Source of the DNA: Phascolarctobacterium sp.
GTDB taxonomy: Bacteria > Bacillota > Negativicutes > Acidaminococcales > Acidaminococcaceae
Direction of reading: 5' to 3'
Assembly: GCA_024405615.1 (NCBI GenBank)
Contig: JAKSOK010000003.1
Location: forward strand, 1-37,453
Length of the DNA stretch: 37,453 nt
Shown here: positions 1-37,453 of the stretch, piece by piece
Layout of the letters: each line of letters opens with the position of its first letter
Numbering within the stretch: position 1 is the stretch's first letter
Program-made: the position numbers and the translations under genes
The notes under the pieces: generated by a model
What the model saw: only the letters and a program-made list of their open reading frames with translations
Database searches by the model: none
Told to the model about the DNA's origin: nothing

Positions 1-35
1 GTTATATTATACTATTTTTTACTTAAACCTTACTG

Positions 36-70
36 AAATAAAAAAGCGCTGCCTATATTATAGACAGCGC
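36..70 (-). terminator. Rho-independent terminator of the GlpA-like operon
   Basis: GCGCTG at 46-51 pairs with CAGCGC at 65-70. Four further pairs close the stem beyond one C-A mismatch, leaving a three-base loop. On the minus strand the stem is followed by a T-rich run (the A-rich stretch 36-45 on the plus strand). It lies directly after the stop of the last gene of the minus-strand operon, so it should end that transcript. Bases 1-35 show nothing I can name. Confidence 0.8.
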
Positions 71-87
71 CAGGTTATTAAAATTTA

Positions 88-459
88 TTAGATTTTGTCC
101 ATATCACGGCTAGCAATTACGTTAACACCCAAACCAAGGATATTTTCGACAACAACATCACCAGTTTTAATAGGAGCTTTTACAGTTACACCACGCAGAA
201 ATGCTGCACATTCTACAACGCGTTCTTTAGGCAGAACAGTCGCAGATACTACAGGCAGTAAAGGCAGCAAGCCACCTTCAACATTAACAGTAGAGGTCAA
301 CATTCTCTTAGGAGCAGTAACTTCATCTTGAGCATATTTAGCACCACGAGGACAGGTATTACCAGTTACACTAGCAAATTTGCCATCTTCCATGGTGACA
401 GTCATTTCGCAGCCCATAGGGCACATAATGCAGTTCATAACTTTAGTTTCAACAGCCAT
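88..459 (-). CDS. DUF1667 family protein (small Cys-rich partner of GlpA/GlpB-like oxidoreductases)
   Basis: This 123-residue protein has four cysteines near its N-terminus (C10, C13, C17 and C36, in a CxxCxxxC...CPRG arrangement). The pattern resembles the Fe-S or metal-binding segment at the start of molybdopterin oxidoreductases and is the hallmark of DUF1667. The rest is a compact domain without membrane segments. It is the last gene of a three-gene operon, 13 bases after the flavoprotein gene, with a strong AAGGAGG ribosome-binding site. In other anaerobes the family is found beside GlpA-like and GlpB-like genes and is assumed to be an electron-transfer or assembly subunit; its exact role is unproven. 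The family call is strong and the function is inferred from context. Confidence 0.85.
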   Translation of the reverse strand: MAVETKVMNCIMCPMGCEMTVTMEDGKFASVTGNTCPRGAKYAQDEVTAPKRMLTSTVNVEGGLLPLLPVVSATVLPKERVVECAAFLRGVTVKAPIKTGDVVVENILGLGVNVIASRDMDKI

Positions 460-472
460 TTTCTTGCCCTCC

Positions 473-1741
473 TTACATTACTAAACCAACAGAAATTTCT
501 TCGCCAATATCAGCAAATTTAGCCTTAGGAATTTCTACAGCAATCATTTCGCTCGGTTTAGCAACAGGTAAAGGTTTGCTTAAGAGTACTTTATCGCCAC
601 TCTTAATCTCTAATTTAACCTTACGATGAGGTGCACCTACGCGCATATACAGCTTAATTTTTTCATCATCAGGAATTTCAGCAGGCAGAGAAACTCTTTG
701 GGGTACGCAAGTACGAACACCATCAATAGCATTAACTTTTACAGTACGTACATCACCTGCTAATTTACCTTGAGCCTTCAAAGCTGCATATTTACCTGCA
801 ATTAAAGATTCTTCTGCTACGAAGTCAACCAGGTCATGTACGTGAACTACGTTACCTGCAGCAAAGAAACCATCTAAGCTGGTTTCACGATGTTGGTCAA
901 CCATCGGGCCAGTAGTCAAAGGATACATATCCAAATCCAGGTTACGAGACAGCTCATTTTCAGGAATCAGACCAACAGACAACAATACGGTATCGCATTC
1001 AATATCAAACTCAGTACCAGGAATCGGATTCATTCGTTCATCAACCTTAGCAACGGTAATACCAGTAACACGTTTTTCACCATGAATCTTAACAATGGTA
1101 TGAGACAAGTACAAAGGAATATTAAAGTCGTTCAAACATTGAACGATGTTACGAGTTAGGCCATTGGAGAATGGGCAGATTTCCAAGCAAGCTTGAACCT
1201 TGCATCCTTCTAAGCTCATACGACGAGCCATAATCAGACCGATATCGCCAGAACCCAGGATAACAATCTTGTGGCCAGGCAAATAGCCTTCCATATTAAC
1301 CATACGTTGAGCAGCGCCCGCAGTAAATACGCCAGCAGGACGTTCACCAGGAATACGGATAGCGCCACGAGTACGTTCACGGCAACCCATGGTAAGAATT
1401 ATGGTTTTACCTTCAACGGTAATTAAACCTTTTTCAGGGTTAGCTGCAACTACAGTACGATCTTTTCTAACTTCCAAAACCATGGTATCAACCATAGTTT
1501 CAATTTCAGGTTTATCTTGAATTAATTCGATAGCTTTATGAGCAAAGCCAGGACCAGTCAATTCTTCTTTAAAGTAGTGCAAACCAAAGCCATTATGAAT
1601 ACATTGTTGAAGAATGCCACCTAATTCACGGTCGCGTTCAATAACAAGAATCTTTTTAGCACCATTTTGCCAAGCACTGTAAGCAGCAGAAAGGCCGGCA
1701 GGACCACCACCAACGATAACTACGTCATATAAATTATTCAT
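473..1741 (-). CDS. FAD/NAD(P)-dependent oxidoreductase, GlpB-like subunit
   Basis: This 422-residue flavoprotein opens with a Rossmann FAD-binding motif, GGGPAG at residues 11-16, with the acidic end of the second strand (VIERD) about twenty residues later. A second nucleotide-binding motif, LGSGDIG, lies near residue 160, as in the pyridine-nucleotide-disulfide-oxidoreductase fold. It starts two bases after the GlpA-like gene, with GGGGAGG as ribosome-binding site, and is followed by the DUF1667 gene. Such triads are known in Thermotoga and clostridia as a probable anaerobic glycerol-3-phosphate dehydrogenase, where this subunit would pass electrons from the GlpA-like subunit to NAD or another acceptor. 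No glycerol kinase or facilitator is nearby, so the substrate is not certain. Confidence 0.85.
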   Translation of the reverse strand: MNNLYDVVIVGGGPAGLSAAYSAWQNGAKKILVIERDRELGGILQQCIHNGFGLHYFKEELTGPGFAHKAIELIQDKPEIETMVDTMVLEVRKDRTVVAANPEKGLITVEGKTIILTMGCRERTRGAIRIPGERPAGVFTAGAAQRMVNMEGYLPGHKIVILGSGDIGLIMARRMSLEGCKVQACLEICPFSNGLTRNIVQCLNDFNIPLYLSHTIVKIHGEKRVTGITVAKVDERMNPIPGTEFDIECDTVLLSVGLIPENELSRNLDLDMYPLTTGPMVDQHRETSLDGFFAAGNVVHVHDLVDFVAEESLIAGKYAALKAQGKLAGDVRTVKVNAIDGVRTCVPQRVSLPAEIPDDEKIKLYMRVGAPHRKVKLEIKSGDKVLLSKPLPVAKPSEMIAVEIPKAKFADIGEEISVGLVM

Positions 1742-1743
1742 AA

Positions 1744-3207
1744 TTATGCCTCCCCGCCATCTACTGGATATTTTTCATAGAACATATTAGAATCTGCGCG
1801 TTCTTTCAAAACTTCCGGAACGGTAATATTCAGTTCACGTGCAATAATTTGAGTTACACGAGGACCGCAGAAACCACCTTGGCAACGACCCATACCTGCG
1901 CGGGTACGACGTTTTACACCATCGACAGTTGTTGCACCAACAGGGGAGTTAATTGCTTCTACGATTTCACCTTCAGTAACAGTTTCGCAACGGCAGATAA
2001 CACGACCATACAGACTATTTTCAGCAATAGCAGCTGCTTGTTCTTCCATAGTCATGCGGCAGAAAGCTTTCTTTGCTGGCAATTCAGCTTTAAATTCAGC
2101 TTTAGCAGCTGCACCAGCAGCTTCAGCAACTTGTTTAGCCAACATTTCACCAACTGCAGGAGCTGCGGTTAAACCAGGAGATTGCATACCAGCAGCATTA
2201 TACAGGTTTTCTACAGCAGCAGATTGACCTAATACAAAGTCACCAGTGCTAGAAACAGCACGTAAACCAGCAAATTGGGTAATAGAAGCACCCATAGGCA
2301 GGTTAGGTACTAATTTACGAGCGGAAGCAATAATTTCGTTCATACCTTCGCTACCAACTGCTTTGTCTTCTTTATTTTCTACTTCATTAGCATTAGGACC
2401 AATGAAGGTGTTACCATGGGTAGTAGTGCAAACTAAAATACCTTTAGATTTTTTGGTGGGGCAGGGGAATACGACACCGTTTACTAAGCTAGCACGAGCA
2501 GTCTTATCAAACAGAATGTATTCGCCTTTACGCGGAGTAATGCTGAAGCTTTCATCACCAGCTAATTTAGCAATATCATCAGCATAAACACCAGCAGCAT
2601 TTACAACATATTTACAAGCAATAGTACCTTGAGTAGTTTCTACACCAGTAATTTTGCCGTTTTCTTTTACAAAACCAACAACACCGCAGTTACGAATAAC
2701 TTCAGCACCATTTTGCACTGCACATTGAGCAAAAGCAATAGCAGCACCAAAAGGCCAGCATACACCTGCTGTAGGAGCCCATAATGCACCCTTTACAGTT
2801 TGAAGATTAGGTTCTTGTGCCAAAACTTCTTCATGAGAAAGAATCTTTAAGCCTTCAACGCCATTAGCTTCGCCGCGTTTTAACAGCTCTTGCAAAGTTT
2901 CCATTTCTTCATCAGTTGTAGCAGCTACTAAAGAACCAGTCCATTCAATATCAAGATTCAGTTCTTTTTGTAATTCATGATAAAGTTTATTACCACGAAC
3001 ATTAGTGATAGCTTTCATGCTACCAGTAGGAGCGTCAAAACCAGCATGCAAAATTGCACTATTTGCTTTAGTAGTACCTAACGCCACGTCAGGCTCTTTT
3101 TCTACTAAAACACATTGCAAATCATACTTGGAAAGCTCACGTAAAATTGCAGTACCAACGATGCCGCCACCAATAACAACAACGTCAGCAGATTTAACAA
3201 ATTCCAT
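1744..3207 (-). CDS. GlpA-like FAD-dependent dehydrogenase with C-terminal BFD-type [2Fe-2S] domain
   Basis: The protein has 487 residues. The N-terminal DAO-type fold has an FAD-binding VIGGGIVG motif at residues 11-18 and a second flavin-contact region ending in AAGMQSPGLTAAPA near 338-351. The C-terminal part carries CxC at 405/407 and CxxxxC at 442/447, the ligand set of BFD-like [2Fe-2S] domains. This two-part architecture is typical of anaerobic glycerol-3-phosphate dehydrogenase GlpA and its relatives, which oxidise glycerol-3-phosphate to dihydroxyacetone phosphate. It is first in a three-gene operon behind a probable extended -10 promoter. Other 2-hydroxyacid or amino-acid substrates are possible because no glp transport or kinase gene is in view. 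Confidence 0.85.
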   Translation of the reverse strand: MEFVKSADVVVIGGGIVGTAILRELSKYDLQCVLVEKEPDVALGTTKANSAILHAGFDAPTGSMKAITNVRGNKLYHELQKELNLDIEWTGSLVAATTDEEMETLQELLKRGEANGVEGLKILSHEEVLAQEPNLQTVKGALWAPTAGVCWPFGAAIAFAQCAVQNGAEVIRNCGVVGFVKENGKITGVETTQGTIACKYVVNAAGVYADDIAKLAGDESFSITPRKGEYILFDKTARASLVNGVVFPCPTKKSKGILVCTTTHGNTFIGPNANEVENKEDKAVGSEGMNEIIASARKLVPNLPMGASITQFAGLRAVSSTGDFVLGQSAAVENLYNAAGMQSPGLTAAPAVGEMLAKQVAEAAGAAAKAEFKAELPAKKAFCRMTMEEQAAAIAENSLYGRVICRCETVTEGEIVEAINSPVGATTVDGVKRRTRAGMGRCQGGFCGPRVTQIIARELNITVPEVLKERADSNMFYEKYPVDGGEA

Positions 3208-3248
3208 TCCTTCACTTCCTTGCTGAATTACTCAAAAATGATACCCTT

Positions 3249-3277
3249 ATTTTACCATATATTAATTTAAAAATGAA
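3249..3277 (-). promoter_or_regulatory. Probable promoter of the GlpA-like operon (extended -10)
   Basis: On the minus strand a TG dinucleotide one base before TAAAAT (3249-3254) makes an extended -10 box. A weak -35, TTCATT (3272-3277), lies 17 bases upstream. It is the best promoter candidate between gyrA and this operon. The -35 matches consensus poorly, so confidence is moderate. Confidence 0.5.
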
Positions 3278-3342
3278 CTATTTTATTGTAGTATTTACAC
3301 AAAATTATATTTTTTTATTTAATATCATTTAACAAAAAGAGC

Positions 3343-3371
3343 AACCTCTGAAACATCACGCTTCAGAGGTT
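3343..3371 (-). terminator. Rho-independent terminator of the dnaA-gyrA operon
   Basis: AACCTCTGAA (3343-3352) and TTCAGAGGTT (3362-3371) form a perfect 10-bp stem with a nine-base loop. Minus-strand T-rich sequence follows (TCTTTTTGTT, complement of 3332-3341). It sits just after the gyrA stop codon. Confidence 0.9.
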
Positions 3372-3404
3372 AGTTTATTATCTATATTTAAGGTACCAAA
3401 TAAT

Positions 3405-5879
3405 TTATTCTTCTGCCTCGTCATTATAGATAGCTGCCAAAGAAACAACTTTATCACCATCGGATAATGTCATTAATTTAACACCTTGAGCATAACGGCC
3501 AAGTTGAGAAATATCCTTAGCATTTTGACGAATTATAATACCTCCAGCAGTAATAAGCATAATCTCTTGTTTTTTATGAATAATCTTCATACCAATAACA
3601 GCACCAGTACGTTCTGTTATTTTTACATTAATTGTACCCTTACCACCACGAGTTTGTTGCTTATAGGCACTAAATGCTGTACGCTTACCAATACCTTGTT
3701 CCGTAGCAGTTAAAACATCACATTCCGCATCTACTTCAGGATCTCTTACATCCATAGCAATAACTCTGTCGCCAAAGTCCTCATTTATATTGATACCACG
3801 AACACCATGTGCAGTTCTTCCCATAGGACGAACATCCTGCTCATTGAATACAATGCAAATACCATTATTTGTTCCCAATATAATATCACATTGACCATTA
3901 GTCAGTTCTACACCTATAAGTTCTTCTTTCTCATCGAGGTTTATTGCAATCATACCAACCTTACGAATGCTATCAAAATCAGACAGATTAGTCTTCTTAA
4001 CAGTACCCTTATTGGTTGCCATGAACATATAATGACCTTCTTGGAATTCTTTTACAGGAATTACAGCAGTAATCTTTTCATCCTGTTCTAAAGGAAGAAC
4101 ATTAATTATAGCTGTTCCTTTCGCAGTACGACTACCCTCAGGAATTTCATAACCTTTTTGACGATATACTCTACCTTTATTGGTAAAGAATAGAATGTTA
4201 TGATGTGTTGTAGTTATGAAGAGATGTTTTGCACTATCTTCAACATTTTTACCAGCACCACCATTCTTACCAACACCGCCACGTTTTTGATTACGGAAGT
4301 TATCTAAGGTTTGACGCTTAATGTAACCACGATGACTAATAGTCACTACGATATCTTCTTCTGCAATTAAGTCTTCCACATCCATTTCAGAAGTATCTAC
4401 TGTAATTTCAGTACGACGCTCATCACCAAAACGTTGTTTCAATTCAATTAAATCTTCTTTAATGATGTTTAACACTTTTCTTTCGTCAGCCAAAACACTT
4501 TCCAACCAATCGATAGTTTGCAGAACATCAATATATTCGTCTTCAATCTTCTTGCGTTCCAAACCTGTCAGACGTTGTAAGCGCATATCTAAAATTGCTT
4601 GAGCTTGACGTTGACTTAATTTAAAGTTTTCCATCAAAGCTGTTCTAGCAATATCTGCAGTAGCGCTACTTCTAATAGTTTGAATAACTGCATCAAGATT
4701 ATCTAAAGCAATTTTCAAGCCCTCTAAAATGTGAGCTCTATCTTTTGCCTTTCCTAATTCGTAACGAGTACGTCTAGTGATAACATCTTTTTGATGTGTT
4801 AGATAACATTCCAAAATTTGCTTCAGATTTAAAACCTTAGGCTGACCATTTACTAAAGCTAGCATAATAATGCCAAAAGAGCTTTGTAATTGGGTATGCT
4901 TCCAAAGTTGATTTAAAACTACACTAGGAACTGCATCACTACGAAGTTCAATGATTAGGCGCATACCTCTTCTATCAGACTCATCGCGAATATCACTGAT
5001 ACCTTCAATTACACCATCTTTTACCAAATCAGCAATATATTCTTGCAAGCGTGCTTTGTTAACTTGGTAAGGTAACTCAGTTACAACAATTTGTTGACGT
5101 CCATCAGGCTTTTTAGGATTAATAGGCTCAAACTCAGCTTTTGCACGAATTTTAACAACACCACGTCCAGTGCTGTAAGCAGACTTAATTCCTTCAGTAC
5201 CTAAAATTAAACCAGCAGTAGGGAAGTCAGGGCCTTTAATTGCTGTCATCAATTGGTGAAGCTCAACATCAGGATCATCGATCAACATTACTAAGCCATC
5301 AATAACCTCACCCAAATTATGAGGAGGAATATTAGTAGCCATACCTACAGCAATACCAGAACTACCATTAATAAGAATAGCAGGTACCTTTGATGGTAAA
5401 ACGCTAGGTTCTTTTAAGGACTCATCATAGTTAGGAACAAAATCAACTGTATCCTTTTCTATATCCTCCAACATTATTTCAGCCATTTTTGCCATACGAA
5501 CTTCAGTATAACGCATTGCTGCCGGTGGATCACCATCCACACTACCAAAGTTACCATGGCCATCAACCATTAAATAACGAGTAGAGAAGTCCTGTGCTAA
5601 ACGCACGATAGCATCATAAACAGAAGAATCACCATGGGGGTGATACTTACCTAAAACGTCACCGACAATACGAGCAGATTTTTTATAAGGCTTATTAGAA
5701 GCCATACCTGCTTCTTGCATTGCATAGAGAATTCTACGATGAACAGGTTTTAAACCATCACGAACATCCGGTAAAGCACGTTGGATAATAACGCTCATAG
5801 CATAATCTATATAAGATTTTTGCATTTCCTCCTCAATGTAGACCGGGAGGACTTTGCCAGTGCTATTTTCCAATTCCAC
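3405..5879 (-). CDS. gyrA: DNA gyrase subunit A
   Basis: This 824-residue subunit breaks and rejoins DNA in the A2B2 gyrase that introduces negative supercoils. The catalytic tyrosine is Y124 in the AAMRYTE motif. The quinolone-determining region reads [10 protein letters not shown], with the unmutated S85 and D89 (equivalent to E. coli 83 and 87). The C-terminal beta-pinwheel begins with a GyrA box at 531-537 that reads QKRGGVG, followed by a glycine-rich stretch. The last residue of the box is not basic as it usually is. The start is GTG at 5879, placed six bases after GAGGTGA. It is the final gene of the replication operon, 52 bases after the thiamine pyrophosphokinase gene and ahead of a strong terminator. 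Confidence 0.98.
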
Positions 5880-5931
5880 TTTATCACCTCTTATTTCTTA
5901 ATACCAACATTTATATTAATAAAAAATTAAA

Positions 5932-6654
5932 CTATTTAAAACTACAATATAAACCTATCATACCTTCATGACAAGAACATATCACAGTATTACCATTCTC
6001 AATAACGTTGCTAATAGCATAAGGTTGATACATGTTTAAGCTTTGCTTTTCCAAAGGCCAATGCACACCTTCTATAGATACCTCAGTATTTTGTGTCAAA
6101 GGCAAAAGCGAGATTGCCTCTATAGCTTGATTATTAACAAAATCAAATTTTAATGCTTCCTTTGCTTTAAGAAAAAACATTAATTCTTTATCATCCGCCA
6201 TAATAATCAGGCCTAGCTTATCCTCTGAAATCTTAGTTAAACTGAACACATTGCTATAAAGATGATCAAAACGACCACCCCAAATGCCACTAATAATTAA
6301 GTCCCCAACAGGTAACTTTTGTAATAAAAGCTGTAAATCAGTATCATCTTTTTCTGTAGGGTAGGTTAATACCTCGCTACCTAAACTAGCAGCCTGCTGA
6401 AAAATTTTCTTTCCAGCACTATCAGCATCACCTAAAACTACATCAGGAACAATATTATTTCCCAGGAAATATTTAGCACCTTTATCAGCAGCAAATCTAT
6501 TAACATCACTATTTTTTTCTAATAATGTCTTTACCCAAGATGCAGCTGGCTTACGACCTCCCGCCATAGCAAGAAAGGTTTGTTCATGTCTATATTCATT
6601 TTCACAACTCAGCAATACCTCAGCTTGTGGTAAAGAAAAGACTTTTTTTATCAT
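5932..6654 (-). CDS. Thiamine pyrophosphokinase (thiamine diphosphokinase)
   Basis: The 240-residue protein matches the thiamine pyrophosphokinase family, which transfers pyrophosphate from ATP to thiamine to make thiamine diphosphate. Visible family motifs are AADKGAKYF followed by PDVVLGDADS, the TEKDDTDLQ segment that binds ATP and metal, and GIWGGRFDH near the middle. The C-terminal half is the beta-rich thiamine-binding domain and is more diverged. The start codon overlaps the stop of the upstream 98-residue gene, so the two are probably translationally coupled. Its position inside the gyrase operon is unusual, since this gene is more often near rpe and ribosome-assembly GTPase genes. 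Confidence 0.88.
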   Translation of the reverse strand: MIKKVFSLPQAEVLLSCENEYRHEQTFLAMAGGRKPAASWVKTLLEKNSDVNRFAADKGAKYFLGNNIVPDVVLGDADSAGKKIFQQAASLGSEVLTYPTEKDDTDLQLLLQKLPVGDLIISGIWGGRFDHLYSNVFSLTKISEDKLGLIIMADDKELMFFLKAKEALKFDFVNNQAIEAISLLPLTQNTEVSIEGVHWPLEKQSLNMYQPYAISNVIENGNTVICSCHEGMIGLYCSFK

Positions 6655-6950
6655 TATTTTTTTGTTATGGCAACAGGCTTAATCGTAATTTGACCATCTT
6701 CCTTGGAAACCTTCCAAGTACAATTGCCACCCTTATTTTTCAACCATTCCATACTGATTTCCAACAGAAATCTATTTAAACGCTCTTGAGCATCTTCAGG
6801 TAATAAAAGTTCCTTTTTTGCTGGAGCTTTTACACCTTTAATTTTGCTTTTAGTTACAGTTTCATCTGCATACATACCATTTTCAAAGGTTAAATTTTCA
6901 TTATAACCTTTCAGCATATCTGCATCAGAAAGACCTTTTTTTATTTTCAT
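6654..6950 (-). CDS. Uncharacterised 98-residue protein between gyrB and thiamine pyrophosphokinase
   Basis: I do not recognise this protein. It is soluble and lysine-rich, with a basic central segment (KIKGVKAPAKKE), a predicted amphipathic helix around residues 55-74 (ERLNRFLLEISMEWLKNKGG) and a short beta-like tail (CTWKVSKEDGQITIKP). It has no membrane segment or metal motif. It is likely real: it starts ten bases after gyrB behind an AGAGGTT ribosome-binding site, and its stop overlaps the start of the next gene. Nothing in the sequence shows a function. Confidence 0.7.
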   Translation of the reverse strand: MKIKKGLSDADMLKGYNENLTFENGMYADETVTKSKIKGVKAPAKKELLLPEDAQERLNRFLLEISMEWLKNKGGNCTWKVSKEDGQITIKPVAITKK

Positions 6951-6960
6951 TTTTAACCTC

Positions 6961-9222
<2,262 letters not shown>

Positions 9223-9245
<23 letters not shown>

Positions 9246-10005
9246 CTTGCTTCCTCCTCAAAAATTCTAAGCTATTATTAAATGTCTTTTCATCAATTTC
9301 TAGAGCATTTTTCCCTGTTAAAAGCATTACTGCCATACAGTTATCAATCTCTTCAGCATATCCTAAACGTACCTTTTCAAAATAAAAATTTTCTAACGCT
9401 TCCTTTGCATCAAGAAAAGCAATCCTGTCACATTTAATATATTGCTGACAATCTATAAAGTTAAGCCATGGTTGAATTTTTAAAAGCTCTACTATAGATT
9501 CATGAAGCTTTTTTCTTTCATTTCTTTCACAAACATTGCACAGTTTGTTATCAGAAAGCATTTTGGCTCCACAAACAGGACATTTAATAATTGATAATAC
9601 AGGTTCAACGTCTTTTATAACTTCTTCATTAGAATAATTTACATCAATTTTTCCTGTATGAAATTTTAAATCAACAACCCTCATTCTTCCATCTAAAGCT
9701 TTATTAATTTTTTGCAAAAGCAACTTTTTCATCATGAAAAGCTCATTTGCAAAAAGAGAAGATTTGGTTTTTATTAATAAAGTGTTTCCTTGAAGCTTAG
9801 ATACAGCGCAATTTTTTACTAAATTTTCACCAACAATTTCTTGCCAATGCTTTTCCAAATAGTACTCAATATAACGAACCTTAACTTCTAAAGGAAATTC
9901 TTTTTTTACTTGTTTTTCACCAGGTTGAACAAAAACATTAAAAGTTTTCTTTCTTGGATCAAAAATGTTTTTTAAAATACTATTTGTTTGCTCTAGCTTT
10001 TGCAT
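9223..10005 (-). CDS. dciA: DciA-like (DUF721) helicase-loader protein with zinc ribbon
   Basis: Residues about 40-120 match the DUF721/DciA fold, with the conserved tryptophan W54 in HWQEIVG, the block LLIKTKSSLFANEL, and a following helix. DciA is the ancestral loader or partner of the replicative helicase DnaB. After this domain there is a CxxC...CxxC zinc-ribbon motif (C142, C145, C156 and C159), then a charged alpha-helical tail to residue 260. The extra region makes the protein longer than minimal DciA proteins. It lies one base after recF and overlaps remB, within an origin-proximal operon that fits a role in replication initiation. The zinc-ribbon part has no assigned function. Confidence 0.8.
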
Positions 10006-10006
10006 A

Positions 10007-11134
10007 TTAAGCCTCTTCTATAGCACCTGAAGAAATTTTAAAATAAGCATTATTGGCAAGCTCGGGTATTAATTCTTTGTCATTGACCGTAATAAATGTT
10101 TGAACTCTGCCGTCTATAAAAAGAAGTAATTGTGAACGTCTTTGATTATCAAGTTCACTCATGACATCATCTAAAAGTAGAATAGGAAATTCTCCAATTT
10201 CTTGTTTTACATATTCTAGCTGAGATAACTTTAATGCCAAAGCACCTGTGCGCTGCTGCCCCTGAGAACCAAAAGACTTTATAGACATACCATTGAGTAA
10301 AATTTGTAGATCATCTCGATGAGGACCAATTCCAGTATTACCTCTCAATATATCGACTTGTTCTCTTTCTTGTAATAACCCTAAATAGAAACTTTCCGAA
10401 CACTGATCTATTGATGATGGATATACTAAATTACCAGAGTTTCCTTTTAGCTCATAAGCTACTTTTATTTCTTCCTTATTGCTTGTTAAAGATGAATAAA
10501 TAGTACTAGCTATTTTTTCCATTTTTTCTAAAGCAAGCAATCTTTTTTTTGTTATTTTTGCAGCTAGACTACAAAATTCTTTATTCCATGTAAAAAGAAT
10601 ATCTCTTTTTCCTCCAAATTCTCGTAAATCCTTTAATAATTTATTACGTTGTTGTAAAACACGATTATATTTTAACAGTAAATCATAATAAATAGGATCA
10701 GTTTGAGATATCTGCATATCAAAGAATCTTCTTCTTAAAGCTGGTTCACCCTTTATAAGCTGCAAATCTTCAGGAGAAAACATAACTGTATTTAAAGATC
10801 CATAATGCTCTTTTGGACGTACTTTTACACCATCAAGAAAAATTTCCTTTTTTATTCTCTCTAGCTGTTTAAATCTTTTTATCTTTATTGCGTGATTACC
10901 TGTAAAGCTTTCATAATCAACTCCAACGGCCATTTCACTGCAATTCCACTTTAAAAGTTCTTCTTCTGTACTAGTACGATGAGACAAACCAAAAGATCCG
11001 TAATATATAGCTTCCAAAAGATTTGTCTTTCCCTGAGCATTCTGTCCGTACAGAACATTGATAGTGGAAGATACATTTAATGTACATTGATTATAATTAC
11101 GAAAATTTACAACGTAAAGTTTAGATATTTTCAT
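10007..11134 (-). CDS. recF: DNA replication and repair protein RecF
   Basis: The 375-residue SMC-like ATPase helps load RecA at single-strand gaps and stalled forks. Visible features are the Walker A motif GQNAQGKTN (30-38), the ABC signature-like block FGSQGQQRTGALAL in the C-terminal third, and the Walker B/D-loop LLLDDVMSELD. The FRNY motif near residue 11 is characteristic of RecF. The gene starts 14 bases inside the end of rlbA and is followed one base later by dciA, so it is translationally embedded in the replication operon. Confidence 0.97.
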   Translation of the reverse strand: MKISKLYVVNFRNYNQCTLNVSSTINVLYGQNAQGKTNLLEAIYYGSFGLSHRTSTEEELLKWNCSEMAVGVDYESFTGNHAIKIKRFKQLERIKKEIFLDGVKVRPKEHYGSLNTVMFSPEDLQLIKGEPALRRRFFDMQISQTDPIYYDLLLKYNRVLQQRNKLLKDLREFGGKRDILFTWNKEFCSLAAKITKKRLLALEKMEKIASTIYSSLTSNKEEIKVAYELKGNSGNLVYPSSIDQCSESFYLGLLQEREQVDILRGNTGIGPHRDDLQILLNGMSIKSFGSQGQQRTGALALKLSQLEYVKQEIGEFPILLLDDVMSELDNQRRSQLLLFIDGRVQTFITVNDKELIPELANNAYFKISSGAIEEA

Positions 11135-11357
11135 CCGTTTCTGCTACAACAGTTAATTCAATCTGATCGTCGATATTAACTTTATCACCTAAAAATACTT
11201 TTTTTCTTTTTTCGTGAATAGGAGCATTGTTTATTTTTACCAAACCATCCAAAACTAATTGAAAAGCTTGGCCACCACTATCAACTACTCCAGCAAACTT
11301 TAAAAGCTTATCAACTGTTATAAATTCAGTTGTTATAGCAACTTCAACCTTTTGCAT
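11121..11357 (-). CDS. rlbA: S4-domain RNA-binding protein RlbA/YaaA
   Basis: The 78-residue protein has an S4-type RNA-binding domain. Its core runs from ITVDKLLKFAGVVDSGGQA through GLVKINNAPIHEKRKKVFLGD. Proteins of this kind (YaaA/RlbA) occupy the gap between dnaN and recF in many Bacillota and are thought to act in ribosome biogenesis or RNA binding. The start has a GAGGTAG site, 11 bases after dnaN. It overlaps recF by 14 bases. Confidence 0.9.
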   Translation of the reverse strand: MQKVEVAITTEFITVDKLLKFAGVVDSGGQAFQLVLDGLVKINNAPIHEKRKKVFLGDKVNIDDQIELTVVAETDENI

Positions 11358-11368
11358 ATTCTACCTCA

Positions 11369-12478
11369 TTAAAATACTACGCGGACGGGAGTAACAATAT
11401 ATGTGTAACTTTCATCATCAACTGCTTTTATGCAAACAGGACTTAGAGAAGTATTCAAAGAAAGTACAACTTCTTCAGATTCCATATTCTTTAAAATATC
11501 AGCAATGTATTGAGAATTAAAAGCTACGTTTAGATTTTCACCATCAGAAATACATGCAACATTTTCTTTACCAGTACCGGAAGCAGGATTACTAGAAGTT
11601 AAAATCATATTATTATTGTTGATATTTATTTTAATAATGCTATATTCACCATCGCTAGAGAATAAGGATACACGTTCAACAGCACTTGCAAATTCTTTAA
11701 CTTTTACTTTAGCAGTAACTGCAAATTTAGGAGGAATAACTCTTCTATAATCGGGGAATTTACCTTCAATTAAACGAGAAACAATAATAACATTGTCAAT
11801 AACAATCATAATTTGATTATTTAACAAAGAAATCTTTACCATTTGTGGTACGTCTGAGTTCAAATTACGGGCAATTTCCGCTAATACTTTAGAAGGAATA
11901 ATTAAATTCATAGCTTCTTCATTTGCTTGTTCTACAGATTTAATTGCTAATCTATGAGTATTAGTGCCGACACAAGTAATATTTTCTGTACTAACATCAA
12001 ACAGAATACCTGTAAATAGTGGTCTGGATTCATCATTAGAACATGCATAGATAGTTTTTCTAATCAAATCTTTAATTTTATCGTCTGGAATTTCAATAGA
12101 TTTATTTCCGTTAAAGCTAGGGAATTTAGGAAAATCTTCTTCATTCATTAATAGTAATTTAAATTCAGAAGATGAAGAATTAATAGTGATAGTTTTATTT
12201 TCAGGATTTTTTTCAATAGTAATTTCTTCACAAGAAAATTTACGAATTAACTCAGATAAATATTTAGCAGAAACAACGATTTCACCAGGTTCTAAAATAT
12301 TTGCATCTGTAGTACAAGAAATTGCCATATTTAAATCCATAGCTTGTAATTCAATTGCATTTTCTATGGTTACGATATGAATGCCAGAAAAAATAGGGGT
12401 ACTAGGTTTAGAGATGATCGCTTTTTGAACGGTTTGAATAGCTTTATTGAGAGCATCAGAATTACATTTAATCTTCAT
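11369..12478 (-). CDS. dnaN: DNA polymerase III sliding clamp (beta subunit)
   Basis: The beta clamp dimerises into a ring that tethers DNA polymerase III to DNA. The protein is about 369 residues with three similar domains, and it ends in YIVTPVRVVF, matching the family's conserved MPMR-like C-terminus. I chose ATG at 12478 because AAGGAGG (12491-12497) would be only three bases from the alternative GTG at 12487 but 12 bases from this ATG; the GTG adds just three residues (MYK). It is the second gene of the dnaA operon, separated from dnaA by the origin spacer. Confidence 0.96.
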   Translation of the reverse strand: MKIKCNSDALNKAIQTVQKAIISKPSTPIFSGIHIVTIENAIELQAMDLNMAISCTTDANILEPGEIVVSAKYLSELIRKFSCEEITIEKNPENKTITINSSSSEFKLLLMNEEDFPKFPSFNGNKSIEIPDDKIKDLIRKTIYACSNDESRPLFTGILFDVSTENITCVGTNTHRLAIKSVEQANEEAMNLIIPSKVLAEIARNLNSDVPQMVKISLLNNQIMIVIDNVIIVSRLIEGKFPDYRRVIPPKFAVTAKVKVKEFASAVERVSLFSSDGEYSIIKININNNNMILTSSNPASGTGKENVACISDGENLNVAFNSQYIADILKNMESEEVVLSLNTSLSPVCIKAVDDESYTYIVTPVRVVF

Positions 12479-12505
12479 TTTATACACATTCCTCCTTATA
12501 TTCTA

Positions 12506-12727
12506 TAACTGTTATATTTATAAAAAATAGTAGTCATCATAGTAGGTAATGTTGAAAATGTGGAAAAGTTAAAATTTTGCTTTAGTTATGCTATTTTGAG
12601 TATGTACATAAAGCTGTTAAAATATTAACTTTTTTTTCCACATTATTGACAGCTTAATTAAGTATTAACATTTATACTTAAGATATCCACAGAAATTAGG
12701 GAAATTATCCACAAAAACTGTGGATAA
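12506..12727. other. oriC core: DnaA-box cluster, DnaA-trio-like tract and AT-rich unwinding element
   Basis: The dnaA-dnaN spacer holds two perfect DnaA boxes facing each other, TTATCCACA (12705-12713) and TGTGGATAA (12719-12727), plus near-matches at 12683-12691, 12634-12642 (TTTTCCACA), 12559-12567 (TGTGGAAAA) and 12550-12558 (TGTTGAAAA). Reading the minus strand, the last two form a head-to-tail pair. They are followed by an 18-base tract, CTACTATGATGACTACTA (12545 down to 12528), and then an A/T-only run (12527-12508). This order is that of the basal unwinding system described for Bacillus subtilis. An AT-rich 8-bp inverted repeat lies at 12658-12681. Confidence 0.85.
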
Positions 12728-12730
12728 TTA

Positions 12731-14095
12731 TTACTGTTTAATTATTTCAGTAATGCGTGTTACATCTTCTTTAATTTTTAAGTCTGTTTGCATACCTTTA
12801 TATATTTTATCATAGGCATATAAAACAGTTGTATGGTCACGTTTACCGAAAAGTTCACCTATTTTAGGATAAGATAGATCTGCTAATTCACGGCATAAAT
12901 ACATTGCTATTTGTCTAGGATAAGCAATATTTTGGGTACGTTTTTGTTTGAAAAGCTCATCAGTTTTAATATTAAAATATTCTGCTACTGCCTTAGTAAT
13001 AGTATCTGCAGTAATAACATAAGTTACAGTAGTTATTTTCATATCATTTAGCACTTTTTGAGCTGTTTCAATAGTTATAGGCATATCCATTAAAGATGTA
13101 TATGCAACCAGTTTAGTATAAGCACCTTCAATTTCACGAATGTTAGTTGTAATATTTGTAGCTAAAAGAGTAACAACATCATTTGGAAGTTCAATATTAT
13201 CGTTAGATGCTTTTTGACGGATAATTGCGATACGTGTTTCTAAGTCTGGTGGCTGGATGTCAGCTTGCAAACCCCATTCAAATCTTGTGCGTAGACGATC
13301 TTCCAAAGTTTCAATTTCTTTTGGAGGCCTATCACTAGAGATAATAATTTGTTTGTTCGCATCATGCAAAGCATTAAAGGTATGGAAAAATTCTACCTGT
13401 GTTTGTTCTTTACCTCTTAAAAATTGAATATCGTCTATGATTAAACAATCTATATTGCGATACTTTTGACGGAATGCATCAGTTGTTTTATGTTGAATAG
13501 ATTGAATAATTTCATTAGTAAAAGTTTCACAGGATAAATATAGAACCTTCATATTTTGATTATTGCTTATGATTCTGTTGCCTATTGCATGCATTAAGTG
13601 AGTTTTACCTAAACCAGAACCGCCATATATAAATAGAGGGTTATAAGAGTTACCTGGATTATCTGCAACATTTGAGGCAGCTGCAAAAGCCATACGGTTA
13701 GCATTACCTACAATGAAATTTTCAAAAATGTATTTTGGATTCAGATGAGAAATATTTGCATCTTTAACTTGAAGTTGCTCTTGTTTTTTTACTGTAATAG
13801 GAGTTATTTCTTTCTTTTCTGGAGTAGAAATGTTAGTATTTTCCTTGTTTTCTAAGGATTCAATTATCAAATGTATTTTTTTACCTAAAATTTCTTCCAA
13901 GGTAGCTTCAATTTTAGAAGCATATTTATTTTCCAACATTTTACCAAATACGGAACTGTTTACTGCAACTTTTAAATAGGTATCAGTAAGTTCTAATGGC
14001 ATAATTGGCTCAATCCACACATTATAAATAGACTCATGTATTGACTCTTTTAGTTTATTTGTGCACTCAAGCCAAACTTCAAATAAGTCGTACAT
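12731..14095 (-). CDS. dnaA: Chromosomal replication initiator protein DnaA
   Basis: The 454-residue AAA+ initiator binds DnaA boxes and melts the origin. Domain I lies at about 1-80, a lysine- and glutamate-rich linker at 81-115, and the ATPase domain has Walker A GGSGLGKTH (158-166) and Walker B LIIDDIQF (218-225). The domain IV helix-turn-helix carries the signature FGKRDHTTVLYAYDKI (416-431). It starts at ATG 14095 behind GAGAGGG. Its promoter has a DnaA box in the spacer, which implies autoregulation, and its stop codon lies three bases from a pair of perfect DnaA boxes. It is first in the leftward operon that continues to gyrA. Confidence 0.98.
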   Translation of the reverse strand: MYDLFEVWLECTNKLKESIHESIYNVWIEPIMPLELTDTYLKVAVNSSVFGKMLENKYASKIEATLEEILGKKIHLIIESLENKENTNISTPEKKEITPITVKKQEQLQVKDANISHLNPKYIFENFIVGNANRMAFAAASNVADNPGNSYNPLFIYGGSGLGKTHLMHAIGNRIISNNQNMKVLYLSCETFTNEIIQSIQHKTTDAFRQKYRNIDCLIIDDIQFLRGKEQTQVEFFHTFNALHDANKQIIISSDRPPKEIETLEDRLRTRFEWGLQADIQPPDLETRIAIIRQKASNDNIELPNDVVTLLATNITTNIREIEGAYTKLVAYTSLMDMPITIETAQKVLNDMKITTVTYVITADTITKAVAEYFNIKTDELFKQKRTQNIAYPRQIAMYLCRELADLSYPKIGELFGKRDHTTVLYAYDKIYKGMQTDLKIKEDVTRITEIIKQ

Positions 14096-14202
14096 TTACT
14101 TAACCCTCTCTTTAAAGTATAAAAATATAACTATTTTATTCGAAAAAAGTAGCATTTGTATAAAAAATCATTACTGTTTTGAAAAGACAGATAGTTACTT
14201 AT

Positions 14203-14231
14203 ATTTTAACAGACTGTGGATAACTTGGCAA
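14203..14231 (-). promoter_or_regulatory. dnaA promoter with DnaA box in the spacer
   Basis: On the minus strand, TTGCCA (14226-14231) is followed after exactly 17 bases by TAAAAT (14203-14208), with an extended TG one base before the -10. A perfect DnaA box, TTATCCACA (plus-strand 14215-14223), fills the middle of the spacer. DnaA bound there would block RNA polymerase, the usual form of dnaA autorepression. The inferred leader is about 100 bases. Confidence 0.75.
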
Positions 14232-14319
14232 TTATTTTTGTAATTTGTTCCTAAATATGAAAAAAAACTTAAAAAATAAAAAAATTTTCCTATTCACATA
14301 TAGTAAAGAAAAGTTTTGC

Positions 14320-14348
14320 TTGACGAAATTTGTTATATAAAATATAAT
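14320..14348 (+). promoter_or_regulatory. rpmH promoter
   Basis: TTGACG (14320-14325) and a perfect TATAAT (14343-14348) are separated by 17 bases. This is a strong vegetative promoter, divergent from the dnaA promoter. Transcription should begin near 14355, about 190 bases before the rpmH start codon. Confidence 0.8.
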
Positions 14349-14354
14349 AGTTTG

Positions 14355-14547
14355 GTAATAGTCTACAATTACACTATCTATGTCAAATTTTATGCATAGT
14401 AAGGTCCTGAGTTCGCTAATTATATTCTAAATTTACAGAGCGGTTTATTTTACTGGTTATTACCGCAACCAATATAATTTTCAGCTATCAATTCAGAAAC
14501 ATAGAATTTGATAAAAATTTTCCAATAGAGTAAGGAGGGAATATCGA
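14355..14547 (+). other. Long structured 5' leader of rpmH
   Basis: About 190 bases lie between the predicted start site and rpmH. Short inverted repeats suggest hairpins: CTATG (14378-14382) with CATAG (14395-14399); GCGGT (14440-14444) with ACCGC (14462-14466), which competes with GGTT (14455-14458) pairing to AACC (14467-14470); and TATCAATTC (14486-14494) with GAATTTGATA (14504-14513), nine pairs with one bulge. The last hairpin ends about 20 bases before the AAGGAGGG site (14532-14539). I do not recognise a known riboswitch or ribosomal-protein leader. No open reading frame with a ribosome site is visible in it. Confidence 0.45.
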
Positions 14548-14682
14548 ATGAAACGTACTTTTCAACCTAACAATCTCAGAAGAAAAAGAACCCATGGTTT
14601 CAGAGAAAGAATGAAGACTTTGGGCGGTCGTCAAGTTCTTAAAAGAAGACGTGCTAGAGGCAGAAAGAAAATCTCTGCATAA
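14548..14682 (+). CDS. rpmH: Large ribosomal subunit protein bL34
   Basis: This 44-residue, strongly basic protein has the full bL34 pattern. It opens with MKRTFQPNN, continues with [12 protein letters not shown] and [15 protein letters not shown], and ends KISA. It is a structural protein of the 50S subunit near the exit tunnel. A clear AAGGAGG site precedes the ATG. Its position beside dnaA, followed by rnpA, is the standard arrangement at bacterial origins. The gene is short and complete, with no frameshift. Confidence 0.97.
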
Positions 14683-14688
14683 GATTAT

Positions 14689-14719
14689 AAAATAGGCCGC
14701 GAAAGTGGCCTATTTTTTC
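14689..14719 (+). terminator. Intrinsic terminator/attenuator between rpmH and rnpA
   Basis: AAAATAGGCC (14689-14698) pairs with GGCCTATTTT (14707-14716) around the loop GCGAAAGT. The T run continues to 14718. It lies seven bases after the rpmH stop. No separate rnpA promoter is obvious, so it probably acts as a partial terminator that makes rpmH transcripts more abundant than rnpA transcripts. Confidence 0.85.
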
Positions 14720-14740
14720 CATTGCAATAGGTAATCTAGA

Positions 14741-15112
14741 ATGCAAAACATGTACTCTTTTAGAAAGATTGATCGATTAAAATCTAAAAAGAGCTTTCAA
14801 GCGGTATATAACCAAGGACGTTCTTTTGTAGACGGGATGTCAATATTTTATGTTCTTACAGATCAGGATGAAAGCGTTAGACTTGGTCTGGCTGTTGGTA
14901 AAAAGCTTGGCTGTGCTGTTGTACGTAATCATTTGAAAAGAATGATGCGTGAAGTTTTTCGTAAGCATAAAGCTGAGCTAAAAAATGGTAGTCGTATTGT
15001 TTGGGTAGCTCGACGTAGATTAGTAAAAGCTGATTTAAAAGCTTTTGAAAACACATTTCTTAGACTCGTAAAAAAAGCAGCGTTATTGAAGGAAGCTGGT
15101 AAAAATGATTAG
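14741..15112 (+). CDS. rnpA: Ribonuclease P protein component
   Basis: The 123-residue basic protein binds RNase P RNA and helps cleave tRNA 5' leaders. The signature [16 protein letters not shown] (about residues 64-79) and the preceding [14 protein letters not shown] match the family. ATG 14741 is used here, but ATG 14750 ([10 protein letters not shown]) is an equally good start because neither has a strong ribosome-binding site. It overlaps yidD by eight bases. Expression probably depends on read-through of the terminator downstream of rpmH. Confidence 0.96.
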
Positions 15113-15329
15113 TTCTTTGGTGAAAAAGATACTAATATTATGTATTAGGTTTTATCAAGTTTTTATCTCGCCGATGTTTCCGCCACGCTGTAGGTTTTAT
15201 CCTACCTGCTCAGCCTACGCAATAGAGGCTATTGAGAAAAAAGGGGTAATCAAAGGTTCGTGGATGGCTATAAAACGTATATGTAAGTGTCATCCGTTTA
15301 ATCCTGGTGGATATGATCCTGTAGAATAA
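15105..15329 (+). CDS. yidD: Membrane protein insertion efficiency factor YidD
   Basis: This 74-residue protein matches the YidD family across its length. It has an N-terminal amphipathic helix, then [15 protein letters not shown] with the conserved cysteines, and the C-terminal block [14 protein letters not shown]. YidD works at the inner face of the membrane with YidC and Sec during membrane-protein insertion. The gene starts inside the end of rnpA and lies 40 bases before yidC. Confidence 0.96.
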
Positions 15330-15369
15330 AGGATTATTTCTTCATTTTTTATTGATGGGGAGGAAAATT

Positions 15370-16014
15370 GTGGATTTTCTCAGTAATATTGTTCAACAAG
15401 CCTTAGCTCTATTTTATGGTTTTACAAAAACTATGGGTTATCCTAGCTATGGTATTGCTATTATTTTAATGACAATTGTTGTTAAAATGCTCTTATATCC
15501 TCTGACTAAAAAACAAATTGAATCTACTAAAGCAATGATGTCAATTCAGCCTAAAATGAAGGCTTTGCAAGAAAAATATAAAGATGATAAGCAACGTTTA
15601 AATATGGAGCTAGCAAATCTTTATAAATCTGAAGGTGTTAATCCTCTTGCTGGTTGCTTGCCTTTGCTAGTGCAAATGCCTATCATGATTGGTATTTTCT
15701 ATGGTATTCGTGATTTTAATTATGTAGGTCCTGCTAATTTCTTATGGATGGATAGTATTGCACTGAAAGATCCTACTTATATTTTGCCTGTATTGTCTGC
15801 ATTATCTTCTTTGATTGTTTCTAAGATGACAATGCCTGCTGGCGGTGATTCTGGTGCAGCTGGTATGCAAAGCAAAATGATGTCCTATGGTATGCCTATT
15901 TTCATTGGTTATATCAGTATTGATTTTCCTGCAGGCTTGGTAATTTATTGGATTGTTATGAACGTTATGCAGATTGCTCAACAAATGTTCATGGAGAGAG
16001 AATCTGCTAAGTAA
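15370..16014 (+). CDS. yidC: Membrane protein insertase YidC/OxaI family
   Basis: I start this gene at GTG 15370, six bases after GGGGAGG; the longer frame from 15352 would begin upstream of that site. The 214-residue product has the short Gram-positive type of YidC core with about five membrane segments. Conserved blocks are YPLTKKQIESTKAM, IQPKMKALQEKYKDD, EGVNPLAGCLPLLVQMPI and the C-terminal LVIYWIVMNVMQIAQQ. No signal peptide or lipobox is evident. The conserved positive residue in the substrate groove is lysine (K39) rather than arginine. It lies between yidD and khpB in the standard order. Confidence 0.95.
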   Translation: MDFLSNIVQQALALFYGFTKTMGYPSYGIAIILMTIVVKMLLYPLTKKQIESTKAMMSIQPKMKALQEKYKDDKQRLNMELANLYKSEGVNPLAGCLPLLVQMPIMIGIFYGIRDFNYVGPANFLWMDSIALKDPTYILPVLSALSSLIVSKMTMPAGGDSGAAGMQSKMMSYGMPIFIGYISIDFPAGLVIYWIVMNVMQIAQQMFMERESAK

Positions 16015-16030
16015 TTATAGGAGTAATAAT

Positions 16031-16981
16031 ATGGCTTTTATTGAAACAACTGGCAAAAATGTAGAAGATGCTGTTGCTAAGGCTTTAAAAGAATTAAACG
16101 TTACTGCTGAACAAGTAGTTGTTGATGTTTTAGAAGAAGGAAAAAAAGGCTTCTTATTTGGTATTGGTAGCAAGGATGCTAAGGTTCGTGTTACTGTAAA
16201 AGAATCTCCAGTAGAAGTTGAAAAAGAAAAAACTTTTAGTGAAGCTGTTACTGAAGCTAAAGAAGCCCTGAAAACTGTTGGTGCTGTAGCGGCAGAGGTG
16301 ATCGGAAAAAAGGCAGAAGAACTGAAGGCTGATGCAACCGAGAAGCTTGAAGAAATTAAAGCTGATGCAACCGTTAAAGCTGAAGAGATTAAAGCTGTGG
16401 CAGATACTAAAGCTGATGAATTGAAAGCTAAATTTGAAGAAAAAAAAGCTGAAATTTCTGAAGCAATTAGTGAAGAAAAGAAATCTGAAGGAAAAACTAA
16501 AGAAGCACGTAAATATGCAGTAAGTGATGAGTCTGTTGCTGCTGCAAAGGAATTTCTCCAAAAAGTATTCAATGCTATGAAAATTGAAGTTGTTATGGAA
16601 AAATTCATTAATAAAAATGATGGTTCTGTAACCTTTAAATTACATGGTGATGACATGGGTATCATGATTGGTAAACATGGTCAAACTTTGGATTCTTTAC
16701 AATATTTAACTAACTTAGTTGCTAATAAAAATAGCAATGAGCGAGTTCGTGTAATCATCGATGTTGAAGATTATCGTGATCGCCGCATCGAAACTTTAAC
16801 ACGTTTAGCTCGTCGTTTGGCTGATAAAGTAAAACGTACTGGTGAGCGTGTTGAACTTGAGGCTATGAATCCTCATGAACGTAAGATTATTCATATGGCA
16901 TTACAGGGTGACCGTCGTGTAACTACTCTGAGTGAAGGTGATGAGCCTTACCGTCATGTAGTAATTGAACTTAAAAAATAA
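16031..16981 (+). CDS. khpB: RNA-binding protein KhpB (Jag/EloR) with Jag-N, KH and R3H domains
   Basis: The start is ATG 16031 behind TAGGAG; the earlier in-frame ATG at 15974 lies inside yidC. The 316-residue product has a Jag-N domain at 1-56, ending in KKGFLFGIGSKDAKVRV. A charged helical linker (57-162) follows, then a KH domain with GKHGQTLDSLQYL at 214-226, and an R3H domain with R284 and H288 in NPHERKIIHMAL. KhpB binds RNA with KhpA and affects cell elongation and division. The linker contains five imperfect 11-residue repeats starting at residues 96, 107, 118, 129 and 140, coded by 33-bp units. It lies directly after yidC, as in most Bacillota. Confidence 0.95.
   Translation: MAFIETTGKNVEDAVAKALKELNVTAEQVVVDVLEEGKKGFLFGIGSKDAKVRVTVKESPVEVEKEKTFSEAVTEAKEALKTVGAVAAEVIGKKAEELKADATEKLEEIKADATVKAEEIKAVADTKADELKAKFEEKKAEISEAISEEKKSEGKTKEARKYAVSDESVAAAKEFLQKVFNAMKIEVVMEKFINKNDGSVTFKLHGDDMGIMIGKHGQTLDSLQYLTNLVANKNSNERVRVIIDVEDYRDRRIETLTRLARRLADKVKRTGERVELEAMNPHERKIIHMALQGDRRVTTLSEGDEPYRHVVIELKK
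16316..16465 (+). repeat. 33-bp tandem repeats within the khpB linker
   Basis: Five imperfect 33-bp units encode 11-residue repeats of the form (A)EELKADAT. The first two are nearly identical in part: GCTGATGCAACCG occurs at 16328 and again at 16361. The protein periodicity predicts a long coiled-coil-like helix. Confidence 0.75.
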
Positions 16982-16987
16982 TCACAA

Positions 16988-17021
16988 AACCCAGTAAAGC
17001 TATTTTACTGGGTTATATTTT
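16988..17021 (+). terminator. Intrinsic terminator after khpB
   Basis: AACCCAGTAAA (16988-16998) pairs perfectly with TTTACTGGGTT (17004-17014) around a five-base loop. The following T tract is interrupted (ATATTTTT), so termination may be partial. The mnmE start codon is only 20 bases further on, with no separate promoter visible. Confidence 0.75.
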
Positions 17022-17038
17022 TAGAAAGGAGTACTTCT

Positions 17039-18418
17039 ATGGCAGATGAAACTATTAGTGCTGTTATAACAGCCTTAGGTGAAGGTGCAGTTGGAATTGT
17101 TAGAATTAGTGGAATTTCTGCATTAACAATAGGAGAAAAGCTATTTAAAGCTGTTTCAGGCAAAAGTTTAAGTAGTTATCCAGTAAATACCTTAGCTTAT
17201 GGTCATATTTATGATTTGGACGGTAGTGTAGTAGATGAAGTCCTGGTTACATTTATGCGTGGACCTCATTCTTATACAGCGGAAGATGTTGTAGAAATTC
17301 AATGTCATGGTAGTATTCAATCTTTAAAAAAGATATTAGCATTAACTTATCAAGTTGGAGCTAGACCGGCAGAGCCAGGTGAATTTACCAAAAGAGCATT
17401 TTTGAACGGCCGTATTGATTTAACTCAAGCGGAAGCTGTCATGGATATTATTCATTCACGTAGTGAAGCAGGTTTAAAGTTAGCTGTACGTCAACAACAA
17501 GGCCAATTAGCTAAATCTTTAAGAAATATTCGTAAGCAACTTATAGATGTAATTGTTAATTTGGAAGCTGTTATAGATTATCCTGAGGAAGACATAGAAG
17601 ATGTTACCTATGGAAAAGTTCAGGATATGCTTTCTCAAGGTATTAGAAGTGTTGAAGCTTTATTGAAAAATTCACATACTGGCAAAATTTTGCGAGAAGG
17701 TTTAAGAACTGCAATAGTAGGTAAACCTAATGTAGGTAAATCTAGTTTATTAAATGCTTTACTTAAGGAAGAAAGAGCTATTGTTTCGGAATATGCTGGA
17801 ACAACAAGGGATGTTATAGAAGAACAATTACTGTTAGATGGTGTTCCTTTAGTATTAGCAGATACTGCAGGTATTCACAATACTGAGGATTATGTTGAAA
17901 AAATAGGTGTTCAACGTAGTAAGCAGTTATTAGCTGATGCAGAATTAGTTATATGTGTTGTAGATGGTAGCCAAAAACTTACTTCTGAAGATGAAGAAAT
18001 TTTGGCTGAAGCTGAAGCTAAAGAGTTTATAATAATTGTAAATAAAAACGATCTAAATATTGATGAAAATTTAAAAATTCTTGAAAAAAGATATGGTAAA
18101 GATAAAGTAATGCCATTATCTGCAAAAACTAATGCTGGAATAGAGGTTTTTGCAAGTTGGTTGAAGAATTATGTATATGGTAGTGAAGGTACTCTTGGTG
18201 ATGGCGTTTATGTTCAAAATGCTCGTCAGGAAAATTTATTACGTATGGCATGTAAGTCTTTAAAGGATGCAGCTTTAGCAGCAGAGGCATATTTACCATA
18301 TGATTGTATTGTTATAGATGTAAGAACAGCAATAGATTACCTTGGTGAAATTACTGGTGATACTGTTCAAGATGAAATTATTAACGAGATTTTCTCTCGT
18401 TTTTGTATAGGAAAATAA
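17039..18418 (+). CDS. mnmE: tRNA modification GTPase MnmE
   Basis: The 459-residue GTPase acts with MnmG to modify U34 of certain tRNAs. The N-terminal folate-binding domain includes GPHSYTAEDVVEIQCHG (75-91) and the FTKRAFLNGRIDLTQAEAV block. The G domain has GKPNVGKSS (228-236), GTTRD (254-258), DTAG (275-278) and NKND (about 338). The C-terminal catalytic cysteine is kept in FCIGK. It starts behind AGAAAGGAG and is 49 bases upstream of mnmG. Confidence 0.98.
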   Translation: MADETISAVITALGEGAVGIVRISGISALTIGEKLFKAVSGKSLSSYPVNTLAYGHIYDLDGSVVDEVLVTFMRGPHSYTAEDVVEIQCHGSIQSLKKILALTYQVGARPAEPGEFTKRAFLNGRIDLTQAEAVMDIIHSRSEAGLKLAVRQQQGQLAKSLRNIRKQLIDVIVNLEAVIDYPEEDIEDVTYGKVQDMLSQGIRSVEALLKNSHTGKILREGLRTAIVGKPNVGKSSLLNALLKEERAIVSEYAGTTRDVIEEQLLLDGVPLVLADTAGIHNTEDYVEKIGVQRSKQLLADAELVICVVDGSQKLTSEDEEILAEAEAKEFIIIVNKNDLNIDENLKILEKRYGKDKVMPLSAKTNAGIEVFASWLKNYVYGSEGTLGDGVYVQNARQENLLRMACKSLKDAALAAEAYLPYDCIVIDVRTAIDYLGEITGDTVQDEIINEIFSRFCIGK

Positions 18419-18467
18419 TTTATAATAAGTAATAAAATAAAAATATTATAAATATTAGGTAATAAAA

Positions 18468-20351
18468 ATGGGATTTATTGCAGATAAATTTGATGTTATA
18501 GTAGTTGGTGCAGGTCATGCTGGCGTCGAAGCAGCTTTGGCAGCCGCACGTTTAGGAGGTAAGACTTTATTAGCAACTTTGTCATTGGACAATGTTGCTT
18601 TAATGCCTTGCAATCCTTCTATTGGTGGTCCAGCTAAAGGTCATTTAGTTCGTGAATTAGATGCAATGGGCGGCCAAATGGGTTTGAGTGCGGATATGGC
18701 TTGTATCCAAATGAGATTATTAAATACTGGTAAGGGTTATGCAGTTCATGCTTTGCGTGGACAGGAAGATAAACCCTATTACCATACTATAATGAAGAAA
18801 ATTATCGAAGACCAAGCAAATTTAGAGCTTAAGCAATTAATGATTGATAAGCTTTTGGTTGAGAATGGTGAGGTTATAGGTGTAGAGGCTGAGACTGGAG
18901 AAATTTTTGAGGCTCCTTGTGTAATCCTTGCTACGGGTACCTATTTACGTGGTCGTATTGTTTATGGTAATTTAAATTATGAATGTGGACCTAATGGTCT
19001 TAGAAGTGCTTTGAAACTATCTTCTTCTTTACTGGAAGCTGGTGTGGAACTAATGCGTTTTAAAACAGGTACACCTGCAAGAGTTGATGCAAGAAGCTTA
19101 GATTATTCTAAAATGGAACCACAGTATGGTGATGAAGTGGTTCGTAATTTTTCTTTTATTAGCGATATAAAGACCAGAGAACAAATTCCTTGTTGGTTAA
19201 CCTATACTAATCCTGACACCCATAAAATTATCCGTGATAACTTACACCTTTCAGGAATGTTTAATGGCCTAGTAGAAGGTGTAGGACCTAGATATTGTCC
19301 TTCTATTGAGTCTAAAATTACACGCTTTGCTGAGAAAGAAAGGCATCAATTATTCATAGAACCAGAAGGTCGTAATACTAATGAGATGTATGTTCAAGGT
19401 ATGAGTTCTGCTTTGCCTGCACACATCCAATTGCAGTTTATGCAAACAATACCTGGCTTAGAGCATTGCAAGATGATGCGTGCTGGATATGCTATTGATT
19501 ATGATTGCCTTGATCCTTTACAACTGAAAGCATCTTTAGAGCATAAAGGAATTAGTGGTCTCTTTAGTGCTGGTCAGTCCAATGGTACTAGCGGTTATGA
19601 AGAAGCTGCAGCTCAAGGTTTAATGGCTGGTATAAATGCTATGCGTAAATTACAGGGAAAAGAGCCTATAGTTTTGCGTAGAGACCAGGCTTATATAGGT
19701 GTTTTAATTGATGACCTAGTTACAAAGGGTACTAACGAACCTTATAGAATGATGACTTCTAGAGCTGAATATAGATTGCTGCTTCGTCAAGATAATGCTG
19801 ATTTACGCTTAACAGAATTGGGTCGTCAAATTGGTTTAGTTGATGACTATCGTTATGATAGATTTACCTCGAAAAGAAGTGCTGTCGAAAGAAGTGTAGC
19901 AGAACTTGGTAATATAAATATTTCTCCAAGTGCCGAGAATAATGCTAAGCTAGAAATGATGGGAACGACAGTTTTGCGTACAGGCTCTAATCTTTTAGAC
20001 CTATTGCGTAGAAAAGAAGTTACTTATAGTCATCTAAAAGAAGCTTTTAATTTACCTGAATTAGAACCAAATGTTGCTGAACAAGTAGAAATTTTTGCTA
20101 AATACGAAGGCTATATTGCTAAGCAAAGACAAGAGGTAGAAAGAGCTCTGAAGCTTGAGAATAAGCGACTTCCAGATAATTTTGACTATCATTCAATAAA
20201 GGAATTATCCTCAGAAGCTGCAGAAAAACTTACGAAAGTTAAGCCTACTTCCTTAGGTCAGGCTTCTAGAATTAGTGGCGTTTCTCCGGCTGATATAAGT
20301 GTATTAACTATTGCGTTAGAGTTAAAACGTCGTAAGGAGTCAGAGACATGA
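18468..20351 (+). CDS. mnmG: tRNA uridine-5-carboxymethylaminomethyl modification enzyme MnmG (GidA)
   Basis: The 627-residue FAD enzyme partners MnmE. The FAD-binding motif VVGAGHAGVEAALAAARLG lies at 12-30, followed by PCNPSIGGPAKGHLVRE at 48-63. The signatures GYAIDYDCLDP and LFSAGQSNGTSGYEEAAAQG occur in the second half, and the helical C-terminal MnmE-binding domain is complete. Its upstream gap is A/T-rich with only a weak ribosome-binding site (TTAGGTAA). The end overlaps rsmG by four bases (ATGA). Confidence 0.98.
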   Translation: MGFIADKFDVIVVGAGHAGVEAALAAARLGGKTLLATLSLDNVALMPCNPSIGGPAKGHLVRELDAMGGQMGLSADMACIQMRLLNTGKGYAVHALRGQEDKPYYHTIMKKIIEDQANLELKQLMIDKLLVENGEVIGVEAETGEIFEAPCVILATGTYLRGRIVYGNLNYECGPNGLRSALKLSSSLLEAGVELMRFKTGTPARVDARSLDYSKMEPQYGDEVVRNFSFISDIKTREQIPCWLTYTNPDTHKIIRDNLHLSGMFNGLVEGVGPRYCPSIESKITRFAEKERHQLFIEPEGRNTNEMYVQGMSSALPAHIQLQFMQTIPGLEHCKMMRAGYAIDYDCLDPLQLKASLEHKGISGLFSAGQSNGTSGYEEAAAQGLMAGINAMRKLQGKEPIVLRRDQAYIGVLIDDLVTKGTNEPYRMMTSRAEYRLLLRQDNADLRLTELGRQIGLVDDYRYDRFTSKRSAVERSVAELGNINISPSAENNAKLEMMGTTVLRTGSNLLDLLRRKEVTYSHLKEAFNLPELEPNVAEQVEIFAKYEGYIAKQRQEVERALKLENKRLPDNFDYHSIKELSSEAAEKLTKVKPTSLGQASRISGVSPADISVLTIALELKRRKESET

Positions 20352-21067
20352 CCTTCGCCGAAATATTAGTGGAAAAAGGAAAAGAAGCTGGTTTAGAGTT
20401 TTCTGAAACTCAACTTCAACAATTTACAACCTACTATGAGCTTTTAGTGGAAACAAATAAAGTGATGAATCTTACAGCAATAACCGAACCTGAAGAGGTT
20501 GCTGTTAAGCATATGATTGATTCTTTGTTAGCGTATGATGAAAGCTTTGCCGGAAAAGTTTTAGCGGATGTAGGGACTGGTGCTGGATTCCCTGGTGTTC
20601 CTTTAAAAATTTACTGTCCTAAACTTAAAGTAGTGCTTATCGATTCTTTAGGGAAAAGGCTGAAATTTTTAGAAAATGTAATAGCACAGCTAGATTTAGA
20701 AGACATTTCTTGTAGGCATTTAAGAGCGGAAGATGCTGGACATACAAAAGATTTACGAGAAAAGTTTGATATCGTTACAGCTAGAGCTGTTGCAAGACTT
20801 AGTGTTTTAGCTGAATATTGTTTACCTTTAGTGAAAAAAGGTGGCACTTTTATTGCTTTAAAGGGAAGTAAATATGCTGATGAAATTGTTGAGGGCGAAA
20901 CTGCTGTGAAAATTTTAGGAGGCAAAATTATTTCTGCTGAACCTGTTAAGCTACCTGGTTTAGATGATGGTAGAGCAATAGTAAAGATTAGTAAACTTAA
21001 AATTACCCCTAATACATACCCCCGTAAAGCTGGAACTCCAGAAAAAAAACCTTTAGGAAGTAAATAG
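20348..21067 (+). CDS. rsmG: 16S rRNA (guanine-527-N7)-methyltransferase RsmG
   Basis: The 239-residue SAM-dependent methyltransferase modifies G527 of 16S rRNA. It shows NLTAITEPEEVAVKHMIDSL (41-60), the SAM-binding loop DVGTGAGFPGVPLKI (74-88) and the TARAVARLSVLAEYCLPL block. The start overlaps the mnmG stop, so the two are coupled. The C-terminus has a short lysine-rich extension. The next gene, noc, begins 11 bases downstream. Confidence 0.97.
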   Translation: MTFAEILVEKGKEAGLEFSETQLQQFTTYYELLVETNKVMNLTAITEPEEVAVKHMIDSLLAYDESFAGKVLADVGTGAGFPGVPLKIYCPKLKVVLIDSLGKRLKFLENVIAQLDLEDISCRHLRAEDAGHTKDLREKFDIVTARAVARLSVLAEYCLPLVKKGGTFIALKGSKYADEIVEGETAVKILGGKIISAEPVKLPGLDDGRAIVKISKLKITPNTYPRKAGTPEKKPLGSK

Positions 21068-21078
21068 GAGAGTATATT

Positions 21079-21936
21079 ATGTTAGTAGATGATGGTTTTT
21101 CTGTTTTAGATACTGAAGCTGGAATATTAAATGATAGACAAACTGTACGTGAAGTGCAAGTTATAAAAGTTCCTACAGAGAAGATTTTTCCCAATCCATA
21201 TCAACCTAGAAAGACCTTTGAAGATGAAGCATTAGCTGATTTATCAGCTTCTATTGCTCAATATGGCGTATTACAACCCTTATTAGTTGCACCTGCTGAG
21301 GATGGTCGATATTTATTGATTGCTGGTGAGCGTCGTTTGCGTGCTTCTCGTATGGCGAATGTCAAGGAAGTTCCTGTAATTGTTAGTGAGTATACTACTC
21401 AGCAAATTGCAGAGATTGCACTTATTGAAAATTTACAACGTGAAGATCTTCATTTTATGGAAGAAGCTGAAGGTTATGAGCAATTGATGAATCAATTTCA
21501 TCTTACTCAGGAAGCTATGGCCGCAAGAGTTGGAAAGAAACAATCTACTATTGCTAATAAATTGCGTTTACTGAGATTGTCCTCTAATGTTCGCAAAATT
21601 ATTAATGATGCAGAACTTTCAGAAAGACATGCACGTGCTCTGCTGAAAATTGAGGATGAAGCTAAGCAAATTGAAGTTTTAAATACTGTTATTGCAAAAG
21701 GTTTAAATGTTAGACAAACAGAAGCATTAATTGATAAACAACTTGAGGATAAACCTGTTGAAAAAAGAAAACGTGTTATCATTGTTAATGATGTCCGTAT
21801 TTATCTCAATAGTATTAAAAAGATTGTTGGTTCCATTAAAGATGTTGGCATACCAGTTGAAATGGAACAATCTGTTGAAGGTGATGAGGTAATAGTTAGC
21901 CTTCGTATTAAGAATATGAAAAAACCTAAAAAATAA
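21079..21936 (+). CDS. noc: ParB/Noc family DNA-binding CTPase, Noc-type
   Basis: The 285-residue protein has the ParB/Noc N-terminal CTPase motifs GERRLRA (83-89) and ENLQRED (117-123), and a helix-turn-helix at about 142-167. At the four residues reported to separate Noc from ParB specificity it has Q, K, R and R (GKKQSTIANKLRLLR and SERHARAL), so it is Noc-like apart from one conservative change. Its place between rsmG and parA is that of noc in Bacillus. It lacks the basic, hydrophobic N-terminal helix that anchors Bacillus Noc to the membrane; the first 25 residues are acidic. Nucleoid occlusion is therefore only inferred, and a diverged ParB role is possible. Confidence 0.8.
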   Translation: MLVDDGFSVLDTEAGILNDRQTVREVQVIKVPTEKIFPNPYQPRKTFEDEALADLSASIAQYGVLQPLLVAPAEDGRYLLIAGERRLRASRMANVKEVPVIVSEYTTQQIAEIALIENLQREDLHFMEEAEGYEQLMNQFHLTQEAMAARVGKKQSTIANKLRLLRLSSNVRKIINDAELSERHARALLKIEDEAKQIEVLNTVIAKGLNVRQTEALIDKQLEDKPVEKRKRVIIVNDVRIYLNSIKKIVGSIKDVGIPVEMEQSVEGDEVIVSLRIKNMKKPKK

Positions 21937-21945
21937 ATATTTCCT

Positions 21946-21981
21946 AAAGCCAATGTTTCACGTGAAACATTGGCTTTTTTA
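21946..21981 (+). terminator. 32-bp palindromic terminator containing parS
   Basis: Bases 21946-21977 form a perfect 32-bp palindrome with no unpaired loop in the DNA form, ending in a T run (21975-21980). The transcript would fold into a stem of up to about 14 bp with a tight loop, ending noc transcription. The central 16 bases are a perfect parS site. Confidence 0.85.
21954..21969. promoter_or_regulatory. parS site 1
   Basis: The sequence TGTTTCACGTGAAACA is an exact match to the bacterial consensus parS, to which ParB binds and from which it spreads as a CTP-dependent clamp. It lies 18 bases after the noc stop and forms the centre of the noc terminator palindrome. Confidence 0.97.
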
Positions 21982-22005
21982 TTTGGAACAAAATGTAAGT
22001 TTTGA

Positions 22006-22021
22006 TGTTTCACGTGAAACA
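22006..22021. promoter_or_regulatory. parS site 2
   Basis: A second exact TGTTTCACGTGAAACA begins 52 bases after the start of the first. Together they form an origin-proximal centromere immediately upstream of parAB. Confidence 0.97.
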
Positions 22022-22097
22022 TTTTCTGTATAAGAAAAATAAAAATAGAATATTACCAGCATAATTTAAAAAAACACTAACAAATATATTCGTTTTA

Positions 22098-22106
22098 TGC
22101 TAAAAT
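22098..22106 (+). promoter_or_regulatory. Probable parAB promoter (extended -10)
   Basis: TG at 22098-22099, one base before TAAAAT (22101-22106), makes an extended -10 element. No good -35 is seen 17 bases upstream. It lies between parS site 2 and parA, so ParB spreading from parS could affect it. Confidence 0.45.
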
Positions 22107-22140
22107 ATAAAACACAACACTTAGAAATGAGGTGAAAGTG

Positions 22141-22902
22141 ATGGTAAAGGTTATTGCTGTAGCAAATCAGAAGGGTGGGGTTGGAAAAACAACAACTTCT
22201 GTTAATTTAGCCGCATGTTTAGCAGCATTAGATAGAAAAGTATTGATGATAGATAGTGACCCTCAAGGAAATGCAACGAGTGGATATGGAATTGATAGAA
22301 GAGATTTAAAGAAATGCATTTATGATGCTATTATTAATGACACTCCAATGCAAGAGATTATTGTACATTCCGCATATAAAAATCTTGATATTTTGCCAGC
22401 TAAAATACAATTAGCCGGAGCTGAAATTGAGTTGGTTACTTTAATGAATAGAGAAGGTCGCTTAAAAAATGCTTTGGAAAGGGTAAAGCACAATTATGAT
22501 TATGTGATAATAGATTGTCCTCCTTCCTTGGGTTTATTGACTATAAATGGTTTAACCGCAGCAAATTCTGTGTTAGTACCAATTCAATGCGAATTTTATG
22601 CATTGGAGGGTGTAACAATGCTTATGAATACTATTCAATTAGTACAAAGAAATTTAAACCCCGCTTTAAAGCTAGAAGGAATTGTTATGACTATGTTCGA
22701 TAGTCGTACTAATTTGTCACAAGACGTAGTAAGTGAAGTTCAAAAATATTTTAAATCTAAAGTTTATAAGACTGTTATACCTAGAAATGTTAGACTAAGT
22801 GAAGCTCCTAGCCACGGTGAACCGGTCATTTATTATGATAATAAGTCTAAAGGAGCACAGGTTTATATGGATTTAGCTCGAGAGGTAATAGATAATGAAT
22901 AA
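22141..22902 (+). CDS. parA: Chromosome partitioning ATPase ParA (Soj)
   Basis: The 253-residue ATPase has the deviant Walker A motif KGGVGKTT within ANQKGGVGKTTTSVNLA near residue 10. It also has the Walker A' aspartate region MIDSDPQGNAT and the Walker B VIIDCPPSLG. I use ATG 22141 because the earlier GTG at 22132 falls within the GAGGTG ribosome-binding site. Without an N-terminal DNA-binding domain it is a Soj-type chromosomal ParA that works with ParB and parS in origin segregation and may regulate DnaA. It overlaps parB by eight bases. Confidence 0.97.
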   Translation: MVKVIAVANQKGGVGKTTTSVNLAACLAALDRKVLMIDSDPQGNATSGYGIDRRDLKKCIYDAIINDTPMQEIIVHSAYKNLDILPAKIQLAGAEIELVTLMNREGRLKNALERVKHNYDYVIIDCPPSLGLLTINGLTAANSVLVPIQCEFYALEGVTMLMNTIQLVQRNLNPALKLEGIVMTMFDSRTNLSQDVVSEVQKYFKSKVYKTVIPRNVRLSEAPSHGEPVIYYDNKSKGAQVYMDLAREVIDNE

Positions 22903-23881
22903 AAAAGGTGGTTTAGGTAAAGGCTTAGGAGCAATATTTGGCGAAACCAACAATATTACTCCTAGTGAAACTGTTGAATTAAAAAAAGAAAAAAATACAG
23001 TTAAACAAGGTGTGGAACAACCTTTAGAAGCTAAAGTATCCGATATTATCCCAAATCCTTATCAACCAAGACAAGTATTTGATGAAGAAAAGCTTAATGA
23101 ATTAGCTACATCTATTAAACAATACGGCGTAGTTGAGCCTTTGATTGTTAGAGAAAAGGGAAAGAAGTTTGAATTAGTTGCAGGTGAACGTCGCTTACGT
23201 GCAGCAAAGCTGGTCGGATTAAAGACAGTGCCAATTGTAATTAGAGAATATGACGACGTCAAGCTAATGGAAATAGCTTTAATTGAAAATATACAAAGGC
23301 ATGATTTAAATATAATTGAAGAAGCACAAGGTTTACGTCGCTTAATGAGCGAATGCAATTTAACTCAAGAACAAGTAGCGGAGAAAATAGGACGCAGCAG
23401 AAGTGCAGTAACTAACATTTTGCGCTTGTTAAATATGCCTAAAGAAATTCAAGACTATGTTTCTCAAGGTACCTTAAGCATGGGACAAGTAAAAATGCTA
23501 TCTGGATTAGCAAGTGAGGAGCAGCAGTGTGCAGTAGCTCGCAAAATCATTGAAAATGATTGGAGTTCTCGCATTGTTGAAGACGTTGTTCGTAAGCTGA
23601 AAGAGGGAAAAGTATTAAAGGTTATTTGCGAAGTCGTAGAAAAGAAGGATAGGGCTAAAAAGACAACTAAACCCCTAGTTGAAAATATAATTTATAAAGA
23701 TTTTGAGAATAGTCTAATTGAATTATTAGGGACTAAAGTAAAGGTACAACCAAAAGGAGATAAAGGTGGTACAATTCAAATAGAATATTATTCTCAAGAG
23801 GATCTTAATAGAATATTTGAAGTATTACAACCGAAACAAGAAGCAAAACAAGTCTTAGAAATAAAAAAACTAAATGTTTAA
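22895..23881 (+). CDS. parB: Chromosome partitioning protein ParB (Spo0J)
   Basis: The 328-residue protein starts with KKGGLGKGLGAIFG (3-16), the ParA-interacting motif typical of ParB. CTPase motifs are GERRLRAA (98-105) and ENIQRHDLN (131-139). The helix-turn-helix at 157-182 includes GRSRSAV; R169 and G197 correspond to ParB-specific positions. The motif usually reading GHARAL instead reads GQVKML (197-202), which is unusual. The C-terminal dimer domain has its LNRIFEVL helix. It is co-translated with parA and should load at the two parS sites upstream. Confidence 0.95.
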   Translation: MNKKGGLGKGLGAIFGETNNITPSETVELKKEKNTVKQGVEQPLEAKVSDIIPNPYQPRQVFDEEKLNELATSIKQYGVVEPLIVREKGKKFELVAGERRLRAAKLVGLKTVPIVIREYDDVKLMEIALIENIQRHDLNIIEEAQGLRRLMSECNLTQEQVAEKIGRSRSAVTNILRLLNMPKEIQDYVSQGTLSMGQVKMLSGLASEEQQCAVARKIIENDWSSRIVEDVVRKLKEGKVLKVICEVVEKKDRAKKTTKPLVENIIYKDFENSLIELLGTKVKVQPKGDKGGTIQIEYYSQEDLNRIFEVLQPKQEAKQVLEIKKLNV

Positions 23882-23924
23882 ATTCAGTAAATTGTTTTTA
23901 AGCATTAGGTAAGGGAGTATATTT

Positions 23925-24617
23925 ATGCCTGGTTTAGGTACAATTGCCAATAGTGGAGCAATTATTATAGGTGCTATTTGTGGCCTTTTGCTAAAAAAGG
24001 GTTTACCAGAAAAATGGCAGGAAACTATGATGAATAGTATTGCTTTGTGTATTGTCATTATTGGTATTCAAATGGCTTTGAAAACTACAAATATTATGAT
24101 AACTATTTTTAGTTTAGTAATAGGTGGTGTATTGGGAGAAATATTAGATATTGAGGGTCTAATGAATAAAATAGGCCTTTGGATGGGTAATAAGCTGGTA
24201 CATGGTGAAGGTGCTGCAACTGTTTTGGCGAAAGGTTTTGTAAATGCATCCATACTTTTCTGTTCAGGTGCAATGGCAGTAGTAGGAAGCATTCAAGATG
24301 GCTTAGTAGGAGATCATGCGACACTTTTTGCTAAAGCAACATTGGACGGCCTTATTTCCATAATTTTAACTGCTAATTTAGGTATAGGTGTGGCTTTATC
24401 AGCTATTAGTGTTGGCTTCTATCAAGGTAGCATTACTATGATGGCTGGTGCAGTAGATAGCATTATAACCAAGGAGTTATTGGCGGAGCTTACAGCTACT
24501 GGTGGCGTGATGATAATGGCTATTGGTACTAATATGCTAAATGTTACTAAGGTTAGAATTGGCAATTTACTTCCAAGTATAGTTGCGGCTGTAATTCTGG
24601 CAAAGTTTTTTGCATAA
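23925..24617 (+). CDS. DUF554 family membrane protein
   Basis: The 230-residue protein is very hydrophobic, with about six or seven membrane segments rich in Gly, Ala and Ile. It matches DUF554 by GTIANSGAIIIGAICGLLL at the start, the SILFCSGAMAVVGSIQDGL block and the C-terminal VRIGNLLPSIVAA. The family is common in anaerobes and has no settled function; transport is a guess. It begins 43 bases after parB, with GGGAG before the ATG, and probably belongs to the same transcript. Confidence 0.85.
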   Translation: MPGLGTIANSGAIIIGAICGLLLKKGLPEKWQETMMNSIALCIVIIGIQMALKTTNIMITIFSLVIGGVLGEILDIEGLMNKIGLWMGNKLVHGEGAATVLAKGFVNASILFCSGAMAVVGSIQDGLVGDHATLFAKATLDGLISIILTANLGIGVALSAISVGFYQGSITMMAGAVDSIITKELLAELTATGGVMIMAIGTNMLNVTKVRIGNLLPSIVAAVILAKFFA

Positions 24618-24633
24618 TTGAAAGGAAAGAATA

Positions 24634-25086
24634 GTGAATAATATAGTAGGTGTGATAGGGGCTTTAGGAATCATTGTAGTAATTACTTTAATACTAGTGA
24701 TTCAACAGAGATCAACTTTAGGAACTTTAAAGAAGAAATATGATTTCTTTACAAAGGGAAAAGATATAAATATTGATCAAACTTTGATACAAACTTTGGA
24801 GGAGTTAGAAGCAACAAAAAAAGAGCTACAAGAGCTAAAAAAGAAACATGAAGCTTTAAGAGAGCAGGTAAGAGGTTGCTTGCAAACTGTAAAGGTCAAA
24901 AGATATGATGCATTTGAAGCCATGGGCGGTGAGATGAGCTATTCTATTCTTATTACAGATGAAAATAAGGATGGTATAATTTTAACTAGTATTTATGGTA
25001 GAGAAGACAACCGTTGTTTTGCTAAGGAAATTAGTAAAGGAAAAGCAAAGACTGCTTTAGCTGAAGAAGAAAAAAGTTTATTATAA
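24634..25086 (+). CDS. DUF4446 family protein
   Basis: The 150-residue protein has one N-terminal membrane helix (about residues 4-23), a charged coiled-coil segment (about 47-75, ending in ELKKKHEALREQV) and a C-terminal beta-rich domain including RYDAFEAMGGEMSYSILITDENKDG. This is the layout of DUF4446, often found just after parB in Bacillota. It uses a GTG start behind AAAGGAAAG. Its function is unknown. A strong terminator follows the stop. Confidence 0.85.
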   Translation: MNNIVGVIGALGIIVVITLILVIQQRSTLGTLKKKYDFFTKGKDINIDQTLIQTLEELEATKKELQELKKKHEALREQVRGCLQTVKVKRYDAFEAMGGEMSYSILITDENKDGIILTSIYGREDNRCFAKEISKGKAKTALAEEEKSLL

Positions 25087-25090
25087 AATT

Positions 25091-25128
25091 AAAAGCTATG
25101 CAACATTAACTGTTGCATAGCTTTTTTT
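25091..25128 (+). terminator. Rho-independent terminator after the DUF4446 gene, possibly bidirectional
   Basis: AAAAGCTATGCAAC (25091-25104) pairs with GTTGCATAGCTTTT (25112-25125) in a perfect 14-bp stem around a seven-base loop. A T run continues to 25128. The flanking A-rich plus-strand sequence could also serve the minus-strand gene that ends at 25127. Confidence 0.9.
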
Positions 25129-25540
25129 ATAGAGCAATATATAAGCGGGTTAGTATAAAAAGGGTCAAACCAGAGAAAAGACAACGACACCAGGATGTAG
25201 GATATATGAAACCATCTTCATCTTGATAATATGTGAATGAAACCTTGGTATGAAAGGCATAGGTTTCTAAAGATGATATAATAAAAAGCATTCCTCCTGG
25301 TTGCCAGAAATTGTCGGTAAAAAGAAGCCATAAACAAAACAATAAATATAAAAAATCAAATATCATATATATTATGAAAATGCAAGAAGACGAACCAAGT
25401 AAAACTACTGTTGGTTTAGTAGGATCTGCTTTTTTATCTTCAAGAAGCATGGTATATTTTTGAAGAAGAAAGTAAAGCTGCCGACTGTTAAATAAATAAA
25501 AAAACTGCAATAAAATAAAAATTAGTGTTAAAAAACGCAT
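25127..25540 (-). CDS. Uncharacterised small membrane protein
   Basis: I do not recognise this 137-residue protein. It has an N-terminal hydrophobic segment (LTLIFILLQFFYLF), a polar stretch, two adjacent hydrophobic segments near residues 46-73, and a C-terminal one (LFSGLTLFILTRLYIAL), so three or four membrane helices are likely. A GAGG site precedes the ATG. It is one of only two minus-strand genes on the right arm and sits tail to tail with the DUF4446 gene, ending next to a shared terminator. It may be a recent arrival or a fast-evolving gene. No homologue comes to mind. Confidence 0.65.
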   Translation of the reverse strand: MRFLTLIFILLQFFYLFNSRQLYFLLQKYTMLLEDKKADPTKPTVVLLGSSSCIFIIYMIFDFLYLLFCLWLLFTDNFWQPGGMLFIISSLETYAFHTKVSFTYYQDEDGFIYPTSWCRCLFSGLTLFILTRLYIAL

Positions 25541-25758
25541 AGCAAAACCTCGTAATATTAATATTTTAATTATACACTATTTTTGAAATTGAAGCGAGAA
25601 TTTCTGTTAAATAATTATCTAATGCACAAACGCCAAAATGTACATTGCAAGAAGACAAAAATTTTTATTAAAAATGTAAAATTGTAATACAAAATCAATA
25701 AAAGTGTAACAATTTGGGCTTTTTTTGACATGTATACAGTAGACTTTAAGGATTTTTA
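25541..25758. other. AT-rich intergenic stretch upstream of the liv promoter
   Basis: I see no gene here. It contains the unmapped promoter of the minus-strand membrane protein at its left end, a 10-bp palindrome (AATGTACATT, about 25637-25646) and an 8-bp palindrome (TGTATACA, about 25731-25738). A TTGACA at 25725-25730 has no matching -10. The right end runs into the liv promoter. Confidence 0.5.
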
Positions 25759-25787
25759 TTGACAAAGATACTTAAAATTTGTATAAT
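25759..25787 (+). promoter_or_regulatory. Strong liv operon promoter
   Basis: TTGACA (25759-25764) and TATAAT (25782-25787) are both perfect consensus hexamers separated by 17 bases. The expected start site is near 25794, giving a leader of about 90 bases before the first livJ. A 14-bp A/T palindrome, ATAATAATTATTAT (25795-25808), covers the start site and could be an operator. Confidence 0.88.
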
Positions 25788-25881
25788 TGTGCACATAATA
25801 ATTATTATAGAGGGGAAACTATAAATAATTCATAATGTATAATTATCTATATTGTGAAATAGCAAAGGAGAAGTAGTTATT

Positions 25882-27060
25882 ATGAGAAATTGGAAAAAAT
25901 TAAGTAGTGCTGCATTAGCAGCTATGGTAATGGCAACTGTTATGGCCGGTTGCGGCGGTGGAGATAAAAAAGCGGACAAAGCTGCAGCCAATACAATAAA
26001 AATTGGCTCTTGCTTTGAATTAACCGGTAACGTTGCTGTTTATGGTAAATCTGCTAGCAGCGGTTTAAAATTGGCTGTAGAAGAAATCAACGCTAAAGGC
26101 GGCGTTAATGGCAAAAAGTTGGAAATCGTTGAAAGCGATAACAAATCCGAGCCTTCTGAATCTGGCAATGCTTATACCAAACTTATCACTCAAAATAAGG
26201 TAATTGCAATTGTTGGTCCTGCAACTTCTGGTTGTGTAGCAGCAGGTACTCCGATTTGTGAAGGAAACAAGATTCCTCAAATCGCTCCTTGCGCAACCGC
26301 ACCTGGCATCACTGTTAATAATGGCAAGGTTAGACCTTTCACCTTCCGTGCTTGCTTCATCGATCCGTTCCAAGGTAAGGTTATGGCAGAATTTGCTGAT
26401 AAATCTTTGAAAGTTAAAAAAGTTGCTATTCTGAAAGATTCTTCTAGTGATTATGCTAAAGGTTTGGCTGAAGTATTCAGAAAGACTATGGAAGCAAAAG
26501 GCAACAAGATTGTTGCAGAAGAAGCTTATCTGGCTAAAGACGTTGACTTTAAAGCTTCTTTGACCAAATTGAAGGCTTCTCAACCGGATGCAATTTATGT
26601 TCCTGGTTACTATGAAGAAGTTTCCAAGATTATCAAACAAGCTCGTGAACTGGGCATCAATGTTCCTATGATGGGCGCTGATGGTTGGGAATCTCCGAAA
26701 CTGGCTGAAATTGCTGGTGCAGCAGCCCTGAAAGATTGCTACTATGTATCTGCTTTCTCTGCTGATGATAAAGATCCTTCCGTTCAAGCATACATTAAGG
26801 CTTATAAAGCTAAATACAATGCAACTCCGGATATCTTCTCCATGCAAGGTTACAATGCAGGCTTGATTTTGGCTGATGCTTTGAAACGTGCTAACGGTGG
26901 TGATGGTGCTGCATTAGCAAAAGCTATTGAATCTACTAAAGATTTGCCCGTAGCAAGTGGCAAAATTACTTTTGATGCCAACCACGATCCTGTAATGGCA
27001 GCATTAATTATCGATTTCAAAGATGGCAAACCTAGCCTGAAAGAAAAGATTGCTCTGTAA
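25882..27060 (+). CDS. livJ: Branched-chain amino-acid ABC transporter substrate-binding lipoprotein, copy 1
   Basis: The 392-residue protein has a lipoprotein signal peptide with the lipobox VMAGC (C24), followed by a Gly- and Lys-rich linker. The mature part is a type I periplasmic-binding fold of the LivJ class: IKIGSCFELTGNVAVYGKSA at the start, then NAYTKLI and IAIVGPATSG. It is first in the liv operon, behind a near-perfect promoter, and should capture leucine, isoleucine, valine or a related ligand outside the membrane. By eye it is strongly similar to the next gene, indicating tandem duplication. Exact ligand preference cannot be read from the sequence. Confidence 0.93.
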   Translation: MRNWKKLSSAALAAMVMATVMAGCGGGDKKADKAAANTIKIGSCFELTGNVAVYGKSASSGLKLAVEEINAKGGVNGKKLEIVESDNKSEPSESGNAYTKLITQNKVIAIVGPATSGCVAAGTPICEGNKIPQIAPCATAPGITVNNGKVRPFTFRACFIDPFQGKVMAEFADKSLKVKKVAILKDSSSDYAKGLAEVFRKTMEAKGNKIVAEEAYLAKDVDFKASLTKLKASQPDAIYVPGYYEEVSKIIKQARELGINVPMMGADGWESPKLAEIAGAAALKDCYYVSAFSADDKDPSVQAYIKAYKAKYNATPDIFSMQGYNAGLILADALKRANGGDGAALAKAIESTKDLPVASGKITFDANHDPVMAALIIDFKDGKPSLKEKIAL

Positions 27061-27077
27061 TTTTTAATATGTTAGTC

Positions 27078-27119
27078 TTTAAGGGCTTAATTTAAAGTTA
27101 AGCCCTTAAAATATATTTT
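27078..27119 (+). terminator. Terminator/attenuator between the two livJ copies
   Basis: TTTAAGGGCTTAA (27078-27090) pairs perfectly with TTAAGCCCTTAAA (27098-27110) around a seven-base loop. A broken T-rich tail follows (ATATATTTTT). It may lower read-through from copy 1 to copy 2 and the permease genes, giving excess binding protein. Confidence 0.7.
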
Positions 27120-27146
27120 TATTTTTTTAGAAGTGAGGGCTTTACT

Positions 27147-28328
27147 ATGAAAAAAATGACAAAATATGCAGCTATGTTAGCTGTAAGCGCTCTGACAATT
27201 GGTGCATTAACCGGTTGTGGTGGCGGAGAAAAGAAAGAAGCTGCCAAAGGTGATGTTATCAAAATTGGCGCTAACCTGGAAATGACAGGTGGTTCTGCTT
27301 CCTTTGGTATTTCTTCTAAGAATGCAATTGAATTAGCTCTGGAAGAAATTAATACTAAAGGTGTTTTAGGCGGTAAGAAAATTGCTTTAAGTGTAGCAGA
27401 TAATAAATCTGAAGCTGCTGAAGGTACTAATGCAATGCAAAAACTTATTTCTCAAGATAAAGTTGTTGCAGTAATTGGTCCTAACTTGTCCTCTTCTGTT
27501 ATTGCTGCAGGTGCTATTAATAATAGCATGAAAGTTTTAGATATCACTCCTATGGGCACTAACCCTGATGTTACTGTTGATCCTAAAACCAAAAAAACTA
27601 GAGATTATAGCTTCCGTGCATGCTTCATTGACCCGTTCCAAGGTACTGTAATGGGCAACTATGTTGCTAAAGATCTTAAATTGAAAAAAGCTGCTATCCT
27701 GATTGATAACTCCTCTGATTATGCTAAAGGCTTAGCGCAATTCTTTGAAGAAGTTTATAAGAAAAATGGTGGCGAAGTTGTTTCTAAAGAAGCTTATCTG
27801 CAAAAAGATACTGATTTCAAAGCAACTTTAACTAAGATTAAAGCTACTAACCCGGAATTTATTTATATTCCTGGTTACTATCAAGAAGTTGGCCTGATTG
27901 TTAAACAAGCTCGTGAAATGGGCATTAACGTAGCAATGGCTGGCGGCGATGGTTGGGACTCTGCTAAGCTTCCTGAAATTGCTGGTGCAAAAGCATTAGA
28001 CAACACCTTCTTCACTAACTTGTATTCTCCTGATGATACTTCCGAATTAAACAAAAAATTCGTTGCTGCTTATCAAAAGAAATACAATGCAAAACCTGAC
28101 GTATTTGCAGCATTATCTTATGATTGCACTATGCTGATTGCTAAAGCGATCGAAGATGCTAAATCTGCTGATCCTGCAAAAATTGCTGAAGCAATGGCAA
28201 AAATTAAAGGTATGCCTGGTGTATCTGGCGAAGTTACCTTTAACGAACAACACAATCCTATTAAATCTGCTGTAATTATTGAACATAAAGACGGCAAACA
28301 AACCTTTAAAGCAAAAGTTAATCCTTGA
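27147..28328 (+). CDS. livJ: Branched-chain amino-acid ABC transporter substrate-binding lipoprotein, copy 2
   Basis: The 393-residue paralogue of the preceding gene has the lipobox ALTGC (C24). The binding fold is co-linear with copy 1: both share SFRACFIDPFQG (TFRACFIDPFQG in copy 1), SSDYAKGLA and the PGYY/GINV/DGW region. The ligand-facing loop after IGPNLSSSVIAAG differs from copy 1 and lacks the cysteine-rich CAGCVAAGT-like features there, so the two may have different ligand preferences. It has its own GTGAGGG-like site. A weak hairpin and a long imperfect stem lie between it and livH. Confidence 0.93.
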   Translation: MKKMTKYAAMLAVSALTIGALTGCGGGEKKEAAKGDVIKIGANLEMTGGSASFGISSKNAIELALEEINTKGVLGGKKIALSVADNKSEAAEGTNAMQKLISQDKVVAVIGPNLSSSVIAAGAINNSMKVLDITPMGTNPDVTVDPKTKKTRDYSFRACFIDPFQGTVMGNYVAKDLKLKKAAILIDNSSDYAKGLAQFFEEVYKKNGGEVVSKEAYLQKDTDFKATLTKIKATNPEFIYIPGYYQEVGLIVKQAREMGINVAMAGGDGWDSAKLPEIAGAKALDNTFFTNLYSPDDTSELNKKFVAAYQKKYNAKPDVFAALSYDCTMLIAKAIEDAKSADPAKIAEAMAKIKGMPGVSGEVTFNEQHNPIKSAVIIEHKDGKQTFKAKVNP

Positions 28329-28377
28329 TTTTAAGATCTAGGATAGGGTAGACACCTTTATCGTTCTTAACATCAAT

Positions 28378-28414
28378 GAGGCTGTTGTTTTACTACGACA
28401 GCCTCTCTTGTTTT
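28378..28414 (+). terminator. Weak terminator-like hairpin after livJ copy 2
   Basis: GAGGCTGT (28378-28385) pairs with ACAGCCTC (28398-28405) with a 12-base loop. The downstream tract TCTTGTTTT is only partly T-rich, so it is likely a leaky terminator or a 3'-end stabiliser. Confidence 0.55.
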
Positions 28415-28427
28415 AAATAGTTCTATC

Positions 28428-28483
28428 AGTAAGCGTGCTACTTATCAGTTGTACGGCTCAAGCTGATAAGCAACACGATTACT
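28428..28483 (+). repeat. Long imperfect inverted repeat ahead of livH
   Basis: Two 21-base arms (28428-28448 and 28463-28483) pair with only three mismatches around a 14-base loop. The inner eight pairs are CTTATCAG/CTGATAAG. No T run follows, so it is not a standard terminator. The structure ends 27 bases before the livH start and may be an RNA processing or stability element that separates binding-protein mRNA from permease mRNA. Confidence 0.7.
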
Positions 28484-28510
28484 AAACTTACTATTCAAAG
28501 GAGAAAAATT

Positions 28511-29401
28511 ATGGACAATTTCTTTAGCCAGTTTTGTCAGCAATTGATAAATGGCATATCTCTGGGTAGTATTTATGCATTAATCGCATTAGGCTACACG
28601 ATGATATATGGTATTATTAAGCTGATTAACTTTGCTCATGGCGATATTTATATGCTAGGTGCATATTTTGGCTTTTATGCTACTACTAAATTAGGACTTC
28701 CTTTTATTCCAGCAATAATGTTTGCAATGGCATGTGCTGCTGTAGCAGGTATGATTATTGAACGTATTGCTTATAAACCCATGCGTAACGCACCTCGTAT
28801 TGCTATTTTAATCACAGCGATTGGTGTATCATTCTTCTTGGAATATGGCATGATTTTGTTGGTTTCCCCTCAACCACGTACTTTCCCAGCAGTATTTGCT
28901 GCAACCGTTTATAATATTGGACCTCTCGTTATTAATAGCCAACAAATTGTTATTTTGGTAAGTTCTTTAGTATTGATGACTGTGTTAACCTACATTGTTA
29001 ACAGCACAAAAGCTGGTAAAGCCATGCGCGCAGTTTCCTTTGATGCAGATGCTGCTCGTTTAATGGGTATCAGTGTAGACAAAGTAATATCCACTACCTT
29101 TGCATTAGGCTCTGCATTAGCTGCTGCCGGCGGTGTATTGGTAGGTGTATATTACAATTCTATTGATCCTTTAATGGGCATGGTTCCAGGCATTAAGGCT
29201 TTCGTTGCTGCGGTATTAGGTGGCATTGGCATTATCCCTGGTGCAATGATTGGTGGCATTATCTTAGGCATTGTAGAAGCTATGGTATCTGGTTTTATTT
29301 CTTCTACTTTCCGTGATGCAGCTGCTTATGGTATTTTAATTTTGATTCTGCTCTTTAAACCTACTGGATTGTTAGGCAAGAAGACTCGTGAGAAAGTGTA
29401 A
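28511..29401 (+). CDS. livH: Branched-chain amino-acid ABC transporter permease LivH
   Basis: The 296-residue inner-membrane permease has about eight hydrophobic segments. It carries the LivH hallmarks GSIYALIALGYTMIYGIIKLINFAHGD near the start and KAFVAAVLGGIGIIPGAMIGG near the end. It pairs with LivM to form the channel of the importer. AAAGGAG precedes the ATG. It ends 10 bases before the livM start, placing it in a compact livHMGF block. Confidence 0.96.
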   Translation: MDNFFSQFCQQLINGISLGSIYALIALGYTMIYGIIKLINFAHGDIYMLGAYFGFYATTKLGLPFIPAIMFAMACAAVAGMIIERIAYKPMRNAPRIAILITAIGVSFFLEYGMILLVSPQPRTFPAVFAATVYNIGPLVINSQQIVILVSSLVLMTVLTYIVNSTKAGKAMRAVSFDADAARLMGISVDKVISTTFALGSALAAAGGVLVGVYYNSIDPLMGMVPGIKAFVAAVLGGIGIIPGAMIGGIILGIVEAMVSGFISSTFRDAAAYGILILILLFKPTGLLGKKTREKV

Positions 29402-29411
29402 GGTGAGCGAT

Positions 29412-30353
29412 ATGAATGCTATAAGAAAATTTGACTTAAAAGCTATTGCTGCCTGCATTGCAATCTATGTAATTGTCCAAGGATTAATTTTTGGCGAAAT
29501 CATTGGACCTTTCTGGGAATTAAATATCATTTTAATTTGTATCAATATCATATTATCTGTAAGCTTGAATATGATTAACGGTTATACAGGCCAATTTTCC
29601 ATTGGTCATGCAGGCTTTATGGCCGTAGGTGCATATACAAGTGCGATTATTACAGTTAAATTAGGTTTGCCTTATGAACTTGGTTTATTAGTTGCAACTA
29701 TATCTGCAGGTGCGTTAGGTTTCTTGATTGGTTTACCTACTTTGCGTCTGGATGGTGACTATTTAGCAATTGCAACTTTAGGTTTAGGCGAAATTATTCG
29801 TATCTGTATTTTAAACATTGATTATGTTGGTGGTGCATCTGGTTTAATGGGTATTCCTCGTTTGACTAATTTTGCTTACACCTTCTGGATTATGATTTTC
29901 GTAATCTTCTTTATCAAAAACTTTAAAAACTCTGCCGCTGGTCGTTGTTGCTTGGCAATTCGTGAAAATGAAATTGCTGCTGATACTATGGGTATCAACA
30001 CAACTACTTATAAAGTAATGGCATTCACCATTGGTGCTGCTTTTGCAGGAACTGCAGGTGCTTTATTCAGTCACTACTTCTTCCTAGCGCATCCGGCTTC
30101 TTTCACCTTTATGCGTTCCTTTGATATTTTGACAATGGTTGTTTTAGGTGGCTTAGGTTCCATGACTGGTGCTATTACCGGCGCAACTTTGTTAACTTTT
30201 ATTTCTGCATATTTATCTGACTTCCCTGAATGGCGTATGGTTATTTATGCAGTAACCATGATTATTCTTATGCTGTACCGTCCGCAAGGTTTGTTCGGTA
30301 GCAAAGAATTAAGCATGAAGATGTTTAATTTTGGAGGTAAGAAAAATGGCTGA
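29412..30353 (+). CDS. livM: Branched-chain amino-acid ABC transporter permease LivM
   Basis: I start at ATG 29412, six bases after AAGGTGA; the earlier in-frame GTG (29388) lies within livH and has no ribosome site. The 313-residue permease has about nine membrane segments. It shows the LivM blocks SLNMINGYTGQFSIGHAGFMAVGAY, GLPTLRLDGDYLAIATLGLGEIIR and MVVLGGLGSMTGAITGA. Its end overlaps livG by eight bases. Confidence 0.96.
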   Translation: MNAIRKFDLKAIAACIAIYVIVQGLIFGEIIGPFWELNIILICINIILSVSLNMINGYTGQFSIGHAGFMAVGAYTSAIITVKLGLPYELGLLVATISAGALGFLIGLPTLRLDGDYLAIATLGLGEIIRICILNIDYVGGASGLMGIPRLTNFAYTFWIMIFVIFFIKNFKNSAAGRCCLAIRENEIAADTMGINTTTYKVMAFTIGAAFAGTAGALFSHYFFLAHPASFTFMRSFDILTMVVLGGLGSMTGAITGATLLTFISAYLSDFPEWRMVIYAVTMIILMLYRPQGLFGSKELSMKMFNFGGKKNG

Positions 30354-31119
30354 GCTGCTTAAAGTAGATAATGTATCCATGATTTTTGGCGGCTTACGCG
30401 CCGTTTCCAACTTCTCCATGCATATTGATAAGGGCGAACTCATTGGTTTGATTGGCCCTAATGGTGCAGGTAAAACAACTGCATTCAATATGATTACAGG
30501 TGTATATACACCTAGTGAAGGCGATGTTTATTTTGACGGAACTAAGAGTAGTGGTAAAAAATCTTACCAAGTTACTCAATTAGGTATGGCCCGTACCTTC
30601 CAAAATATTCGTCTATTTTCAGAGTTAAGTGTTATTGATAATGTTAAAATAGCTTATAATATGCATGTAAGCTATGGCCTTTTTGATGCGATTGTTCGCA
30701 ATAAGAAATATATCGAAGAAGAAGAATTCATTACTGAAAAAGCTATGAGTTTGTTGAAAATTTTCCATTTGGAAGATGAGGCTTATGAAACTGCTAAGAA
30801 TCTTCCTTATGGTAAGCAACGTCGCCTGGAAATTGCTCGTGCAATGGCAACTGAGCCGAAATTGTTGCTTTTAGACGAGCCTGCAGCTGGCATGAATCCT
30901 CAAGAAACCCATGAATTGATGGAAATGATTCGTTGGATTAGAGACGAATTTAAGTTGTCTATTCTGTTAATTGAACATGATATGGGCTTAGTAATGGGTG
31001 TTTGCGAACGTATCTATGTACTTGAGTATGGTATGAAGATTGCAGAAGGTACACCTGAGGAAATCAAGTCCAACAAACGCGTTATTGAAGCATACTTAGG
31101 CGAGGAGGTAATCAACTAA
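30346..31119 (+). CDS. livG: Branched-chain amino-acid ABC transporter ATP-binding protein LivG
   Basis: The start is ATG 30346, six bases after GGAGGTA; the TTG at 30331 overlaps that site. The 257-residue ATPase has Walker A GPNGAGKT (37-44), a Q-loop in MARTFQNIRLF, the LivG-type signature YGKQRRLEIARA in place of LSGGQ, and Walker B LLLLDEPAAGMNP. It powers the importer together with LivF. The stop overlaps the livF start by one base (TAATG). Confidence 0.96.
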   Translation: MAELLKVDNVSMIFGGLRAVSNFSMHIDKGELIGLIGPNGAGKTTAFNMITGVYTPSEGDVYFDGTKSSGKKSYQVTQLGMARTFQNIRLFSELSVIDNVKIAYNMHVSYGLFDAIVRNKKYIEEEEFITEKAMSLLKIFHLEDEAYETAKNLPYGKQRRLEIARAMATEPKLLLLDEPAAGMNPQETHELMEMIRWIRDEFKLSILLIEHDMGLVMGVCERIYVLEYGMKIAEGTPEEIKSNKRVIEAYLGEEVIN

Positions 31120-31823
31120 TGTTAAAAGTTGAAGATATCAATGTATATTATGGTGCAATCCACGCTATTAAGGGTGTTAGTTTAGAGGTTCCTGATGGAG
31201 AGATTGTTGCCTTGATTGGTTCTAATGGTGCGGGTAAAAGTACAACTCTGCGTACAATTTCCGGTTTAATGAAACCCAAGACTGGTAAAATTCTTTATGA
31301 AGGTAATGATATTACAGGTATTGCTGCACATAAGCTAGTTGGTATGGGTTTATGCCAAGTTCCTGAAGGTCGTCACGTTTTTGCTAATATGACTGTTTTA
31401 GAAAATCTAGAATTAGGTGCGTATTTGCGTAATGATAAAGAAGGAATCGCTAAGGATATGGAAAATGTATTTGAGCGTTTTCCTCGTTTATTAGAGCGTA
31501 AGAATCAAATTGCTGGTACTCTATCCGGTGGTGAACAACAAATGTTAGCTATGGGTCGCGCTTTGATGAGTCGTCCTAAACTCCTGTTGTTGGATGAACC
31601 TTCCATGGGTTTAGCTCCTTTACTAGTAAAGGAAATTTTCAATATTATTAAAGATATCAACGCTACTGGAACAACTATTTTGCTAGTTGAACAGAATGCT
31701 AATATGGCTTTGTCTATTGCTGATAAAGCATATGTCTTAGAAACTGGACGTATTACCTTAAGTGGTACTGCTAAAGAGTTAGCAAGCTCAGAAGAGGTTC
31801 GTAAGGCTTATTTAGGTGGCTAA
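31119..31823 (+). CDS. livF: Branched-chain amino-acid ABC transporter ATP-binding protein LivF
   Basis: The 234-residue ATPase has Walker A GSNGAGKST (34-42), the Q-loop segment VPEGRHVFANMTVLENL, signature LSGGEQQMLAMGRAL and Walker B LLLLDEPSMGLAP. GAGGAGG inside the end of livG is its ribosome-binding site. It is the second ATPase of the heterodimer. The CBS-ACT gene begins 17 bases after it and appears to be on the same transcript. Confidence 0.96.
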   Translation: MLKVEDINVYYGAIHAIKGVSLEVPDGEIVALIGSNGAGKSTTLRTISGLMKPKTGKILYEGNDITGIAAHKLVGMGLCQVPEGRHVFANMTVLENLELGAYLRNDKEGIAKDMENVFERFPRLLERKNQIAGTLSGGEQQMLAMGRALMSRPKLLLLDEPSMGLAPLLVKEIFNIIKDINATGTTILLVEQNANMALSIADKAYVLETGRITLSGTAKELASSEEVRKAYLGG

Positions 31824-31840
31824 TACAAGGAGGTATAGCT

Positions 31841-32500
31841 ATGTTAGTTAAAGATTTTATGACCGTTCAAGTTGCAACTGTTGATGAAGATCAAAGTATG
31901 TTGGAAGCTCGAGAATTAATGTTGAGCAAGAATGTTTTGAGTTTACCCGTTACAGACGATTTAAAACGTGTTCGTGGTATGATTACCTTAGATGATGTTG
32001 GTAAGGCATCTCCTTCTGCAGGAACTACGTTATCTAAATATGAAGCAAATTATTTATTAGGCAAACTGAAGGTTAAGGACGTTATGAGCCGTAATGTTCT
32101 TACTGTAAATGCTGATGATACCATTGAATATATTGCTTATCAAGTTTTCAAAACAAGATATAACGCATTTCCTGTTGTAGATGAAAATAATAAGCTCTGT
32201 GGCATTATTGCGCAAAATGATATGTTACGAGGATTTGTTGAAGCTTTTGCTTTGGACCGTCCCTGTACTCGTTTGACAATAGATGTTAAGGATGAGACGG
32301 GTGTGTTAGCTAAGATTACAAAGATTTTCCAAGAAAATAATATTAATATTATTTCTGTGCTCATTAGAAGTGAGTATCGCGAAGGTTACTCTCAAATTAT
32401 TATTCGCGTAAATCTAGATAATCATATGGACGTAATCGAACAATTACGTGAAGCTGGCTACGACGTAGTTGACGTTATGACCTTTAAGGGAGTAATGTAA
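31841..32500 (+). CDS. CBS-pair and ACT domain protein (AcuB-like)
   Basis: The 219-residue protein has two CBS domains (about 1-60 and 75-130) and a C-terminal ACT domain (about 144-213) with LTIDVKDETGVLAKITKIF and NIISVLI. CBS pairs usually bind adenine nucleotides, and ACT domains often bind amino acids. AcuB-like proteins share this architecture, but their target is not firmly known. It follows livF by 17 bases with an AAGGAGG site, so it may sense branched-chain amino acids or energy state for the transporter or a biosynthetic enzyme. That link is inferred from position only. Confidence 0.85.
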   Translation: MLVKDFMTVQVATVDEDQSMLEARELMLSKNVLSLPVTDDLKRVRGMITLDDVGKASPSAGTTLSKYEANYLLGKLKVKDVMSRNVLTVNADDTIEYIAYQVFKTRYNAFPVVDENNKLCGIIAQNDMLRGFVEAFALDRPCTRLTIDVKDETGVLAKITKIFQENNINIISVLIRSEYREGYSQIIIRVNLDNHMDVIEQLREAGYDVVDVMTFKGVM

Positions 32501-32706
32501 TGCTCAAAGATGTTGTTTATCACATTGGGGATGTGGTAAAAATGAAAAAGGCTCATCCTTGTGGCAGCAGTGAATGGGAAATAACGCGTACTGGTATGGA
32601 TTTTGGTATGAAATGTTGTGGCTGCGGTCATTTTGTGATGTTAGCAAGACCAAAATTTATTAAAGCAGTAAAGGCTGTTGTCAAGTCTGCAGTTGTTTCA
32701 GAATAG
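32500..32706 (+). CDS. DUF951 family small protein
   Basis: The 68-residue protein matches DUF951 by the block KMKKAHPCGSSEWEITRTGM, the following CCGCGHFVML and a basic tail. The cysteines C21, C39, C40 and C42 may bind a metal. In many Bacillota this gene lies just before ychF, near parB and an mscS gene. Here it overlaps the CBS-ACT stop by one base (TAATG) and has joined the liv transcript. Its function is unknown. Confidence 0.88.
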   Translation: MLKDVVYHIGDVVKMKKAHPCGSSEWEITRTGMDFGMKCCGCGHFVMLARPKFIKAVKAVVKSAVVSE

Positions 32707-32714
32707 TGTTTACA

Positions 32715-32748
32715 AAAAAGTCGATGTAATTAATTACATCGACTTTTT
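32715..32748 (+). terminator. 34-bp perfect palindromic terminator after the DUF951 gene
   Basis: Bases 32715-32748 form a perfect 34-bp palindrome with central TTAATTAA. A-run and T-run ends make it usable as an intrinsic terminator in either direction. It lies eight bases after the stop codon and ends the liv operon. Confidence 0.88.
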
Positions 32749-32864
32749 GTCATAATTTTGCCCTATATTTATGATATTATAGAGCAAATTGAGATTGATA
32801 TTTATTTTTAATTAAGGTATTAAAAATATAATATAAAAAAATATAGTGCAAAATTCTTTATTTA

Positions 32865-32873
32865 TGATATAAT
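32865..32873 (+). promoter_or_regulatory. Extended -10 promoter of the exported-protein gene
   Basis: TG at 32865-32866, one base before TATAAT (32868-32873), is a full extended -10. No good -35 is present. A similar TGATATTAT lies 93 bases upstream. The gene's ATG follows 31 bases later behind GAGGTGG. Confidence 0.6.
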
Positions 32874-32904
32874 AAACTAAATAACTATGTGAGGTGGAAA
32901 GTTA

Positions 32905-33672
32905 ATGAAAAAAACTATAGCTTCTTTACTTTTAGCTAGTTTCCTAACTTTGGTATGCACTACAGCTGCTTTTGCATATGAACCTGGTAGACGTACAGTA
33001 CAACTTTTAGGCAATACTTTAAATAGTGATAAACACGCTGTTCATATTGTTTTAGAACAAACCCTGGATAAAAAAGGTGTTTTAAAGGAAGATGTTTATA
33101 ATGCGTTACCCGAAGCTGAAAAACGCATTGTTAACAGAGCGGAATATAACGAATACAAAGGTGTGTATGCTGAACGTAATACCAGTTATGATGGTGCAGG
33201 TAACGTTATAAAAGATGTTGTTCGCTTTGTAAAAGGTGGTCGTTATTATATGATTGATCATAAAAATAAGGCGTGTGACAGCTTACCGGAAATTTTAGGT
33301 ATGAGTGCATCCTATGCAGAAACCTTTAAACCTTTCTTTATTCATAATCCTTTGTTAGCTCAACAAATGAAAGCTGCAGGTAAGACCCCATTGGATACCA
33401 AACCACAAATGGGTTTTGATGAAGAATCTGGTTGTGATTATGATCTGTTAACAACTGACAGTGGTATGAGATTAATGGTTCTCTTTGAAAAAGACTCTGA
33501 TAAATGGGTTGGCATCAAGAGAAGAGGCTGGCCTATTCAAAAAGCTATAGAGGTAAGTGAAGAGGTTGATCCTGAAGTTGCTTTTGCTTTACCTCCTGCA
33601 GACTATAAGCATGTTCCTGATCAATTGATGAGAAATTATGCAAATAGAACTGTTTTAATGAGAAGAAGATAA
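32905..33672 (+). CDS. Uncharacterised exported protein
   Basis: The 255-residue protein has a clear type I signal peptide: a lysine start, the hydrophobic core SLLLASFLTLVCTTA, and a probable AFA/YE cleavage site near residue 24. The mature part is mixed alpha/beta with many Lys, Glu and Tyr, two cysteines well apart, and an arginine-rich end (RRR). No lipobox or catalytic motif is evident, and I do not recognise a family. It has its own promoter and terminator, so it is a single-gene unit. An envelope or secreted role is all that can be said. Confidence 0.75.
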   Translation: MKKTIASLLLASFLTLVCTTAAFAYEPGRRTVQLLGNTLNSDKHAVHIVLEQTLDKKGVLKEDVYNALPEAEKRIVNRAEYNEYKGVYAERNTSYDGAGNVIKDVVRFVKGGRYYMIDHKNKACDSLPEILGMSASYAETFKPFFIHNPLLAQQMKAAGKTPLDTKPQMGFDEESGCDYDLLTTDSGMRLMVLFEKDSDKWVGIKRRGWPIQKAIEVSEEVDPEVAFALPPADYKHVPDQLMRNYANRTVLMRRR

Positions 33673-33676
33673 AATT

Positions 33677-33708
33677 AAAGAGTGTTTCTTAAGGGAAACA
33701 CTCTTTTT
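33677..33708 (+). terminator. Rho-independent terminator of the exported-protein gene
   Basis: AAAGAGTGTTTC (33677-33688) pairs perfectly with GAAACACTCTTT (33695-33706) around a six-base loop. The T run extends to 33708. It starts five bases after the stop. Confidence 0.88.
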
Positions 33709-33768
33709 ATATTGTTTGTCAAATCAATGTGAACTTCTTGAAAGCTAATAATTTTATATGTAAAAAAT

Positions 33769-33796
33769 AAAGGACCCATCATAAGATGAGTCCTTT
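33769..33796 (-). terminator. Rho-independent terminator of the mscS-type gene
   Basis: AAAGGAC and CATC (33769-33780, one mismatch) pair with GATG and GTCCTTT (33785-33796) around a four-base loop. A minus-strand T-rich run follows (complement of 33761-33768). It lies just past the minus-strand stop codon. Confidence 0.82.
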
Positions 33797-33810
33797 TAAT
33801 ATTCCAGATA

Positions 33811-34623
33811 TTATTTGTCTTGCATGAAAATGTTCATACCAGGAACGCCACCCTTAACACCAGCAGCATCTTTTTCTTTGCCAACATTTTCCATTAAACC
33901 AAAATATACATCCCAATAATCTTCACTCTTGCACCATACACGCATAGTGTAGCTAATAGAATATTCATTGTAACCAACAATCTTTACGAACGGAGCAGGA
34001 TCTTGCAGAGCCTTAGGAGTAACAGCAACAGCTTTTTCTAAAGCTTTAGTCACAACTTGGGTATCGTTGTTATAGCCAACTTTTACTTCAATGTCTACAC
34101 GACGAAGTTCTTCAGAAGAGAAGTTAATGATTTTGCCACCAGCAACTTCAGAGTTGGGAATGATAATTTCTTTATTATCAATAGTTAAGATTTTGGTGCA
34201 AAGCATATTGATTTCTTTAACAACACCTTCAACACCAGCAATAGATACATAGTGACCAATTTTGAAAGGACCAGTTACTAACAATAAAACGCCGTTAGCT
34301 AAGTTGGATAAAGCACCTTGTACGGACAGGGAAATTGCTAAACCTAACATACCTAAAACTGCTAACAGGGAAGCAATAGGAATGCCAACGCTTTCAGCTA
34401 CTACACATACTGCTACAAAGTTAAGAATTACTCTAACAAGTGCACGCAGGAAGGTGTGTAAAGTAGGGTCGGAATTTACTTTGTTCAAAAGCTTATCAAT
34501 GGGACCCATAAGAGCTTTGATAAAAATATGGCAAATGAAGAAGATAATAATTGCACTAAAAACATTACCTACGGTCAATTTGCCGACAGAGAAATTTAGA
34601 ATTTGTTGTACTGTTTGCATCAT
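33811..34623 (-). CDS. Small-conductance mechanosensitive channel, MscS family
   Basis: I start at ATG 34623 (MMQTVQQ) behind AAGGTGG; a GTG at 34635 overlaps that site. The 270-residue protein has an N-terminal membrane helix with IIIFFICHIF, a second near residues 60-80, and the pore-lining third helix with SLLAVLGMLGLAISLSVQGALSNLANG. The beta and alpha/beta cytoplasmic domains follow (IGHYVSIAGVEGVVKEI; IIIPNSEVAGGKIINFS). It opens under membrane tension to release solutes during osmotic downshock. A related gene lies near DUF951 and ychF in other Bacillota, here inverted and divergent from ychF. Confidence 0.92.
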   Translation of the reverse strand: MMQTVQQILNFSVGKLTVGNVFSAIIIFFICHIFIKALMGPIDKLLNKVNSDPTLHTFLRALVRVILNFVAVCVVAESVGIPIASLLAVLGMLGLAISLSVQGALSNLANGVLLLVTGPFKIGHYVSIAGVEGVVKEINMLCTKILTIDNKEIIIPNSEVAGGKIINFSSEELRRVDIEVKVGYNNDTQVVTKALEKAVAVTPKALQDPAPFVKIVGYNEYSISYTMRVWCKSEDYWDVYFGLMENVGKEKDAAGVKGGVPGMNIFMQDK

Positions 34624-34752
34624 AATTAATACCACCTTTTCATAAATTATATTAGCATTGCTAATTAGTACAAGAATATTATATCATAAAAAATATATTT
34701 GATAATAGAATTTTTAGCTTTTTATTATATTTGGCTACAAAAAAATATATGG

Positions 34753-34802
34753 TTGCATTAATGTATTGCTTATTGTAAAATATTAATAGCTATGTCTATA
34801 AT
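34753..34802 (+). promoter_or_regulatory. ychF promoter region
   Basis: TTGCAT (34753-34758) and TAAAAT (34776-34781) are 17 bases apart. A second -10, TATAAT (34797-34802), has a weaker TTGTAA 18 bases upstream (34773-34778). Either or both could drive ychF, whose GTG lies 37 bases after the second. Confidence 0.6.
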
Positions 34803-34838
34803 GAAAAGATATTATTATATAAATAAGGAGCGATTATT

Positions 34839-35945
34839 GTGAGTAGTAATTTAGAAGTTGGTATTGTTGGTTTACCTAATGTAGGAAAGAGTACTTTATT
34901 TAATGCTATAACAAAAGCAGGTGCTGAAGCTGCTAACTATCCGTTTTGTACTATTGAGCCCAATGTTGGTGTAGTAGATGTTCCCGACCAACGTTTAAAT
35001 GTTTTAAGTGAAATGTTTAAATCTCGCAAGGTTGTACCTGCTGCAATGCGCTTTGTTGATATTGCTGGCTTAGTAAAAGGTGCTTCTAAAGGTGAAGGTT
35101 TAGGTAATAAGTTTTTAGCTCATATTCGTGAAGTTGATGCTATTGCTCAAGTAGTACGCTGTTTTGAGGATGATGATATTACCCACGTTGAAGGTAGCAT
35201 TGATCCTGTTCGTGATATTGAAATTATTAATACAGAACTGTGTTTGGCAGATATGGAAACTGTTGAGAAGACTCAAGTTCGTTTAACAAAGCTTGCAAAA
35301 GCTGGTGACAAAAAAGTTAAAGCTCAATTAGTTGCTTTAGAAAAAGTTATGGCAGCTTTAGGTGATGCAGAACCTGCTCGTCGCTTAGAATATACTGATG
35401 AAGAAATGGAAATCATGAATGAAATGCATTTGATGACCATGAAACCGGTATTATATGTAACTAATGTTGGCGAAGATGAAGTTGCTGATACTTCTAACAA
35501 TAAATATGTGCAAGCTGTAGAAGAATATGCTGCTAAAGATAATGCTGAAGTAATTGCTATTTCTGCTAAAATGGAGAGCGAAGTAGCTGAACTGCCTGAA
35601 GAAGAAGCTAAAGAATTCTTAGCTATGGCAGGTTTGGAAGAAACTGGTTTGGATCGCTTAATTAAGGCTGGCTTTAAACTGTTAGGTTTAATGACTTTCT
35701 TAACCGCAGGCGAAATTGAATCTCGCGCATGGACTATTAAGATGAACACTAAAGCTCCTCAAGCCGCTGGTAAAATCCATACAGACTTTGAAAGAGGCTT
35801 TATTCGTGCAGAGATTGTTTCCTACAAGGATCTTGTTGAATGTGGTAGCAAAGGTGCTGCACGTGAAAAAGGCCTTGTACGTTTGGAAGGTAAAGACTAC
35901 GTTATGCAAGATGGCGATGTAGTTGAATTCAGATTTAACGTATAA
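34839..35945 (+). CDS. ychF: Redox-regulated ATPase YchF (Obg family)
   Basis: The 368-residue P-loop protein has G1 GLPNVGKST (11-19), the G3 region [20 protein letters not shown], and NVGE in place of the usual NKxD. The last feature is why YchF prefers ATP to GTP. A TGS domain forms the C-terminus ([18 protein letters not shown] and the ending [14 protein letters not shown]). YchF binds ribosomes and influences stress responses. GTG is the start, behind AAGGAGCG. It follows a divergent promoter region shared with the mscS-type gene and is 11 bases upstream of the PHP gene. Confidence 0.97.
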
Positions 35946-35956
35946 GAGGAAAAAAC

Positions 35957-36733
35957 ATGTTATTTGATACCCATATGCATTGTGAGTTCTCTTGTGACAG
36001 TGAGATGACCTTAGCTCAGGCTATAGTCCAGGCTGAAAAGCTAGGCATAGGCATGATTGTTACCGAGCATTGGGACTACGATTATCCTACTAATCCAGAA
36101 GAATTTCTCTTCGATATAGATGCATATTTTAAAAATTTTGAGGCTTTGCGAAGCGATAGAGTACTGCGTGGTATTGAGATAGGTATGCAACGCACTACAG
36201 CTGCAAGAGATGAAGCTATTGCTGCTAGTCATGCTTTTGACTATGTGCTAGCTTCTATACATTGTATAGGCCAAAGAGATCTTTACGAGCCTACTTGCTA
36301 CGAAGGTCGTACTCGTCAGGATATAGTAGAGGAGTTTCTTGATGATTCTATCTATTGTCTAGAGCATCACAGTAATTTTGACGCTTTTGCTCACATAGAT
36401 TATATTTGCCGTTACTGGCCTTATGAAAATAATCAATTGTGCATAGCTGACAATCAGAACAAATATGATAAGCTATTTAAGTTGCTAATTGACGGCAACA
36501 AGCCTATCGAAATCAATACCCGTCGTCTTGATAGTGAGGAGGCTTTGAAGGCTTTAGTACCGCTTTATCAACGTTATAAAGCTTTAGGTGGTCGCTATTG
36601 TACACTGGGTAGTGATGCCCATTATCTGGAGCATATTGGTAGACGCTTGGATAAGGCTTTAAGTATTGCTAAGCTTGCAGATTTGCAACCTGTATATTTT
36701 AAAGAAAGAAAAATGCACTTGGTTGAATTTTGA
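35957..36733 (+). CDS. PHP-domain phosphoesterase, histidinol-phosphatase-like
   Basis: The 258-residue protein has the PHP metal-binding set: H6 and H8 in DTHMHCEFS, H38 in TEHWD, E74 in GIEIG, H102 in SIHCIG, H146 in AHID, and D220/H222 in GSDAH. The order and length match histidinol-phosphatase-like (HisK/HisJ) members, which remove phosphate from L-histidinol phosphate. No other histidine gene is nearby, so another phosphoester substrate is possible. It starts 11 bases after ychF with an AAGAGGA site and probably shares its transcript. Confidence 0.88.
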   Translation: MLFDTHMHCEFSCDSEMTLAQAIVQAEKLGIGMIVTEHWDYDYPTNPEEFLFDIDAYFKNFEALRSDRVLRGIEIGMQRTTAARDEAIAASHAFDYVLASIHCIGQRDLYEPTCYEGRTRQDIVEEFLDDSIYCLEHHSNFDAFAHIDYICRYWPYENNQLCIADNQNKYDKLFKLLIDGNKPIEINTRRLDSEEALKALVPLYQRYKALGGRYCTLGSDAHYLEHIGRRLDKALSIAKLADLQPVYFKERKMHLVEF

Positions 36734-36738
36734 TTATG

Positions 36739-36768
36739 AGGACACGTGTCATAGATGCGTGTCCTTTT
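36739..36768 (+). terminator. Hairpin between the PHP gene and the MATE gene
   Basis: AGGACACG (36739-36746) pairs with CGTGTCCT (36758-36765) across an 11-base loop, followed by TTTT overlapping the stem end. The T run is short, so it is probably a weak terminator. Confidence 0.65.
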
Positions 36769-36799
36769 AGACTCATTACAGTCTAGAGGATGAATAATT

Positions 36800-37453
36800 A
36801 TGCTGTTAAATATGACGGAGGGAAAACCGTTAAAGTTAATATTACCGTTTATGGTACCGCTTTTAATAGGCAACATTTTCCAACAGCTATACAATATTGC
36901 AGATATTATTATTGTTGGGCGTACCATAGGTGTTGAGGCTCTTGCTGCTGTAGGCTCTATAGCACCGGTATTTATGATGGGAGTAGGATTGACTATAGGT
37001 TTAAGTAATGGCTTTACGGTTGTAACAGGACAGCGATATGGTGCCAAGGATATGGCAGGGGTACGTAAAAGCATTGCAACCTGTTGTTATCTAAGTATGA
37101 TTTTTGTCGTTATTACCATGATTATCATGCACTGTGGTATAGACTGGATGCTTATGATGATGAATTTGCCTCAGGAGATTTATGCTGATGCGAAGAGTTA
37201 TGTTATGATTATATCAGACGGCCTTTTTGCTATGATGGGTTATAATCTTCTATCCGGAGTTATGCGTTCTTTAGGCGATAGTAAAACACCGTTATATGCT
37301 TTGATAGTAGCATCAGTTATTAATATTGTTTTGGCTTTGATTTTCATTATTTATTGTGGTTGGGGCGTTCCTGGCAGTGCAGTTGCTTTAGTTATTTCCC
37401 AGGCAATATCTGTACTGCTGTGTATTGTTTACATCTACTATCGCTTTCCGGAA
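36800..37453 (+). CDS. MATE family multidrug/sodium antiporter, N-terminal part (cut by the window end)
   Basis: The open frame from ATG 36800 runs without a stop to the end of the window, giving 218 residues of about 450 expected. It shows MATE features: TEGKPLKLILPFMVPLLIGN near the start, then QQLYNIADIIIVGRTIGVEALAAVGS, GLSNGFTVVTGQRYGAKD, and GVMRSLGDSKTPLYALI. About six hydrophobic segments are visible. These transporters export cationic compounds in exchange for sodium or protons. GAGGA lies nine bases before the start. The real substrate is unknown and the 3' half is outside the window. Confidence 0.92.
   Translation, partial: MLLNMTEGKPLKLILPFMVPLLIGNIFQQLYNIADIIIVGRTIGVEALAAVGSIAPVFMMGVGLTIGLSNGFTVVTGQRYGAKDMAGVRKSIATCCYLSMIFVVITMIIMHCGIDWMLMMMNLPQEIYADAKSYVMIISDGLFAMMGYNLLSGVMRSLGDSKTPLYALIVASVINIVLALIFIIYCGWGVPGSAVALVISQAISVLLCIVYIYYRFPE

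Follow-up and report, generated by a model that had tools for sequence, protein, structure and literature searches.

The stretch of DNA analysed here, called the window, is 37,453 nucleotides long. Between dnaA and dnaN it carries two co-oriented DnaA boxes and a row of six triplets, the central two of which have a cytosine at the position where Bacillus subtilis DnaA captures an adenine. Are such triplets gaps in the array, or are they working DnaA-trios?

The unwinding element and its setting

The source of the window is a Negativicutes MAG, 79% complete, from the family to which Phascolarctobacterium and its relatives belong. The window is a normal origin region. The genes dnaA (12731–14095, minus strand; TIGR00362, 547.7 bits), dnaN (11369–12487, minus strand; TIGR00663), recF, a DciA-type helicase-loading factor gene, gyrB and gyrA are read leftward, while rnpA, mnmE, mnmG and parB are read rightward. 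The DciA-type gene occupies the recF–gyrB interval (9223–10005, minus strand; PF05258, 49.5 bits with a cut-off of 24). The open reading frame called as dnaN begins with GTG (12476–12487); the start conserved in the relatives is probably an ATG near 12478, after an AAGGAGG site. Elsewhere in the window, 25882–28328 holds two successive periplasmic binding-protein genes (PF13458), probably a duplication of the substrate-binding component in a transporter of the amino-acid type.

The bin that contains the window (G000) has two dnaA genes, 61% identical, on contigs C179 (the window) and C214 (locus L002), each with its own trio array. The bin probably contains a second organism. The closest dnaA relative (74%), L003, lies on a contig titled Alphaproteobacteria (JAKSVT010000041.1) with a sequence clearly of this Negativicutes family, and its MAG is likely mislabelled or contaminated.

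Read from the dnaA side, the minus strand of the element presents TTTTCCACA, TTTTCAACA, TTAC, CTA CTA TGA TGA CTA CTA and TTTTTTATAAATATAA. The upstream box, box 1 (12559–12567), has one mismatch to TTATCCACA and fits TTWTNCACA. Box 2 (12550–12558) abuts it and has two mismatches, with a conserved CAACA/CACA end. The 4-nt spacer TTAC (12546–12549), which is GC-rich in most Negativicutes loci and not here, leads to trios 1–2 (12540–12545), canonical CTA triplets (3′-GAT-5′ on the opposite strand) in register with the boxes. Trios 3–4 (12534–12539) are TGA triplets, 3′-ACT-5′ on the opposite strand, with cytosine at the captured position; their register is fixed by the flanking CTA trios, since trios 5–6 (12528–12533) are again canonical. 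The whole array, 12545–12528, is CTACTATGATGACTACTA. Beyond it lies an A/T-only run of 16 nt (12512–12527), the predicted duplex-unwinding element, and relatives are also A/T-rich past the trios. Among the 20-mers of the region, 12532–12513 has the lowest stability; it begins within the last trios and belongs to the bottom 0.1% for the window. A box pair followed by 4 nt and at least four [CT]TA triplets out of six occurs once in the window, and the same rule gave no match in 150 dinucleotide-shuffled windows or when the 243-bp spacer was shuffled 5,000 times.

An earlier note on this DNA had recognised here the B. subtilis type order of boxes, DnaA-trios and AT-rich element, and the position, order, spacing, orientation and conservation of the parts support it. 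The 18-base triplet tract at 12545–12528 stands; its parsing into ATG and ACT does not, the odd triplets in register being TGA. The two central triplets do depart from the trio consensus as the note had said, each placing a cytosine where adenine is captured in B. subtilis. The boxes next to the trios had been called weak; box 1 is not really so, because TTTTCCACA agrees with the standard consensus and shows strong conservation among relatives. The distal boxes are TTTTCCACA at 12634–12642 and ATATCCACA at 12683–12691, both on the plus strand with one mismatch, and two exact copies of TTATCCACA, at 12705–12713 (plus strand) and, inverted relative to it, at 12719–12727 (minus strand). The latter are indeed the two perfect boxes announced at about 140 bp from the trios, in a cluster beside the dnaA stop. 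The suggestion that weak proximal boxes imply looping gained no specific support: tandem imperfect boxes near the trios are the usual arrangement (PMC8287927), and close relatives have kept the distal cluster adjoining the dnaA stop as well.

Pelliciari et al. 2021 (PMC8287927) defined the basal unwinding system (BUS) by its boxes, a distance of at most 16 nt, and at least three N-A-N triplets on the opposite strand. Their genome-wide search required a middle A; no BUS was found in 15% of origins, and 'deviant' trios were suspected (PMC8287927). The window element lies at a chromosome origin, within the dnaA–dnaN spacer and at the sign change of GC skew at 12–13 kb of the window. Its boxes share one orientation and have 1 and 2 mismatches, where a BUS allows up to two in one box and up to four in the second. 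The trios start 13 nt from box 1 and 4 nt from box 2, within the 16-nt limit and at a distance common for the better box (10–13 nt). The 16-nt run supplies the A/T-rich DNA directly past the trios. The trio-binding ISM residues, which line the trio pocket and were placed by alignment to PDB 8btg, are all kept in the window DnaA (Asn187, Ile190, Ile193, Arg202 and Glu228 in B. subtilis numbering). From trio 1 the array gives two NAN and then two NCN triplets; a run of three NAN begins only at trio 5, 16 nt past box 2, and extends into the A/T tract. Three consecutive trios are obtained from trio 1 once C is allowed beside A. Judged by its sequence, the element is a BUS variant.

The origin of B. 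subtilis has two boxes, the 4-nt spacer GGCC (PMC8235120), then CTACTATTACTTCTACTA (PMC10201434) and an A/T-rich stretch. Its BUS, composed of incC boxes 6/7 and the DnaA-trios, shares with the window two co-oriented boxes, a 4-nt spacer, six triplets, an A/T run and a location downstream of dnaA. The arrays CTACTATGATGACTACTA and CTACTATTACTTCTACTA are of the same length, their first two and last two trios are identical, and so are the pocket residues. Only five central bases differ, TACTT in B. subtilis and GATGA in the window. The window thus has C instead of A in the middle of trios 3–4; it also has TTAC instead of GGCC as spacer, and its genome has a DciA helicase-loading gene, with no DnaD found. 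In Clostridioides difficile oriC2, DnaA-dependent unwinding was observed with P1 nuclease (PMC7561715), and the trio CACCTACTACTATTACTACTATGA (PMC7561715) agrees with the window in position, orientation and trio content; the main array there is A-middle throughout, whereas the window has C middles. The eTrio/DUE modules of Thermotoga maritima (PMC10316083) likewise contain triplet repeats, of TAG, with the single strand bound by DnaA, but the boxes are arranged otherwise and the box-proximal trio has another role.

The captured base in Negativicutes and other Bacillota

The dnaA–dnaN spacers of 147 Negativicutes loci were compared, the genomes of the relatives being partly MAGs. A box pair was obligatory for the site finder, which scored the boxes, the downstream A/T content and bases 1 and 3 of the triplets; it left the middle base free and favours triplets with C or T first and A last. 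The same layout was found at 141 of the 147 loci, with a spacer of 4 nt in 133. When the trio side was shuffled the finder returned matches in 11%, with middle bases ranking T > A > G > C; reversed spacers gave 1 match in 141 and opposite-strand spacers 3 in 141. Among 30 members of the window's family, box 1 reaches 1.79 bits per column, box 2 1.12, the trios 1.28 and the AT run 1.0, compared with 0.29 in the 38 nt directly upstream and 0.66 in the next 50. The element is the best-conserved block of the spacer within this family. The spacer alignment that the earlier note had proposed as a check therefore came out with conservation highest inside the element, opposite to the outcome named there as adverse. 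That the window array is one triplet short relative to its relatives was ruled out, as a gap-free alignment gives equal length. The comparison establishes the layout, its register and its conservation.

What B. subtilis DnaA takes into its pocket is the central base of a triplet, read on the strand opposite to that on which the boxes are written. In 100 distinct genus-by-array combinations of Negativicutes, this middle base is A in 449 triplets, C in 130, T in 16 and G in 5. Cytosine accounts for 86% of the non-A middles against 25% expected from the spacer composition (p 4e-55). Related arrays enter these counts individually wherever no thinning was applied, and family-level figures are therefore also given: with one array per family, C makes up 36 of 41 non-A middles (p 8e-17). 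Three consecutive N-A-N triplets occur in 112 of 141 arrays, and three consecutive N-[A/C]-N triplets in all 141. For the complete set of six triplets the rule holds in 17 of these arrays with A only, compared with 118 with A or C. Mutation bias provides no ready explanation, because G, the transition partner of A, is the rarest middle base. On the DnaA tree the minimum numbers of middle-base changes are 13, 9, 25, 17 and 6 at trios 2–6, and 1 at trio 1. Both the A-or-C rule and the repeated switching between the two bases are established by these comparisons; A-to-C switches are recurrent among the Negativicutes arrays, and the cytosine middles look like a rule, not decay.

Some observations count against reading these triplets as cytosine trios. 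Cytosine is nearly absent from the middle of trio 1 (3%) and commonest at trios 4 (40%) and 5 (50%). This distribution may reflect in part a weaker constraint at a distance from the boxes, although weaker constraint by itself would not favour C over T or G. The C triplets of the window also start with A on the trio strand (3′-ACT-5′), and A is less favoured than G as first base in B. subtilis trios. A further caveat is that the window derives from a MAG of 79% completeness, in a bin with two dnaA contigs.

Other Bacillota were represented by a phylum-wide draw of 67 arrays with at least three [CT]TA triplets. Their middle bases are A 352, C 30, T 13 and G 7. The proportion of C middles is 7.5%, compared with 18.8% in Negativicutes (p 6e-8, relatedness uncorrected), and C still leads the non-A bases.

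Proposed cytosine capture and its alternatives

In B. subtilis DnaA, Asn187 bonds the amino group of the captured adenine, and base analogues led to the inference that cytosine should work (PMC10721633). With C in place of the captured A, strand separation by B. subtilis DnaA proceeded at a similar rate, and A-to-C changes in trios 1–3 in vivo allowed faster growth than G or T (PMC10721633). The engineered A-to-C mutants, functional in vitro and in vivo, thus resemble the window in having cytosine at the captured position (PMC10721633); they were made in the laboratory, whereas the cytosine trios of Negativicutes are natural, recurrent and conserved. The comparison established that 140 of 141 Negativicutes DnaAs retain Asn187, the contact of the captured base. 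Natural cytosine trios did not turn up in a literature search whose reach excluded most of the preprints and subscription papers.

It is likely that the site is the unwinding module of a Negativicutes origin, with the central triplets as working cytosine-type trios and a DnaA pocket that takes A or C. By analogy with published work in other species, DnaA would bind the two co-oriented boxes (12567–12550) and assemble outward on the single strand opposite, with a protomer for each triplet, along 3′-GAT GAT ACT ACT GAT GAT-5′, and the A/T run past the trios would be opened. In this assembly the Asn187 pocket would capture adenine or cytosine, the two bases with a suitable amino group, and TGA TGA would be working trios instead of gaps.

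The central triplets might alternatively be degenerate members of a canonical BUS, which DnaA passes without base-specific capture while the four GAT trios do the work. Such a view agrees with the box-proximal trios being the most critical ones in B. subtilis (PMC10201434), and with the gathering of non-A middles at trios 4–5 in Negativicutes. However, loss of function predicts T and G at least as often as C, and what is seen is C as the commonest non-A base (130/600) and G as the rarest (5/600), even though A-to-G transitions are usually the commonest mutation; degeneracy is an unlikely explanation. The filament could also be shifted by one base, with a 3-nt spacer, so that TGA-rich arrays are read as ATG triplets with a middle A and no C is captured. 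Pure TGA arrays (L096) and L219 (TGA TGA TGA TAA TGA TGA) are readable in this way, but the register is fixed by CTA trios on both sides in the window, and likewise in L308 (TGA TGA CGA CTA TGA CTA) and L309. The variation between TGA and CGA, a first-base A/G difference when C is captured, would turn into a middle A-to-G change in the shifted register, and 133 of 141 loci keep a spacer of 4 nt. We regard such a shift as highly improbable, and give no greater weight to the proposal that the G:C pairs raise duplex stability or form the site of another protein, independent of DnaA capture. The abundance of C-middle triplets at trios 4–5 would suit that proposal, yet a G on the trio strand would serve equally and is almost absent, and the C positions float over trios 2–6. 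GC content as the driver of the number of C-middle trios was also rejected, the trend not being significant (rho 0.19, p 0.13).

An addition to cytosine capture is offered by the DnaD recognition element (DRE), whose TnnT motif lies across from the trios in the duplex, its thymines base-pairing with the adenines that DnaA captures (PMC10201434). A lineage without DnaD would be free from the TnnT constraint, and C would be allowed. The idea is attractive because Negativicutes are mostly without DnaD and with DciA. Outside Negativicutes, however, C middles amount to 6.2% (17/276) with DnaD and 9.4% (9/96) with DciA and no DnaD (p 0.35), and one DnaD-bearing genus has C in trios 1–3, which leaves this contribution improbable. 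In the window, TnnT motifs remain in the flanking CTA pairs, and the combination of paired TnnT and dnaD that marks a DRE is lacking: PF07261 (DnaD) has no match in this 79%-complete genome, and DciA is present. Across the phylum sample, DnaD (PF07261) occurs in 109 of 159 genomes and DciA (PF05258) in 42 of 159, almost mutually exclusively; G067 (Negativicutes), G380 and G414 match both.

Cytosine-rich arrays and a probable trio code

Cytosine middles go further in two genera. Three congeners of genus g116 (family f49), which lies outside Negativicutes and far from the genus of the window, agree in spacing and in pocket residues (N I L R K E E), with TTA TTA CTA, TGA TGA TGA and TGA TGA CGA as their trios 1–3. 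They are nature's counterpart of the published A-to-C changes in those trios. In genus g17, which belongs to the window's own family, the arrays of L095–L097 consist entirely of TGA and CGA. A class-wide search for such arrays gave matches in 12 of 380 genomes; 3 of them (g17) have the array next to a pair of DnaA boxes in the dnaA–dnaN spacer, and the flanking letters of the other 9 have no DnaA box end.

In B. subtilis the first trio base is contacted by DnaA residue 202. This position is occupied by Gln in g5 and most of g17, and by Lys in g6 (variants seen in L081–L097 of g17, L064–L065 and L067–L071). The g17 arrays are rich in A-first and in C-middle trios, and the interruptions in g6 are T-middle (TAA, CAA). 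First trio bases number A 34 and G 26 with Gln, and A 102 and G 602 with Arg. These counts are suggestive of a link between the residue and the first base, but the tree has only 3 changes. In several genomes of genus g2 (L084–L087) two dnaA genes lie about 2.6 kb apart at the origin. The first copy in L085 has the AAA+ and helix-turn-helix domains without DnaA_N. To find a DnaA paralogue lacking domain I in tandem next to the origin is unusual.

That deviant trios exist had been suspected (PMC8287927), and the tolerance of cytosine was known from the laboratory (PMC10721633); natural cytosine trios appear to be new. The arrays suggest that the recognition rule for trios is broader than the rule used to search for these elements. 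It is reasonably probable that DnaA-trios in nature follow the code N-[A/C]-N, with cytosine at the capture position used in Bacillota, above all in Negativicutes, through many A/C switches. At least two unrelated lineages, g17 and g116 of f49, would then have most or all box-proximal trios converted, and g17, with its change from Arg202 to Gln in the first-base pocket, would possibly have a co-evolved specificity.

A better search rule for trios would be A or C. Natural origins also offer substrates ready for use, among them those of species within one genus whose differences lie in just the captured bases. The A/C pattern supports the base-capture model from independent evidence: natural origins may be seen as the answer of evolution, which among the non-A bases chose the one with the right amino group.
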